From positions 620,001 to 684,000 of the forward strand of contig NZ_MIEU01000002.1 in the NCBI RefSeq assembly GCF_001968825.1: a stretch of 64,000 nucleotides of DNA. Reading direction: 5' to 3'. Numbering within the stretch: position 1 is the stretch's first letter; the number at the start of each line of letters is the position of its first letter. The notes beneath the pieces are model-generated. The model did not search any database. It saw nothing but the letters and a program-made list of their open reading frames with translations, and was not told where the DNA came from. Below are positions 1 through 64,000 of this stretch, one piece after another. Both the position numbers and the translations under genes were made by a program. Source of the DNA: Tersicoccus sp. Bi-70 (GTDB lineage Bacteria; Actinomycetota; Actinomycetes; Actinomycetales; Micrococcaceae).

Positions 1-1127
1 CCCTGCGCAACGGCACCCTCATGCTGGCCAACGACAACAACTACCCCGGCAACGCGGCCCGGCACCCGGGCACGCCGGACGACACCGAGATGATCGTCAT
101 CGACCCGGCCGCCCGGGTCTCCGTTCCGGCGCACACGGCCACCGTGATCGGCCACCGCGGTGCGAGCGGCTACCGGCCCGAGCACACCCTGGCGGCCTAC
201 GAGCTGGCGATCCGGCAGTGCGCGGACGTCATCGAGCCCGACGTGGTGACCACGAAGGACGGCGTCCTCGTCGACCGGCACGAGCCGGAGATCAGCGGCA
301 CGACCGACGTCGCGAGCCACCCCGAGTTCGCCGACCGGCGCACCACGAAGACCGTCGACGGGACGAAGCTGACCGGCTGGTTCACCGAGGACTTCACGCT
401 CGCCGAGCTGCGCACCCTGCGCGCGGTCGAGCGGCTGCCGAAGGTGCGGCCGCAGAACACCGTCTACAACGGGATGTACCGGGTGCCGACCCTCGCCGAG
501 GTCCTCGACCTGGCTCGCCACTCGCGCACCTGCGCCGGCAAGCAGGTCGGCGTCGCACCGGAGACGAAGCACCCGACCTACTTCGCCTCCCTCGGGCTGC
601 CGCTCGAGGATCGCCTGGTCGCGGAGCTGACCGCGGCGGAGCTGAACCGCCCGCACGCCCCGGTGATCATCCAGAGCTTCGAGACCCGCAACCTCAAGGC
701 ACTGAACCGGAAGACCCCGGTGACGCTGAGCCAGCTCGTCGACTGCTCGGGCGGGCCGTTCGACCTGACCGCCGCCGGCACCCCGCGCAGCTATGCGGAA
801 CTGATCACGGCGGCCGGGCTGCGGCAGATCGCCCGCTACGCCGACGACGTCAGCTTCTGCAAGGACGTCATGATCCCGCGCAACGCCGACGGCACCCTCG
901 GGACGCCGACCGCGGCGATCCGGGACGCGCACCGGGCGGGGCTCACGGTGACCGGCTGGACCTTCCGGCGCGAGAACCAGTTCCTGCCGGCCGACTTCCG
1001 GCGCGGGACCGACCCGGCGTCCCCCGGTGACCTGGTCGGCGAGATCCGCACCTTCCTCGATGCCGGGCTGGACAACGTGTTCACCGACAACCCGGACCTC
1101 GGCGTCCAGGCGGTCACCGGCCGCTGA
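1..1127 (+). CDS. C-terminal part of phytase-like esterase / glycerophosphodiester phosphodiesterase fusion (5' end outside window)
   Basis: The reading frame is open from base 3 to a TGA at 1125-1127 and has no start with a ribosome binding site, so the true start lies left of the window. The first ~35 codons (LANDNNYPG, then GTPDDTEMIVID) resemble the end of the esterase-like-activity-of-phytase domain. From about base 150 a GlpQ-like GDPD domain begins: GHRGASGYRPEHT, then EPDVVTTKDG and RHEPEI, the usual metal and catalytic region, ending in TDNPDLG. GDPDs hydrolyse glycerophosphodiesters to glycerol-3-phosphate and an alcohol. The fusion would suit a secreted phosphate- or lipid-scavenging enzyme, but any signal peptide is not visible. 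The GDPD assignment is firm; the fused upstream domain is inferred from a short tail. Confidence 0.85.
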   Translation, partial: LRNGTLMLANDNNYPGNAARHPGTPDDTEMIVIDPAARVSVPAHTATVIGHRGASGYRPEHTLAAYELAIRQCADVIEPDVVTTKDGVLVDRHEPEISGTTDVASHPEFADRRTTKTVDGTKLTGWFTEDFTLAELRTLRAVERLPKVRPQNTVYNGMYRVPTLAEVLDLARHSRTCAGKQVGVAPETKHPTYFASLGLPLEDRLVAELTAAELNRPHAPVIIQSFETRNLKALNRKTPVTLSQLVDCSGGPFDLTAAGTPRSYAELITAAGLRQIARYADDVSFCKDVMIPRNADGTLGTPTAAIRDAHRAGLTVTGWTFRRENQFLPADFRRGTDPASPGDLVGEIRTFLDAGLDNVFTDNPDLGVQAVTGR

Positions 1128-1143
1128 CATCCGGCAGGCCTGC

Positions 1144-1181
1144 CACGGGCCGGCGGAGGCATCGCCCTCCGCCGGTCCGTG
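1144..1181 (+). terminator. Hairpin terminator after the GDPD gene
   Basis: A near-perfect inverted repeat of about 15-16 bp (core arms CCGGCGGAGG at 1150-1159 and CCTCCGCCGG at 1166-1175, loop of 6 nt) sits 17 nt after the stop. There is no U-tract, as is common in high-GC actinobacteria. Confidence 0.65.
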
Positions 1182-1237
1182 GTGCGTCGTCGGTCCGATG
1201 AGCCGGCGGCGCGTCGGCTTCCGTCGGTGCGGGGACG

Positions 1238-1243
1238 TAGCCT
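1238..1243 (+). promoter_or_regulatory. -10 box for rarA, probable leaderless promoter
   Basis: TAGCCT ends 7 nt before the GTG at 1251, which would put the transcription start at or next to the first codon. A clear -35 box is not seen. Confidence 0.45.
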
Positions 1244-1250
1244 GAAGGAC

Positions 1251-2660
1251 GTGCAGGATCTCTTCAGCGCCGCCTCCGACGACGAGTCCGACGACGACGT
1301 CGTCGCCCCGCGACGCGGCCGTGAGCGGCAGCCCCTGGCCGTGCGCATGCGCCCGCGCAGCGTCGAGGAGATCGTCGGGCAGCAGCACCTGCTCCGTGAC
1401 GGCTCACCCCTGCGGGTGCTCTCCGGCAGCCAGGCGGGCCCCACCGGCCCCTCCTCGGTGATCCTGTGGGGGCCTCCCGGGACCGGCAAGACCACCATCG
1501 CGAACGTCATCGCCCGCGCCGGCGGCCGCCGCTTCGTCGAACTCTCCGCCATCACCGCCGGCGTCAAGGACGTGCGGAAGGTGATGGACGACGCCCTGAC
1601 CAACCGGGACCTGCACGGCACCACGACCGTGCTCTTCCTCGACGAGATCCACCGGTTCAACAAGGCCCAGCAGGATGCGCTGCTGCCCGGCGTCGAGAAC
1701 CGGTGGGTCGTGCTCGTCGCCGCCACCACCGAGAACCCGTCCTTCTCCGTGGTGTCCCCGCTGCTGTCCCGCTCGCTCCTGCTGACCCTGCGGTCGCTCA
1801 CGGACGAGGACATCACCGGCCTGCTGCGCCGCGCGGTGGCGGACCCGCGGGGCCTGGACGGGACCGTCGCCGTCGACGACGACGCGATGGATCACCTCGT
1901 GCGCCTGGCCGGCGGCGACGCGCGGCGGGGGCTGACCTCGCTCGAGGCGGCGGCCGGCGTGGCCTTCGCCGAGGCCGTCGAGGCACGCGCGGGTGGGGCC
2001 GAGGAGGACGAGGACGGTCCCATCGCGGTCACCCTCCACCACGCCGAGCAGGCCCTCGACAAGGCGTCCGTGCGCTACGACCGGGCCGGGGACGGGCACT
2101 ACGACGTCGCCAGCGCGCTGATCAAGTCGATCCGCGGCTCCGACGTCGACGCCGCCCTGCACTACCTGGCGCGGATGGTCGAGGCGGGGGAGGACCCCCG
2201 GTTCATCGCCCGGCGCCTGGTGATCTCCGCGTCCGAGGACGTCGGCATGGCGGACCCCTCCGCGCTGCAGACCGCCGTCGCCGCCGCCCAGGCCGTGCAG
2301 CTGATCGGCATGCCCGAGGGCAGGATCGTCCTCGCCGAGGCCGTCGTCCACCTCGCGACCGCGCCGAAGTCCAACGCCGCCTACCTCGGCATCGACGCCG
2401 CGATCGCCGACATCCGCGCCGGCCGGGGACAGTCCGTGCCGGCGCACCTGCGCGATGCGCACTACCCGGGGGCGAAGCAACTCGGCCACGGCAAGGGCTA
2501 CCGGTACAGCCACGACGCCCCGCACGGGGTGGCCGCCCAGCAGTACGCGCCGGACGACCTGGTGGGACGCGAGTACTACCAGCCGACCGATCGCGGCGTC
2601 GAGCGCGACATCGGGGCCCGCCTGGACCGGCTGAGGCAGATCCTGCGCGGACGGAACTGA
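1251..2660 (+). CDS. rarA: Replication-associated recombination protein A (RarA/MgsA AAA+ ATPase)
   Basis: A 469-residue clamp-loader-like AAA+ ATPase that acts at stalled replication forks. Walker A GPPGTGKT ends near K80, Walker [10 protein letters not shown] has D131, and the C-terminal half has the RarA tetramerisation region with [18 protein letters not shown]. The frame is open from 1179, but GTG 1251 is preferred: it gives VQDLFSAA, a normal RarA start, and lies just after a TAGCCT box. A gap separates it from rpsD, so it is probably monocistronic. Residues 6-20 are rich in Asp, a likely flexible segment. Confidence 0.95.
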
Positions 2661-2983
2661 CGCGTCATCAGGACCGTCCCGCCCCGGCGGAGGGAACGGG
2701 GCCGGTGGGGTAGGATGGACCGGTTGGCTGGCAAGCCACCACACCTCCTGGCGTTCGAACCCGGTGATGAACCGGGCCCGAATCCATGGGCGCGTGGCGG
2801 TTGTAGCACGGGTAGCGGCTGCTCCACGCTCTCCGCTCCACGGCCGGACGGAACGACATCGACGACCCAGGTCGCCGGCGACGCGCCGACCGGACCGCGA
2901 CGGAGGCCAGACCACACAGACATGAGTCGACCGATCCGCAGTTTCTGCGTCTCGGCCGGCCACCGCAACCATGAAAGGTAGAC
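2661..2983 (+). promoter_or_regulatory. rpsD promoter and long structured leader
   Basis: This gap holds a -10 box TAGGAT at 2711-2716, predicting a start near 2723 and a leader of about 260 nt. The leader opens with a hairpin at 2722-2740 (GGT/GGCT arms with one bulge) and carries a second at 2760-2776 (CCCGGT/ACCGGG, 5-nt loop). A leader this long before a monocistronic S4 gene suggests autoregulation by S4, which is known in other bacteria through unrelated RNA structures; here it is inference. No gene is seen. Confidence 0.4.
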
Positions 2984-3610
2984 GTGACTGCACAAGCACG
3001 TGTGCGCCGCCAGGCGCGCAAGTCCCGAGCCCTCGGGATCGCCCTGACGCCGAAGGCCGCCAAGTACTTCGAGCGTCGTCCGTACCCGCCGGGTGAGCAC
3101 GGTCGTGCCCGCCGCAAGCAGGACTCCGACTACGCGGTCCGCCTGCGCGAGAAGCAGCGCCTGCGCGCCCAGTACGGCATCCGCGAGAAGCAGCTGGAGC
3201 GGGTCTTCGTCGAGGCTCGCCGCACCAGCGGCCTGACCGGTGAAAACCTCATCGAGCTGCTCGAGATGCGTCTGGACGCCCTCGTCCTGCGTTCCGGCTT
3301 CGCCCGGACCATGGCTCAGGCCCGCCAGATGGTCACCCACCGCCACATCATGGTGGACGGCCGTCGCGTGGACATCCCCTCGTTCCGCGTGAAGGAGGGT
3401 CAGACCATCCACGTGCACGAGCGCAGTGAGACGATGACCCCCTTCCAGGTCGCCGCCGCGGGTGCACACCGCGACGTGCTGCCGACGCTGCCGGGATACC
3501 TGGACGTCTCGCTGGAGAAGCTGCAGGCCCGCCTCGTGCGGCGCCCGAAGCGCTCCGAGGTCCCCGTGACCTGCGAGGAGCAGCTGGTCGTCGAGTACTA
3601 CGCTCGCTGA
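2984..3610 (+). CDS. rpsD: 30S ribosomal protein S4
   Basis: A 208-residue primary 16S rRNA-binding protein of the 30S body. The zinc-free N terminus ([21 protein letters not shown], then [15 protein letters not shown]) is the form found in Micrococcaceae. The S4 RNA-binding domain runs from about residue 94 ([16 protein letters not shown]) to 150, and the protein ends [17 protein letters not shown] 2984 follows GAAAGG at 2973-2978. It stands apart from the alpha operon and is followed by a strong terminator, so it is transcribed alone. Confidence 0.98.
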
Positions 3611-3631
3611 CCCGCACTCCCACGAAGCACC

Positions 3632-3665
3632 CGAACAGCCCGCGGCTCACGCCGCGGGCTGTTCG
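3632..3665 (+). terminator. rpsD terminator hairpin
   Basis: A perfect 15-bp stem (arms 3632-3646 and 3651-3665) with loop TCAC lies 22 nt after the rpsD stop. It has no U-tract but is very stable. Confidence 0.8.
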
Positions 3666-3711
3666 TGCTCCGGGCCACCCGCCACTGTTCGTCGCTCCAC
3701 GGCCCACGATC

Positions 3712-3717
3712 TAGAGT
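3712..3717 (+). promoter_or_regulatory. -10 box for the DUF948-alaS-aro operon
   Basis: TAGAGT lies 79 nt before the DUF948 start and after the rpsD terminator. It is the only convincing promoter before the long overlapping gene run to aroB. Confidence 0.45.
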
Positions 3718-3796
3718 GGACCGGGGCCGTCGCCGTCGCAGCGGACGGCACACGAGAGCGCAGGGCAGAGGCGTCCGCACGACCCGAGGAGAGACG

Positions 3797-4183
3797 ATGA
3801 CTGGTGGTGACATCGCCGGGCTGATCGCCGCCGGCGTTTTCGCCGTGCTCGTCATCCTCCTGGCGGTCCCGATCCTCAAGCTCGGCGCGGTGTTCGACGA
3901 GGCGCGGCGCGCCATCCGTGGCGTCAGTGACGAGACGACGCCCCTGCTGCAGGAGGTCACCGGCACCGTCGTGACCACCCACGAGCAGTTGCGCCGCGTC
4001 GACGACATCTCCCGACACCTCGCGGCCACCGCCGCGAGCCTCTCGGCCCTCTCGGCCAGCGTCGCCGCCCTGATCGGCACGCCCCTCGGTCGGCTGGCCG
4101 CCCTCGGGCAGCGCCGTCGCACCGCACGCGACGCGCGCCAGGGCGCCGGCGGCACCGTGCCGCCGCAGCCGCCCACCGTCTGA
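3797..4183 (+). CDS. DUF948 domain-containing membrane protein
   Basis: A 128-residue protein with one N-terminal membrane segment (about residues 5-30, IAGLIAAGVFAVLVILLAVPIL), then an amphipathic helical stretch (about 35-95) with the repeated DUF948 pattern LLQEVTGTVVTTHEQLRRVDDISRHLAATA. Function unknown; DUF948 proteins are membrane-anchored coiled coils often encoded beside alaS in actinobacteria. ATG 3797 is chosen over a longer frame because GAGGAGAG precedes it. It is 41 nt before alaS and probably in its operon. Confidence 0.85.
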   Translation: MTGGDIAGLIAAGVFAVLVILLAVPILKLGAVFDEARRAIRGVSDETTPLLQEVTGTVVTTHEQLRRVDDISRHLAATAASLSALSASVAALIGTPLGRLAALGQRRRTARDARQGAGGTVPPQPPTV

Positions 4184-4224
4184 CCCCTCCTCATCCCGAC
4201 CACGCGAAGGACCGCCCTCCGACC

Positions 4225-6903
4225 ATGAAGACTCACGAGATCACCGATCGCTGGAAGTCGTTCTTCGCCACGCGCGGGCACGAGGTGGTGCCCTCGGCGT
4301 CGCTGGTCTCGTCGGACCCGACCGTGATGTTCAACATCGCCGGCATGGTGCCGTTCATCCCGTACCTGACCGGCCGGCAGACTCCGCCCTGGTCGCGGGC
4401 CACCAGCGTGCAGAAGTGCATCCGCACCCTGGACATCGACGAGGTCGGCAAGACCGCCCGCCACGGCACCTTCTTCCAGATGGCCGGCAACTTCTCCTTC
4501 GGCGACTACTTCAAGGAAGGCGCGATCACGTTCGCGTGGGAGCTGCTGACCACCCCGGTGGCCGACGGCGGCTTCGGGCTGGACCCCGAGCGGCTCTGGG
4601 TCACCGTGTACCTGGACGACGACGAGGCGGCCTCCATCTGGCAGGACAAGATCGGCGTTCCCGCCGAGCGGATCCAGCGCCTCGGCATGGAGGACAACTA
4701 CTGGCACACCGGCCAGCCCGGCCCCGCCGGCCCGGACTCGGAGATCTTCTACGACCGCGGTGAGCAGTACGGCGTCGGCGGCGGCCCGGAGGCCAACGAC
4801 ACCCGGTACATCGAGATCTGGAACCTCGTGTTCATGCAGTACCAGCGGGGTGAGGGCAGCGGGTACGACTTCCCGATCCTCGGGGAGCTGCCGAAGAAGA
4901 ACATCGACACCGGTCTCGGCGTCGAGCGGCTCGCCATGATCCTGCAGGGCGTCGAGAACATGTACGAGACGGACCAGGTCCGTCCCGTGCTCGACGCCGC
5001 CGCCCGCCTGTCCGGCAAGGAGTACACCTCCACCGAGGACAGGAACGACCCGTCGTACGACGACGACGTGCGGCTGCGCGTGGTCGCGGACCACGTCCGG
5101 TCCGCCCTGATGCTCATCGCCGACGGCGTCTCGCCCTCCAACGAGGGCCGCGGCTACATCCTGCGGCGCCTGATCCGCCGCGCGGTGCGTGCCATGCGCC
5201 TGCTCGGCGTCGAGCAGCCCTGCCTGCCCGAGCTGCTGCCCGCCTCCCGGGACGCCATGAAGGGCACCTACCCCGAGGTCGAGGCCGACTTCGCGCGGAT
5301 CAGCCGCATCGCGTACGCCGAGGAGAAGGCGTTCCTGCGCACCATCGCCTCGGGCACGGCCCGGCTGGACGAGGCCGTCTCGGCCTCCCGCGCTGCCGGC
5401 ACCCCGCTGTCCGGCCAGGACGCGTTCAGCCTGCACGACACGTACGGTTTCCCGATCGACCTGACCCTCGAGATGGCGGCCGAGGCCGGGCTGAGCGTCG
5501 ACGAGACCGGATTCCGCACGCTGATGGCGGAGCAGCGCGACCGCGCCCGCGCCGACGCCAAGGGCAAGAAGTCCGGCGGCGTGGACCTGAGCGTCTACCG
5601 GGACCTGCTGTCCGAGGGTGGCACCACCTTCACGGGCTACGACGAGCTGACCACCGGGTCGCGCGTGCGCAGCCTGATCAGCGACGGAGTGCTCAGCGGC
5701 AGCGCCCGCGCCGGCGAGCAGATCGAGATCGTTCTCGAGGAGACCCCGTTCTACGCCGAGGGCGGTGGCCAGGCGGCCGACACCGGCCTGATCACCGGTG
5801 ACGGCTGGGTCCTCGAGGTGACCGACGTGCAGGCCCCGGTCAAGGGGCTGAGCGTGCACAAGGCGATCGTCCGCGAGGGCGAGGTCTACCCGGGTGCGGT
5901 GGCGACGGCCGACGTGGACCGGGAGCGACGCCGAGCCGGCGAGCAGGCGCACACCGGCACCCACCTCGTCCACGCGGCCCTGCACCAGGTGCTCGGGCCC
6001 GAGGCCCTGCAGCGCGGCTCCTTCAACAAGGCCGGCTACCTGCGGTTCGACTTCGCATGGGGCGAGCAGATGTCGGCCGCCGCCCGCAGCGAGGTCGAGG
6101 AGGTCAGCAACCTCGCGATCCGGGGCAATCACGACGTCATCACCCGCGTGATGCCGCTGGCCGAGGCGAAGGCGCTGGGCGCCACCGCCCTCTTCGGCGA
6201 GAACTACGGCGACACCGTGCGCGTCGTCGAGATCGACGGCGCCTGGTCCCGCGAGCTCTGCGGTGGCACGCACGTCGACTCGACGTCCCTGATCGGCTCG
6301 CTCACCCTGCTCGGCGAGCAGTCCGTCGGCTCCGGCAACCGCCGCGTCGAGGCGTTCGTCGGCATGGAGGCGTTCCGGCACATGGCCGCCGAGCGGGCCC
6401 TGGTCACCGAGCTCTCCGACATGCTCAAGGTGCCCTCCCCGCAGCTGCCCGAGCGGCTCGCCGCGACCCTGACCAGGCTCAAGGCCGTGGAGAAGGAGCT
6501 CGACCGGCTGCGCGCCGCGTCGCTCGCCGCGTCCGCCGCGGCCCTGGTCGACAGGGCGCAGGACGTCGACGGCGTGCGCCTGATCGCGCACGACGCCGGG
6601 CAGGTCTCCGGTGCCGACGACCTGCGCACCCTCGCGCTGGACCTGCGCTCCCGGCTCGGGTCCGGCCCCGCCGTCGTCGCCCTCACCGGCGTCGCGAAGG
6701 ACCGGCCGCAGGTGCTCGTCGCGACCAACGAGGCCGCGCGCACCGCCGGCGTGAAGGCCGGTGCGCTCGTGCGCACCGCGGCGGGCGTGCTCGGCGGCGG
6801 CGGTGGCGGCAAGGACGACATCGCGCAGGGCGGCGGATCCGACGCCGCGAGGATCCCGGCGGCGCTGGCCGCCGTCCGCGACGCCGTGGCGGGACGTGCG
6901 TGA
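4225..6903 (+). CDS. alaS: Alanyl-tRNA synthetase
   Basis: An 892-residue class II synthetase that charges tRNA-Ala. In order: catalytic core (MKTHEITDRWKSFFATRGH, TARHGTFFQMAGNFSFGDYFK), tRNA-recognition region, editing domain with the zinc motif H576-TGT-H580 and C679-GGT-H683, and the C-Ala domain ending in a glycine-rich stretch LGGGGGGKDD. ATG 4225 follows GAAGGA. Its stop overlaps the ruvX start by 4 nt. No T-box or other leader is seen before it. Confidence 0.98.
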   Translation: MKTHEITDRWKSFFATRGHEVVPSASLVSSDPTVMFNIAGMVPFIPYLTGRQTPPWSRATSVQKCIRTLDIDEVGKTARHGTFFQMAGNFSFGDYFKEGAITFAWELLTTPVADGGFGLDPERLWVTVYLDDDEAASIWQDKIGVPAERIQRLGMEDNYWHTGQPGPAGPDSEIFYDRGEQYGVGGGPEANDTRYIEIWNLVFMQYQRGEGSGYDFPILGELPKKNIDTGLGVERLAMILQGVENMYETDQVRPVLDAAARLSGKEYTSTEDRNDPSYDDDVRLRVVADHVRSALMLIADGVSPSNEGRGYILRRLIRRAVRAMRLLGVEQPCLPELLPASRDAMKGTYPEVEADFARISRIAYAEEKAFLRTIASGTARLDEAVSASRAAGTPLSGQDAFSLHDTYGFPIDLTLEMAAEAGLSVDETGFRTLMAEQRDRARADAKGKKSGGVDLSVYRDLLSEGGTTFTGYDELTTGSRVRSLISDGVLSGSARAGEQIEIVLEETPFYAEGGGQAADTGLITGDGWVLEVTDVQAPVKGLSVHKAIVREGEVYPGAVATADVDRERRRAGEQAHTGTHLVHAALHQVLGPEALQRGSFNKAGYLRFDFAWGEQMSAAARSEVEEVSNLAIRGNHDVITRVMPLAEAKALGATALFGENYGDTVRVVEIDGAWSRELCGGTHVDSTSLIGSLTLLGEQSVGSGNRRVEAFVGMEAFRHMAAERALVTELSDMLKVPSPQLPERLAATLTRLKAVEKELDRLRAASLAASAAALVDRAQDVDGVRLIAHDAGQVSGADDLRTLALDLRSRLGSGPAVVALTGVAKDRPQVLVATNEAARTAGVKAGALVRTAAGVLGGGGGGKDDIAQGGGSDAARIPAALAAVRDAVAGRA

Positions 6904-7448
6904 CCGGTCCGGATGAGCCCGCCGTCGTCACGGGCGTGCGGCTCGGCGTGGACGTCGGCGCCGTGCGCGTGGGCGTCGCCGCCAGCGACCCGCACTTGAT
7001 CCTCGCGACACCGGTCGCCACGGTGCCCCGCGACACGGGTGCCGAGAGCGACATTGCGACTATTGTGGGCGAGATACTGGCGCGCGACGCCGTCGGCGTG
7101 TTCGTCGGACTGCCGCGCACCCTCGCGGGGGAGGAAGGATCGAGTGCGCGGATGGCCCGGGACTACGCCCAGCGCCTCGCCGACCGACTCGCGGATCAGC
7201 GTGGGCCGGATGCCCCCTCGGTGGAGGTGCGGCTCATCGACGAGCGACTGACCACCGTGTCCGCCCACCGCTCCCTGCATGCCGCGGGCCTGCCGATGAA
7301 GAAGCACCGCAGCCGGGTCGACCAGGTCGCCGCCATCGGTATCCTGCAGCAGGCCCTGGACGGGCTGCGCGCGGGCCGACACCCTGGTGAACTCGTCCTC
7401 CCGACCACCCCGGCGGAGACCCCGCCCGATGATGGAGACCGTTCGTGA
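6900..7448 (+). CDS. ruvX: Holliday junction resolvase-like protein RuvX/YqgF
   Basis: A 182-residue RNase H-fold nuclease of the YqgF family, implicated in 16S rRNA 5'-end processing and resolution of DNA junctions. The first acidic motif is LGVDVGAVRVGVA near residues 14-26, followed by VGLPRTLAGEEG, LIDERLTTVSAHR and the last acidic region HRSRVDQVAAI. GTG 6900 overlaps the alaS stop (GTGA), and its own stop overlaps mltG the same way, implying translational coupling. Confidence 0.95.
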   Translation: MTGPDEPAVVTGVRLGVDVGAVRVGVAASDPHLILATPVATVPRDTGAESDIATIVGEILARDAVGVFVGLPRTLAGEEGSSARMARDYAQRLADRLADQRGPDAPSVEVRLIDERLTTVSAHRSLHAAGLPMKKHRSRVDQVAAIGILQQALDGLRAGRHPGELVLPTTPAETPPDDGDRS

Positions 7449-8629
7449 GCCATCTCTCCCACGGCCGATCCGAGGACACCAGCACCGGTTCCCTGGACGC
7501 CATCCCCGGCTTCGGCCCCGACGACGACGACAGCCGGCCCCGCGATCGCCGTGCCCGGCCGCCGCGACGCGTACGTCGTCGTCGCACCGTCGTCGTCCTC
7601 GCCGCCGTCGCGCTCGTGACGGCGGCCATCGTCGTGCTCACCACGACGCTCGTGCTGCCGTTCATGGCCCGGTTCCAGACCCCGGACTACCCCGGCCCCG
7701 GCAAGGACTCCGCGATCGTCACGGTCGCCAAGGGCGACACCAACCAGGCGATCGGTGCCACCCTCGTCCAGCAGGGCGTCATCGCCAGCTCCAAGGCCTT
7801 CAACGAGGCGCTCCAGAACGAGGGCGGGGGCAAGTTCATCCAGCCGGGCCAGTACCAGCTGAAGAAGGAGATGAAGGCCTCCGAGGCCCTGGCCGCGATG
7901 CTGGACACGAAGACCAGCGCCGTGCACTACGCGGCCGTGAACCAGAACCTGCGCCAGAGCGACGTCTTCGCCATCCTGGCCAAGGCGACGAGCCTCCCGG
8001 TGGCCCAGTTCCAGGCCCTCGCGAAGAACCCGCGCCAGTTCGGGCTGCCGGCGAAGGCGCCCAGCCTCGAGGGGTACCTGCACCCGGGTGAGTACCGGTT
8101 CGCCCTGGACGCGAAGCCGAAGGACATCATCAACCAGATGGTGGCCAGCACGAAGAAGTCGCTCACCGACGCCGGCGTCACCGACGCGAACGAGCAGTAC
8201 CGCCTGCTCACGATCGCGTCGATCATCGAGGCGGAGGCCGGCGAGGCCGACTACGGCAAGGTCTCCGGCGCGATCTACAACCGGCTCGGCCCGGACAACA
8301 AGGAGACCGCCGGTCGCCTCGACTCGGACGCCACGGTCAGCTACGGCCTCAACCGGCGCAGCTATCAGATCTCCAACGAGGAGAAGCAGGACACGAGCAA
8401 CAAGTACAACACCTTCGCCAATCCCGGGCTGCCGGTCGGGCCCATCGGATCACCCGGGGCCAAGGCGATCGCCGCCGCGAAGACCCCGCAGAAGGTGCCG
8501 TACTTCTACTGGGTGACCGTCAACCTGGACACCGGGGAGACGAAGTACGCGACGACGCTGGAGGAGCACCAGCGCAACGTGGACGAGTACACCGCCTGGT
8601 GCGGCGCCCACCCCGGCAAGTGCGACTGA
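7445..8629 (+). CDS. mltG: Endolytic peptidoglycan transglycosylase MltG
   Basis: A 394-residue membrane-anchored lytic transglycosylase that cuts nascent glycan strands and releases them from synthesis. A basic, Asp-rich cytoplasmic tail (1-57) precedes one membrane segment (about 60-83). LysM-like and YceG domains follow. The catalytic glutamate is E262 in IASIIEAEAGE; LDSDATVSYGL and NPGLPVGPIGSPG are family signatures. The GTG start overlaps ruvX by 4 nt. The protein ends with a short Cys-containing tail, [10 protein letters not shown]. Confidence 0.95.
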   Translation: MSHLSHGRSEDTSTGSLDAIPGFGPDDDDSRPRDRRARPPRRVRRRRTVVVLAAVALVTAAIVVLTTTLVLPFMARFQTPDYPGPGKDSAIVTVAKGDTNQAIGATLVQQGVIASSKAFNEALQNEGGGKFIQPGQYQLKKEMKASEALAAMLDTKTSAVHYAAVNQNLRQSDVFAILAKATSLPVAQFQALAKNPRQFGLPAKAPSLEGYLHPGEYRFALDAKPKDIINQMVASTKKSLTDAGVTDANEQYRLLTIASIIEAEAGEADYGKVSGAIYNRLGPDNKETAGRLDSDATVSYGLNRRSYQISNEEKQDTSNKYNTFANPGLPVGPIGSPGAKAIAAAKTPQKVPYFYWVTVNLDTGETKYATTLEEHQRNVDEYTAWCGAHPGKCD

Positions 8630-9594
8630 GCGCACCGGACCCGTCCGGGGCCGGCACGGCTGACGCCGCCGGCCCCGCGACGCCGACGTCAGCGCTGCCG
8701 GGGACGCCGTCCCGGCGCACGGCGGCGGTGCTCGGGCACCCCATCGGGCACTCGATGTCCCCGCCGATGCACACGGCCGCGTACCGCGTGCTCGAGGTCG
8801 CCGTGGACTACCGGGCGATCGACACGACCGTCGAGCAGCTCGACGACGTGCTCGCCCGCGTCCGCGCCGAGGACGGCTGGACCGGCCTGTCCGTGACGAT
8901 GCCCCTGAAGGCGGGCACGGCCGAGCGCGTCGACCGGCTCTCCGGCCGGGCCGAGGCGCTCGGCGTCGTGAACACGGTGACGATGTCCGGGCCCACCGGG
9001 GCCCGGGAACTGACCGGGCACAACACCGACGTCGCCGGGATCGTCAACGCCGTCACCCATGCCGGCGCCGGCTCGGGGCTGCGCGGTGCGATCCTCGGCG
9101 GGGGCGGCACCGCCACCGCGGCCGTCGCCGCCATGGCCGATCTGGACGCCCGCGAGGTCGACGTCTTCGTCCGCGACTCCTCCCGCGCCGCGAACGTCCG
9201 CCGGGTCGGCCGCAGGCTCGGCGTCGAGCTGACCTTCTGCGACTGGGACGACGCCGTCGACCGGCTCACCGAGGCGGACCTCGTCGTCGCCACCCTGCCC
9301 CCGCGCGGGGCGGACGGCCTCGCCGCCGCCATGGACCAGGCGCACACCCCCGTCCGTCCCGGTGCCGTGCTGCTGGACGCCGCCTACGATCCGTGGCCCT
9401 CGGCGCTGGCCGACCACTGGGCGCGGGCCGGCGGCGTCATCGTCCCGGGACTGGAGATGCTGCTGTACCAGGCGGTCGAGCAGGTGCGTCTCTTCGTCCC
9501 GGACCGGTTCGTGGCCGGGGCACCGGTGGGAACCGACGAGACGACGCTGGTGGATGCCATGTGTGACGCGGTGGGCCTGCCCCGACGCGGGTGA
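8620..9594 (+). CDS. aroE: Shikimate dehydrogenase (NADP+)
   Basis: A 324-residue enzyme that reduces 3-dehydroshikimate to shikimate. Substrate-binding SMSPPMH, catalytic K97 in SVTMPLKAG and D137 in HNTDVAG are present, as is a nucleotide-binding glycine loop [11 protein letters not shown] 8620 overlaps the end of mltG by 10 nt; a GTG at 8599 in the same frame is possible but adds only seven basic residues. The first 20-25 residues are Ala/Pro-rich and outside the fold. The stop is 29 nt before aroC. Confidence 0.93.
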
Positions 9595-9623
9595 GCGCTC
9601 CGACGCGTGAAAGGATGGCAGTC

Positions 9624-10888
9624 ATGCGTTGGTTGACCGCGGGAGAATCACACGGGCCGGCAGTGGTCGGCATTCTGGAAGGCGTTCCCGCCGGTGTCGA
9701 GGTGACGACCGCGCAGATCCAGGCGGCGCTGGCCCGACGCCGGCTCGGCTACGGGCGGGGTGCCCGGATGGGCTTCGAGAAGGACGCGGTGCGCGTCCTC
9801 GGCGGCGTCCGGCACGGCCTGACCCAGGGCGGCCCCGTCGCGATCGAGGTCGCCAACACCGAGTGGCCCAAGTGGGAACAGATCATGGCGTCCGATCCGG
9901 TCGATCCGGAGGCCGTCGCCGGACTCGCCCGCAACGCACCGCTGACCCGGCCCCGCCCCGGGCACGCCGACTTCACCGGCATGCAGAAGTACGGGTTCGA
10001 CGAGGCCCGCCCCGTGCTCGAACGAGCCAGCGCGCGGGAGACCGCCACCCGCGTGGCTCTCGGCACGGTCGCCGCGAACTTCCTCCACCAGCTCGGCATC
10101 GGACTGGTCAGCCACACCGTGGCCGTCGGCACGGTCGCCGCCCCCGCGGACGCGCCCGTCCCGGCCCCCGGTGACGTCGACACCCTGGACGCGGACCCGC
10201 TGCGCTGCTTCGACCCCGCGACCTCCGCGGCGATGGTCGCCGAGGTCGACGCCGCCCACAAGGAGGGGGAGACCCTCGGCGGCGTCGTCGAGGTGCTCGC
10301 CTACGGTCTGCCGCCGGGCCTCGGCAGCTACGTGCACTGGGACCGCCGACTGGACTCCCGCCTCGCCGGCGCCCTGATGGGCATCCAGGCGATCAAGGGC
10401 GTCGAGGTCGGCGACGGCTTCACCACCGCCACCCGCCGTGGCTCGGCCGCCCACGACGAGATCGTCCGGGACGAGCGGGGCGTCATCGTCCGCTCCACCA
10501 ACCGGGCCGGCGGCATCGAGGGCGGCATGAGCATCGGCGACACCCTGCGCGTCCGCGCCGCGATGAAGCCCATCGCGACCGTGCCCCGCGCGCTGCGCAC
10601 CATCGACGTCGCGACCGGGGAGGAGGCGAAGGCCCACCACCAGCGCTCCGACGTGTGCGCCGTCCCGGCCGCGGGCGTCGTCGCGGAGGCCATGGTGGCC
10701 CTCGTGCTCGCGGACGCGGTGGCCGAGAAGTTCGGCGGCGACTCGATCGCCGAGACCCGCCGCAACCTGACCGCGTTCCTCGACGCCGTTTCCGCCGCGC
10801 TGGACTCCGTCGGCCACGGCGACACCGGTCTCGACGCGCACGCTGACGACGCGCACGCTGTCGACGCGACCGTCGATGGCGCCGCCGG

Positions 10889-10892
<4 letters not shown>
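9624..10892 (+). CDS. aroC: Chorismate synthase
   Basis: A 422-residue FMN-dependent enzyme converting EPSP to chorismate. It starts [20 protein letters not shown], the canonical N terminus, with GAAAGG at 9609-9614 correctly spaced; upstream in-frame GTG 9591 and ATG 9615 are therefore less likely. Family signatures [19 protein letters not shown] and [12 protein letters not shown] are intact. The last 25 residues are an Asp/Ala-rich tail with a repeated [12 protein letters not shown] pattern. The stop overlaps aroK (ATGA). Confidence 0.96.
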
Positions 10893-12573
<1,681 letters not shown>

Positions 12574-12577
12574 TCGG

Positions 12578-12603
12578 CTCCGGCGCGGATCACCGCGCCG
12601 GAG
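12578..12603. terminator. Bidirectional terminator between aroB and iclR
   Basis: A perfect 11-bp stem (CTCCGGCGCGG at 12578-12588, partner at 12593-12603) with loop ATCA. The stop codon of the convergent iclR gene lies in the loop, so one hairpin serves both genes. Confidence 0.75.
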
Positions 12604-13369
12604 TGGCCGAGCCCATCGCGACGCTGGCCCGCTGCGCGGCGTCCGCGACCGCGGGACCGAGCCGCGCCACGTCCTCGAGGCCGATGCGCTGCAGCGGGAA
12701 GCCGACACCGAGGACCGCCGCGAGGTCGCCCGTGTGGTCGAAGACCGGGGCGCTGATCGAACCGACGTCGGCGTGGCGCTCTCCGAACGCGGCGAGGAAG
12801 CCCTGCTCCCGGGCGAGGGCGACCTGGTCGTCCAGCTCGCGCCACGTCAGCGGTGTGTGGTCGGTGTACCGCATGAGCTCGGTGTCCGCCAGTGCCGCCC
12901 GCGCCCCGGGGTCCCAGGCGAGGAACACCTTGCCCGGTGCACCGGCGTGCAGCGGCATCACCTGACCGACGTGGAACGGGCGGATCACGACGTGCCGGGT
13001 CTCGGCGACCGCCACCACGGTGCGGTGGATGCCGTCGCGCACGTACAGGCAGGCCGTCTCGCCCGTCTCGTCGCGCAGCGCGTGCAGGATGGGCCGGACG
13101 GTCCGGACGATGTCCAGACCGATGGTGCCCGGGGCCGCCCAGCGCACCAGCTGGATGCCGATCCGGTAGGTGTCCTCGTCCTTGTCGAGAAAACCCTCCC
13201 GCAGCAGATTCTGCACGAGTCGCTGGCAGGTGCTGGCCGGGAGCCCGGTACCGCGGATGATCTCCTGGAGCGTCAGCTCGGGCGCGTCGACGGTGAAGCA
13301 CCGCAGGATCGCGGCCACCTTCACCAGCACGAGCAGCGGCGCCGCGTTTCCCCCCGCATCCCTCGGCAC
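12590..13369 (-). CDS. IclR-family transcriptional regulator
   Basis: A 259-residue regulator. The N-terminal winged helix (about residues 12-70) contains LTLQEIIRGTGLPASTCQRLVQNL, and the IclR effector domain follows (about 85-250: TGETACLYVRDG, GKVFLAWDPGAR, FPLQRIG). The GTG start at 13369 follows GGGAAGG. It is divergent from the MHS transporter with palindromic sites between them, so it most likely controls the transporter and itself. The ligand is unknown; the neighbours suggest an organic acid (inference). Confidence 0.93.
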   Translation of the reverse strand: MPRDAGGNAAPLLVLVKVAAILRCFTVDAPELTLQEIIRGTGLPASTCQRLVQNLLREGFLDKDEDTYRIGIQLVRWAAPGTIGLDIVRTVRPILHALRDETGETACLYVRDGIHRTVVAVAETRHVVIRPFHVGQVMPLHAGAPGKVFLAWDPGARAALADTELMRYTDHTPLTWRELDDQVALAREQGFLAAFGERHADVGSISAPVFDHTGDLAAVLGVGFPLQRIGLEDVARLGPAVADAAQRASVAMGSATPAR

Positions 13370-13476
13370 GGCGTGCCCACCTTCCCTCGTCGGTGCGTCG
13401 TTCCCGTCATGCTATCGGCGTCGCCGGTACGTTCCGCGTGCGGCGGGGAGACGGCGGAGATCCTCCGAGCCATCGG

Positions 13477-13504
13477 TTGACATGGGTCGCGTGACCCAGA
13501 TCAT
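13477..13504 (+). promoter_or_regulatory. Candidate promoter of the MHS transporter gene
   Basis: A consensus -35 TTGACA at 13477-13482 is followed after 16 nt by GATCAT at 13499-13504, a fair -10. Both boxes are overlapped by the palindromes, as expected for a repressed promoter. Confidence 0.45.
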
Positions 13505-13522
13505 GGGTCAGTGACCCATGAT
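13481..13522. promoter_or_regulatory. Two tandem palindromic operators, probable IclR-family binding sites
   Basis: Site 2 is a perfect 23-bp palindrome (arms ATCATGGGTCA at 13500-13510 and its complement at 13512-13522, centre G13511). Site 1 at 13483-13498 has the related arms TGGGTC and GACCCA around GCGT. Their centres are about 20 bp apart, two helical turns, putting both on one DNA face. Confidence 0.65.
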
Positions 13523-13560
13523 ACGAGTTCGCGAACGTCAGTCGCGACGATGGAGGAACG

Positions 13561-14883
13561 ATGAGTGCTCCGACAGTGACCCGGGCCCAGGCCGCCCGCC
13601 GCGCGACCCAGGCCAGCGTCATCGGAACGACCATCGAGTGGTACGACTTCTTCCTCTACGGCACGGCGGCAGCGCTGGTCTTCCCGCAGTTGTTCTTCCC
13701 CGGCGGGCAGGACTCGTTCAACGGGGTGATCGCCGCGTTCGGAACGCAGTTCGTCGGCTTCGTGGCCCGCCCGGTCGGCGCCGCGATCTTCGGCCACTTC
13801 GGTGACCGGATCGGCCGCAAGACCACCCTGATGGTCACCCTGTTCCTGATGGCCGTCGGGACCGTGCTGATCGGCCTGCTGCCGACCTACCAGGCCATCG
13901 GCGTCTGGGCGCCGATCCTGCTGACCCTCCTGCGCATCGTCCAGGGCATCGGCGTCGGCGGCGAGTGGGGCGGATCCGTGCTGATCGCCATGGAGTGGGG
14001 CCACCAGGAGCGCCGCGGTCTCGCGGCGAGCTGGCCCCAGCTGGGCGTGCCGCTGGGCCTCGTGCTCTCGACCGGCGTCGTCCGCCTGGTCTCCGGCATC
14101 ACCGGGTCGGACTTCCTCACCTACGGCTGGCGGATCCCGTTCATCCTGAGCATCGTCCTCATCGGTGTCGGCCTCTTCGTGCGGATGCGCGTCATCGAGA
14201 GCCCCGAGTTCGAGGCGGTGCGCAAGAAGGACAACGTGGTCACCGCGCCGATCCTCGAGGCGATCCGCCGCCAGCCCAAGCAGATCCTCCTCTCGGCCCT
14301 GGTCCGCACCTCCGAGCAGGCCCCGTTCTACCTGTTCATCACCTTCGTCATCACCTACACGACCAAGCACCTGAAGTTCAGCAGTGACGCGATCCTGGTG
14401 GACACGCTCATCGCCGCCGCGATCGGGCTGATCAGCATCCCGGTGTTCGGCAGGCTCTCGGACCGGTTCGGCCGCAAGCTCGTCTACGGCATCGGCATCG
14501 TCGCGACAGCGGTCTACGCGTTCCCGTACTTCGGTCTGCTCAACACCGGGGATGCCCTGATGATCGGCATCGCCGTGGTCGTCAGTCTGATCCTGCACGA
14601 CATCCAGTACGGACCCCAGGCCGCGCTGATCGCGGAGAGCTTCGACCCGGACATCCGGTACACGGGCGCGGGGCTGGGCTACCAGCTGGCCAGCGTGATC
14701 GCCGGCGGACCGGCGCCGCTGATCGCGGCGGCGCTGCTGCAGGGCACCGGGGGATCGACCGCCATCTCCGTCTACATCATCATCTGCGCCGTGATCAGCG
14801 TGATCGCCCTCGTGCTGCTGCCCCGGGCCCGCCCCGCCACCGCGGTCGGAGCGGACCCCGTCGACGAGGCGACCCGCGCATGA
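13561..14883 (+). CDS. MFS transporter, metabolite:H+ symporter (MHS) family
   Basis: A 440-residue, 12-helix transporter. The N terminus ATQASVIGTTIEWYDFFLYGTAAAL and the loop 2-3 motif GHFGDRIGRK (residues 78-87) are typical of the MHS family (shikimate, alpha-ketoglutarate, proline/betaine and related carriers). ATG 13561 follows GGAGGAACG. It is the first gene after the operators and runs into a crotonase gene 7 nt downstream. A carboxylic or aromatic acid substrate is likely but cannot be read from sequence; its position near aro genes does not show that it carries shikimate. Confidence 0.92.
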   Translation: MSAPTVTRAQAARRATQASVIGTTIEWYDFFLYGTAAALVFPQLFFPGGQDSFNGVIAAFGTQFVGFVARPVGAAIFGHFGDRIGRKTTLMVTLFLMAVGTVLIGLLPTYQAIGVWAPILLTLLRIVQGIGVGGEWGGSVLIAMEWGHQERRGLAASWPQLGVPLGLVLSTGVVRLVSGITGSDFLTYGWRIPFILSIVLIGVGLFVRMRVIESPEFEAVRKKDNVVTAPILEAIRRQPKQILLSALVRTSEQAPFYLFITFVITYTTKHLKFSSDAILVDTLIAAAIGLISIPVFGRLSDRFGRKLVYGIGIVATAVYAFPYFGLLNTGDALMIGIAVVVSLILHDIQYGPQAALIAESFDPDIRYTGAGLGYQLASVIAGGPAPLIAAALLQGTGGSTAISVYIIICAVISVIALVLLPRARPATAVGADPVDEATRA

Positions 14884-14890
14884 CGGCGCG

Positions 14891-15646
14891 ATGACGCCGG
14901 CTTCCGCGGTGGTCGGCGTGACGGACGACGGGTCCGTCGCTGTCGTCACCGTCGGATCCGGGCAGCACCACAATGCCCTGCGGACCGAGGACTGGGTCGC
15001 CCTCGAGCGGGTCGTCGCGGGGCTCGCCGAGCGCCGGTCGCTGCGCGCCGTCGTCCTGCGCGGCCGTGGCGGGGACTTCTGCGCCGGGTCCGACCTGCGC
15101 GAGTGGCACGGCGCGAGTCCCGACGAGGTCGACCGGAGCTTCGCGGCGGTCGAGCGGGCCCTGCGGGCCGTCGAGGACCTGCCGATGCTCACCGTGGCGG
15201 TGATCGAGGGCGCGGCCGCCGGCGGGGGCTGCCAGCTCGCCCTGGCGTGCGACCTGCAGCTCACCGCCGTCTCCGCCCGGATCGGCATGCCGATCGCCCG
15301 GCTCGGCATCCTGATCCCGGTCACGTTCGCCACCCGGATGTCGGTGCGGGTGGGCCCGTCCCGGACCAAGGACCTGCTCTACAGCGGGCGGATGTTGCCG
15401 GCGCCCGACGCGCAGCGGATCGGTCTCGTCACCACGGTGGCCGCCGATGCCGACCTGGAGGCCGAGCTCGACGCGCTGCTGGCGAGCTGGGAACACCTCT
15501 CGGCGGCGTCGTTGCGGGCGGCGAAGGCCGCCGTCGACCGTGGCCTCGCCCCCGTGACCGCACCGCCCCGGGCCGAACCGCCGGGGCCGACGACCGACCG
15601 CGACGAGTTCGCCACCCGGGTCGACGCGTTCTTCCACCGCCGCTGA
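14891..15646 (+). CDS. Crotonase-superfamily protein lacking both hydratase glutamates
   Basis: A 251-residue crotonase fold. The oxyanion-hole segments (RGRGGDFCAGSDL and GAAAGGG) are present, so it probably binds an acyl-CoA. Where enoyl-CoA hydratase has Glu144 in GGGCEL this protein has Q115, and where it has Glu164 in FGQPE it has I135 (IGMPI). Simple hydration of enoyl-CoA is therefore unlikely; isomerase, hydrolase, dehalogenase or decarboxylase chemistry is possible. ATG 14891 lies 7 nt after the transporter stop, so the two are probably one transcript under the IclR regulator. The C-terminal tail is Pro-rich. Confidence 0.85.
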   Translation: MTPASAVVGVTDDGSVAVVTVGSGQHHNALRTEDWVALERVVAGLAERRSLRAVVLRGRGGDFCAGSDLREWHGASPDEVDRSFAAVERALRAVEDLPMLTVAVIEGAAAGGGCQLALACDLQLTAVSARIGMPIARLGILIPVTFATRMSVRVGPSRTKDLLYSGRMLPAPDAQRIGLVTTVAADADLEAELDALLASWEHLSAASLRAAKAAVDRGLAPVTAPPRAEPPGPTTDRDEFATRVDAFFHRR

Positions 15647-15681
15647 CGACGGGCCCGACCACGGAGGGACGGACCGCCCTG

Positions 15682-15687
15682 TAGGAT
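15682..15687 (+). promoter_or_regulatory. -10 box for efp-nusB
   Basis: TAGGAT predicts a start near 15694 and a leader of about 93 nt before efp. A ribosome binding site GAAAGAG precedes GTG 15787. Confidence 0.5.
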
Positions 15688-15786
15688 GGTCCGTGGCTTT
15701 TCAGCCGACCCGTGCCCGTGTCGGAAGCCGGCAGCGCCGGTGCCCCCGGGTCGGCGATCACGAAGACGACTTCGAAAGAGCGGTCT

Positions 15787-16347
15787 GTGGCTACCACGAA
15801 CGACATCAAGAACGGCAGCGTCCTCAACCTCGAGGGCAACCTGTGGAACGTCATCGAGTTCCAGCACGTCAAGCCCGGCAAGGGCGGTGCCTTCGTCCGC
15901 ACCAAGCTGCGGAACATCCGCACCAGCAAGGTCGTCGACAAGACGTTCAACGCCGGCACCAAGGTGGACTTCGCGACCGTCGACCGGCGCGACTACCAGT
16001 ACCTGTACCAGGACGGCGCCGACTTCGTCTTCATGGACACCTCGGACTACGACCAGCTGACGGTGCCCGGCGAGACCGTCGGCGACGCCGCCAACTTCAT
16101 GCTCGAGAGCATGACCGTGCAGATCGCCCTGCACGACGGCGAGGTCCTGTACATCGAGCTGCCGCCGTCGGTCGTCCTCGAGATCACCTACACCGAGCCG
16201 GGCCTGCAGGGCGACCGGTCCTCCGCCGGCACCAAGCCCGCCACCGTGGAGACCGGCTACGAGATCCAGGTGCCGCTGTTCCTCGAGACCGGCACCCGCG
16301 TCAAGGTCGACACCCGCAACGGCGACTACCTGGGCCGCGTCAACTGA
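15787..16347 (+). CDS. efp: Translation elongation factor P
   Basis: A 186-residue, three-domain factor that relieves ribosome stalling at polyproline. The loop that reaches the peptidyl transferase centre is KPGKGGAF with K32 at the tip, the Lys form. Domain III ends with [33 protein letters not shown] 15787 is chosen over an in-frame ATG at 15712 because it gives the standard length and follows GAAAGAG. Its stop overlaps the nusB start by 1 nt (TGATG). Confidence 0.97.
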
Positions 16348-16757
16348 TGAGTGCCCGCGGCAAGGCCCGGCGCCGGGCCTTCGAGATCCTCTTCGAGGCC
16401 GAGCAGCGGTCGCTGCCGACCGGGGAGATCCTCGCGCTGCGGCGGCGGAACACCGAGGCCACCTACGGGGAGTACACCGAGCAGATCATCGACGGGGTGA
16501 TCACCCGGCAGGCCGAGATCGACGAGTACCTCACGACCTACTCGCAGGGCTGGTCGCTGGACCGGATGCCGTCCGTCGACCGCGTGGTCCTGCGGGTCGG
16601 CGCCTGGGAACTGCTCTTCAACGACGACGTGCCGGACAACGTGGCCGTCGCCGAGGCCGTCGCCATGGCGCGGGAACTCTCGACGGACGACTCGCCGTCG
16701 TTCATCAACGGCCTGCTCGGCCGGCTGCAGCAGCTCAAGCCGACGCTGCTCGCCTGA
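16347..16757 (+). CDS. nusB: Transcription antitermination factor NusB
   Basis: A 136-residue all-helical protein that binds boxA RNA with NusE (S10) in rRNA antitermination. Signatures are KARRRAFEILFEAEQR at the start and PDNVAVAEAVAMARELSTDDSPSFINGLLGRL at the end. ATG 16347 overlaps the efp stop in TGATG, implying coupling. The efp-nusB pair is followed by the convergent prsW-like gene after 19 nt, with only a short CCGGT/ACCGG repeat as possible terminator. Confidence 0.96.
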   Translation: MSARGKARRRAFEILFEAEQRSLPTGEILALRRRNTEATYGEYTEQIIDGVITRQAEIDEYLTTYSQGWSLDRMPSVDRVVLRVGAWELLFNDDVPDNVAVAEAVAMARELSTDDSPSFINGLLGRLQQLKPTLLA

Positions 16758-16776
16758 CGATCGGCACCGCGCCCGG

Positions 16777-18099
16777 TCACCGGACCGTGGCGAGCACCTC
16801 GCCGCGGGCCGCGGTGACCGCGTGCAGGAGGCGGAGCTCCTCGTCCTGCTGACCGCCCCGGTCGACGCCGGCGACGATCCGCTGCCGGGTGAACGCCAGC
16901 GCCGTGGCGTCCCGGACGAACCGCTTCATCGGGGCCCGTGCCCCGCGCGCGCCCGCCCAGGCCATCGCCTGACGACGGCCGGCCGGCGTCGCGAGCATCT
17001 GCACCTCGGCCGGGGTGAACCACCCGGCCGCCACGTAGTCCGCCAGCCGCGCCCGGGTCAGCCGCACCTCGCCGCGGCCCAGCAGCACGACGCCGACGAT
17101 GCCGAGCACGAACAGCGGCACCTCGATCATGACGTAGAAGCCGATGAAGCTGCCCGCCAGGGTCGCCCCGCCGTTCCAGAGGGCGTGCAGGGCGACGGCC
17201 GGGATCAGGCCGAGGACGAACGCCAGCAGCACCGGCAGGACGCCGCGACGGCGGGATGCCCAGCCCAGGGCGAAGCCGAGGCAGGCGGTGAACATCGTGT
17301 GCGCGAACGGGGAGAGCAGGCCGCGGCCGATGAAGATGGCCGCCAGGGACCCGTCGATCACTCCCGCCTGCGCGAGGGTGGACCCGAAGTAGAGGATGTT
17401 CTCGGTGAAGGCGAAGCCCGCGGCCACGAGCATCGCGTAGACGACGCCGTCCACCGGCCCGTCCACGTACCGGCGGCGCAGCAGGACGAGCAGCAGCACG
17501 CCGAGCCCCTTGGCGAACTCCTCCACGACCGGGGCCTGCAGCACGGTGCCGAGCACCTCCGACGTCGTCGGGTCGGTCGCGGCGCTCAGATACCGGCGCA
17601 CCGGCTCGCCGAGCGTGATCGTCACGACGATCGAGCCGGCCGCCCCCCACAGGAACGCGAACGCCTTCGTCACGAACGGCTCCGGCTCCCAGCGGTCCAG
17701 CCAGCGCACGGCGAGCAGCACGATCGACAGGGGCACCAGCGCGAGCACCCAGCAGATCACGAACGCCGTCGCGCCCAGCCGGGAGACCAGCAGCATCGAG
17801 ACGCCGACGGCGGCACCGGCCAGGAAGACGAACAGCAGCACCAGCACGACGGTGCCGGCCACTCCGCGGCGGGGCTTCGCGGGGGCCTGCCACAGGGGCG
17901 CGACCGCCTCGGGCCGACGGGGGGCGGGGGAGGACTGCGGACGCGTCGGGGACCGCCAGGCCGGGGCCGTCCACGCCGGGTCCTGCCGCTCGGACGGAGC
18001 GCCGCCGGGTGCTCCGGACGAGGCGCCCGGACCGGTCCCGAAGGGCTGCTGGTCGTAGGGATCGTAGGTGCGGTCCGGCCGCCCGCCCGGGGTCGTCAT
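16777..18099 (-). CDS. PrsW-family intramembrane metalloprotease
   Basis: A 440-residue membrane protein with a Pro-rich cytoplasmic tail (1-75) and about eight or nine membrane segments from residue 80. The family's catalytic features are visible: E193-E194 in [11 protein letters not shown]233-N234 in [10 protein letters not shown]267 in PFAHTMF and H305 in ALHALWNGG. PrsW in Bacillus cleaves an anti-sigma factor; the substrate here is unknown and no sigma/anti-sigma pair is nearby. A cytoplasmic helical region follows the last segment. ATG 18099 is chosen because a TATTCT box lies 6 nt before it. Confidence 0.9.
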
Positions 18100-18105
18100 C
18101 CCCCC

Positions 18106-18111
18106 AGAATA
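18106..18111 (-). promoter_or_regulatory. -10 box for the prsW-like gene, probable leaderless promoter
   Basis: On the reverse strand TATTCT is followed by six G residues and then ATG 18099. The G run could also act as a ribosome binding site, so leaderless initiation is likely but not certain. Confidence 0.5.
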
Positions 18112-18126
18112 GGGGCGCCACCGTGG

Positions 18127-18132
18127 TAGCGT
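18127..18132 (+). promoter_or_regulatory. -10 box of the pyr operon
   Basis: TAGCGT predicts a start near 18139 and a leader of about 53 nt. The box is only 16 bp from the divergent prsW -10 box, so the two promoters overlap. Confidence 0.55.
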
Positions 18133-18157
18133 TGACGCCGCACCCACCCTTTAATGA

Positions 18158-18182
18158 CCGTCCTGTGAGGCGGGGAAGGAGG
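18158..18182 (+). promoter_or_regulatory. PyrR-binding RNA loop adjoining the pyrR ribosome binding site
   Basis: GTCCTGTGAGGC at 18160-18171 matches the known PyrR RNA consensus RUCCNGNGAGGY exactly. It is bracketed by CCG/CGG (18158-18160 and 18171-18173) and is followed at once by the Shine-Dalgarno AAGGAGG at 18176-18182. No terminator is seen in the short leader, so PyrR bound with UMP would be expected to block translation, as reported for mycobacteria. Confidence 0.75.
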
Positions 18183-18191
18183 AGGCAGCGG

Positions 18192-18794
18192 ATGAGTGTG
18201 CCCCCGAACGGGAGCCGGACGAGGACCCGGGTGGTCCTGTCCGCCCCGGACATCGACCGGGCGTTGACCCGGATCGCCCACGAGATCATCGAGGGGAACA
18301 AGGGGGCGGACGATCTCATCCTCCTCGGCATTCCCCGCCGTGGTCACCCCCTGGCCCGCCGGCTCGCCGCGCGCATCGCGGCCACCGAGCCCGGCGTCGA
18401 CCCGGACGCCATCGTCGGCCAGCTCGACGTCACCATGTTCCGTGACGACCTGCGCCGCCACCCCACCCGCACCCCCCACGCCACGACGCTGCCGCCCGCC
18501 GGCATCGACGACAAGGTCGTCGTCCTCGTCGACGACGTGCTCTACTCGGGCCGCACCATCCGTGCCGCCCTCGACGCCCTCGCCGATCTCGGCCGGCCGC
18601 GGATCATCCGCCTCGCCGTGCTCGTCGACCGCGGGCACCGCGAACTGCCCATCCGCGCGGATCACGTGGGCAAGAACCTGCCCACCTCCTCCGCCGAGCG
18701 GGTCCGGGTGCGACTCACCGAGACCGACGGCGCGTCGGGAGCGAACTTCGACGGCGCCGGCTCCGCGGTCGACGAGGTGGTGATCGAGGGATGA
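18192..18794 (+). CDS. pyrR: Bifunctional pyr operon regulator / uracil phosphoribosyltransferase PyrR
   Basis: A 200-residue PRTase-fold protein that binds pyr mRNA when UMP is abundant. The PRPP loop [19 protein letters not shown] (near residues 112-130) and the basic RNA-binding face residues around [12 protein letters not shown] are visible. ATG 18192 follows AAGGAGGAGGC. It overlaps pyrB by 4 nt and heads the UMP operon. The last ~20 residues ([22 protein letters not shown]) are an acidic tail. Confidence 0.96.
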
Positions 18795-19945
18795 AGCACC
18801 TGCTGAGCACCGCGGGCCTGTCCCGCGCCACCGCGATCGCGCTGCTGGACACCGCCGAGCGGATGTCCGAGGTGGAGCAGCGGGAGGTCAAGAAGCTGCC
18901 CGTGCTGCGCGGGCGCACCGTGGTCAACCTCTTCTTCGAGGACTCGACCCGCACGCGGATCTCGTTCGAGGCCGCCGCCAAGCGGCTGAGCGCGGACGTC
19001 ATCAACTTCGCCGCGAAGGGCTCCTCGGTGTCCAAGGGCGAATCGCTCAAGGACACCGCCCAGACCCTGGAGGCGATGGGCGCCGACGCCGTCGTCATCC
19101 GGCACGCCTCCTCCGGCGCCGCCGAGCAGCTCGCCCGGTCCGGCTGGATCGACGCGGGCGTCGTCAACGCCGGGGACGGCACCCACGAACACCCCACGCA
19201 GGCGCTGCTGGACGCGTTCACGCTGCGCCGGCACCGCGCCGCCGTCGCCGGCACCGACCCCGCGGGCACCGATCTGGCCGGGATGCGCGTCGCGATCGTC
19301 GGGGACGTGCTGCACTCCCGGGTCGCCCGCTCCAACCTGTGGCTGCTGACCACCCTCGGCGCCGACGTCACCCTCGTCGCGCCGCCGACGCTGCTGCCCG
19401 TGGGGGCGGTCGGCTGGCCGGCCCGGATCAGCTACGACCTGGACGAGGTGCTCGCCGAGGGCGTCGACGCCGTCATGATGCTCCGGGTCCAGGCCGAGCG
19501 GATGCACGCCGCGTTCTTCCCGACGGCCCGCGAGTACGCCCGCCGCTGGGGCTTCGACGCCGCGCGGCTGGCCGCGGTCGACGCCGCCGGCGAACGGGCC
19601 GGCGGCAGTGCCGCTGCCGAGACGATCATCATGCACCCCGGTCCGATGAACCGGGGCCTGGAGATCGCCGCCGAGGCCGCCGACTCGCCCCGGTCCACCG
19701 TGCTCGCCCAGGTCCGCAACGGCGTCTCCGTGCGGATGGCCGTGCTCTACCACCTGCTCGCCGGCGGGCCGGACAGTGCGACCCCCGGAGGGCCGGACAG
19801 TGCGACCCCCGGAGGGCCGGACAGGGCGACCGCCGGGGCGGACACCGCTACCGGACCCCGCGCGGCCGGCGCCGCCGACCCCGCGCTCGGCTCGGTTCCC
19901 GACCGGGCCACCGATTCCGCTTCCGATGCTGTGAGGATGCCGTGA
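18791..19945 (+). CDS. pyrB: Aspartate carbamoyltransferase with repetitive C-terminal tail
   Basis: A 384-residue enzyme joining carbamoyl phosphate and aspartate. The carbamoyl-phosphate site [13 protein letters not shown] and HPTQALLD, and the aspartate-side MHPGPMNRG, are intact. The usual fold ends at [11 protein letters not shown] near residue 325; about 60 extra residues follow, beginning with three copies of an 8-residue repeat (GGPDSATP type) and continuing Ala/Asp-rich. Such tails are not part of known ATCase catalysis. ATGA overlap with pyrR and GTGA overlap with pyrC. Confidence 0.95.
19766..19837 (+). repeat. Three tandem 24-bp units within the 3' end of pyrB
   Basis: Units start at 19766, 19790 and 19814. 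The first two are nearly identical and the third has diverged. They encode [16 protein letters not shown] and GGPDRATA, so the reading frame is kept. Confidence 0.85.
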
Positions 19946-21318
19946 CCGACTCCGTCAACGACGCCAGTGCCCTGCCCGCCGGCTCCGGCCGCTATCTCGT
20001 CCGCGGCGCCCGCCTGCTCGGCCGCGACCGCACCGACCTGCTGATCGAGGACGGGGTCATCACCGGGACCGGCACCCCGTCGGCGGCCGGTGCCACCGTC
20101 ATCGACGCCGACGGGCTGGTCGCGCTGCCCGGCTTCGTGGACCTGCACACCCACCTGCGCGAGCCCGGCCGCGAGGACGCCGAGACCGTCCTCACCGGCT
20201 CCCGCGCCGCGGCGGCCGGCGGTTTCACCGCGGTGCACGCCATGGCCAACTCGGACCCGGTGGCGGACACCGCCGGCGTCGTCGAGCAGGTGTTCACGCT
20301 CGGCCGGGACGCCGGCTGGACCGAGGTGCGGCCCGTCGGCGCGGTCACCGTGGGCCTGGGCGGTGCCCGGCTCGCGGAGCTCGGCGCGATGGCCGACTCC
20401 CGTGCCCGGGTCCGGGTGTTCTCCGACGACGGCATGTGCGTGCACGACCCCGTGCTGATGCGCCGGGCCCTCGAGTACGTCAAGGCCTTCGGCGGCGTCG
20501 TCGCCCAGCACGCCCAGGAACCGCGGCTCACGGAGGGCGCCCAGATGAACGAGGGCGCCGTCTCCGCGACCCTCGGGCTGACCGGCTGGCCCGCCGTCGC
20601 GGAGGAGGCGATCATCGCCCGCGACGTGCTGCTCACCGAGCACGTCGGCTCCCGGCTGCACGTGTGTCACGTCTCCACCGCCGGCAGCGTCGAGCTGATC
20701 CGCTGGGCCAAGCAGCGGGGCATCGCCGTCACCGCCGAGGTCACCCCGCACCACCTCATGCTCACCGACGAGGCCGTCACCGGGTACGACCCCGTCTTCA
20801 AGGTCAACCCGCCGCTGCGCACCGCCGAGGACGTGGCCGCGCTGCGGGCGGCGGTCGCCGACGGCACGATCGACGTCATCGGCACCGACCACGCGCCGCA
20901 CCCCGCCCAGGCGAAGGAGTGCGAGTGGGCGGAGGCCGCGATGGGCATGACCGGGCTGGAGACCGCGCTCTCCGTCGTCCAGGAGGCCCTGGTCGAGACC
21001 GGCATGCTGGACTGGGCCGGCGTCGCCCGGATCATGTCCCAGACCCCGGCCCGGATCGGGCAGCTGCCGTGGCAGGGCGGCAGCCTCGTGGTCGGGGAGC
21101 GGGCGAACGTGACCCTCGTCGATCCGGCCGCGCGCCGCGTGATCGATCCGGCCGCGATGGCCACCAAGGGCCGGAACAATCCCTTCGCCGGTCGCGAGCT
21201 GCCCGGCCGGGTGATCGCCACGTTCCTCGCCGGCCACCCGACCGTGCTCGACGGCGAGCTGAACAGCTCGCTGACCAGCCCGTCGACCAGCCCGGCGAGC
21301 GCCGGAGGCACCCGATGA
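19942..21318 (+). CDS. pyrC: Dihydroorotase
   Basis: A 458-residue class I dihydroorotase of the amidohydrolase superfamily that cyclises carbamoyl aspartate. Metal ligands lie in [23 protein letters not shown] and IGTDHAPHP; other signatures are [11 protein letters not shown] and KVNPPLR. GTG 19942 overlaps the pyrB stop and gives a normal N terminus; a longer open frame upstream is a shadow of pyrB. Its stop overlaps the next gene (ATGA). Confidence 0.96.
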
Positions 21319-21947
21319 CCCGCGCCATCGCCGTCATCGCGCTGATCGCGTTGGTGCTCGTCGTCTTCGCCCTGATGCGCCGCGGCTGGCGCGCCCGGCA
21401 GGCCCGGCAGGGCGACCTACCCGCGCCGATGACGACCGCCGATCTGGGCGCGTCGCTGGCCGGGGCGGCGGGCATGTACGTGGTCACGACCAGCGCCGGT
21501 GACTGGCTCGACCGGGTCGCCGTGCACGGCCTCGGCGTGCGCACCGCCGGGGAACTGACCGTCCACCCCGGGGGCGTGCTGATCGCCCGCCGGGGTGCCG
21601 ACGACGTCGTCATCCCCGCCGCCGACCTCGAGTCCGTGACCACCACCTCCGGCATGGCGGGCAAGTTCGTCGAGCGTGACGGACTGCTCGTGCTCACCTG
21701 GCGGCTCGGCCCGCGCCGCGTCGACACCGGCTTCCGCGTCCGTCACGCGGGGGAGCAGACGGCCCTGATCGACGCGCTGCTCACCCTGCCCGGCGTGCGA
21801 CGACGCGAGGCGCCCGGGGGCGTGCCCGACGCCGAGCCGACTGCCGGCGAAGCCGGCTCCAGCGGCACCGCCGGCACCACCCCGGACGCCGACCACCCCA
21901 CCGATCCCACCGACCCCACCAACGGAACCAGGGGACCCTCCGCATGA
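21315..21947 (+). CDS. Membrane-anchored PH-like domain protein of the pyr operon
   Basis: A 210-residue protein: one N-terminal membrane helix (residues 3-21, [18 protein letters not shown]), a basic stretch, then a beta-rich domain of about 120 residues ([14 protein letters not shown] to [21 protein letters not shown]) and a disordered tail with repeated PTD. A gene of this kind lies between pyrC and carA in mycobacteria (Rv1382) and other actinobacteria. Its function is unknown; conserved placement and 4-nt overlaps on both sides imply co-translation with UMP enzymes. Confidence 0.85.
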
Positions 21948-23190
21948 CCACACCCGCCATCCTGATCCTCGAGGACGGGCGCACCTTCCGGGGCCGCTCG
22001 TACGGCGCCGTCGGGCAGGCGCTCGGCGAGGCCGTCTTCGCCACCGGCATGACCGGCTACCAGGAGACCATCACCGACCCGTCCTATGCCGGCCAGCTCG
22101 TGGTGCAGACCGCACCGCACATCGGCAACACCGGCGTCAACGGGCAGGACGCCGAGTCCGTGCGCATCCAGGTCGCCGGCTACATCGTCCGCGACCCGGC
22201 CCGCCGCCCGTCCAACTGGCGCAGCGAGTCCTCCCTCGACGACGAGCTGGTCCGGCAGGGCATCGTCGGCATCGCCGGCATCGACACCCGCGCCCTGACC
22301 CGCCACCTGCGCGACGCCGGCTCGATGCGCGGCGGTATTTTCTCCGGCCCGGCCGCCGAGCGGCCCGTCGCCGAGCTCGCCGCCGCCGTGGCCGAGAGCC
22401 CGCGGATGACCGGCGCCCGCCTGGCCGAGAGCGTCTCGGTCAGCGAGGCCGAGGTCATCGAGCCCGCCGACCACGGCTGGGACGGCCCGGTCCGGTTCAC
22501 CCTCGCCGCCGTCGACCTCGGCATCAAGGCCATGACCCCGCACCGGTTCGCCGAGCGCGGCGTGCGGGTGCACGTACTCCCCGCCACCACCACGTGGGAG
22601 CAGCTGCAGGAGTTGGCCCCGGACGGGGTGTTCTACTCCAACGGCCCCGGCGATCCCGCCACCGCGGACGACCAGGTGGCCCTGCTGCGTCGCGTGCTGG
22701 ACGCCCGGATCCCGTTCTTCGGCATCTGCTTCGGCAACCAGCTGCTCGGCCGGGCGCTCGGCTTCGGCACCTACAAGCTCCGGTTCGGGCACCGCGGCAT
22801 CAACCAGCCGGTGATGGACCGCAGCACCGGCAAGGTCGAGATCACCTCCCAGAACCACGGCTTCGCCGTCGACGCCCCGCTCGACGGGCCCGTGCCCGCT
22901 CCCGCGGGCGACTACGGCCGGGTCGAGGTCAGCCACGTGTGCCTCAACGACGACGTCGTCGAGGGCCTGCGCTGCCTGGACATCCCCGCGTTCTCGGTCC
23001 AGTACCACCCCGAGGCCGCCGCCGGCCCGCACGACGCCGCGTACCTGTTCGACCGGTTCGTGGCGTTGATGGAGGCGTCGAAGGAAGGCCAGGAGGTCAC
23101 CGGCGCCGACACGGCCGACGACCCCGCCCGCACCGGCGACTCGCAACCGGATCTGCCCCACGCCCACGCCACCACGGAGGACTCCCACTG

Positions 23191-23191
<1 letters not shown>
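21944..23191 (+). CDS. carA: Carbamoyl-phosphate synthase small (glutaminase) subunit
   Basis: A 415-residue subunit that hydrolyses glutamine and passes ammonia to CarB. The N-terminal CPSase domain starts [17 protein letters not shown]; the class I glutamine amidotransferase domain has the nucleophile C262 in [12 protein letters not shown] and the His/Glu pair in [16 protein letters not shown] 21944 overlaps the preceding gene (ATGA). About 35 residues after the fold form an Asp/His-rich tail. The stop overlaps carB by 1 nt. Confidence 0.97.
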
Positions 23192-26575
<3,384 letters not shown>

Positions 26576-26583
<8 letters not shown>

Positions 26584-27529
26584 CCCGGTCCCCGGGCCGG
26601 CGTCGCCGCTCATCCCGGAGCCGGTCCCCGAGCCGCTGCCCGGCACGGGTCCGGTTGCGGCCGCCGTGCTGGGCTTCGGTCCGCGACTGCAGCGGGCCAT
26701 GGCACTGCGCGGTCCGCTGTGCGTGGGCATCGACCCCCACCCGGGGTTGCTGAGCGCGTGGGACCTGGACGACGACGCCGCGGGCCTGGAGCGGTTCTCC
26801 CGCACCGTGCTCGAGGCCGCCGCCGGCCGGTGCGCCGCGATCAAGCCCCAGGTGGCCCTGTTCGAGCGGCACGGGTCCGCCGGCCTGGCCGTGCTCGAAC
26901 GGCTGCTCGCGGCCGCCGCGGACGCCGACGTGCTCACCATCGCCGACGCCAAGCGCGGGGACATCGGTTCGACCATGGCCGCGTACGCACAGGCCTGGCT
27001 GGCCGACGGCTCCCCGCTGGCCGCCGACGCGGTGACGCTCTCCCCGTACCTGGGCTTCGAGTCGATGCGCCCGGCCCTGGACCTGGCCGCGGTGACCGGC
27101 CGCGGCGTGTTCGTGCTCGCGCTGACCTCGAACCCGGAGGGCGCCGGCGTCCAGCACGCGGGCGACGACGGGGACGGCGGGTCGGTGGCCGCGCGGATCT
27201 GCGTGGCCGCGGCGGACGAGAACGCCGCCCGCCGGTCCGCCGACGGGTGGGGTCCCGTGGGGCTCGTCGTCGGCGCGACCGTCGGCGCGGAGGCCATCGC
27301 GCGCCTGGGCATCGACCTGACCGCCGTCGCCGGTCCCTTCCTCGTCCCCGGCTACGGGGCGCAGGGTGCGGGCGTCGCCGAGGTCGCCGCCACGTTCGGG
27401 TCCGCCGTCCCGGCGGCCCTGGTGTCCTCCAGCCGTCAGATCCTCGCCGCGGGACCGGACGTCACGGCCGTCCGAGCGGCGGTCGATCGGACCGCCGAGG
27501 ACCTGCGGACGCTGGCCGGACGGCCCTGA
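26576..27529 (+). CDS. pyrF: Orotidine 5'-phosphate decarboxylase (type 2)
   Basis: A 317-residue enzyme making UMP, the last step of the pathway. Substrate and catalytic residues are in [19 protein letters not shown] and [11 protein letters not shown] (D124, K126, D129), and the phosphate loop is [12 protein letters not shown] 26576 follows AGGAG at 26564-26568 and lies 8 nt inside carB. The first ~25 residues are Pro-rich ([10 protein letters not shown]), an unusual lead before the barrel. All de novo UMP genes except pyrD are now accounted for in this operon. Confidence 0.95.
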
Positions 27530-27774
27530 CCGTCGCGCCCGACCGACTCCCGCCGTTCCCGCGCTGACCTGCGGGCACGGTGCTGAGCCTGCTCCTGTTC
27601 TCGGCTGCGAGCGGGGGTTACACTACGTGCACGACGCGACATGGGGGGCCTTCCATCCGTGGACCGGTGCACTCGCGGAACCGGGACACGGAGCTAGTTT
27701 CGACCATTCACCAGGCGCGCCGGTCGGCCCGCGAGGCCGGTCCCGGCGGCCGGGACCGTGTACGGGAGAGAATC
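27530..27774 (+). promoter_or_regulatory. mihF promoter region
   Basis: Two -10 candidates are present: TACACT at 27619-27624 (start near 27631) and TAGTTT at 27695-27700 (start near 27707). A weak hairpin CCCGC/GCGGG at 27558-27575 may end pyrF transcription. No further gene is seen. Confidence 0.4.
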
Positions 27775-28092
27775 GTGGCTCTGAAACCGTTGACCACCGA
27801 CGAGCGGGCGCGTGCCCGGGACAAGGCGACCGCGGCGAGGACCGTGCGGGCCGACGCCAAAACACGACTGAAGACGGGCAACTCCTCGGTCGCCTCCGTG
27901 ATCGACTCCGGGTCCGCCGACGAGGCGATCGGCCGGATGAAGGTCAGCGAGATGCTGGAGTCCCTGCCCGGCGTCGGCAAGAAACGGTCGGCGGCTATCA
28001 TGGCCGAGGTCGGCATCTCGCCGTCCCGTCGCATCCGGGGCCTCGGCGTCCACCAGCGCAAGGCCCTGATCGACTACCTCACCACTCACTAG
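27775..28092 (+). CDS. mihF: Actinobacterial integration host factor (mIHF)
   Basis: A 105-residue nucleoid-associated protein, essential in mycobacteria and also needed for phage L5 integration. The conserved DNA-binding core is MKVSEMLESLPGVGKKRSAAIMAEVGI then RRIRGLGVHQRKAL, an H2TH-type helix-two-turn-helix. GTG 27775 follows GGGAGAG and gives the usual length (VALKPLTTDERA). The longer open frame upstream is not supported. It is 87 nt before gmk, the standard actinobacterial neighbour. Confidence 0.95.
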   Translation: MALKPLTTDERARARDKATAARTVRADAKTRLKTGNSSVASVIDSGSADEAIGRMKVSEMLESLPGVGKKRSAAIMAEVGISPSRRIRGLGVHQRKALIDYLTTH

Positions 28093-28179
28093 GGATCGCC
28101 GGCCGTCGGTGCGGGCGTCCCACGACGCACAGGGCTCCGCCTGCTCCGGTGGCGGCGCCCGGACAAGGGCCCCAGCATC

Positions 28180-28842
28180 GTGAGCGACGACTTCCCGACG
28201 GCGACGAGCACGGAACCGGCGACGCCGGGGACCGACCGGACCGCGGTCCGGGACGAGTACCGCGCGGGGACCGGCGAGGACGGCACGCCACGCCTGACCG
28301 TCCTCGCCGGTCCGACCGCCGTCGGGAAGGGCACCGTCTCCACGTACATCCGGGACCACTTCCCGCAGGTCTGGCTCTCCGTCTCGGCCACCACCCGGGC
28401 ACCGCGGCCCGGCGAGCAGGACGGCGTGCACTACTTCTTCCTCACGCCCGAACGGTTCGACGAGCTGGTCGCCACCGGCCAGATGCTCGAGTGGGCGGTG
28501 GTACACGGCCGGCACCGGTACGGCACGCCACGCCCGGCGGTCGAGGCGGCCATGGCCGAGGGGCGCAGCGTGCTGCTGGAGATCGACCTGCAGGGCGCCC
28601 GGCAGGTGCGCGACGCCATGCCGGAGGCCTCGTTCGTCTTCCTGGCGCCGCCGACGTGGGACGAGATGGTGCGCCGACTGATCGGACGCGGCACGGAGAC
28701 GCCCGAGGAACAGCAGCACCGGCTCGAGACCGCTAGAATGGAGCTCGCTGCAGAACCCGAGTTCGACCACACGGTGGTCAACGACCGGGTCGAGCGGGCC
28801 GCCGCGGAGCTCGTCAGCCTGATGGGGCTGCCCGCCCGCTGA
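28180..28842 (+). CDS. gmk: Guanylate kinase
   Basis: A 220-residue enzyme that phosphorylates GMP to GDP. P-loop [11 protein letters not shown] (near residues 42-52), GMP-binding [21 protein letters not shown] and the lid [17 protein letters not shown] are present. The first ~37 residues are an acidic extension before the fold. GTG 28180 has only a weak AAGGG upstream, so the exact start within this extension is uncertain. An in-frame AGA codon lies within a TAGAAT box near the 3' end. Confidence 0.95.
28734..28739 (+). promoter_or_regulatory. Intragenic -10 box in gmk, possible rpoZ promoter
   Basis: TAGAAT, close to the -10 consensus, lies inside gmk about 200 nt before rpoZ and forces an AGA arginine codon that is rare here. 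No -35 match is evident. Confidence 0.35.
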
Positions 28843-28939
28843 CCGTCACCTGCCGACCCAGCCCACCGGTTCTGCCCCGCGATCCTCGGCCACCGGCCCA
28901 TCCGGCGGACCGTGACCCCGACACCTGGAGACGAATTCC

Positions 28940-29263
28940 GTGACCACTCACGCCGAAGGCATCATTTCCCCGTCGATCGACTCGCTGCTGGAGACGACCG
29001 ACTCCAAGTACGCGCTCGTCATCTACGGTGCGAAGCGTGCCCGCCAGATCAACGCCTACTACGCGCAGCTGCACGAGGGCCTCTTCGAGTACGTCGGCCC
29101 GCTGGTCGAGACCCGGCTGAACGAGAAGCCGCTGTCCATCGCGCTGCGTGAGATCGACGGGGGCATGCTCGAGCGCAAGGCCGTCGACCCGGAGGCCGTG
29201 CAGGACGCCGCCTCCGCCCTGGACGACGCGGACGTCTTCGGCGACACCCACCCCACCGCGTGA
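28940..29263 (+). CDS. rpoZ: DNA-directed RNA polymerase omega subunit
   Basis: A 107-residue subunit that helps fold and hold beta'. Conserved features are the start ([12 protein letters not shown]), [20 protein letters not shown] and [15 protein letters not shown] 28940 follows CTGGAGA. It is 13 nt before coaBC, in the usual actinobacterial gmk-rpoZ-coaBC-metK order. Confidence 0.96.
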
Positions 29264-29276
29264 CCCGGGGCGGCGC

Positions 29277-30527
29277 GTGAAGGTCGTCCTCGGCGTCGGC
29301 GGCGGGGTCGCCGCCTACAAGAGCGCCCTGCTGCTGCGACTCTTCACCGAGGAGGGGCACGACGTCACCGTCCTGCCCACCACCGCGTCGCTCAACTTCG
29401 TCGGCGCCGCCACCTGGGAGGCTCTCTCCGGCCGTCCCGCGCCGCGGGACGTCTTCGAGGACGTCGAGCAGGTCAATCACGTCCGCCTCGGGCACGAGGC
29501 GGACCTCGTCGTCGTCGCCCCCGCCACCGCGGACCTGCTCGCCCGGGCCGCCCACGGCCTGGCCGACGACCTGCTGACCAACACGCTGCTGGTCGCCACG
29601 TGTCCGGTGCTGTTCGTGCCCGCGATGCACACCCAGATGTGGCAGCACCCCGCCACGGTGGCCAACGTCGCCACGCTGCGGTCGCGGGGGGCGCACGTCC
29701 TCGATCCGGCCGTGGGCCGGCTGACCGGCTGCGACAGCGGTCCCGGCCGGCTGCCGGACCCGCCCGACATCCACGCCGCCGCTATCGCCCTCGTGGCGCC
29801 CGATTCCACCGAGCGCCCCGTGCCCGCCCGCGATGCTGTGGCCGACGGCGTCCTCTCCGGCCGGCGCGTCCTCATCACCGCCGGGGGCACCCGGGAACCC
29901 CTGGACCCGGTCCGCTACCTCGGCAACCGCTCCAGCGGCAAGCAGGGCGTCGCCCTCGCGTGCGCCGCCCGGGACGCCGGTGCCCACGTCACCCTGATCG
30001 GTGCGAACCTGCAGGTCGAGGCGCCCGACGGCGTCGACCTCGTCACGGTCGAGACCACCGATCAGCTGCACGACGCGGTGCTGGCCGCCACGCCGGACGC
30101 CGACCTCGTCGTGATGGCCGCCGCCGTCGCCGACTTCCGTCCGCGCAGCCTCGCGACCCACAAGATCAAGAAGAGCGACGACGGGACCGACCCCGTCATC
30201 GAACTGACCCGGACGCCGGACATCCTCGCCGAGATCTCCGCGAACCGAGCACGGCCGGGCCAGGTGATCGTCGGATTCGCCGCCGAGACCGGGGACGACA
30301 CGCACACCGCGCTCGAGTTCGCCCGAGCCAAACTGGCCCGCAAGGGGTGCGACGCGCTGGTGCTCAACGAGGTCACCGGTGGCGCCGTGTTCGGGCAGGA
30401 CAGCACCGCCGTCCACGTCGTCACCCCGGACGGGAACACGGCCGAGGCGACCGGTACGAAGGATGATGTCGCCGTGTTCCTCGTGGGCACTTTCGCAAGG
30501 ATCCCAGCCAGTACAGTGGGCAGGTGA
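29277..30527 (+). CDS. coaBC: Phosphopantothenoylcysteine synthetase/decarboxylase
   Basis: A 416-residue bifunctional coenzyme A enzyme. The N-terminal FMN-dependent CoaC half (1 to ~180) has [34 protein letters not shown] and PAMHTQMW; the CoaB half (~190-416) has [23 protein letters not shown] and [10 protein letters not shown]. The PAMH form of the usual PAMN motif appears common in actinobacterial homologues. GTG 29277 is the only start giving a normal Rossmann N terminus. The stop overlaps metK (GTGA). Confidence 0.95.
30512..30517 (+). promoter_or_regulatory. -10 box for metK inside coaBC, probable leaderless promoter
   Basis: TACAGT ends 6 nt before GTG 30524. It lies in the last codons of coaBC, so metK could be both coupled to coaBC and made from its own leaderless transcript. 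Confidence 0.5.
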
Positions 30528-31723
30528 CCTCCTCCGATCTGCGCCTGTTCACCTCCGAGTCCGTGACCAACGGGCACCCGGACAAGATCTGCGACCAGAT
30601 CAGCGACTCGATCCTCGACGGCCTGCTCGCCGCCGATCCGGACTCCCGCGTCGCCGTCGAGACCATGGTCACCACGGGCCTCGTGCACGTCGCCGGCGAG
30701 GTGACCACGTCGGGATACGTGGAGATCCCGCGCATCGTGCGCGACACCATCCTGCGCATCGGGTACGACTCCTCCGACAAGGGGTTCGACGGCGCCAACT
30801 GCGGTGTCTCCGTCTCCATCGGCGAGCAGTCCCCGGACATCTCCGGCGGCGTGACCACGTCGCTCGAGGTGCGCGAGGGCCGGGACGTCGACGACCTGGA
30901 CCGGCAGGGCGCCGGCGACCAGGGGCTGATGTTCGGCTATGCCAGCGAGGAGACGCCCGTCCTGATGCCGATGCCGATCTGGCTCGCGCACCGGCTCTCC
31001 GAGCGGCTCACGAACGCGCGCACCAGCGGCGATCTGCCGCAGCTGCGTCCGGACGGCAAGACCCAGGTGACCATCGGATACGACGGGCTGACCCCGGTCT
31101 CCGTCGACACCGTCGTCGTCTCCACCCAGCACGAGGGCGACTACTCCCAGGCGCAGCTGAAGGCGGACATCACCGCCGCGGTCATCGAGCCGGTGCTCGC
31201 CTCGTCCGGGCTGGACGTCTCGGCCACGAAGCACATCATCAACCCCGGCGGCCCGTTCGTGATCGGCGGCCCGGTGGGCGACGCCGGTCTGACCGGCCGC
31301 AAGATCATCGTCGACACCTACGGCGGGATGGCCCGCCACGGCGGCGGCGCGTTCTCCGGCAAGGACCCGTCGAAGGTCGACCGCTCCGCCGCCTACGCCA
31401 TGCGCTGGGTCGCGAAGAACGTCGTGGCCGCCGGACTCGCGGCGCGGGCCGAGATCCAGGTCGCCTACGCGATCGGGCAGGCGCACCCCGTCGGTCTGTA
31501 CGTCGAGACGTTCGGCACCGAGAAGACGGACCCGGACCGGATCACGCGCGCCATCAAGGACGTGTTCGACCTGCGCCCGCTCGCGATCATCCGCGACCTC
31601 GACCTCAAGCGGCCGATCTACGCCCGTACCGCCGCGCACGGCCACTTCGGCCGCGAGGAGCCGGGCTTCACGTGGGAGCTGACCGACCGCGCCGACGCGC
31701 TGCGGAGCGCCGCCGGCCTCTGA
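30524..31723 (+). CDS. metK: S-adenosylmethionine synthetase
   Basis: A 399-residue enzyme forming SAM from methionine and ATP. Hallmarks are [20 protein letters not shown] (ATP and Mg2+), [12 protein letters not shown] (the loop), and [20 protein letters not shown] (the phosphate-binding P-loop). GTG 30524 overlaps the coaBC stop by 4 nt. No SAM riboswitch is seen upstream. Confidence 0.98.
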
Positions 31724-32004
31724 TCGGCGTGTGGCGGTCGGGTCCGGCGCACCGGACTCGCCAGCGGTTCTGTCGGTGGTCGATGCTGGACTGATCCTGA
31801 TCGGTCCACGCGTCGTTCGACGCCGGGCGTGCGGTGCCGGGCGTGCGGTGTCGGTTCCGGGAGCCGATCGGTCCCGTCGACGTGCATCGGCTGACGACGA
31901 CTGGCTGACGACGACTGGCTGACGACGACACACTGACGCGGCGGTCCGACGACGACCGGTCGCGGACCGCACGGATCGAGGCGGCGCACAGGAAGGAGCA
32001 TTCG
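31724..32004 (+). repeat. metK-priA spacer with two sets of 14-bp tandem repeats
   Basis: Two adjacent copies of GCCGGGCGTGCGGT lie at 31822-31835 and 31836-31849; three copies of GGCTGACGACGACT (last base changed in the third) lie at 31889-31902, 31903-31916 and 31917-31930. Both families have a 14-bp unit but unrelated sequence. The spacer has no convincing gene; a short open frame at 31731-31922 is only repeat-encoded. AAGGAGC near 31993 serves priA. Confidence 0.8.
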
Positions 32005-34233
32005 ATGGCGGCATTCACGCCGGAGGAGGACTCCGGCCAGGCGGCGCTGCTCGACCTTCCTCCCGCCCGCGGGACGGCGGCGCCGGAACCGGTCGCCGAG
32101 CCGGTCGACATCGCCCGCGTCGTGGTGGACAGCCCGCTGCCGCACCTGGACCGACCCTTCGACTACCGCATCCCCGCCGCGATGAGCGAGACGGTCACCG
32201 TCGGTTGCCGCGTCACCGTGCGCTTCTCGGGCCGGGTCCGCTCCGGGTTCGTGGTGGACCGGGTCCGCGAGCCCGACCCGAGCGGACGGCTCGCCGAGCT
32301 GCAGCGGGTCGACTCGTCCGTCCCCGTCCTCACCACCGAGGTGCTCGAGCTCGCCCGGGACGTCGCCGCCCGCTACGCCGGGGTCACCTGGGACGTGCTG
32401 CGCGCCGCCGTCCCGTCCCGCGTCGCCGCCGTCGAGAAGGCCCTGGACGTGCCCGACGAGCTCCTGCGCTGGTCCAGCGGCGACGAGAGCGCCCTCGGCC
32501 GCGTCGGCGACAGCGGCGCGAGCGCGACGACGGACCCGGACGCGAGCAGCAGACATGCCGGTGACGCGGCAGAGTCCGCCGCGCAGCCCGATACGGCGCC
32601 CGGCGTCGCATCGCAGAGGCCCGACGGCGGCGCACCGGACCCGGCCTTCGCGCCCTATCCGCACGGTGCGGCCTTCCTGGACCATGTGCGGGCCGGCGGT
32701 TCGCCGCGAGCCGTCCTGGACGCCGCCCCCGGTCACGGGCCCCACGCCTGGCCGGAGCTGCTGGCCGCCGCGATCGTCGCCTGTCACGCGTCGGGCCGCA
32801 GCGCGGTGGCCGTCGTCCCCGACCTGCGTGACCTTGCCCGACTGGAGACCGCCCTGGCCGACCGGCTGCCCGCCGGTGCGGTCGTCCGGCTCAGCGCCGA
32901 CGACGGCCCGACGCCCCGGTACCGCAACTACCTGGCCCTGCGCTTCGGGACCGCCCGCGTGGCGATCGGCACCCGGTCCGCCGCCTGGGCGCCCGTGCGC
33001 GATCTCGGCCTGCTGTGCCTGTGGGACGACGGCGACGACTTGCACGTCGAACCGCGGGCGCCGTACCAGCACAGCCGCGAGGTGCTGCTGCTGCGGGCCG
33101 ACCGGGCCGGTGCCGGCGTCCTGCTGGCCGGATCCGGGCGGAGCACCGAGGCCGAGCGTCTGGTCGCCACCGGGTGGGCGCAGCCGCTGAGCCCGGACCG
33201 GGCCACCCGCCGGCGGACCGCCCCGCGCGTCGTCAGCACCGCCGACAGTGTCCAGTCCGCGCGTGACCCCCTCGCCCGGGTTGCCCGGCTCCCGCAGCTC
33301 GCCCACGAGACGGCACGCGCCGCACTGACCCGGGGCCCCGTGCTCGTGCAGGTGGCGCGGACCGGCTACGCTCCCGCGCTGTCCTGTCAGCGGTGCCGCC
33401 AGCCGGCGCGCTGCCCCCACTGCTCGGGCCCGCTCGCGGTGGCCGGTCGGCACGCGCCGCCGGTGTGCCGGTGGTGTCATCGCAGCGCCCCGGCCTACGC
33501 GTGCCCCGTGTGCGGCGCCACCGCCCTGCGGATGATCGCCGTGGGAGCGCTGCGCACCGCCGACGAACTGGGGCGTGCGTTCCCGCAGGTCCCGGTCATC
33601 TCCTCGTCCGGCGACCACATCCGCACGGAAGTGCCGGACGAGCCCGCCCTCGTCGTCGCGACCTCGGGCGCGGAACCGGTCGCGGCCGGCGGGTACGCGG
33701 CCGCCCTACTGCTCGACGGTGACGCGATGCTCGAACGCGAGTCGCTGCGGGCCGCGGAGGAGACCGTGCGGCGCTGGTTCGGCGCGGCCGGACTGGTCCG
33801 GGGCGCCGCCGACGGAGGTGTCGTGGTGGTCACGGCGGGGGAGTCCGCCGCCGTCGCCGCGCTGGTGCGGTGGGATCCGGCCGGGTTCGCCGAGCGGGAG
33901 TACGCGCTGCGGCGGGAGCTGTCACTGCCCCCGGCCGTCCGCGTCGCCGCCGTCACCGGCACCCCGGACTCGGTGCGGGACCTGGTCGAACGAGCCGACC
34001 TGCCGGAGGACTGCCGGGTGATCGGCCCGGTGCCGTTCGTCGGTTCGACTCCGGGACCCGCGCCGGCGGTCGGAACCGAGCCGGGGGAGCGCGAGGAGCG
34101 AGCGCTCGTCTTCTTCTCCTACCGGCACGGGGCGGTCGTCGCCGCCGCACTCAAGGCCTCCCGGGCCCGGCAGTGGGCCGGCAAGCGGGACGCCCCCGCG
34201 CACCTGCGTCTGGACGGCCTCGACCTGGTCTGA
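32005..34233 (+). CDS. priA: Primosomal protein N' (PriA), helicase motifs degenerate
   Basis: A 742-residue replication-restart protein. The 3'-DNA-binding domain (about 30-135) and a zinc-binding cluster with eight Cys between C461 and C503 are present. The ATPase motifs are not: where Walker A (GxGKT) should be there is PGHGPH (about residues 242-247), and the DEAH-type box is replaced by WDDGDD (340-345). It therefore cannot hydrolyse ATP in the usual way, a known trait of actinobacterial PriA. Residues ~155-215 are a low-complexity linker. Confidence 0.93.
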   Translation: MAAFTPEEDSGQAALLDLPPARGTAAPEPVAEPVDIARVVVDSPLPHLDRPFDYRIPAAMSETVTVGCRVTVRFSGRVRSGFVVDRVREPDPSGRLAELQRVDSSVPVLTTEVLELARDVAARYAGVTWDVLRAAVPSRVAAVEKALDVPDELLRWSSGDESALGRVGDSGASATTDPDASSRHAGDAAESAAQPDTAPGVASQRPDGGAPDPAFAPYPHGAAFLDHVRAGGSPRAVLDAAPGHGPHAWPELLAAAIVACHASGRSAVAVVPDLRDLARLETALADRLPAGAVVRLSADDGPTPRYRNYLALRFGTARVAIGTRSAAWAPVRDLGLLCLWDDGDDLHVEPRAPYQHSREVLLLRADRAGAGVLLAGSGRSTEAERLVATGWAQPLSPDRATRRRTAPRVVSTADSVQSARDPLARVARLPQLAHETARAALTRGPVLVQVARTGYAPALSCQRCRQPARCPHCSGPLAVAGRHAPPVCRWCHRSAPAYACPVCGATALRMIAVGALRTADELGRAFPQVPVISSSGDHIRTEVPDEPALVVATSGAEPVAAGGYAAALLLDGDAMLERESLRAAEETVRRWFGAAGLVRGAADGGVVVVTAGESAAVAALVRWDPAGFAEREYALRRELSLPPAVRVAAVTGTPDSVRDLVERADLPEDCRVIGPVPFVGSTPGPAPAVGTEPGEREERALVFFSYRHGAVVAAALKASRARQWAGKRDAPAHLRLDGLDLV

Positions 34234-34281
34234 TGGCGCTCGGTCGGCGAGCTCGGCTCCTGGCGTCCGTCGGCCGTGGTT

Positions 34282-34294
34282 CCGGGAATCCCGG
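34282..34294. terminator. Short hairpin between convergent priA and glycosyltransferase genes
   Basis: CCGGG-AAT-CCCGG forms a 5-bp stem just before the stop of the reverse-strand gene. It is weak; I see no better terminator in the 66-nt gap. Confidence 0.3.
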
Positions 34295-34299
34295 TGGGT

Positions 34300-35433
34300 T
34301 CAGCCCCGGCGACCGAGCCCGAGTCGCGTCAGGACGGACCGGCGTTGCCGATGCCCGGCCCGCTGCCGCACCACGTCCTCGGCCAGGGCCAGCAGGGCGC
34401 GGGCGGAGGCGTCCCAGTCGAAGTCCGCCGCACGTTCCACACCGCGCGACGACGCCGCCGCGAACACCTGCGGGTCCTCGAGCTCACGGACGGCGGCCGC
34501 GACCGCGGCGGGGTCGGTCGGCGGCACGTACCGCACGGCGTCGGCGCCGACCTCCCGGAAGATCGGGATGTCGCTGGCGATCACCGGGGTGCCCTCGGCC
34601 ATCGCCTCGACCAGCGGCAGCCCGTAGCCCTCCGCCTGCGAGAGGGTGACCAGCGCCGTGCACCGGTGCAGCTGGTCCGTGTACTCCTCGTCGCTGACCC
34701 CGTCGTGGAAGACGACGTCCGACCCCGCCGGCACCGCCGCGGTCAGCTCGCGCTTCCGGACGGGAGGCACCCGGCTGAGCAGGTGCAGGGTGTACCCGGG
34801 CAGGTGCTCCATGGCCGCGATCAGCGTCTCGACGTTCTTGTACGGCAGGAACGCGCCCATGTAGACGAGCGAGCGCTCCGGTGCCGTGCCCGGGTCACGC
34901 GGACCCGACGACGCCGCCGGCTGCGGGGCGTTGCCGATCACGGTGACCGGGCGCCGGGTGAGTCGCAGGCGGGCGATGGCGTCCGCGGTGGTCGCGCTGA
35001 CCGTGGCGACGGCATCGGCCCGGTTCAGCAGCACCCGCTGCGGCCAGTAGGCGCGGTGGTAGAGCCGCCACAGCAGCCGCACCGGTGCGGGCAGGAAGCC
35101 CGGTGGGGTGGGGTGCTCGTAGTAGATGGTGTCGTGCAGCGTGAGGATCAGCCCGTACCGGCGCCCGGCGCTGCCCATCGTCTGCATCGGGCAGAACACG
35201 ACGTCGGGCTTCAGCCGGTTGACCGTTCCGGCGATCAGCAGCTCGGCGGGGGAGAGGGGACTGCTCACCTTCACCCACGGCACGTCCGGCAGCAGCTCGA
35301 GCTGCCGCTCGTCGTGGATGAGCATGACGACGTCGGTGTGCCGGGACAGGGCAGCGATCAGGCTCGCCCCGTAGCGGCTGATGCCGTCGTGCCGCCCGAT
35401 CCGGGTGAACCGCGCGTCGACCAGCAGCCTCAT
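34300..35433 (-). CDS. Glycosyltransferase family 4 (GT-B) protein
   Basis: A 377-residue glycosyltransferase. The N-terminal half begins LLVDARFTRIGRHDGISRYGASLI with the glycine-containing acceptor loop; the C-terminal half has LVYMGAFLPYKNVETLI and the E268-x7-E276 motif (AEGYGLPLVEAMAEG) that binds the nucleotide sugar. No membrane helix. It is last in a three-gene reverse operon, overlapping the hydrolase by 4 nt. Sugar and acceptor are unknown; cell-surface glycan or small-molecule glycosylation are both possible. Confidence 0.9.
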   Translation of the reverse strand: MRLLVDARFTRIGRHDGISRYGASLIAALSRHTDVVMLIHDERQLELLPDVPWVKVSSPLSPAELLIAGTVNRLKPDVVFCPMQTMGSAGRRYGLILTLHDTIYYEHPTPPGFLPAPVRLLWRLYHRAYWPQRVLLNRADAVATVSATTADAIARLRLTRRPVTVIGNAPQPAASSGPRDPGTAPERSLVYMGAFLPYKNVETLIAAMEHLPGYTLHLLSRVPPVRKRELTAAVPAGSDVVFHDGVSDEEYTDQLHRCTALVTLSQAEGYGLPLVEAMAEGTPVIASDIPIFREVGADAVRYVPPTDPAAVAAAVRELEDPQVFAAASSRGVERAADFDWDASARALLALAEDVVRQRAGHRQRRSVLTRLGLGRRG

Positions 35434-36413
35434 GATGCCGCCCCCGTCGTCCTGCCGGACGATGTCCCGGCCTCCGCGCTGCCGCCCGGACGCGGCGGCG
35501 CGTCCGCCGCGGGATGCCGGTCCAGGAAATCGGCGATCAGCCCCGCCACCAGCTCCGGCGTCTCGTAGTGGGTCAGATGCCCCACGCCGGCGATCACCGA
35601 CAGCTCGGAACCGGGCAGCAGGGCGTGCAGCCGATGCTGCGTGTCCAGCGGCGCGATGTCGTCCGCGTCGCCCGCGATCAGCTGGACGGGCAGGCGCAGC
35701 CGGTCGGCCACCTCCGTGACGGTGCCGGTCACGGACGCGGTGAACGCCTCCTGCACGACCCGACGGTCGGCGAACGCGCTGAAGTAGCGCCGGTGCTGGT
35801 CATGGATGAACCGGCGCAGCGCCGGGTCCTTCGTCGTCGCCATCACCTCGCTCATCACCCGCACGATGATCCGGTTGCGCAGCAGCGCCTGGCCGACGGG
35901 CTCGGGCAGGCGGGCCCCGGCGGCGTAGTACAGCTGGGCCAGCCGGGACATCAGCGCCTGCGGTCCCTCCAGGGCCGGGGCGGCGATCGGGTTGATCAGG
36001 GTCAGGGTGCTGAAGGCGTCGGGTCCGGCGGCGACGGCGTGCGCCGCGACGATCGAGCCGAACGAGTGGCCGACCAGGGCCGGGGCTTGCCCGTCGCCGA
36101 CCGCCTCGGCGACGAGACGGACGAAGCGGGCGTAGGAGGCGACGTCGTGCCGGCCGGCCAGCGCGTCCGCCGCCCCGAAACCGGGCAGGTCCGGCACGAC
36201 GATCCGCAGGCCGGGGGATGCCTCGGCCAGGGCCGCCGCGATGCCGGCGAGACCGTGGTGATCGCCGCGAAAGCCGTGCACCAGCAGCACCGTCCGCGAC
36301 GGATCACGGCGACCGCTGCGGTGCGGGTTTCCCGGCTCCGCCGGGTGCTCGTACCACCACACCGGGGCACGCCGACCGTCCGGCAGAATCACGGTCTCCC
36401 GCCGGCCGCTCAT
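35430..36413 (-). CDS. Alpha/beta-fold hydrolase
   Basis: A 327-residue alpha/beta hydrolase. The oxyanion region is LLVHGFRGDHHG, the nucleophile is S117 in LVGHSFGS, the acid is in GDADDIAP (D249-D252) and the histidine is H279 in GVGHLTHYE. The cap region (about 145-225) is helical. No signal peptide. ATG 36413 overlaps the aldo/keto reductase stop by 4 nt and its own stop overlaps the glycosyltransferase start, so all three are co-translated. The C-terminal tail is Gly/Pro-rich. Substrate unknown. Confidence 0.9.
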   Translation of the reverse strand: MSGRRETVILPDGRRAPVWWYEHPAEPGNPHRSGRRDPSRTVLLVHGFRGDHHGLAGIAAALAEASPGLRIVVPDLPGFGAADALAGRHDVASYARFVRLVAEAVGDGQAPALVGHSFGSIVAAHAVAAGPDAFSTLTLINPIAAPALEGPQALMSRLAQLYYAAGARLPEPVGQALLRNRIIVRVMSEVMATTKDPALRRFIHDQHRRYFSAFADRRVVQEAFTASVTGTVTEVADRLRLPVQLIAGDADDIAPLDTQHRLHALLPGSELSVIAGVGHLTHYETPELVAGLIADFLDRHPAADAPPRPGGSAEAGTSSGRTTGAAS

Positions 36414-37270
36414 CGGACCGACTCCGGATCCGGGCCGCCGCGTTCGCTGCGATCCAGGGCGGCGATGCGCTGCATCGTCTCGTCGTCGAGCCGGAAGGAG
36501 AAGAGATCGACGTTCTGCTCGATCCGCGCCCGGCTGCTGGCCTTCGGGATGACGACGCTGCCGCGCTGCAGGTGCCAGCGCAGGATCAGCTGGGCGATGG
36601 AGACGCCGAGCGGCCCCGCGATCGAGGCGAGCTCCGCGTCGTGCAGGCAGGCGCCCCGGCCGAGCGGGCTCCAGGCGACGGTCGCGATGCGATGCGCGGC
36701 GTGGAAGGCGAGAAGTTCGTCCTGCTGCAGATAGGGGTGCAGTTCCACCTGGTTCACGGCGGGGACGACGTCGGTCTCGGCGAGCAGCCGCTCCAGCTGG
36801 GCAACGGTGAAGTTGCTCACGCCGATGCTGCGCACCGCACCCTCGTGGTAGAGGCTCTCCAGCTGCCGCCAGGCGTGCACGTACCGGTCGGCGGAGGGCA
36901 CGGGCCAGTGGATGAGGTACTGGTCGACGGTCGTCAGCCCCAGCGCGTCCCGCGACTGGACCAAGGCGGCCCGGGCGTCGTCGTGCCGGTCGTTCCACAG
37001 CTTCGTCGTGACGAACACGTCCTCCCGGTCGAGCCGGAAGTCGCCCACCTCGGACGTCGCCTCCCGCACCGCGGCGCCGACACCGGCCTCGTTCCGGTAG
37101 AGCGCCGCCGTGTCGACGTGCCGGTACCCCGCCTCGAACGCGGAGCCGACCAGCTCGGCGGTGTGCTCCGCGGGCACCTGGAAGGTGCCGAAGCCGACGG
37201 TGGGCATCCTGACGCCGTTGTTCAGGGTGATCTCACGGGTCACGGGGACCGGAGGGAGGGCTGAACTCAT
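36410..37270 (-). CDS. Aldo/keto reductase
   Basis: A 286-residue NADPH-dependent reductase of the AKR superfamily (prostaglandin F synthase / 2,5-diketogluconate reductase-like). The catalytic tetrad is complete: D53, Y58 (DTAALYRNE), K90 (TTKLW) and H121 (IHWPVP). The NADP-binding end IPKASSRARIEQN is present. ATG 37270 is chosen over a longer open frame because it gives the standard N terminus and has a TAGAGT box 7 nt before it. First gene of the reverse operon. Confidence 0.93.
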   Translation of the reverse strand: MSSALPPVPVTREITLNNGVRMPTVGFGTFQVPAEHTAELVGSAFEAGYRHVDTAALYRNEAGVGAAVREATSEVGDFRLDREDVFVTTKLWNDRHDDARAALVQSRDALGLTTVDQYLIHWPVPSADRYVHAWRQLESLYHEGAVRSIGVSNFTVAQLERLLAETDVVPAVNQVELHPYLQQDELLAFHAAHRIATVAWSPLGRGACLHDAELASIAGPLGVSIAQLILRWHLQRGSVVIPKASSRARIEQNVDLFSFRLDDETMQRIAALDRSERGGPDPESVR

Positions 37271-37277
37271 GGCCACG

Positions 37278-37283
37278 ACTCTA
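37278..37283 (-). promoter_or_regulatory. -10 box for the reverse operon, probable leaderless promoter
   Basis: TAGAGT on the reverse strand ends 7 nt before ATG 37270, so the transcript would begin at or within a base of the start codon. Confidence 0.45.
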
Positions 37284-37335
37284 TCCGTGCACGTGGACGG
37301 CGTATTCGTGGGACGCTGCGACACGGCGGCTGCGG

Positions 37336-37379
37336 TTGCGTCCTCGTCGTCTTGACTCCAAGATGTGGTGGGGACCACA
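37336..37379 (+). promoter_or_regulatory. glpF promoter with overlapping palindromic operator
   Basis: TTGCGT (37336-37341) and CAAGAT (37359-37364) are spaced by 17 nt and predict a start near 37371. TGTGGT-GGGG-ACCACA at 37364-37379 is a perfect interrupted palindrome centred on that start, a classic repressor position. The regulator is not in this window. Confidence 0.45.
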
Positions 37380-37427
37380 CCGGTTTCTCATCCCACCGGC
37401 ACCACGGGGATGTCCGTTCCACCCCGC

Positions 37428-37455
37428 GCACGCCGGACGACGTCGTCCGGCGTGC
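37428..37455 (+). promoter_or_regulatory. Perfect 28-bp palindrome (leader hairpin) before glpF
   Basis: Two 14-nt arms meet with no gap (GCACGCCGGACGAC then its reverse complement). In RNA this folds to a stem of about 12 bp, ending 12 nt before the AAGGAG at 37467-37472. It may be an attenuator, a stability element or a second operator; no U-tract follows. Confidence 0.6.
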
Positions 37456-37478
37456 CCGCTTCCACGAAGGAGTCAACG

Positions 37479-38225
37479 GTGTCACCACAAGCATTCGTGG
37501 CCGAGCTGATCGGCACCACGCTGCTGCTGCTGCTCGGCTGCGGCGTCGTCGCGAACGTCGCCCTCGCCCGCACCAAGGGCAACGGTGGCGGCTTCCTGAT
37601 GGTCAACTTCGGCTGGGGTCTGGCGGTGTTCGCCGGTGTGTACGCGGCGGCCGCCTCCGGGGCGCACCTGAACTTCGCGGTCACCGTCGGGCTCTGGGTC
37701 AACCCGGACACCGCGACCTTCGCCCCCGGCATCGACAAGACGTTCGGCAACGCCCTGCTCTACCTGCTCGCGCAGATGATCGGCTCGATCCTCGGCGCCG
37801 TCCTCACCTGGGCCGCCTACAAGCAGCACTTCGACGAGGAGCCGGACCCGGCCAACAAGCTCGGCGTGTTCGCCACCGGGCCGGCCATCCGCAACACCGC
37901 GTGGAACCTGATCACCGAGATCATCGGCACCTTCGTGCTCGTGCTCGTCATCGTCAGCTTCGGCAACAACCCGAGCGGCCTCGGCCCGCTGGCCGTCGCC
38001 CTGCTCGTCGTCGGCATCGGCGCGTCCCTCGGTGGCCCCACCGGTTACGCGATCAACCCGAACCGTGACCTCGGCCCCCGCATCGCCCACGCCTTCCTGC
38101 CGATCAAGGGCAAGGGCTCCAGCGACTGGGGCTACGCGTGGATCCCGGTCGCCGGCCCGATCATCGGCGGCATCCTCGGCGGTCTGATCGCCCCGCTCGT
38201 CCACGTCGCCGTCGCCGCGGCCTGA
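37479..38225 (+). CDS. glpF: Glycerol facilitator (MIP family) with variant NPA motifs
   Basis: A 248-residue, six-helix aquaglyceroporin that lets glycerol diffuse inward. The two pore half-helices are [12 protein letters not shown] and [12 protein letters not shown]: the first NPA is N65-F66-A67 and the second is N193-P194-N195, with the glycerol-channel Asp/Arg (R196, D197) kept. Both asparagines at the pore centre remain. GTG 37479 follows AAGGAG. Immediately upstream of glpK, 40 nt apart, which fixes the physiological role. Confidence 0.92.
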
Positions 38226-38265
38226 GCCGCAACCCACCGTTCACCACCCACGACAGGAGTCACTC

Positions 38266-39780
38266 ATGGCCGACTACGTTCTGGCGATCGACCAGGGCAC
38301 CACGTCCTCCCGCGCCATCGTGTTCGACAAGTCCGGTAGCATCGTCTCCACCGGCCAGCTCGAGCACGAGCAGATCTTCCCCCGTGCCGGATGGGTCGAG
38401 CACGACCCGGAGGAGATCTGGACCAACGTCCGCGAGGTCATCGGCATCGCGCTCAGCCGCGCGAACCTGACCCGGCACGACATCGCCGCCGTCGGCATCA
38501 CCAACCAGCGGGAGACCGCGGTGGTGTGGGACAAGAACACGGGCAAGCCCATCTACAACGCGATCGTCTGGCAGGACACCCGCACGCAGAAGATCGTCGA
38601 CGAGCTCGCCGCCGACGGGGGCGTCGAGCGCTTCAAGGACAAGGTCGGCCTCCCGCTGGCCACCTACTTCTCCGGCACCAAGGTCAAGTGGATCCTCGAC
38701 AACGTCGACGGGGCCCGCGAGAAGGCCGAGGCCGGGGACCTGCTGTTCGGCAACACCGACAGCTGGGTGGTGTGGAACCTGACCGGCGGCACCGACGGCG
38801 GCGTGCACATCACCGACGTCACCAACGCCTCCCGCACCATGTTCATGGACCTCGCGTCCCTGTCCTGGGACCAGGAGATCCTCGACGCGTTCGGGGTGCC
38901 CGCCTCGATGCTGCCGGAGATCAAGTCCTCCTCCGAGGAGTACGGCACGGTGCACAGCTCGCAGCTGCTGCGCGAGACGCCGGTCGCCGGCATCCTCGGC
39001 GACCAGCAGGCGGCGACCTTCGGGCAGGCGGCGTTCGAGAAGGGCGGCGCCAAGAACACCTACGGCACCGGCAACTTCCTGATCGTCAACACCGGCGAGG
39101 AGATCGTCAAGTCGAAGAACGGGCTGCTGACCACGGTCTGCTACAAGCTCGGCGACGCCAAGCCGGTCTACGCGCTCGAGGGTTCCATCGCCGTCACCGG
39201 ATCCCTGATCCAGTGGCTGCGCGACAACCTGGGCCTGATCAAGACGGCGCCCGAGGTGGAGGAGCTCGCCCGCACGGTCGAGGACAACGGCGGCGTGTAC
39301 GTGGTGCCGGCGTTCTCGGGCCTGTTCGCCCCGTACTGGCGCGGTGACGCGCGCGGCGCCATCGTCGGCCTGACCCGGTACGTGAACAAGGGCCACATCG
39401 CCCGTGCGGCGCTGGAGGCCACGGCCTTCCAGACCCGCGAGGTGCTCGACGCCGCCAACGCGGACGCCGGGGTCGACATGGAGGACCTGCGGGTCGACGG
39501 CGGCATGGTCGCCAACGACGCCCTGATGCAGTTCCAGGCCGACATCCTCGGCATCCCGGTGGTCCGGCCGAAGGTCGTCGAGACGACGGCGCTCGGTGCC
39601 GCCTACGCGGCGGGCCTGGCGGTCGGGTTCTGGCAGAGCACGGACGACGTGACCGCCAACTGGGCCGAGGACAAGCGCTGGGAGCCGCAGATGGACGCCT
39701 CCGAGCGCGACCGTCAGATGCGGCTGTGGAAGAAGGCCGTCACGAAGACCTTCGACTGGGTCGACGACGACGTCCAGTAG
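38266..39780 (+). CDS. glpK: Glycerol kinase
   Basis: A 504-residue FGGY-family kinase that traps glycerol as glycerol-3-phosphate. Signatures are [15 protein letters not shown] (phosphate binding), [36 protein letters not shown] and [22 protein letters not shown] 38266 follows ACAGGAGT. It is not followed by glpD; a long terminator comes next. Confidence 0.97.
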
Positions 39781-39792
39781 CAGCGACGTGAT

Positions 39793-39833
39793 GCGGCTCG
39801 GCACCGGGGCTCGACGCCCCGGTGCCGGGCCGC
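39793..39833 (+). terminator. glpK terminator hairpin
   Basis: A stem of about 18 bp (12-bp perfect core at 39799-39810 and 39816-39827, loop TCGAC, extended outward with one G-U pair) lies 12 nt after the glpK stop. Confidence 0.8.
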
Positions 39834-39838
39834 TGCGC

Positions 39839-39844
39839 TACCAT
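39839..39844 (+). promoter_or_regulatory. -10 box of the leuS leader transcript
   Basis: TACCAT lies just past the glpK terminator and ends 7 nt before ATG 39852, so the transcript would start at or one base before the leader peptide's start codon. Confidence 0.5.
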
Positions 39845-39851
39845 GGACGAC

Positions 39852-39872
39852 ATGCCGTTCCGACTTCTCTAG
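39852..39872 (+). CDS. Leucine leader peptide of leuS (MPFRLL)
   Basis: A six-codon open frame, ATG CCG TTC CGA CTT CTC TAG, ends in two consecutive leucine codons; CTT is rare in this genome. It begins at the predicted transcript start, so it could be translated without a ribosome binding site, and is followed by mutually exclusive RNA pairings and a U-tract terminator. These are the parts of a classical attenuator that senses charged tRNA-Leu. Not verified by conservation. Confidence 0.6.
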
Positions 39873-39874
39873 AG

Positions 39875-39951
39875 GCTGTGCCGACGGGGCCTGCATGACT
39901 GCAGCGCCGTCACGTCAGGCACAGCGGCCCCTTGCTCAGCGAGGGGCTTTT
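39875..39951 (+). terminator. leuS transcription attenuator
   Basis: The terminator is GCCCCTTGC (39927-39935), loop TCA, GCGAGGGGC (39939-39947), then TTTT (39948-39951). Segment A GCTGTGCC (39875-39882) complements C GGCACAGC (39918-39925). Segment B GGGGCC (39886-39891) complements GGCCCC (39926-39931), the 5' arm of the terminator. A ribosome stalled at the leucine codons would cover A and free B to break the terminator. Confidence 0.65.
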
Positions 39952-40026
39952 GTGTGTCCGGGCCCGGAACGGGGCCCGCACAGAGTCGTCGAACCACCCG
40001 TCGATCCCCGGAGGACTGAGACCAGC

Positions 40027-42564
<2,538 letters not shown>

Positions 42565-42603
42565 TCCGCCGGACGTGGTCGGCAGCCGGCGGGAGCGATT
42601 CGC

Positions 42604-43503
42604 TTGAGTGACGCCGGGCGTGAGCTCCGACCGTCGGTGGCCGTGGTCACCGACGTGGCGGCCGGCCTGCCCGACGCCCTGCGCGCCACGCTGGAGGACG
42701 AGCACGGCCTGACGGTGCTGGACCTGCCGGTCACCGTGGACGGCTCGCCACTCGCCCCGGGGCCGCCGGCTGCCCTCGAGCTCGCGCTGGCATCGGGCCG
42801 CGCGGTCGCCACGTCGCGGCCGTCACCGGGTGCGGTCGAGGCGGTCTACCGCGGCCTCGCCGAGGCCGGGTACGGCCACATCGTCTCCATCCACCTCTCC
42901 GCCGGCTTGTCCGGCACCGTCGACTCGGCCCGCTGGGCGGCCGGGCGCGTCCCGGTGCCGGTCTCCGTCATCGACTCCGGCACCGCCGGGATGGCGCTGG
43001 GCTTCGCCGTCCGGGACGCGTGCGTGGCGGCCTCCGCCGGGGCCTCGCCCGGGGCGGTCGCCGCAGCTGCGCGACGCGCATCCGAACGTCACCGCGTCCG
43101 GTTCTACGTGCCGGATCTGGACACCCTGCGCCGCGGCGGCCGGGTGGGGGGCGCCGCCGCCTGGATCGGCGGGGTGCTCGCGATCAAGCCCCTGCTGCAG
43201 ATCGAGGCCGGCGTCGTCGTGCCCGTCGAGCGGATCCGCTCGGCCGTGCGGGCGATCCGGCGGCTGGAGGCGCTGGCGGCAGGCGACCTCGCCGCCCTTC
43301 CGCCCTCGTCCGCACGGCAGTGCGCCGTCCACCACTTCGGCAACCTCGCGGAGGCGGAGGAGCTGGCGGAGCGGCTCACGGAGCAGACCGGGGTGCGGCC
43401 GCTGGTGTCGCGACTGCCGTCGGTGCTCGCCGCACACGTCGGCCTCGGGGTGCTCGGAGTCGTCACCGGTTCTTCCTCCACAGCCCCGCCGGCGATCGGC
43501 TGA
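42604..43503 (+). CDS. DegV-family fatty-acid-binding protein
   Basis: A 299-residue two-domain DegV protein; FakB homologues of this family present fatty acids to the kinase FakA. Lipid-site features are VAVVTDVAAGLP, TSRPSPGAVEAVY, SIHLSAGLSGT and VIDSGTAGMALGFAV. The best start is TTG 42604 with GGGAG about 9 nt before it; no ATG or GTG gives a full first strand. It is 39 nt after leuS and may share its transcript. No fakA is visible in the window. Confidence 0.88.
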   Translation: MSDAGRELRPSVAVVTDVAAGLPDALRATLEDEHGLTVLDLPVTVDGSPLAPGPPAALELALASGRAVATSRPSPGAVEAVYRGLAEAGYGHIVSIHLSAGLSGTVDSARWAAGRVPVPVSVIDSGTAGMALGFAVRDACVAASAGASPGAVAAAARRASERHRVRFYVPDLDTLRRGGRVGGAAAWIGGVLAIKPLLQIEAGVVVPVERIRSAVRAIRRLEALAAGDLAALPPSSARQCAVHHFGNLAEAEELAERLTEQTGVRPLVSRLPSVLAAHVGLGVLGVVTGSSSTAPPAIG

Positions 43504-43549
43504 ATCCACAGACCGGGCGAGAGCGTCCCGCGGGGTGCGGCGACGTTCC

Positions 43550-43555
43550 TAGCGT
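43550..43555 (+). promoter_or_regulatory. -10 box for comEA, probable leaderless promoter
   Basis: TAGCGT ends 6 nt before ATG 43562, and no ribosome binding site precedes the ATG. Confidence 0.5.
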
Positions 43556-43561
43556 GGGTCC

Positions 43562-44926
43562 ATGCCCGTCTCCCCGTCCGACCCGCTGCCGTCGCGTGCG
43601 GACGTCCGCGCCGGGGCGCGGAGCGGCCACCGCCGGCGCCGGGACGCCGGGTGGCGCGTTTCCTGGGGCGGGGGAGGGCGTGGGCTCGAGCCCGGCGTGC
43701 GTGGAGCCGCACTGATCAGACGCGTCGGCGGCGACACCGTCGCCGACGATGTCCCGTTCGCCGACGACGCCGAGATCGATCTCGACGCTGCGGTGCGGCG
43801 GGGCAGTGCGGGTCAGGGCCGGACGGGGCTGGGTCTGCAGCTGGAGCGGTCGGGACCGGAGCCGGCTCGGCGGGCTCGCGCGGAGCTCGCCGATGACTGG
43901 CCGGATCGAGCCGGGCGGGGGCGACCTGATCGCAACGATGACTGGCCGGATCGGAACGGGCCGGACCGAGCGTTGTCGGAACAAGCTGACCTGGACGCTG
44001 ACCAGGATGACGACGACCATCTGCTGGGCGACCACCGGGACGGTGCTGCTGTCGGCGACGAGGCGGTCCGGGCAGTCGACCCGGACGTCGACGCGCTGCC
44101 GAGTCGGCGAGCATCACGTCCGGTCACGAGCCGAGTGGCCTGGCGGATCGGGTCGGCTGCCGCCGTGGTGCTCGCGGTGATCGCCGTGGTGCTGCTCGTG
44201 CGAGCCCTGGCCGTGCCGGGCAGCACGGAGATCACGGTGAAGCCGGTGCCCATCGCCGCCTCGGCGGCGGCAGCACGGCAGTCCACCGGAACGCGCACCG
44301 GGTCGCGGGAAGCCGACGCGTCGAGCCCGGTCCCGTCCGATCCGGCTACCTCGATCGCCGCCGAGGACTCGACGCGTCCGGGGGCAATGTCCTCCACCGA
44401 GCCACCAGGGACGACGTCGCCGGCGTCGGGTGGTGTCGTCCTCGTGCACGTGGCCGGTGCGGTGCGCCGACCGGGCGTGGTCCGGTTACCGGCGGGCAGC
44501 CGGATCGCGGACGCGGTGGCCGCGGCGGGGGGAGCGTTGCCCGGGGCAGCGGTGGACGCGGTCAACCTGGCGGCCCGCGTGGAGGACGGCACCCAGATCC
44601 GGGTGCCGGCGGCGGGGGAGCAGGTGCCGAGCGCCGGGTCACCGCCGCCGGGCGCCGGCGCGGCAACCTCAGCCGCCCCTCCGGCGACGTCCGGTGCGGG
44701 AGCCGGTGGCGCGCCGAGCGGCAGCTCCAGCGCGCCGGTGAACATCAACACCGCCGACGCCGTCGCGCTGGACGCACTGCCGCGGGTGGGTCCGGTGATG
44801 GCGCAGCGGATCGTCGCGTGGCGCACCGAGCACGGCCCCTTCGGCAGTGTGGACGATCTCGACGCCGTGCCCGGCATCGGGGAGAAGATGATGGCCGAGC
44901 TGCGACCGCTGGTGACCACGGGATGA
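43562..44926 (+). CDS. comEA: ComEA-family DNA-binding protein with long charged cytoplasmic region
   Basis: A 454-residue membrane protein. An Arg/Asp-rich cytoplasmic segment of 193 residues precedes one membrane helix (194-215), then a linker, an SLBB domain (about 290-350, VLVHVAGAVRRPGVVRLPAGSRI) and two helix-hairpin-helix motifs (392-452, NINTADAVALDALPRVGPVMAQRI, VPGIGEKMMAEL). ComEA binds incoming DNA outside the membrane during transformation. The cytoplasmic part includes a repeat (DDWPDR twice). It overlaps comEC by 4 nt. Confidence 0.9.
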   Translation: MPVSPSDPLPSRADVRAGARSGHRRRRDAGWRVSWGGGGRGLEPGVRGAALIRRVGGDTVADDVPFADDAEIDLDAAVRRGSAGQGRTGLGLQLERSGPEPARRARAELADDWPDRAGRGRPDRNDDWPDRNGPDRALSEQADLDADQDDDDHLLGDHRDGAAVGDEAVRAVDPDVDALPSRRASRPVTSRVAWRIGSAAAVVLAVIAVVLLVRALAVPGSTEITVKPVPIAASAAAARQSTGTRTGSREADASSPVPSDPATSIAAEDSTRPGAMSSTEPPGTTSPASGGVVLVHVAGAVRRPGVVRLPAGSRIADAVAAAGGALPGAAVDAVNLAARVEDGTQIRVPAAGEQVPSAGSPPPGAGAATSAAPPATSGAGAGGAPSGSSSAPVNINTADAVALDALPRVGPVMAQRIVAWRTEHGPFGSVDDLDAVPGIGEKMMAELRPLVTTG

Positions 44927-47880
44927 CACCGAGCCCAGAACCGCCCTGGCGGCGCTTGGCGGAGGCCGCCAGCCGCGGGCCGGACCGGGAGACCGACCCG
45001 CCGGCGCAGGGAAACCCGGACCGCCCGCTCGCCGCCCGTGTCAGCGGCCCGGGATCGCGCACGCGGCGGCACCGCGGGACGGCCACCGGGCCGCCCAGGT
45101 CGTCGGGACCAGCGGCCCGCCCGGCCTCCGCCCGTGACACCGGCGCCGGATGGCGCACCCGGCGAGACGAACGCCCTGCGCCGCTCCGACCACCGGAGCA
45201 AGGCCGGCGTGAGCGGCGGTGGGACCTGCGACTGGTCGCGCCCGCCGCGGTCGTGTGGGCCGGTACCGCCATTGCCGTGACGCATCCGCCGACATCGATC
45301 TGGCTGGCCGCCTCGGCCGCATCCATCGCCGCCCTGCTGCTCGGCGTCACGGTCCTCTCCGCGGTGCTGATTCGACGGCACCCGGTCGCCGACGCAGGCG
45401 GCGGCGTGCCGGTCCATCGTGTGCCGAGGCGAGCGGCTGGGCCGTCGTGGAAGCTCTCCCGGAATCCGGTCGGACGACTCTCGCGCCGCCCCGGGCTGCT
45501 CGTGATGGCGGCGGCACTGCTCCTGCTCGGGTCGGCGGCGCTGACCACCGGACGGGCAGCGCACGACCTTCCGCGTGCCGGACCCATCGGGGCAGCCATC
45601 GAGAGTCGGACCGCGGTGACGGCTGAGCTGGCGGTCACGGATGAACCGCGTGCCCTGGCCGCGTCGGGCGACCGCGGCCGTCAGCAGGGGCTCACCCTGG
45701 TGCGCGGAAACATCACCGCCGCGACGGCCCGCGGCGTCCGGTTCTCCGCCGCCACCCCGGTGCTCGTCCTCGGTGATCGCCGGTGGGGCACCGTCCGTCC
45801 CGGGCAACGCGTCAGCGTTGCGGGGGCGCTCACCCCGACCGAGCCGGGAGCACGAGAAGCGGCGTTCCTGCGGGCGAGCGCGCCGCCCCGGATGCTTGAC
45901 GCTCCGGGGCCGATCGACGCCGGCATCGCGCGGATCCGCGCGATGCTGCGCGAACAGAGCGCCGCCCAGTCCTCCGATGCCGGTCAGCTGGTGCCCGGGC
46001 TCGTTCTCGGCGACCGCGCGCCGCTGGGCGAGGACCTGCGCTCGGCGATGGCCGTGGCGTCCCTGACCCACCTGACGGCCGTGAGTGGGACCAACTGCAC
46101 GATTGTCCTCGCGTGTGTGCTCGGTCTGGGCGTCGTGCTGCGCGCACCCCGCTGGTCGCTCGTCCCGGCTGCCGGGGCGGCGCTGACCGGGTTCGTGGTG
46201 GTCGTCGGGCCCGATCCGAGCGTGCTGCGCGCCGCCGTCATGGGTGCGGTGGGGGCGGTGGCCGTCGTCTCAGGTCGTGGTCGGGTGCCGGTGGCGATGC
46301 TGTGCACCGCGGTCGGCGTGCTGCTCCTGATCGACCCCTACCTCGCCACCTCCCTCGGCTTCGCCCTCTCGGTGGTGGCGACGGGCGCCCTGATCGGCCT
46401 CTGCGGACCGGTCGAGGCCGCCCTCACCGTGGTGCTGGCGGCGCTGCGGCTGCCTCGCGTGCCGGGCGGGGTCGTCCGGGCGGTGGCGGTGCCGCTGGCG
46501 GCGCAGATGGCGTGCGCTCCGCTGCTGGTGCTCGTCCAGCCGGCGGTCAGCACCTGGGGTGTCGCGGCGAACGCCGTGGTGGCGCCGCTGGTGCCGGTGG
46601 TCACGGTCGCGGGATCGATCGCGGTGCTTCTCGGGGCGCTGTGGGCGCCTTTGTCCCTCCTTCCGCTGTGGTTGGCCGCCCGGTGCGCGGACGCCATCGC
46701 CCTCGCCGCCCGCGCGGTCGCCGCCGCACCCGCCGCGATGGTGCCGTGGCCGGACGGGCTGCCCGGCGCGGCGCTGCTGGCGGTCGCCGACGCCGGCATC
46801 GTCGGTGCGCTCCTCCTGCTGGGTCGCCGTCGCCGCGGACCCCGCCCCTCGATCCAGGGCCGCTCCGCTCACGGCCGCGAGAGTATGCCTTCCTGGGCCG
46901 CAGGAGTCGCTCGACGCGGGCATGGGTGGCCGCCGCTGCGTGACGATGCCGGCGCCGCCCGGTCGGTACCGGGGGAGCGGAGGCGCCGGCAACATCTGTC
47001 GATGAGACGAGCACTCGTCCGCGCCGGGATCGTCGTCGCTGGCGTGGCGGTCGTCGCGGCCGGGACGGCGGCCTTCACCGTGGCCGTCCCGGTTCCACCG
47101 CCGGGGCAGTGGCAGCTGGCCATGTGCGACGTCGGCCAGGGGGACGGGTTGGTGCTGCGGGCGGACCGGGAGACGGCGATGCTCGTGGACAGTGGGCCGC
47201 CCGGACCGGCGATGGCGCGCTGCCTCGACCGTCTCGGTGTCCGCCGTCTGGCCGCCGTGCTGCTCACCCATCAGCACGACGACCACTACGGCGGCCTGGA
47301 CGACGCACTGCGCGGCCGCACGGTGGACCGTTACCTCGTCTCGGCCGCGGACGCCACCCTCGCCCCCGCCGTCGCGACGCTGATCCGCCGGGTGCCCGCA
47401 CCGGTCGAGCACCTGGTGGCACCCGCCCACGGGACCATCGGGGCGATCACCTGGTCGGTACTGTGGCCGCGGACGCCGCGGCCCATCGGGGACGAGAACG
47501 ACAACAGCGTCGTGCTGCGGGTCGACATCGCCACCTCCGGCGGGTCGCCCCTGCGTGTGCTGCTCACCGGCGACCTCGAGGAGGACGGCACGGCGGCCCT
47601 GCTCCGAGCCCGCGGGACGACGGACGAGCTGCGGGGCGTGGACGTGATCAAGGTGGCCCACCACGGTGCACGCAACGGGGGCACCGCGATCCTCGACGCC
47701 GTCCGGGCGTCCGTGGCCCTCGTCTCGGTCGGCCGGGACAACGACTACGGGCACCCGGCCTCCGGCATCCTCGACCACCTCCGCGGTCTCGGCACCGTCG
47801 TCTGGCGCACCGACCAGCAGGGCGCGGTCACCGTGCGTCGCACCGGCGACCATCTGGTCCTCACCGCGCTCCCGCCGTGA
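44923..47880 (+). CDS. comEC: ComEC/Rec2-family DNA uptake channel
   Basis: A 985-residue membrane protein. A Pro/Arg-rich cytoplasmic head (~100 residues) precedes two or three membrane helices, an OB-like DUF4131 region (about 215-315), the competence domain with LTHLTAVSGTNCTIVLA and many helices (about 370-650), and a C-terminal metallo-beta-lactamase domain with THQHDDHYGG, LLTGDLEEDG and VAHHGARNGG that may degrade one strand. With comEA it suggests DNA-uptake capacity; pilus genes are not in the window. ATG 44923 overlaps comEA. Confidence 0.93.
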   Translation: MTPSPEPPWRRLAEAASRGPDRETDPPAQGNPDRPLAARVSGPGSRTRRHRGTATGPPRSSGPAARPASARDTGAGWRTRRDERPAPLRPPEQGRRERRWDLRLVAPAAVVWAGTAIAVTHPPTSIWLAASAASIAALLLGVTVLSAVLIRRHPVADAGGGVPVHRVPRRAAGPSWKLSRNPVGRLSRRPGLLVMAAALLLLGSAALTTGRAAHDLPRAGPIGAAIESRTAVTAELAVTDEPRALAASGDRGRQQGLTLVRGNITAATARGVRFSAATPVLVLGDRRWGTVRPGQRVSVAGALTPTEPGAREAAFLRASAPPRMLDAPGPIDAGIARIRAMLREQSAAQSSDAGQLVPGLVLGDRAPLGEDLRSAMAVASLTHLTAVSGTNCTIVLACVLGLGVVLRAPRWSLVPAAGAALTGFVVVVGPDPSVLRAAVMGAVGAVAVVSGRGRVPVAMLCTAVGVLLLIDPYLATSLGFALSVVATGALIGLCGPVEAALTVVLAALRLPRVPGGVVRAVAVPLAAQMACAPLLVLVQPAVSTWGVAANAVVAPLVPVVTVAGSIAVLLGALWAPLSLLPLWLAARCADAIALAARAVAAAPAAMVPWPDGLPGAALLAVADAGIVGALLLLGRRRRGPRPSIQGRSAHGRESMPSWAAGVARRGHGWPPLRDDAGAARSVPGERRRRQHLSMRRALVRAGIVVAGVAVVAAGTAAFTVAVPVPPPGQWQLAMCDVGQGDGLVLRADRETAMLVDSGPPGPAMARCLDRLGVRRLAAVLLTHQHDDHYGGLDDALRGRTVDRYLVSAADATLAPAVATLIRRVPAPVEHLVAPAHGTIGAITWSVLWPRTPRPIGDENDNSVVLRVDIATSGGSPLRVLLTGDLEEDGTAALLRARGTTDELRGVDVIKVAHHGARNGGTAILDAVRASVALVSVGRDNDYGHPASGILDHLRGLGTVVWRTDQQGAVTVRRTGDHLVLTALPP

Positions 47881-48334
47881 GCGCCGTCGGGCCGCGGTCG
47901 GCGCTCGGACCACCACCGGCGTGGCGGGCGGGGCCGGAGACGGTCGGTCGGTGTTGCTGCTCCGACGTGCCGGACCCGACGCGTCGGTCCCGACGTGCCG
48001 GACCCGGCGACGTCGCCGCCCGACTGGCCGGCCTCGACGGTATCGGCGCGCTGTGGGACGCTCGTCCCCGCAGCGGACGGTCGAGGGTCCGGCCATCCCT
48101 GGCCTCCCGACCGGGCCGGCCAGCGAAATGTCGGCGGTCCGTGGGATGCTCGAGGTGTCGCCGGCGTTCGGGCGATCGAGCCCGGTGGCTCGTCACCGCC
48201 GCACCCTGGTCCGCCGCCGTCGTCCCACCGTTCCGTCCCGCACCGCATCGCACTGCACCGCACCGTTCCGTACCGGCGCGGACCGATCCGCCTCCGTCCG
48301 CTCCGCACCGTTCATCCCGAGGAGGGCTGCCGTC
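47881..48334 (+). other. comEC-holA spacer without a recognisable gene
   Basis: This 454-nt gap contains a direct repeat CCGACGTGCCGGACCCG at 47962-47978 and 47990-48006, and a CACCG-rich stretch near 48230-48290. No terminator or clear promoter is visible. The holA frame stays open through the gap, but the translation is Arg/Ser/Pro-rich noise without start signals. GAGGAGGG at 48319-48326 serves holA. Confidence 0.6.
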
Positions 48335-49351
48335 GTGGCCGCTCGCACCACCGCCGCCTCCCGCGGCAAGGCTTCCGCCGCGCTCGTCCCGTGGCGTGAG
48401 GCCGCCGCCGCACCCGTCGTCCTGCTCAGCGGGGCGGAGGACCTGCTCGCCCAGCGGTCACGGCAGCGCATCCGGGCGCAACTGCGCGAGAACGGGGCCG
48501 ACCTGCAGATCCAGCAGCTCGACGCCACCGCGTACACCGCGGGCCAGCTCACGATGATCGCGAGCCCGTCGCTGTTCGGGGAGACCATCCTGATCGAGGT
48601 GGCGGGCCTGGCCGGCATGACGGACGACTTCCTCACAGATGCCCTCGCGTACCTCGCGAACCCCGAGCCGGAGGTCTACCTCGTCCTGTGGCACGCCGGC
48701 GGGACCCGGGGCAAGAGACTTCTCGACGCCCTGCGCGCGGCCGCGGTGCCCACGGTGGACTGTCAGCCGCTCAAACGGGACAGCGACAAGATGGACTTCG
48801 TCACCGCGGAATTCCGAGCCGGTCGGCGCCGGATCGAGGTGGAGGCCGTCCGGGCGCTCGTCAGCGCGGTCGGGTCGAGCCTGCCAGAGCTGGCCTCGGC
48901 GTGCGAGCAGCTGATCTCCGACACGGAGGCGACGGTCGACGCGGACACGGTCGAGCGGTACTACGGCGGCCGGGTCGAGGCCACCGCGTTCAAGGTCGCC
49001 GACGCGGCGCTCTCCGGCAACAGCGTGCGCGCCCTGGCCACCCTGCGTCACGCCTTCGCGACGGGCGTCGATCCGGTGCCGCTCGTCGCCGCCCTCGCGA
49101 TGAAGGTCCGCGCCGTGGCCAAGGTGTACGGCCTGCGGGGCTCCTCCGCCGCACTGGCGGGTCAACTGTCCATGGCGCCCTGGCAGATCGACCAGGCCCG
49201 GCGGGAGGCGTCGCGATTCTCCGAGGAGCACCTGGCCGCCGCCCTGACGGCCCTCGCCGCCGCCGACGCCCAGGTCAAGGGCGAGTCCCGTGACCCGGAG
49301 TACGCCGTGGAGAGCGCCGTCATGCTGATCGCCGCGGGCCGGCCGCAGTAG
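48335..49351 (+). CDS. holA: DNA polymerase III delta subunit
   Basis: A 338-residue clamp-loader subunit that opens the beta clamp. Family features: VVLLSGAEDLLAQRSRQRI at the start of the first domain, IQQLDATAYTAGQLTMIASPSLFGETILIEV, FVTAEFRAGRRRIEVEAV and the collar domain with NSVRALATLRHAFATGVDPVPLVAALAMKVRAV. GTG 48335 follows GAGGAGGG. comEC-holA-rpsT is a common bacterial order; here rpsT is inverted. Confidence 0.94.
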   Translation: MAARTTAASRGKASAALVPWREAAAAPVVLLSGAEDLLAQRSRQRIRAQLRENGADLQIQQLDATAYTAGQLTMIASPSLFGETILIEVAGLAGMTDDFLTDALAYLANPEPEVYLVLWHAGGTRGKRLLDALRAAAVPTVDCQPLKRDSDKMDFVTAEFRAGRRRIEVEAVRALVSAVGSSLPELASACEQLISDTEATVDADTVERYYGGRVEATAFKVADAALSGNSVRALATLRHAFATGVDPVPLVAALAMKVRAVAKVYGLRGSSAALAGQLSMAPWQIDQARREASRFSEEHLAAALTALAAADAQVKGESRDPEYAVESAVMLIAAGRPQ

Positions 49352-49767
49352 GGAACCGCCCCAGGACTCGCCGGAGGCCCCGGCCGGCCCCGGCCGGCGC
49401 AGGCCGCCCGGCCGGCATTGGCCTGAGGCCGAACGCGGAACCCCGTTCGCGGTGGGAGCAGGCGGCGAAGCGGCCGCGGCGTCGCTCGCGAGCTCGCAGC
49501 ACCGACCCGCGAGCAGGCGCACCTATCAGGCACACAGCAGCCGCCCGAGATGCAGCGGCGGCCCGAGAGACAGCACCGACCCGCTACAGCACCGTCCCGG
49601 GATCCAGCACCGAGGCCGACAGACAGCACTGACCCGGATGCAGCTGTGGCCCGGACCGAGACGGTCCGGGCCACAGCGTCATCCTCGCGTGAGCGTGGTT
49701 CTCGCGTGAGCAGTGCTCACCGGCGCGGTGTGGTCGCGCTGCCGATGGTCACACTCGGCGCGTCAGC
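49352..49767 (+). repeat. holA-rpsT convergent spacer with degenerate 14-nt repeats
   Basis: Copies of CAGCACCGACCCGC or close variants start at 49497, 49571, 49587, 49605 and 49624. A GGCC-rich run (49376-49425), two copies of CTCGCGTGAGC (49684-49694 and 49701-49711) and a small palindrome (49706-49720) are also present. No gene is seen. The strong terminator at 49643-49677 is listed separately. Confidence 0.65.
49643..49677. terminator. Bidirectional terminator between holA and rpsT
   Basis: A perfect 15-bp stem (arms 49643-49657 and 49663-49677) with loop GAGAC, in the gap between convergent genes. Confidence 0.75.
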
Positions 49768-50028
49768 TCAGAGGCTGGAGACCTGCTTGGCGATCGAGGA
49801 CTTGCGGTTCGCCGCGTTGTTCTTGTGGATGACACCCTTGCTGACGGCCTTGTCCAGCTTCTTGCTGGCGTTCTTCAGGGCCGAGGTGGCGGCTTCCTTG
49901 TCACCGGCGGTCAGCGCGGTGTGGACGGCGCGGATAGCCGTGCGCAGCTCCGACTTGTAGGAGTTGTTGCGCAGACGAGCCTTCTCGTTGGTGAGAATGC
50001 GCTTCTTCTGGGACTTGATGTTGGCCAC
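49768..50028 (-). CDS. rpsT: 30S ribosomal protein S20
   Basis: An 86-residue helical protein that binds 16S rRNA early in 30S assembly. [21 protein letters not shown] and [18 protein letters not shown] are the family ends. GTG 50028 follows AGGAAAGAG. It is transcribed alone from a promoter about 135 nt upstream. Confidence 0.98.
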
Positions 50029-50327
50029 GTGCTGATCTCTTTCCTGCGGGAAACGGGTGTGCGGTCTGAGGGCAGTGGGTCGAGAAGACGGAGAACGGCG
50101 TGGGGCACCGTAGTGGCGGATCGACCCGAGTCGTGCCCGTCGACCAACGGACACACAGCGGTCAAGTCTAGCAGAGCCGACGGTGCAGGACGGGAGGCTG
50201 CCGCGCGGTGTGCCGCGGCGGCGGCGGCCCGTGCGCTTCGTGGGAGACTGGAGGGTGAACCGCCGTCCCGCCGACGGCCCGGTACCACACCCACCCGTCC
50301 GCCATCCGTTTTGAGTGAGGGCTATTC
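50029..50327. promoter_or_regulatory. Divergent rpsT / lepA promoter region
   Basis: On the reverse strand TAGACT at 50170-50165 predicts an rpsT start near 50158 and a leader of about 130 nt. For lepA no clear -10 is seen; GTGAGGG just before GTG 50328 is its ribosome binding site. No gene lies in the gap. Confidence 0.45.
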
Positions 50328-52193
50328 GTGTCACCGCTGGCACGCACCGCACCGGTGCCCGCCGAGACTGCCCCGGAGATCATCCGGAACTTCTGCATCA
50401 TCGCGCACATCGACCACGGCAAGTCCACGCTGGCCGACCGGATGCTGCAGGCCACCGGCGTCGTCCAGCCGCGTGACATGAAGGCGCAGTACCTGGACCG
50501 GATGGACATCGAGCGCGAGCGCGGCATCACCATCAAGTCCCAGGCCGTGCGCATGCCGTGGGAGGTCGACGGCACCCCGTACGCCCTGAACATGATCGAC
50601 ACGCCCGGACACGTCGACTTCACCTACGAGGTGTCCCGGTCCCTGGCCGCGTGCGAAGGAGCCCTGCTGCTCGTCGACGCCGCACAGGGCATCGAGGCGC
50701 AGACGCTGGCCAACCTGTACCTGGCGATGGAGAACGACCTGACCATCATCCCGGTGCTGAACAAGATCGACCTGCCCGCCGCGCAGCCGGAGAAGTACGC
50801 CGCGGAGCTCGCCAACCTGATCGGCGGCGACCCCGAGGACGTCCTCCTCGTCTCCGGCAAGACCGGCGTCGGCGTCGAGGCACTGCTGGACCGGATCGTC
50901 GCCGAGATCCCCGCACCGGTCGGCGTCGCGGACGCCCCGGCCCGCGCCATGATCTTCGACTCCGTGTACGACTCCTACCGCGGCGTCGTCACCTACGTCC
51001 GCGTCGTCGACGGCGCCCTCACCCCGCGGCAGCGGATCCAGATGATGTCCACCCGGGCCAGCCACGAGCTGCTCGAGATCGGCGTGATCTCCCCGGAGCC
51101 GAACGCCACGAAGGGTCTCGGCGTCGGCGAGGTCGGTTACCTCATCACCGGCGTGAAGGACGTGCGGCAGTCGAAGGTCGGCGACACGGTCACCGACCTG
51201 GCGAAGCCCGCGACGGAGTCCCTCGGCGGTTACGAGGATCCCAAGCCCATGGTCTTCTCGGGGCTGTACCCCCTGGACGGGTCGGACTACCCGGACCTGC
51301 GGGAAGCGCTGGACAAGCTCAAGCTCAACGACGCGGCCCTCGTCTACGAGCCGGAGACCTCCGCGGCGCTGGGCTTCGGCTTCCGCTGCGGGTTCCTCGG
51401 CCTGCTGCACCTGGAGATCACCCGCGACCGGCTCGAGCGCGAGTTCAACCTCGACCTGATCTCCACCGCCCCGAACGTCCCCTACGACGTGACGCTCGAG
51501 GACGGCAAGGAGGTGGTCGTCACCAATCCGAGCGAGTTCCCCACCGGGGGCAAGGTCTCGGAGGTCCGCGAGCCCATGGTCTCCGCCACGATCCTCGCGC
51601 CGAGCGACTTCGTCGGCGCGATCATGGAACTGTGCCAGGGCAAGCGTGGCCAGCTCGGCGGCATGGACTACCTCTCCGAGGACCGGGTCGAGCTGCGCTA
51701 CCGGCTCCCGCTCGCCGAGATCGTGTTCGACTTCTTCGACCAGCTCAAGTCGAGGACCCGCGGCTACGCCTCCCTGGACTGGAAGGCCGACGGCGAGGAG
51801 GCCGCCGACCTGGTCAAGGTCGACATCCTCCTGCAGGGTGAGCAGGTCGACGCGTTCAGCGCCATCACCCACCGGGACAAGGCCTACTCGTACGGCGTCA
51901 TGATGACGGGCAAGCTGCGTGAGCTGATCCCGCGCCAGCAGTTCGAGGTGCCCATCCAGGCGGCCATCGGCTCGCGCATCATCGCCCGCGAGAACATCCG
52001 GGCCATCCGCAAGGACGTTCTCGCCAAGTGCTACGGCGGTGACATCACCCGCAAGCGGAAGCTGCTGGAGAAGCAGAAGGAGGGCAAGAAGCGGATGAAG
52101 ATGGTCGGCCGCGTCGAGGTGCCCCAGGAGGCCTTCATCGCCGCGCTCTCCTCCGACGACGGCGGCGCCGCTAAGGACAAGGCCAAGAAGTAG
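50328..52193 (+). CDS. lepA: Elongation factor 4 (LepA)
   Basis: A 621-residue translational GTPase acting in initiation and ribosome back-translocation. G1 AHIDHGKST, switch [11 protein letters not shown]4 NKIDLP; the EF4-specific C-terminal domain ends [35 protein letters not shown] 50328 gives the usual short N terminus. A Lys-rich end (AKDKAKK) follows. 20 nt before hemW, as in many bacteria. Confidence 0.97.
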
Positions 52194-52213
52194 CGGAAGC
52201 AGCACCACCGATC

Positions 52214-53443
52214 ATGCCCAGCGCCCTGCCCCTCGCCGATCCGGCACCCGCCGACGGACGGCTGCCCGCCGCCGTCGCCGACGGTGCCGCGGACCGCACC
52301 TTCAGCCTGTACGTGCACATCCCGTTCTGTGCGGTGCGCTGCGGGTACTGCGACTTCAACACCTACACCGCGACCGAGCTCGGGGGCGGCGGGAGCCAGG
52401 CCGAGTACGCCGCCCACGCCGTCGCCGAGGTGGACCTCGCGGCGTCCGTGCTGGCCGACGCCGGGGTCGGGGACCGACCCGTGCACACCGTGTTCTTCGG
52501 CGGTGGCACCCCAACGCTGCTGCCCGCCGAGGACCTGATCCGCATCCTCGACGCCGCCCGGGCCCACTGGACCTTCGCCGACGACGTCGAGATCACCACC
52601 GAGGCCAACCCGGACTCGGTCACCCCGGAGAGCCTGTCCCGGCTCGCCGCCGCCGGCGTCACCCGCGTCTCCTTCGGCATGCAGTCCGCCGTCCCGCACG
52701 TCCTCGCCGTCCTGGACCGCACGCACAACCCGGCCAACGTGCCGCAGGCGGTGGCGTGGGCGCGCGAGGCCGGGCTCGACGTCAGCCTCGACCTCATCTA
52801 CGGCACGCCGGGGGAGAGCCTGGCGGACTGGGAGCAGTCCCTGGACGCGGCCCTGGCCTGCGAACCGGACCACATCTCGGCGTACGCACTGATCATCGAG
52901 GAGGGCACCCGGCTGGCCGCGCGGATCCGCCGCGGCCAGGTCCCGGACGTCGACGACGACGATCACGCCGCCAAGTACGAGCTCGCCGACGCGCGGCTGC
53001 GCGAGGCGGGGATGGACTGGTACGAGGTGAGCAACTGGGCCCGCGGCGCGGATCACGCCTGCCGGCACAACGTCGCCTACTGGCGCAGCGGTGACTGGTG
53101 GGGCATCGGGCCCGGCGCCCACTCCCACGTCGGCGGCGTGCGCTGGTGGAACGTCAAGCACCCCACCGCCTACGCGTCGCGCCTGGCGGCGGGGGAGTCA
53201 CCGGCCGCCGGCCGGGAGACGCTGGACCCGGACACCCGGCACGTCGAGGACGTCATGCTGCGCACCCGGCTGGCCGAGGGGCTTCCCATCGACTCGCTCG
53301 GCCCGGTCGGCCGCCGTCAGGTGGCGGCGCTGATCGCCGAGGAACTGATCGAACCGGCCGCGGCCTTCAGCGGCACGCTGCGGCTCACGGGGCGGGGACG
53401 GCTGCTGGCGGACGCGGTGGTCCGGCGCCTGCTGGAGGACTGA
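52214..53443 (+). CDS. hemW: Radical SAM heme chaperone HemW
   Basis: A 409-residue radical SAM protein of the HemN/HemW group. The [4Fe-4S] motif is C39-x3-C43-x2-C46 (PFCAVRCGYCDFNTYT), followed by FFGGGTPTLL and EANPDSVT. HemW binds heme and has a C-terminal HemN-C domain; it lacks the N-terminal extension of true coproporphyrinogen oxidase. ATG 52214 starts 30 residues before the fold. Followed by a terminator facing the DUF4870 gene. Confidence 0.94.
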   Translation: MPSALPLADPAPADGRLPAAVADGAADRTFSLYVHIPFCAVRCGYCDFNTYTATELGGGGSQAEYAAHAVAEVDLAASVLADAGVGDRPVHTVFFGGGTPTLLPAEDLIRILDAARAHWTFADDVEITTEANPDSVTPESLSRLAAAGVTRVSFGMQSAVPHVLAVLDRTHNPANVPQAVAWAREAGLDVSLDLIYGTPGESLADWEQSLDAALACEPDHISAYALIIEEGTRLAARIRRGQVPDVDDDDHAAKYELADARLREAGMDWYEVSNWARGADHACRHNVAYWRSGDWWGIGPGAHSHVGGVRWWNVKHPTAYASRLAAGESPAAGRETLDPDTRHVEDVMLRTRLAEGLPIDSLGPVGRRQVAALIAEELIEPAAAFSGTLRLTGRGRLLADAVVRRLLED

Positions 53444-53523
53444 CCCGGCGCGAGGCCGGCGGCGGCGGAGCAGCGCGGTCGGAGCGGCGAAGACGAGGGC
53501 GTGCCGGCCCGGGACGGAGCCTG

Positions 53524-53545
53524 AGGCGGCCGGTACCGGCCGCCT
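53524..53545. terminator. Bidirectional terminator between hemW and the DUF4870 gene
   Basis: A perfect 22-bp palindrome (arms AGGCGGCCGGT and its complement) lies 3 nt from the stop of the convergent gene; as RNA an 8-bp stem with loop GGTACC forms. Confidence 0.65.
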
Positions 53546-53548
53546 GCG

Positions 53549-53971
53549 TCAGTGCCGGACGAGGTGCAGGTTGACCGGGTAGCGGTAGGGCTGGCCGCGG
53601 TTGGCGTGCACGCCGGCGATCACGGAGAACACCGTCACCCCGAGCCAGATCGCGGCCGCGATCAGGGCGAATACCCAGCCGACCACGGGGATCAGGGCGA
53701 GGACGTTGCACACGACGGCGACCACGGTGGGCGGGACGGTGAAGTTGAGGGCCTCGTGCGACTCCTGCGCGGTGAACGGACCGCGCTCCCGGAAGACGAG
53801 GTAGATGACCAGGGAGGGGATGCAGCCGAGGATGCCGCCGAAGTGCGCCATCGTGGCCCACTGCCGGTCCTCGGTCGCCGTCAGCGGCAGGGCGTTGGCG
53901 GGGACGCCGGTGTAGTCGCCTGTGTGGCCGTGGCTGGCACCGGGGCTCTCCGGCCGGGGGGTCTGCGACAC
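53549..53971 (-). CDS. DUF4870 (Tic20-like) membrane protein
   Basis: A 140-residue protein with a short polar head, TEDRQWATMAHFGGILGCIPSLVIYLVFRERGPF, HEALNFTV and three or four membrane helices, the DUF4870 pattern. Function unknown. GTG 53971 follows AGAGAGG; the longer open frame upstream is not supported. A TACACT box at 54058-54053 on the reverse strand gives it a separate promoter with a leader of about 75 nt. Confidence 0.88.
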   Translation of the reverse strand: MSQTPRPESPGASHGHTGDYTGVPANALPLTATEDRQWATMAHFGGILGCIPSLVIYLVFRERGPFTAQESHEALNFTVPPTVVAVVCNVLALIPVVGWVFALIAAAIWLGVTVFSVIAGVHANRGQPYRYPVNLHLVRH

Positions 53972-54052
53972 GACTGCCTCTCTGCGGGCCCTCGACGACG
54001 GCCCACCCGTTCGTTGGCCGGCGCGGCCACGGGGGCTGTCCGCGCCGCGTCC

Positions 54053-54058
54053 AGTGTA
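54053..54058 (-). promoter_or_regulatory. -10 box for the DUF4870 gene
   Basis: TACACT on the reverse strand, predicted start near 54046. Confidence 0.4.
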
Positions 54059-54143
54059 CCGGGCGCGTGGTCCCGCGCCGCGCAGCACCGGCCATGGGGT
54101 AGTCGTCGGGCGCATGCGGGCGCCGGGCGGACGAGGGTGCAGG

Positions 54144-55016
54144 TCAGCCCGTCGCGGTGAGGAAGTCGATGACTTCCTCGACCCGGCCGAGCATGGCCGG
54201 TTCGAGGTCGGTGTAGGTGTGCACGGACCCGAGCAGGCGCTGCCAGCCGCGTGCGACGTCGATCGGGCCGGCGTGCGGCCAGCCAAGTCCGGCGAGGATG
54301 CCCGTCTTCCAGTCCTGGCCGCGCGCGATCACGGGCCACGCGTCGATGCCGAGCACCGCCGGCTTGATCACCTGCCACACGTCCACATAGGGGTGCCCGA
54401 CCACGAGCACGTTCGCCGGCGCACCCGGCACGCGAAGCGCGTCCCGGGCGATCCGGGACTCCTTGCTGCCCGGGACGAGGTGGTCGACCAGCACCCCGAG
54501 CCGACGCTGCGGGCCGGGCGAGAAGTCACGAATCGCCTCGACGAGGTCGTCGATGCCGCCGAGCGGTTCGACGACGATGCCCTCCTCGCGCAGGTCGTCG
54601 CCCCAGACCTTCTCCACCAGCTCGGCGTCGTGCTTGCCCTCGACCCAGATGCGGCTGGCCCGGGCGACCCGGGCCCGGCTCGCGGCGGCTCGTACGGAAC
54701 CGGACGCCGTGCGGGCCGGTGCTGCCGTCGCCGCCGGGCGCGTCGGCGCCACGATCTCGACCGGGTTCCCCTCGAGCAGGAAGCCGTGGCCGAGCGGGAA
54801 GGCGCGGGTGCGTCCTCCGCGACCCTCGAGCACCATGACGATCATCCCGGCGGTCCGTTCGACCCGCAGCAGTTCACCGACCCACCCGCTGGCGCTGTCC
54901 TCGAGCACGAGCCCCCGGCGCGCCTCCACGGCGGCCACGTCCCGCCGGATGCGGCCGGACTGCCGTCCGGTGTTCTCCGTCGTCAGGTCGCGCGGCCCCC
55001 AGCCGTAGTCGTGCAC
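54144..55016 (-). CDS. DUF3097 family protein with TOPRIM-like motif
   Basis: A 290-residue actinobacterial protein of unknown function. An N-terminal beta domain (about 20-90, GLVLEDSASGWVGELLRVE) is followed by RIWVEGKHDAELVEKVWGDDLREEGIVVEPLGGIDDL (about 123-160). The EGKHD start (E126) and the later LVDHLVPGSKESRI (near 175-188) with its acidic residue resemble the metal site of TOPRIM nucleases/primases, an inference. It is divergent from hrcA. A TAGTGT box at 55094-55089 gives its promoter. Confidence 0.88.
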   Translation of the reverse strand: MHDYGWGPRDLTTENTGRQSGRIRRDVAAVEARRGLVLEDSASGWVGELLRVERTAGMIVMVLEGRGGRTRAFPLGHGFLLEGNPVEIVAPTRPAATAAPARTASGSVRAAASRARVARASRIWVEGKHDAELVEKVWGDDLREEGIVVEPLGGIDDLVEAIRDFSPGPQRRLGVLVDHLVPGSKESRIARDALRVPGAPANVLVVGHPYVDVWQVIKPAVLGIDAWPVIARGQDWKTGILAGLGWPHAGPIDVARGWQRLLGSVHTYTDLEPAMLGRVEEVIDFLTATG

Positions 55017-55088
55017 GGATCCTCCTGGCAGCTCCGGTCCGGCGGTCGAGCCTCCGGACGCCGGGCCGGGGCGGCCGCGGGCGCCTCC

Positions 55089-55094
55089 ACACTA
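55089..55094 (-). promoter_or_regulatory. -10 box for the DUF3097 gene
   Basis: TAGTGT on the reverse strand, predicted start near 55082, about 66 nt before the ATG. Confidence 0.4.
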
Positions 55095-55112
55095 GCAACG
55101 GGGTCGGCGTAC

Positions 55113-55144
55113 TAGACTTGGCACTTGAGCATCCCGAGTGCTAA
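55113..55144 (+). promoter_or_regulatory. hrcA promoter with CIRCE operator
   Basis: TAGACT (-10) at 55113-55118 runs into TTGGCACTT-N9-GAGTGCTAA at 55118-55144, which matches the CIRCE consensus with two changes, both in the left arm. The operator covers the predicted transcription start, so HrcA should repress hrcA-dnaJ until heat stress. Confidence 0.85.
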
Positions 55145-55228
55145 CCCTCCGGTGCCGGCCCGCGGGCCGGGAACGGCGTCCGGCCGGAGCGCAGGAGGAC
55201 CGTCGAGACCGCCACAGGAGGTGCGGCA

Positions 55229-56275
55229 GTGAGCGATTCGCGGCGATTGAACGTGCTGCGCGCGATCGTGGAGGACTACGTCCAGTTCCGGGAGCCCGTG
55301 GGCTCGCGTGCGCTGGTGGACCGGCACCGGCTCGGCGTCTCCTCGGCGACGATCCGCAACGACATGGCGGTGCTCGAGGAGGAGGGCCTCATCGTCGCCC
55401 CGCACACGAGCGCGGGCCGCGTGCCCACCGATGCGGGCTACCGGTTGTTCGTCGACCGGATCTCCGACGTCAAGCCGCTCTCCCCGGCCGAGCGCCGCGC
55501 CATCCAGACCCTGCTGGACGAGGCGAACGATCTCGACGACGTGATGGAGAAGACGGCCCGGCTGCTGGCGCAGCTGACCCACCAGGTCGCCCTCATCCAG
55601 TACCCGACGATCGGCAGCGCGCGGGTCCGCCACCTCGACGTGGTCGCCCTCGCCGAGGACCGTGCCCTCGTCGTGCTCATCACGAGCAACGGTCACGTCG
55701 AGCAGCGAGTGGTGCCCCTCGGGGCGCCCGCGACCGTCGAGGACCTCTCGGACGCACGGGCCCGGCTGCTCGGACTGATCGACGCGCGCCCGCTCACCGA
55801 GGTGCCGACGCTGCTCGGCCGGTTGCGCTCGTCCGGCGTCGACGCCGAGACGGGGGAGCGCAGCGGTGACGCCGGGCCGGACACGCTGCTGCTCGACCGG
55901 CTGGCCGCCGCCGTCGTCTCCCTCGTCGGCTTCGCCGGCCAGGACCGCATCGTGATGGCCGGGACCGCGAATCTCGCCCGCGCCACCCGGGACTTCCCGC
56001 TGACCATCCTGCCGGTGCTGGAGGCGCTGGAGGAACAGGTCGTGATGCTCCGGTTGTTGTCGGAGATGGGACAGGACGAGGCGGGCGTGACCGTGCGGAT
56101 CGGTCACGAGAACCCGTACGAGCCGCTCAGCGAGGCCTCGGTCATCGCGTCCGGCTACGGGCCGGCCGCTGCGTCCCGGCTCGGGGTCGTCGGCCCCACC
56201 CGGATGGACTATCCGACCTCCATGGCCGCCGTGCGCGCGGTGGCCCGCTATCTCTCCCGCATCCTCGCGGGCTGA
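55229..56275 (+). CDS. hrcA: Heat-inducible transcription repressor HrcA
   Basis: A 348-residue repressor that binds CIRCE and depends on GroE for folding. The winged-helix domain (about 1-75) contains VGSRALVDRHRLGVSSATIRNDMAVLEEEGLI, followed by the GAF-like dimerisation region and the C-terminal RMDYPTSMAAVRAVARYLSRIL. GTG 55229 follows AGGAGGTG. First gene before dnaJ (68 nt gap). Confidence 0.97.
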   Translation: MSDSRRLNVLRAIVEDYVQFREPVGSRALVDRHRLGVSSATIRNDMAVLEEEGLIVAPHTSAGRVPTDAGYRLFVDRISDVKPLSPAERRAIQTLLDEANDLDDVMEKTARLLAQLTHQVALIQYPTIGSARVRHLDVVALAEDRALVVLITSNGHVEQRVVPLGAPATVEDLSDARARLLGLIDARPLTEVPTLLGRLRSSGVDAETGERSGDAGPDTLLLDRLAAAVVSLVGFAGQDRIVMAGTANLARATRDFPLTILPVLEALEEQVVMLRLLSEMGQDEAGVTVRIGHENPYEPLSEASVIASGYGPAAASRLGVVGPTRMDYPTSMAAVRAVARYLSRILAG

Positions 56276-56342
56276 CGCTCGCCGTCGGAGCGCACGCTGC
56301 GCTCGTCGGCGCCACCGAACGAAGTGAATGTGAAAGGACGTT

Positions 56343-57482
56343 GTGGCCAGTCATTACGAGGTCCTGGGTGTGTCCCGGGACGCCACCGGCGAAGAGATCA
56401 AGAAGGCGTACCGCAAGCTCGCCCGCAAGCTGCACCCCGACGTGAACCCCGGGGACGAGGCCGCCGACGAGTTCAAGAAGGTCAGCCACGCGTACGAGGT
56501 GCTCAGCGACCCGCAGAAGCGGCAGATCTACGACACCACCGGCAACGAGAACGGCAGCGCCAACGGCTTCGGCGGCGGCGGGTACGGCGGCGCCGGCTTC
56601 GGCGGGTTCCAGGACATCTTCGACACGTTCTTCGGCGGCGCGGGTGCCGGTGCGGCCGGTCCCGCGTCGCGGATGCGGCGCGGCCAGGACGCCCTGATCT
56701 CCGTGGGTGTGAGCCTGAAGGACGCGGTGTTCGGCACCAACACGTCCATCGAGCTCGAGACGGCGGTCGTGTGCGAGCGCTGCTCGGGCTCGTGCTGCGA
56801 GCCCGGGACGTCCCCGCAGACGTGTGACATCTGCCGCGGCACCGGCCAGATCCAGCGCGCGGTGCGGTCCATCCTCGGGCAGGTCATGACGACGGCGCCG
56901 TGCCCCACGTGCCAGGGGTTCGGCACCGTGATCCGCAATCCCTGCAACGAGTGCGCCGGCCAGGGCCGGGTGCGCAGCCGTCGCAGCCTCACGCTCAAGG
57001 TCCCGGCCGGCGTCGCGACCGGCACCCGCATCCAGCTGAGCGGTCAGGGCGAGGCCGGCGTCGCCGGCGGTCCGCAGGGCGACCTGTACGTCGAGATCCA
57101 GGTGGCGAAGGACCCGGCCTACGTGCGCGACGGCGACGATCTGCACGCCACGCTGCAGCTGCCGATGACGGCGGCCGCGCTCGGCACCGTGCTCGACTTC
57201 GAGACCTTCGACGGCGCCCAGCCCGTGCGCATCGCGGCGGGCAGCCAGTCCGGTGAGGTGATCACGCTCAAGGGGCTCGGGGTCACGCACCTGCGCTCGG
57301 GTGGCCGCGGTGACGTGCGCATCCACCTGCACGTGGAGACGCCGACGCGACTGGACGACGAGCAGGAGGAGCTGCTCCGCCGGCTCGCCGGCCTACGGCA
57401 CGAGGAGAAGCCCGCCGCGAAGCCGGCGACGGCCGGCAGCGGCGTCTTCTCCCGGCTGCGGGAGCGCTTCGGCGGGCTCTGA
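56343..57482 (+). CDS. dnaJ: Molecular chaperone DnaJ (DnaJ2 type)
   Basis: A 379-residue Hsp40 co-chaperone. J domain with HPD at residues 31-33, a Gly/Phe-rich region (70-105), four zinc-binding pairs (C144/C147, C161/C164, C187/C190, C201/C204) and the C-terminal substrate domains. The first zinc repeat ends GSC instead of GxG. GTG 56343 follows GAAAGGA. The linkage to hrcA is typical of the second dnaJ of actinobacteria, separate from dnaK-grpE-dnaJ1. Confidence 0.96.
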
Positions 57483-57557
57483 GCCGACCGCCCGCACCCT
57501 GACGCCAGGACCACCTGATCCCGTGACCCCGCCGACCGAGAATGAGGCCGATCGACC

Positions 57558-58334
57558 ATGAGCGCCCCGGTGTTCTACCCGGCTGCCGACCTCACCGCGG
57601 TCCGGGCCGGTGACCGGCTGCGGCTGGACGGGCCGGAGGGCCGGCACGCGGCGACCGTGCGCCGGATCGGGTCGGGGGAGACGATCGAGGTGTGCGACGG
57701 GAACGGCCGCCGTCTGACCTGCGTCGTCATCGGCACCGCCAGGGACGCCCTGGAGCTGAGCGTGCGCTCGGTCGTGGTCGAACCCGCGCCCGCGCCCGTC
57801 ATCGAACTGGTCCAGGCTCTCGCCAAACAGGACCGCGACCTGCAGGCCGTCGAGACGGCCACCGAGCTCGGCGTCGACGTCGTGGTGCCCTGGCAGGCGG
57901 ACCGGTCGATCGTGCGCTGGAAGGCCGAACGCGCGTCGAAGGCCGCCGCCAAGTGGGAGAGCGTGCTCCGCGCCGCGGCTCAGCAGTCCCGGCGCGCGCG
58001 GATCCCCGCGCTGGCCGAGCTGACCGGCACCCGCACCCTGGCCGCCCGGATCGCGGCCGGCACGCGGGACGGCAGCCTCGCCGCCATCGTCCTGCACGAG
58101 GACGCGGCGACACCGCTGAGCGCAGTGCTCGCCGAGATCGCCGCACCCGGCCCGGACCGGGTGCTGCTCATCGTCGGACCCGAGGGGGGCATCGGCCCGG
58201 ACGAGCTGGCCGCCCTGACCGCGGCCGGCGCCCGCACCGCGGTGCTGGGGCCGCACGTCCTGCGCTCGTCCACAGCCGGCCCCGCCGCTCTCGCCCTCGC
58301 GTCCGTGCAGCTGGGCCGCTGGTCCACCACCTGA
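57558..58334 (+). CDS. rsmE: 16S rRNA (uracil-1498-N3)-methyltransferase
   Basis: A 258-residue SPOUT methyltransferase that modifies U1498 of 16S rRNA. A PUA-like N-terminal domain (1-75) is followed by the knotted SAM-binding domain with ALAKQDRDLQAVETATELGVDVVVPW, VGPEGGIGPDEL and LGPHVLRSSTAG. ATG 57558 is 75 nt after dnaJ; the hrcA-dnaJ-rsmE order is conserved in actinobacteria. Confidence 0.96.
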   Translation: MSAPVFYPAADLTAVRAGDRLRLDGPEGRHAATVRRIGSGETIEVCDGNGRRLTCVVIGTARDALELSVRSVVVEPAPAPVIELVQALAKQDRDLQAVETATELGVDVVVPWQADRSIVRWKAERASKAAAKWESVLRAAAQQSRRARIPALAELTGTRTLAARIAAGTRDGSLAAIVLHEDAATPLSAVLAEIAAPGPDRVLLIVGPEGGIGPDELAALTAAGARTAVLGPHVLRSSTAGPAALALASVQLGRWSTT

Positions 58335-58365
58335 CACCACCCGCTGGACACCGACCGGTGGGGCA

Positions 58366-59349
58366 TCAGCGCATCGTGAAGGTCTTGCTGTCCGCCCACC
58401 GCTGCGATCCGCCGTCGCCGGGCTCGAAGAACGTGACCCGGTAGTTGCCGGGCGGGAGTTTCTCCTCCAGGGAGAACGTGCCGCCGTTGGCGCTGTCGCT
58501 CTGCAGTGGAGACGTTCCGGTGCGGTACCGCCGGTAGCCGTCCTTGCCGTCGTCGGTCGCCCGGCCGATCTCCCAGCTGATGCGGTGCACGACGCTGGTG
58601 ACGCGGCCGGCCGCGCGGACCGTCGAACCGGTCACCACGGTCCCGTCCTGCGGATCGATCACCCACACCGGCGCGGCCCGCTCGGGCTGCCGGCTTATCG
58701 GCTCGCCCAGCGTGATCTGCCCGAACGCCCGGTACTGCGTGTGGCCGTCGACGAGGATGATCACCCGGCTCTGCTGGTCCGTCGGGATCAGGCCGGCGTT
58801 GGCCGCGGCCCCGGTCGCGGTGTACACGAGCTGCTGGATGGCCAGCTCCGCCTCCTCCGGGCCGAGCTGGGCGCCGAACGCGTCCGAGGAGACGTCGACG
58901 GTCACGGTGTTGTTGTCCCCGATCGCCGAGCCGACGCGGGACGCCGGTCGCCACGGCGTGTCGTAGTCGGGGTCCAGCGGCCGCGCCGACATCATCGCGG
59001 AGACCGCGGTGGAGACCGAGTCGCCCGCGGCCGGCAGCAGGCGGTACTCGCGGAACAGGTAGGTGCCGTCGCTCGTGCCGCCCAGCCAGTAGACCGGGAC
59101 CTGCGAGGTGCTGGCGAACGACTCGGCGGCCCCCGTCGGCTGGCTCAGGTCCTCCGCCACGCCTCCGTCTGCACCGGCCTCGGCGGTGGGGCGCGGGGTC
59201 GAGATGGCGGTGCAGGCCGAGAGCACCGGCGCCAGCAGGACGAGGGCGAGGAACGTGCCGATCACGGCGCGGATCGAGAGGTGCCGGCGGAAGCGTCGGC
59301 GTGTCTCCAGGCGCGCGGGGAGCATCGGCGGGTTGCGGTGTCGCAGCAC
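58366..59349 (-). CDS. Lipoprotein with GerMN and Gmad2 domains
   Basis: A 327-residue predicted lipoprotein: basic head, hydrophobic helix and lipobox LSAC (C46, in LLAPVLSACTAIS). A GerMN domain (about 75-200, VPVYWLGGTSDGTYLFREYR, VDVSSDAF, VDGHTQYRAFGQITLGEPISR) and a C-terminal Ig-like Gmad2 domain (about 215-325, PVWVIDPQDGTVVTGSTVRAAGRV) follow. These domains are named from spore-germination proteins but also occur in non-sporulating actinobacteria, e.g. LpqB. GTG 59349 is chosen because AGGAGGT lies 10 nt before it; ATG 59325 is an alternative. Confidence 0.88.
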   Translation of the reverse strand: MLRHRNPPMLPARLETRRRFRRHLSIRAVIGTFLALVLLAPVLSACTAISTPRPTAEAGADGGVAEDLSQPTGAAESFASTSQVPVYWLGGTSDGTYLFREYRLLPAAGDSVSTAVSAMMSARPLDPDYDTPWRPASRVGSAIGDNNTVTVDVSSDAFGAQLGPEEAELAIQQLVYTATGAAANAGLIPTDQQSRVIILVDGHTQYRAFGQITLGEPISRQPERAAPVWVIDPQDGTVVTGSTVRAAGRVTSVVHRISWEIGRATDDGKDGYRRYRTGTSPLQSDSANGGTFSLEEKLPPGNYRVTFFEPGDGGSQRWADSKTFTMR

Positions 59350-59476
59350 GATCGCAGCCACCTCCTGTCGTCCACGGTCCCCGCAGCATGATCTGCACCG
59401 ATGCGGCGGAATCCACCGAGCGCGAACGCGGGCCGTACGCACCCCGTTCCCCAGTCTGGCACGGAGGCCCGTGCCG

Positions 59477-59482
59477 TAGAAT
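59477..59482 (+). promoter_or_regulatory. -10 box for the phoH-ybeY-corC-era operon
   Basis: TAGAAT predicts a start near 59489. An in-frame ATG begins at 59488, so a leaderless start is possible (see phoH). Confidence 0.5.
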
Positions 59483-59631
59483 CGAGCATGCCGGGACCCG
59501 CGCGTCCGGTGCGCCGGAGCAGTGGACGGCGGACCCGCCGGGACCGGCGGCGGACCCGATCGACACCGCGGTCCGCCCCGAACGCCCATCCCATCCGTGA
59601 GGAGCGACGGCAGGCCACCTCGGCCGCACCC

Positions 59632-60786
59632 ATGAGCGAGTTCACCGCACCCGCAGTCACCAGCCCCGCCGGCCCCGAGTCGCGCACCATCGACTTCGAT
59701 TCCCCGGAGCAGATGGTCCAGGCGCTCGGCGCCCAGGACGAGGCCCTGCGCATCATCGAGAGCACCTACCCCAGCCTCAACCTGACCGTGCGGGATCACT
59801 CCGTGCAGGTCAGCGGCCCGGATCCGGCCGCCGTCACCCGCGCCGCCGAGGTGCTGGCCGAGGTCAAGGACATGGCCGCCGCGCACACCGTGATGTCGGC
59901 GCAGACCCTGCGCCAGCTGATGAGCATGCTCGAGACCGCCGGCGAGGCGCGTCCCGCCCAGGTGCTCACGCAGAACATCCTCTCCAGCCGCGGCCGGACC
60001 ATCCGCCCGAAGACGCTGAACCAGAAGCTGTACGTCGACGCGATCGACGCGAACACCGTGATCTTCGGGATCGGCCCGGCCGGTACCGGCAAGACGTATC
60101 TGGCCATGGCCAAGGCGGTCCAGGCGCTGCAGAACCGCGAGGTCAACCGGATCATCCTGACCCGCCCGGCCGTCGAGGCGGGGGAGCGGCTCGGCTACTT
60201 GCCCGGCACGCTGAGCGACAAGATCGACCCGTACCTGCGCCCGCTCTACGACGCGTTGCACGACATGATGGATCCCGACTCGATCCCGCGGTTGATGGCG
60301 GCCGGGACCATCGAGGTCGCGCCCCTGGCCTACATGCGCGGCCGTACGCTCAACGACGCGTTCATCATCCTGGACGAGGCGCAGAACACGACGCCGGAGC
60401 AGATGAAGATGTTCCTGACGCGGCTCGGGTTCGGCTCGCGCATCGTCGTCACCGGCGACGTGACCCAGGTGGACCTGCCGCAGGGCACCCAGTCGGGGCT
60501 GCGCGTCGTCCGGGAGATCCTCGACGGGATCGACGACGTCGCGTTCACCACCCTGGACGCCACCGACGTCGTGCGGCACCGCCTCGTCGGCGACATCGTC
60601 ACCGCCTACAGCCGCTGGGACGAGCGGCAGCGCCGTGACGACGAGCGCGGGCGGGAGCGACGGGAGCACCGCCGCCACGAGGAGCGGGCGCGCGGCGAGC
60701 GCCGGAGCACCGACCGGCCGCGCGCGGACCAACCCGTGCACGACGAGGTCACCGAGCAGGACGAGCCGCGGGAGTCCGCGTCGTGA
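59632..60786 (+). CDS. phoH: PhoH-family ATPase (YbeZ)
   Basis: A 384-residue P-loop NTPase, probably an RNA-associated ATPase working with YbeY in ribosome and RNA quality control. An N-terminal KH-like region (about 20-110) precedes Walker A GPAGTGKT (148-155) and Walker B FIILDEAQ (D248, E249). ATG 59632 is taken as start but lacks a ribosome binding site; in-frame ATG 59488, 5 nt after TAGAAT, would add 48 Arg-rich residues. The last ~55 residues are a very charged Arg/Glu tail. GTGA overlap with ybeY. Confidence 0.94.
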   Translation: MSEFTAPAVTSPAGPESRTIDFDSPEQMVQALGAQDEALRIIESTYPSLNLTVRDHSVQVSGPDPAAVTRAAEVLAEVKDMAAAHTVMSAQTLRQLMSMLETAGEARPAQVLTQNILSSRGRTIRPKTLNQKLYVDAIDANTVIFGIGPAGTGKTYLAMAKAVQALQNREVNRIILTRPAVEAGERLGYLPGTLSDKIDPYLRPLYDALHDMMDPDSIPRLMAAGTIEVAPLAYMRGRTLNDAFIILDEAQNTTPEQMKMFLTRLGFGSRIVVTGDVTQVDLPQGTQSGLRVVREILDGIDDVAFTTLDATDVVRHRLVGDIVTAYSRWDERQRRDDERGRERREHRRHEERARGERRSTDRPRADQPVHDEVTEQDEPRESAS

Positions 60787-61252
60787 GCATCGAGATCTCC
60801 AACGAATCGGCCCGGGCCGCCGACGAGGACGCCGTCCTCGCCCTCGCCCGCCACCTGTTCGACCGGCTGTACCTGCACCCGCAGACGGAGCTGTCCATCG
60901 TCCTCGTGGACGAGGAGGCGATGGCGTCCCTGCACCAGCAGTGGATGGACGAGCCGGGTGCGACGGACGTCATGTCCTTCCCGATGGACGAGCTGCGGCC
61001 CGGCAGCGAGGACGCGCCGTCCGCCGAGGGTCTGCTCGGGGACATCGTGGTCTGCCCGCAGGTCGCCGCGCGGCAGGCGGCGCGCGGCGGCCACAGCGTC
61101 GACGACGAGATCCTCCTGCTGGTCACGCACGGCGTCCTGCACCTGCTGGGGTACGACCACGAGGAGCCGGACGAGAAGGCGGAGATGTTCGCCCTGCAGC
61201 GCGCGCTCCTGACCGAGTACCTCGGCCGACCCTCCCCGCGGGAGACCGACTC

Positions 61253-61256
<4 letters not shown>
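60783..61256 (+). CDS. ybeY: Endoribonuclease YbeY
   Basis: A 157-residue zinc endoribonuclease for 16S 3'-end maturation and ribosome quality control. The zinc ligands H116, H120 and H126 are in THGVLHLLGYDH; TDVMSFPMDE is the other conserved segment. GTG 60783 overlaps phoH, and its stop overlaps corC by 4 nt. Confidence 0.97.
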
Positions 61257-62667
<1,411 letters not shown>

Positions 62668-62671
<4 letters not shown>

Positions 62672-63702
62672 GCCGCGGACCCGCATCCCCGTCCGGATCC
62701 ACGCCTCGCCGGCACGAGGACGGGCCGACCCCGTCCGCGCTGCACCCCCGCCGGGAAGCGGGCGACGGCACGGGCGACGGAGCGCCCTTCCGCGCCGGAT
62801 TCGTCAGCCTTGTCGGCCGGCCCAACGCCGGGAAGTCGACGCTGACCAACGCCCTGGTGGGACAGAAGGTCGCGATCACGTCGTCCCGGCCGCAGACGAC
62901 CCGGCACACCATCCGCGGCATCGTGCACCGCACCGACGGGCAGCTGATCCTCGTCGACACCCCGGGCCTGCACCGGCCGCGCACGCTGCTCGGACAGCGC
63001 CTCAACGACCTCGTCACCGAGACCCTCGCCGAGGTCGACGCCATCGGGTTCTGCCTGCCGGCCGACGAGAAGATCGGCCCGGGCGACCGGTTCATCGCGG
63101 AGAAGCTCGCCGGCCTGCGCCGCCGCCCCGTCTACGCGCTGGTGACCAAGACTGACAAGGTCAGCCGGGAGGCTCTCGCCAACGCGCTCGTCGCCGTCGA
63201 GGCGCTCGGTCGTGACGCGCTGGGCGACGAGGGCTGGGCCGGCATCGTGCCGGTCAGCGCGGTCGACGGCTTCCAGGTGGCCACCGTGGCCGACGTGCTG
63301 ATCGAGGCGATGCCCCCGTCGCCGGCCCTCTACCCGGACGGGGAGCTGACCGACGAGCCCGAGGCCGTCATGGTCGCCGAACTCGTCCGCGAGGCCGCCC
63401 TCGAGGGCGTGCGCGACGAACTGCCGCACTCGCTCGCGGTGGTCGTCGAGGAGATCCTGCCGCGCGAGGACCGGCCGGCGGACCGACCGCTGCTCGACGT
63501 GCGCGTCAACCTGTTCGTCGAGCGGTCCTCGCAGAAGGCCATCGTGATCGGCCGGGGCGGGTCGCGGCTGCGGGACGTGGGCACCGCCGCCCGCAAGGGG
63601 ATCGAGGCGCTGCTCGGCACGCCGGTGTACCTGGACCTGCACGTGAAGATCGCCAAGGACTGGCAGCGCGACCCCAAGCAGCTGGCCCGGTTGGGGTTCT
63701 GA
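62668..63702 (+). CDS. era: GTPase Era
   Basis: A 344-residue GTPase that binds the 3' end of 16S rRNA during 30S maturation. G1 GRPNAGKS (50-57), G3 DTPG (97-100), G4 TKTD (160-163, in place of the more usual NKxD) and a C-terminal KH domain (about 255-335, VIGRGGSRLRDVGTAARKGIEALL). The first ~40 residues are a Pro/Arg-rich extension. ATG 62668 overlaps corC. Last in the phoH operon. Confidence 0.97.
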
Positions 63703-63749
63703 ACGCCCTGGTCACCGCCGCTCCGTGATGCTCGCCACGGCCCTCGCCG

Positions 63750-63771
63750 GCGGGCTGGATGATCAGCCCGC
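63750..63771 (+). terminator. era terminator hairpin
   Basis: GCGGGCTG (63750-63757), loop GATGAT, CAGCCCGC (63764-63771): a perfect 8-bp stem 48 nt after the era stop. Confidence 0.6.
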
Positions 63772-63913
63772 ACCCGGATCGGTGTGCCACAATACAGCGA
63801 GCCCGGGGGTGGGGAGCACCCGGGCGGCCGCACCGTTCGCGGCCGATCGATGCTGTCCCCGTGATCCGTTCGTGCTCTGGTGCCGAACGCCGGACCGCCA
63901 GGAGGTGGGGTAG

Positions 63914-64000
63914 TGAGCCGACGCCACGTCGCCGATGACGAGCACCCGGTCGAATCCCTCACCCACCCGCCCGTCGACGGCGCCGGCCCCACGCGCGCCG
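63914..64000 (+). CDS. Start of an unidentified gene (3' end outside window)
   Basis: GTG 63914 follows a strong AGGAGGTGGGG (63901-63911), and the frame stays open to the end of the window. The visible 29 residues (VSRRHVADDEHPVESLTHPPV...) are hydrophilic, without a signal peptide or known motif. They do not match leuA, recO or uppS N termini, which often follow era in this group. CACAAT at 63788-63793 may be the -10 box, giving a leader of about 115 nt. Confidence 0.6.

Follow-up and report, generated by a model that had tools for sequence, protein, structure and literature searches.

A probable leucine-responsive transcription attenuator upstream of leuS in Tersicoccus sp. Bi-70 and its actinobacterial relatives

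How might a short RNA leader control the gene for leucyl-tRNA synthetase? The question is raised by a 64,000-nt stretch of the Tersicoccus sp. Bi-70 genome, here called the window, in which a leader element lies directly upstream of a gene that NCBIfam models name as leuS (Table 1). The original prediction for this site was a leucine attenuator, and its coordinates all proved correct: TACCAT followed after 7 nt by ATG, the reading frame MPFRLL closed by TAG, the A/C and B complements, and the terminal TTTT. The leader RNA (39852-40026) has a folding energy of -86.9 kcal/mol (z = -3.29), which was equalled by 0 of 200 shuffled sequences. Neither a T-box nor any other Rfam family reached its gathering score anywhere in the 64-kb window, and the same result was obtained for six further loci. 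Scanning the window for terminators returned, besides the leader terminator and a sub-match of it, eight other terminator-like sites; these lack four consecutive T in their tails, so that it was fair to call the leader terminator the one clear terminator with a U-tract in the window. The numbers of such sites were near the shuffle mean in three of four stretches and exceeded it in 20001-40000, where 6 sites compare with a mean of 2.2 (sd 1.4).

Table 1. Features of the leuS leader and its neighbouring genes (window coordinates)
Feature	Coordinates	Strand	Basis and remarks
glpK, gene upstream of the leader (context only)	38266..39780	+	TIGR01311 glycerol kinase, over cut-off
TACCAT, putative -10 box of the leader promoter	39839..39844	+	sequence; 7 nt before ATG
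Leader ORF MPFRLL (ATG CCG TTC CGA CTT CTC TAG)	39852..39872	+	sequence, congeners; stop codon TAG at 39870-39872
CTT, conserved rare Leu control codon	39864..39866	+	60 leaders, congeners, codon counts
P1 5' arm (A), GCTGTGCC	39875..39882	+	complementary to GGCACAGC; fold; P1 helix covaries over 52 leaders
GGGGCC (B), proposed antiterminator arm, not supported as functional	39886..39891	+	complementary to GGCCCC 39926-39931
P1 3' arm (C), GGCACAGC	39918..39925	+	flush with terminator stem, 0-nt linker in fold
Intrinsic terminator T	39926..39951	+	stem 39926-39948, 10 pairs, 3-nt loop; U-tract TTTT 39948-39951
GGAGG, likely leuS ribosome binding site	40010..40014	+	from sequence
leuS, leucine--tRNA ligase	40027..42564	+	TIGR00396 leuS_bact, E 1.6e-279, over cut-off; GTG start taken

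Comparison with relatives indicated that this arrangement is more than a chance observation. Among the best 80 of 590 LeuS relatives, an element of the same plan precedes leuS at 59 of the 80 named loci, a proportion that describes this best-matching set and is not a phylum rate, and both congeners carry it too. A terminator was called by script at 58 of these 59 loci, the exception being L032. The 21 loci without the element belong to Kocuria (seven), Rothia (three), Nesterenkonia (two) and Yaniella (two), with seven single cases from Micrococcus, Auritidibacter, Citricoccus (L047, with only 87 nt of upstream sequence), Glutamicibacter (L053), Streptomonospora, Nocardiopsis and a member of the Propionibacteriaceae; the element is therefore dispensable. 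Together with the window, the 59 loci yielded a set of 60 leaders, 52 of which form alignment A1. Omitted from it were L010 and L017, which are near copies of L009 and L016, as well as L032 (no terminator called) and L038, L042, L043, L044 and L050 (Glutamicibacter type). A covariance model built from these 52 leaders, the window being one training row, finds L032 at E 2.2e-13 and the five Glutamicibacter-type leaders at 3.4e-5 to 0.0084, and, up to E 1, gave no match at any of the 21 loci scored as without the element. The upstream regions of the Glutamicibacter type (L038, L042, L043, L044, L050 and L053) retain a -10 box, a start codon and a terminator; before an early stop they contain a single CTA (L038, L042-L044), CTA CTC (L050) or no Leu codon (L053), and are perhaps a decaying form.

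The leaders share a typical plan, which consists of a -10 box, 6 nt, an eight-codon ORF ending in Leu(CUU)-X-stop, a hairpin (P1) that rises from the stop codon and, after 0-2 nt, a U-tract terminator (T). Leader starts were hand-picked among candidates 4-10 nt past a TANNNT motif, and in this selection 6 nt separate TANNNT from the start codon in 56 of 60 leaders, 7 nt in three (the window among them) and 9 nt in one. Such a spacing fits a leaderless start and agrees with the geometry proposed originally; judging from sequence, the leader ORF probably starts at or within one base of the transcript 5' end. The ORF has eight codons in 48 of the 60 leaders and ends with TAG in 50, and the congener leader peptides are MPFRLL (L088) and MPIRLP (L089).

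A Leu-codon leader peptide before leuS had been postulated, and codon identity bears this out: the final Leu codon is CTT in 51 of the 60 leaders, CTA in six, CTC in two (the window and L050) and CTG in one. The window has CTT and then CTC, both of which had been put forward as control codons; CTT is common to all three species of the genus, but CTC is not, since L089 reads CTT CCC. In five window ORFs (leuS and glpK, confirmed by protein models, and three others taken as genes by eye), only 1 of 199 Leu codons is CTT and none is CTA, and the leaders therefore use rare codons. Nine long tRNA genes were inspected, including four for tRNA-Leu, one of these with the anticodon GAG. The final Leu codon also stands at a set distance from the foot of P1, as CTN-N5-GCCGC occurs in 50 of the 60 leaders. 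The footprint of a ribosome extends about 13 nt from the first A-site base, so that a ribosome on this codon would cover just GCCGC. The window is among the ten exceptions: the first base of CTT lies 11 nt from the start of P1 in its genus and 8 nt in the common form. With the same footprint, a ribosome on CTT would therefore mask only about two P1 pairs, and one on the CTC of the window about five. This offset weakens the simple geometric picture for the window genus.

P1 is the stem predicted between A and C, and it covaries over the 52 aligned leaders. In its common form, the first pair includes the G of the stop codon (GCCGC with GCGGC). For P1 and T together, 92.7% of alignment cells are paired and ten pairs show two-sided changes; cells with such changes number 62, against a shuffle mean of 16.1, and the covariation score is 0.217, compared with at most 0.080 for slid versions of the structure, which preserve relatedness whereas the shuffles do not. 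The terminator was likewise corroborated, with 98.1% of T helix cells paired over the 52 leaders and two-sided changes in three pairs. Both congeners keep P1 (GCUGUGCC with GGCACAGC) and T, and their P1 loop differs. By eye, a shifted pairing of the 5' side of P1 with the terminator arm also looks possible in the window (39871-39879 with 39924-39932, AGAGGCUGU with GCGGCCCCU, one mismatch).

The two hairpins are tightly spaced. Among 59 leaders examined, 58 have an upstream hairpin; no nucleotide separates it from T in 29 of them, one does in 24 and two do in five, although the span of P1 varies from 15 to 62 nt. The stretch before T was also shuffled in 58 of the 60 leaders (L032 and L050 being left out): a hairpin of at least six pairs that ends no more than 1 nt before T is present in 52 of these 58 leaders compared with 34% of 2320 shuffles, and 51 of 58 compared with 20% when the foot must also lie at the stop codon, a contrast weaker than the raw linker counts suggest. 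Shuffles were used in place of the ordinary terminators of the same loci, a control that failed, only three being found, one of them at linker 0. Comparison across the leaders shows the ORF, its CUU codon, P1, T and their tight spacing to be features of the element.

The covariance model extended the element well beyond the genus. In the window's own genome it gave one strong match, at the window leader (E 1.8e-6, a training row), and the congeners, outside the training set, matched at E 2.0e-8 and 1.4e-7, so that the element is present in three of three genomes of the genus, the own genome included. Searches at E 0.01, with stricter filters for sets of over 40 genomes, returned matches in at least 161 of 295 genomes and at least 20 of 32 genera of the family, at least 222 of 394 genomes and 88 of 138 genera of the class, and at least 38 of 396 genomes and 22 of 237 genera of the phylum; the downstream gene was checked for only part of these matches. 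At 30 loci from the phylum search, tblastn placed leuS next in 22, and L114, which runs off its contig, was taken as a 23rd leuS case for its resemblance to L143, which by eye precedes a LeuS-like frame. The seven others lie before leuA (L111, L112, L115) or ilvB (L113, L116, L117, L118). NCBIfam models named six of the seven and L118 was read by eye; the leuA frames score over curated cut-offs, and three ilvB frames are partial and below them. Among 20 further regions, L145 (leuA) and L155 (ilvB) were confirmed above cut-off, and the majority of the others looked by eye like ilvB, leuA or leuS regions. The same layout, identified partly by eye, is found before leuA and ilvB in other actinobacterial classes.

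Two further observations concern these other genes. L111, L112, L115 and L145, which lie before leuA in other classes of the phylum, have Leu-run leaders with a hairpin abutting the terminator, and the leader of L112 is MTSTLTLLLLS. The own genome contains, as a weak model match (E 1.25), an ilvB-type leader MQKQILVVLDRRGA with a terminator (L087, G000:C2:172328-172454), downstream of which an ilvB-like frame, VFGLPGGAILPTYDPL, was recognised by eye. The leader is also distributed across divergent synthetases. A tree of 30 LeuS parts, from which L078 was omitted as no frame was found by script, has supported groups of nine (98/94) and 20 (100/98) members, and the leader precedes members of both deep groups. 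For example, the order-mates L102, L104 and L105 have the leader, and their LeuS is 41-48% identical to that of the window. The gene may have been replaced under an old leader, or both may have moved together; the tree fits either history.

A leuS attenuator in itself is not new, even though the original prediction did not recall this design for leuS. Leucine attenuators were predicted for leuS in Streptomyces coelicolor and S. avermitilis (Seliverstov et al, 2005; PMC1262725), and in S. lividans TK24 a leaderless leader peptide, leuL2 (MRAVRLLLSEPR), with a hairpin and U-run before leuS, is reported from RNA-seq (PMC8079986). As in the window, the Streptomyces predictions combine a Leu-codon leader ORF with a terminator before leuS, and classical attenuation is proposed; that paper also reports an antiterminator hairpin, whereas no conserved antiterminator was found among the leuS leaders aligned here, in which P1 and T abut instead. 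L091, a covariance-model match in the same class, encodes MRAVRLLLSEPR, identical to the published leuL2 peptide, and the window element is therefore of the same kind; the leader of L091 has 12 codons with the stop inside the 5' side of P1, and that of the window six codons with the stop just before P1. The Corynebacterium ilvB leaders, known from the ilvB-II motif (PMC10272879) and the three-hairpin ilvBNC attenuator (PMC11857589), resemble the window in having branched-chain codons in the leader ORF, a P1 and a terminator hairpin, and differ in the gene controlled and in a longer ORF. Their antiterminators use the P1 loop or 5' sequence, for which no conserved counterpart was found in the leuS leaders, and the antiterminator and terminator bases of C. 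glutamicum ilvBNC adjoin and overlap (PMC11857589). Finally, the LEU element before actinobacterial leuA, described in PMC1262725 as a pseudoknot with base pairing between the run of Leu codons and the leuA Shine-Dalgarno box, shares with the window leader, on that description, its runs of Leu codons and its phylum. Taken with these systems, the element very probably belongs to a known class of transcription switches that sense leucine. The literature searched, which covered journals partially and mostly without subscription titles, contained no report of its spread in Micrococcaceae, of the rare-codon rule or of the P1-T abutment; no paper on leuS attenuation in Arthrobacter or on leucyl-tRNA synthetase attenuation across Actinobacteria was found among sources that included few subscription journals, and related searches of the same sources gave PMC1262725 only or no title on leuS leaders.

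We consider it likely that this element, starting leaderless, controls leuS by ribosome-mediated transcription attenuation. Codon identity, fixed geometry, covariation and the identity of the L091 peptide with leuL2 count for this reading; against it count the lack of a conserved antiterminator, the off-rule geometry of the window and the 21 of 80 loci without the element, as well as the finding, cited in PMC1262725, that replacing candidate control codons of the ilvB leader of S. coelicolor was without effect. The conserved layout leads us to infer where transcription starts, in which direction regulation acts and how P1 is tied to termination, as follows. Transcription would begin at or beside the ATG at 39852, and the first ribosome would need no Shine-Dalgarno site to translate MPFRLL. 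If tRNA-Leu is charged, this ribosome would finish and leave, P1 would fold, T would then form directly next to it, and most transcripts would stop. When tRNA-Leu is uncharged, chiefly the GAG-anticodon isoacceptor reading CUU and CUC, a ribosome held on the Leu codons would keep the foot of P1 open, and more polymerases would reach leuS.

How an open P1 foot might hinder T can be envisaged in several ways. In the version originally proposed, B would act as the antiterminator by pairing with 39926-39931. Six G-C pairs are indeed possible, and forcing them costs only 0.9 kcal/mol relative to the best fold when the A site holds the stop codon; the cost is 4.8 kcal/mol with CTT and 2.0 kcal/mol with CTC in the A site, however, and GGGGCC is, by eye, absent from the P1 loops of both congeners (L088 and L089), while the P1 loops of several compact relatives appear too short for a B-like arm. 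We therefore rejected this pairing, which now seems very improbable, and of the alignment proposed along with it the Leu codon and the A:C covariation held up but the B:terminator pairing did not. A smaller antiterminator would arise if the 3' arm of P1 (GCGG), freed once the ribosome masks its partner, paired with the 5' arm of T (CCCC) and delayed T. Of its five pairs, three are present in 50, 51 and 51 of the 52 rows, and the cost of freeing the T arm rises by more than 0.2 kcal/mol in 48 of 58 leaders and falls in five. A C. glutamicum ilvBNC mutant moreover implies an effective antiterminator stabilisation of only about -1.5 kcal/mol (PMC11857589). Set against this, the remaining two pairs are seen in 40 of 51 and 15 of 52 rows, P1 and T by themselves already dictate the letters of the core pairs, and covariation does not exceed the controls (0.085 versus 0.120 in one slid version). 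The effect also amounts to only about 2 kcal/mol: with the P1 foot masked in 58 of the 60 leaders (all but L032 and L050), release of the 5' arm of T has a median cost of 2.04 rather than 0.72 kcal/mol, compared with -13.5 kcal/mol for T, and in a first pass of folding the T arm was less free by more than 0.1 in 36 leaders and freer in none. The modest size of this cost makes a small antiterminator possible but weak, and we entertain it tentatively.

The attenuator might also work with no antiterminator, if P1 stacked end to end on T and helped to close its base, where the last T base pairs would pull the RNA out of the hybrid; a ribosome on CUU would mask the P1 foot, stacking would be lost and a weak terminator would fail. 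The short linker despite the variable P1 span and its excess over shuffles argue for this version, as do 16 selected leuA- and ilvB-type leaders of other genomes, which abut in folds as well (linker 0 in 12, 1 in two and 2 in two) and whose P1 3' arms mostly look, by eye, insufficiently G-rich to pair with T. Yet GC-rich shuffles often abut too (in 48% the linker does not exceed 1 nt), which makes the excess a moderate one; a small antiterminator would equally predict tight spacing in the leuS leaders, the ordinary-terminator control gave no usable contrast, and our literature search found no measurement of such an effect on termination. We regard stacking as unlikely. Its generalisation, that leucine and branched-chain leaders across Actinobacteria form one antiterminator-free layout, with a leaderless mini-ORF and a rare CUU one ribosome length before a terminator-abutting hairpin, in which a stalled ribosome would remove stacking support from a weak terminator, is if anything more doubtful. 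The hairpins could, lastly, be nothing but a terminator of glpK, with the ORF incidental and no leucine control, a reading favoured by the position of the glpK end (39780), which leaves 145 nt to the terminator stem. The covariation, constant geometry and codon identity seen across relatives argue against it, some loci have, by eye, something upstream that is not the end of glpK, and the same plan precedes ilvB and leuA elsewhere; we regard it as highly improbable.

These switch models are separable by small spacer and codon changes, and the large set of aligned leaders bears on a question posed in PMC1262725, namely how switching occurs in leaders that apparently lack some components of a classical attenuator. 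For the family of the window, Micrococcaceae judging by its nearest named relatives, an attenuator of this kind would extend the control reported for Streptomyces leuS to at least 20 of 32 sampled genera, and to further classes beyond it.
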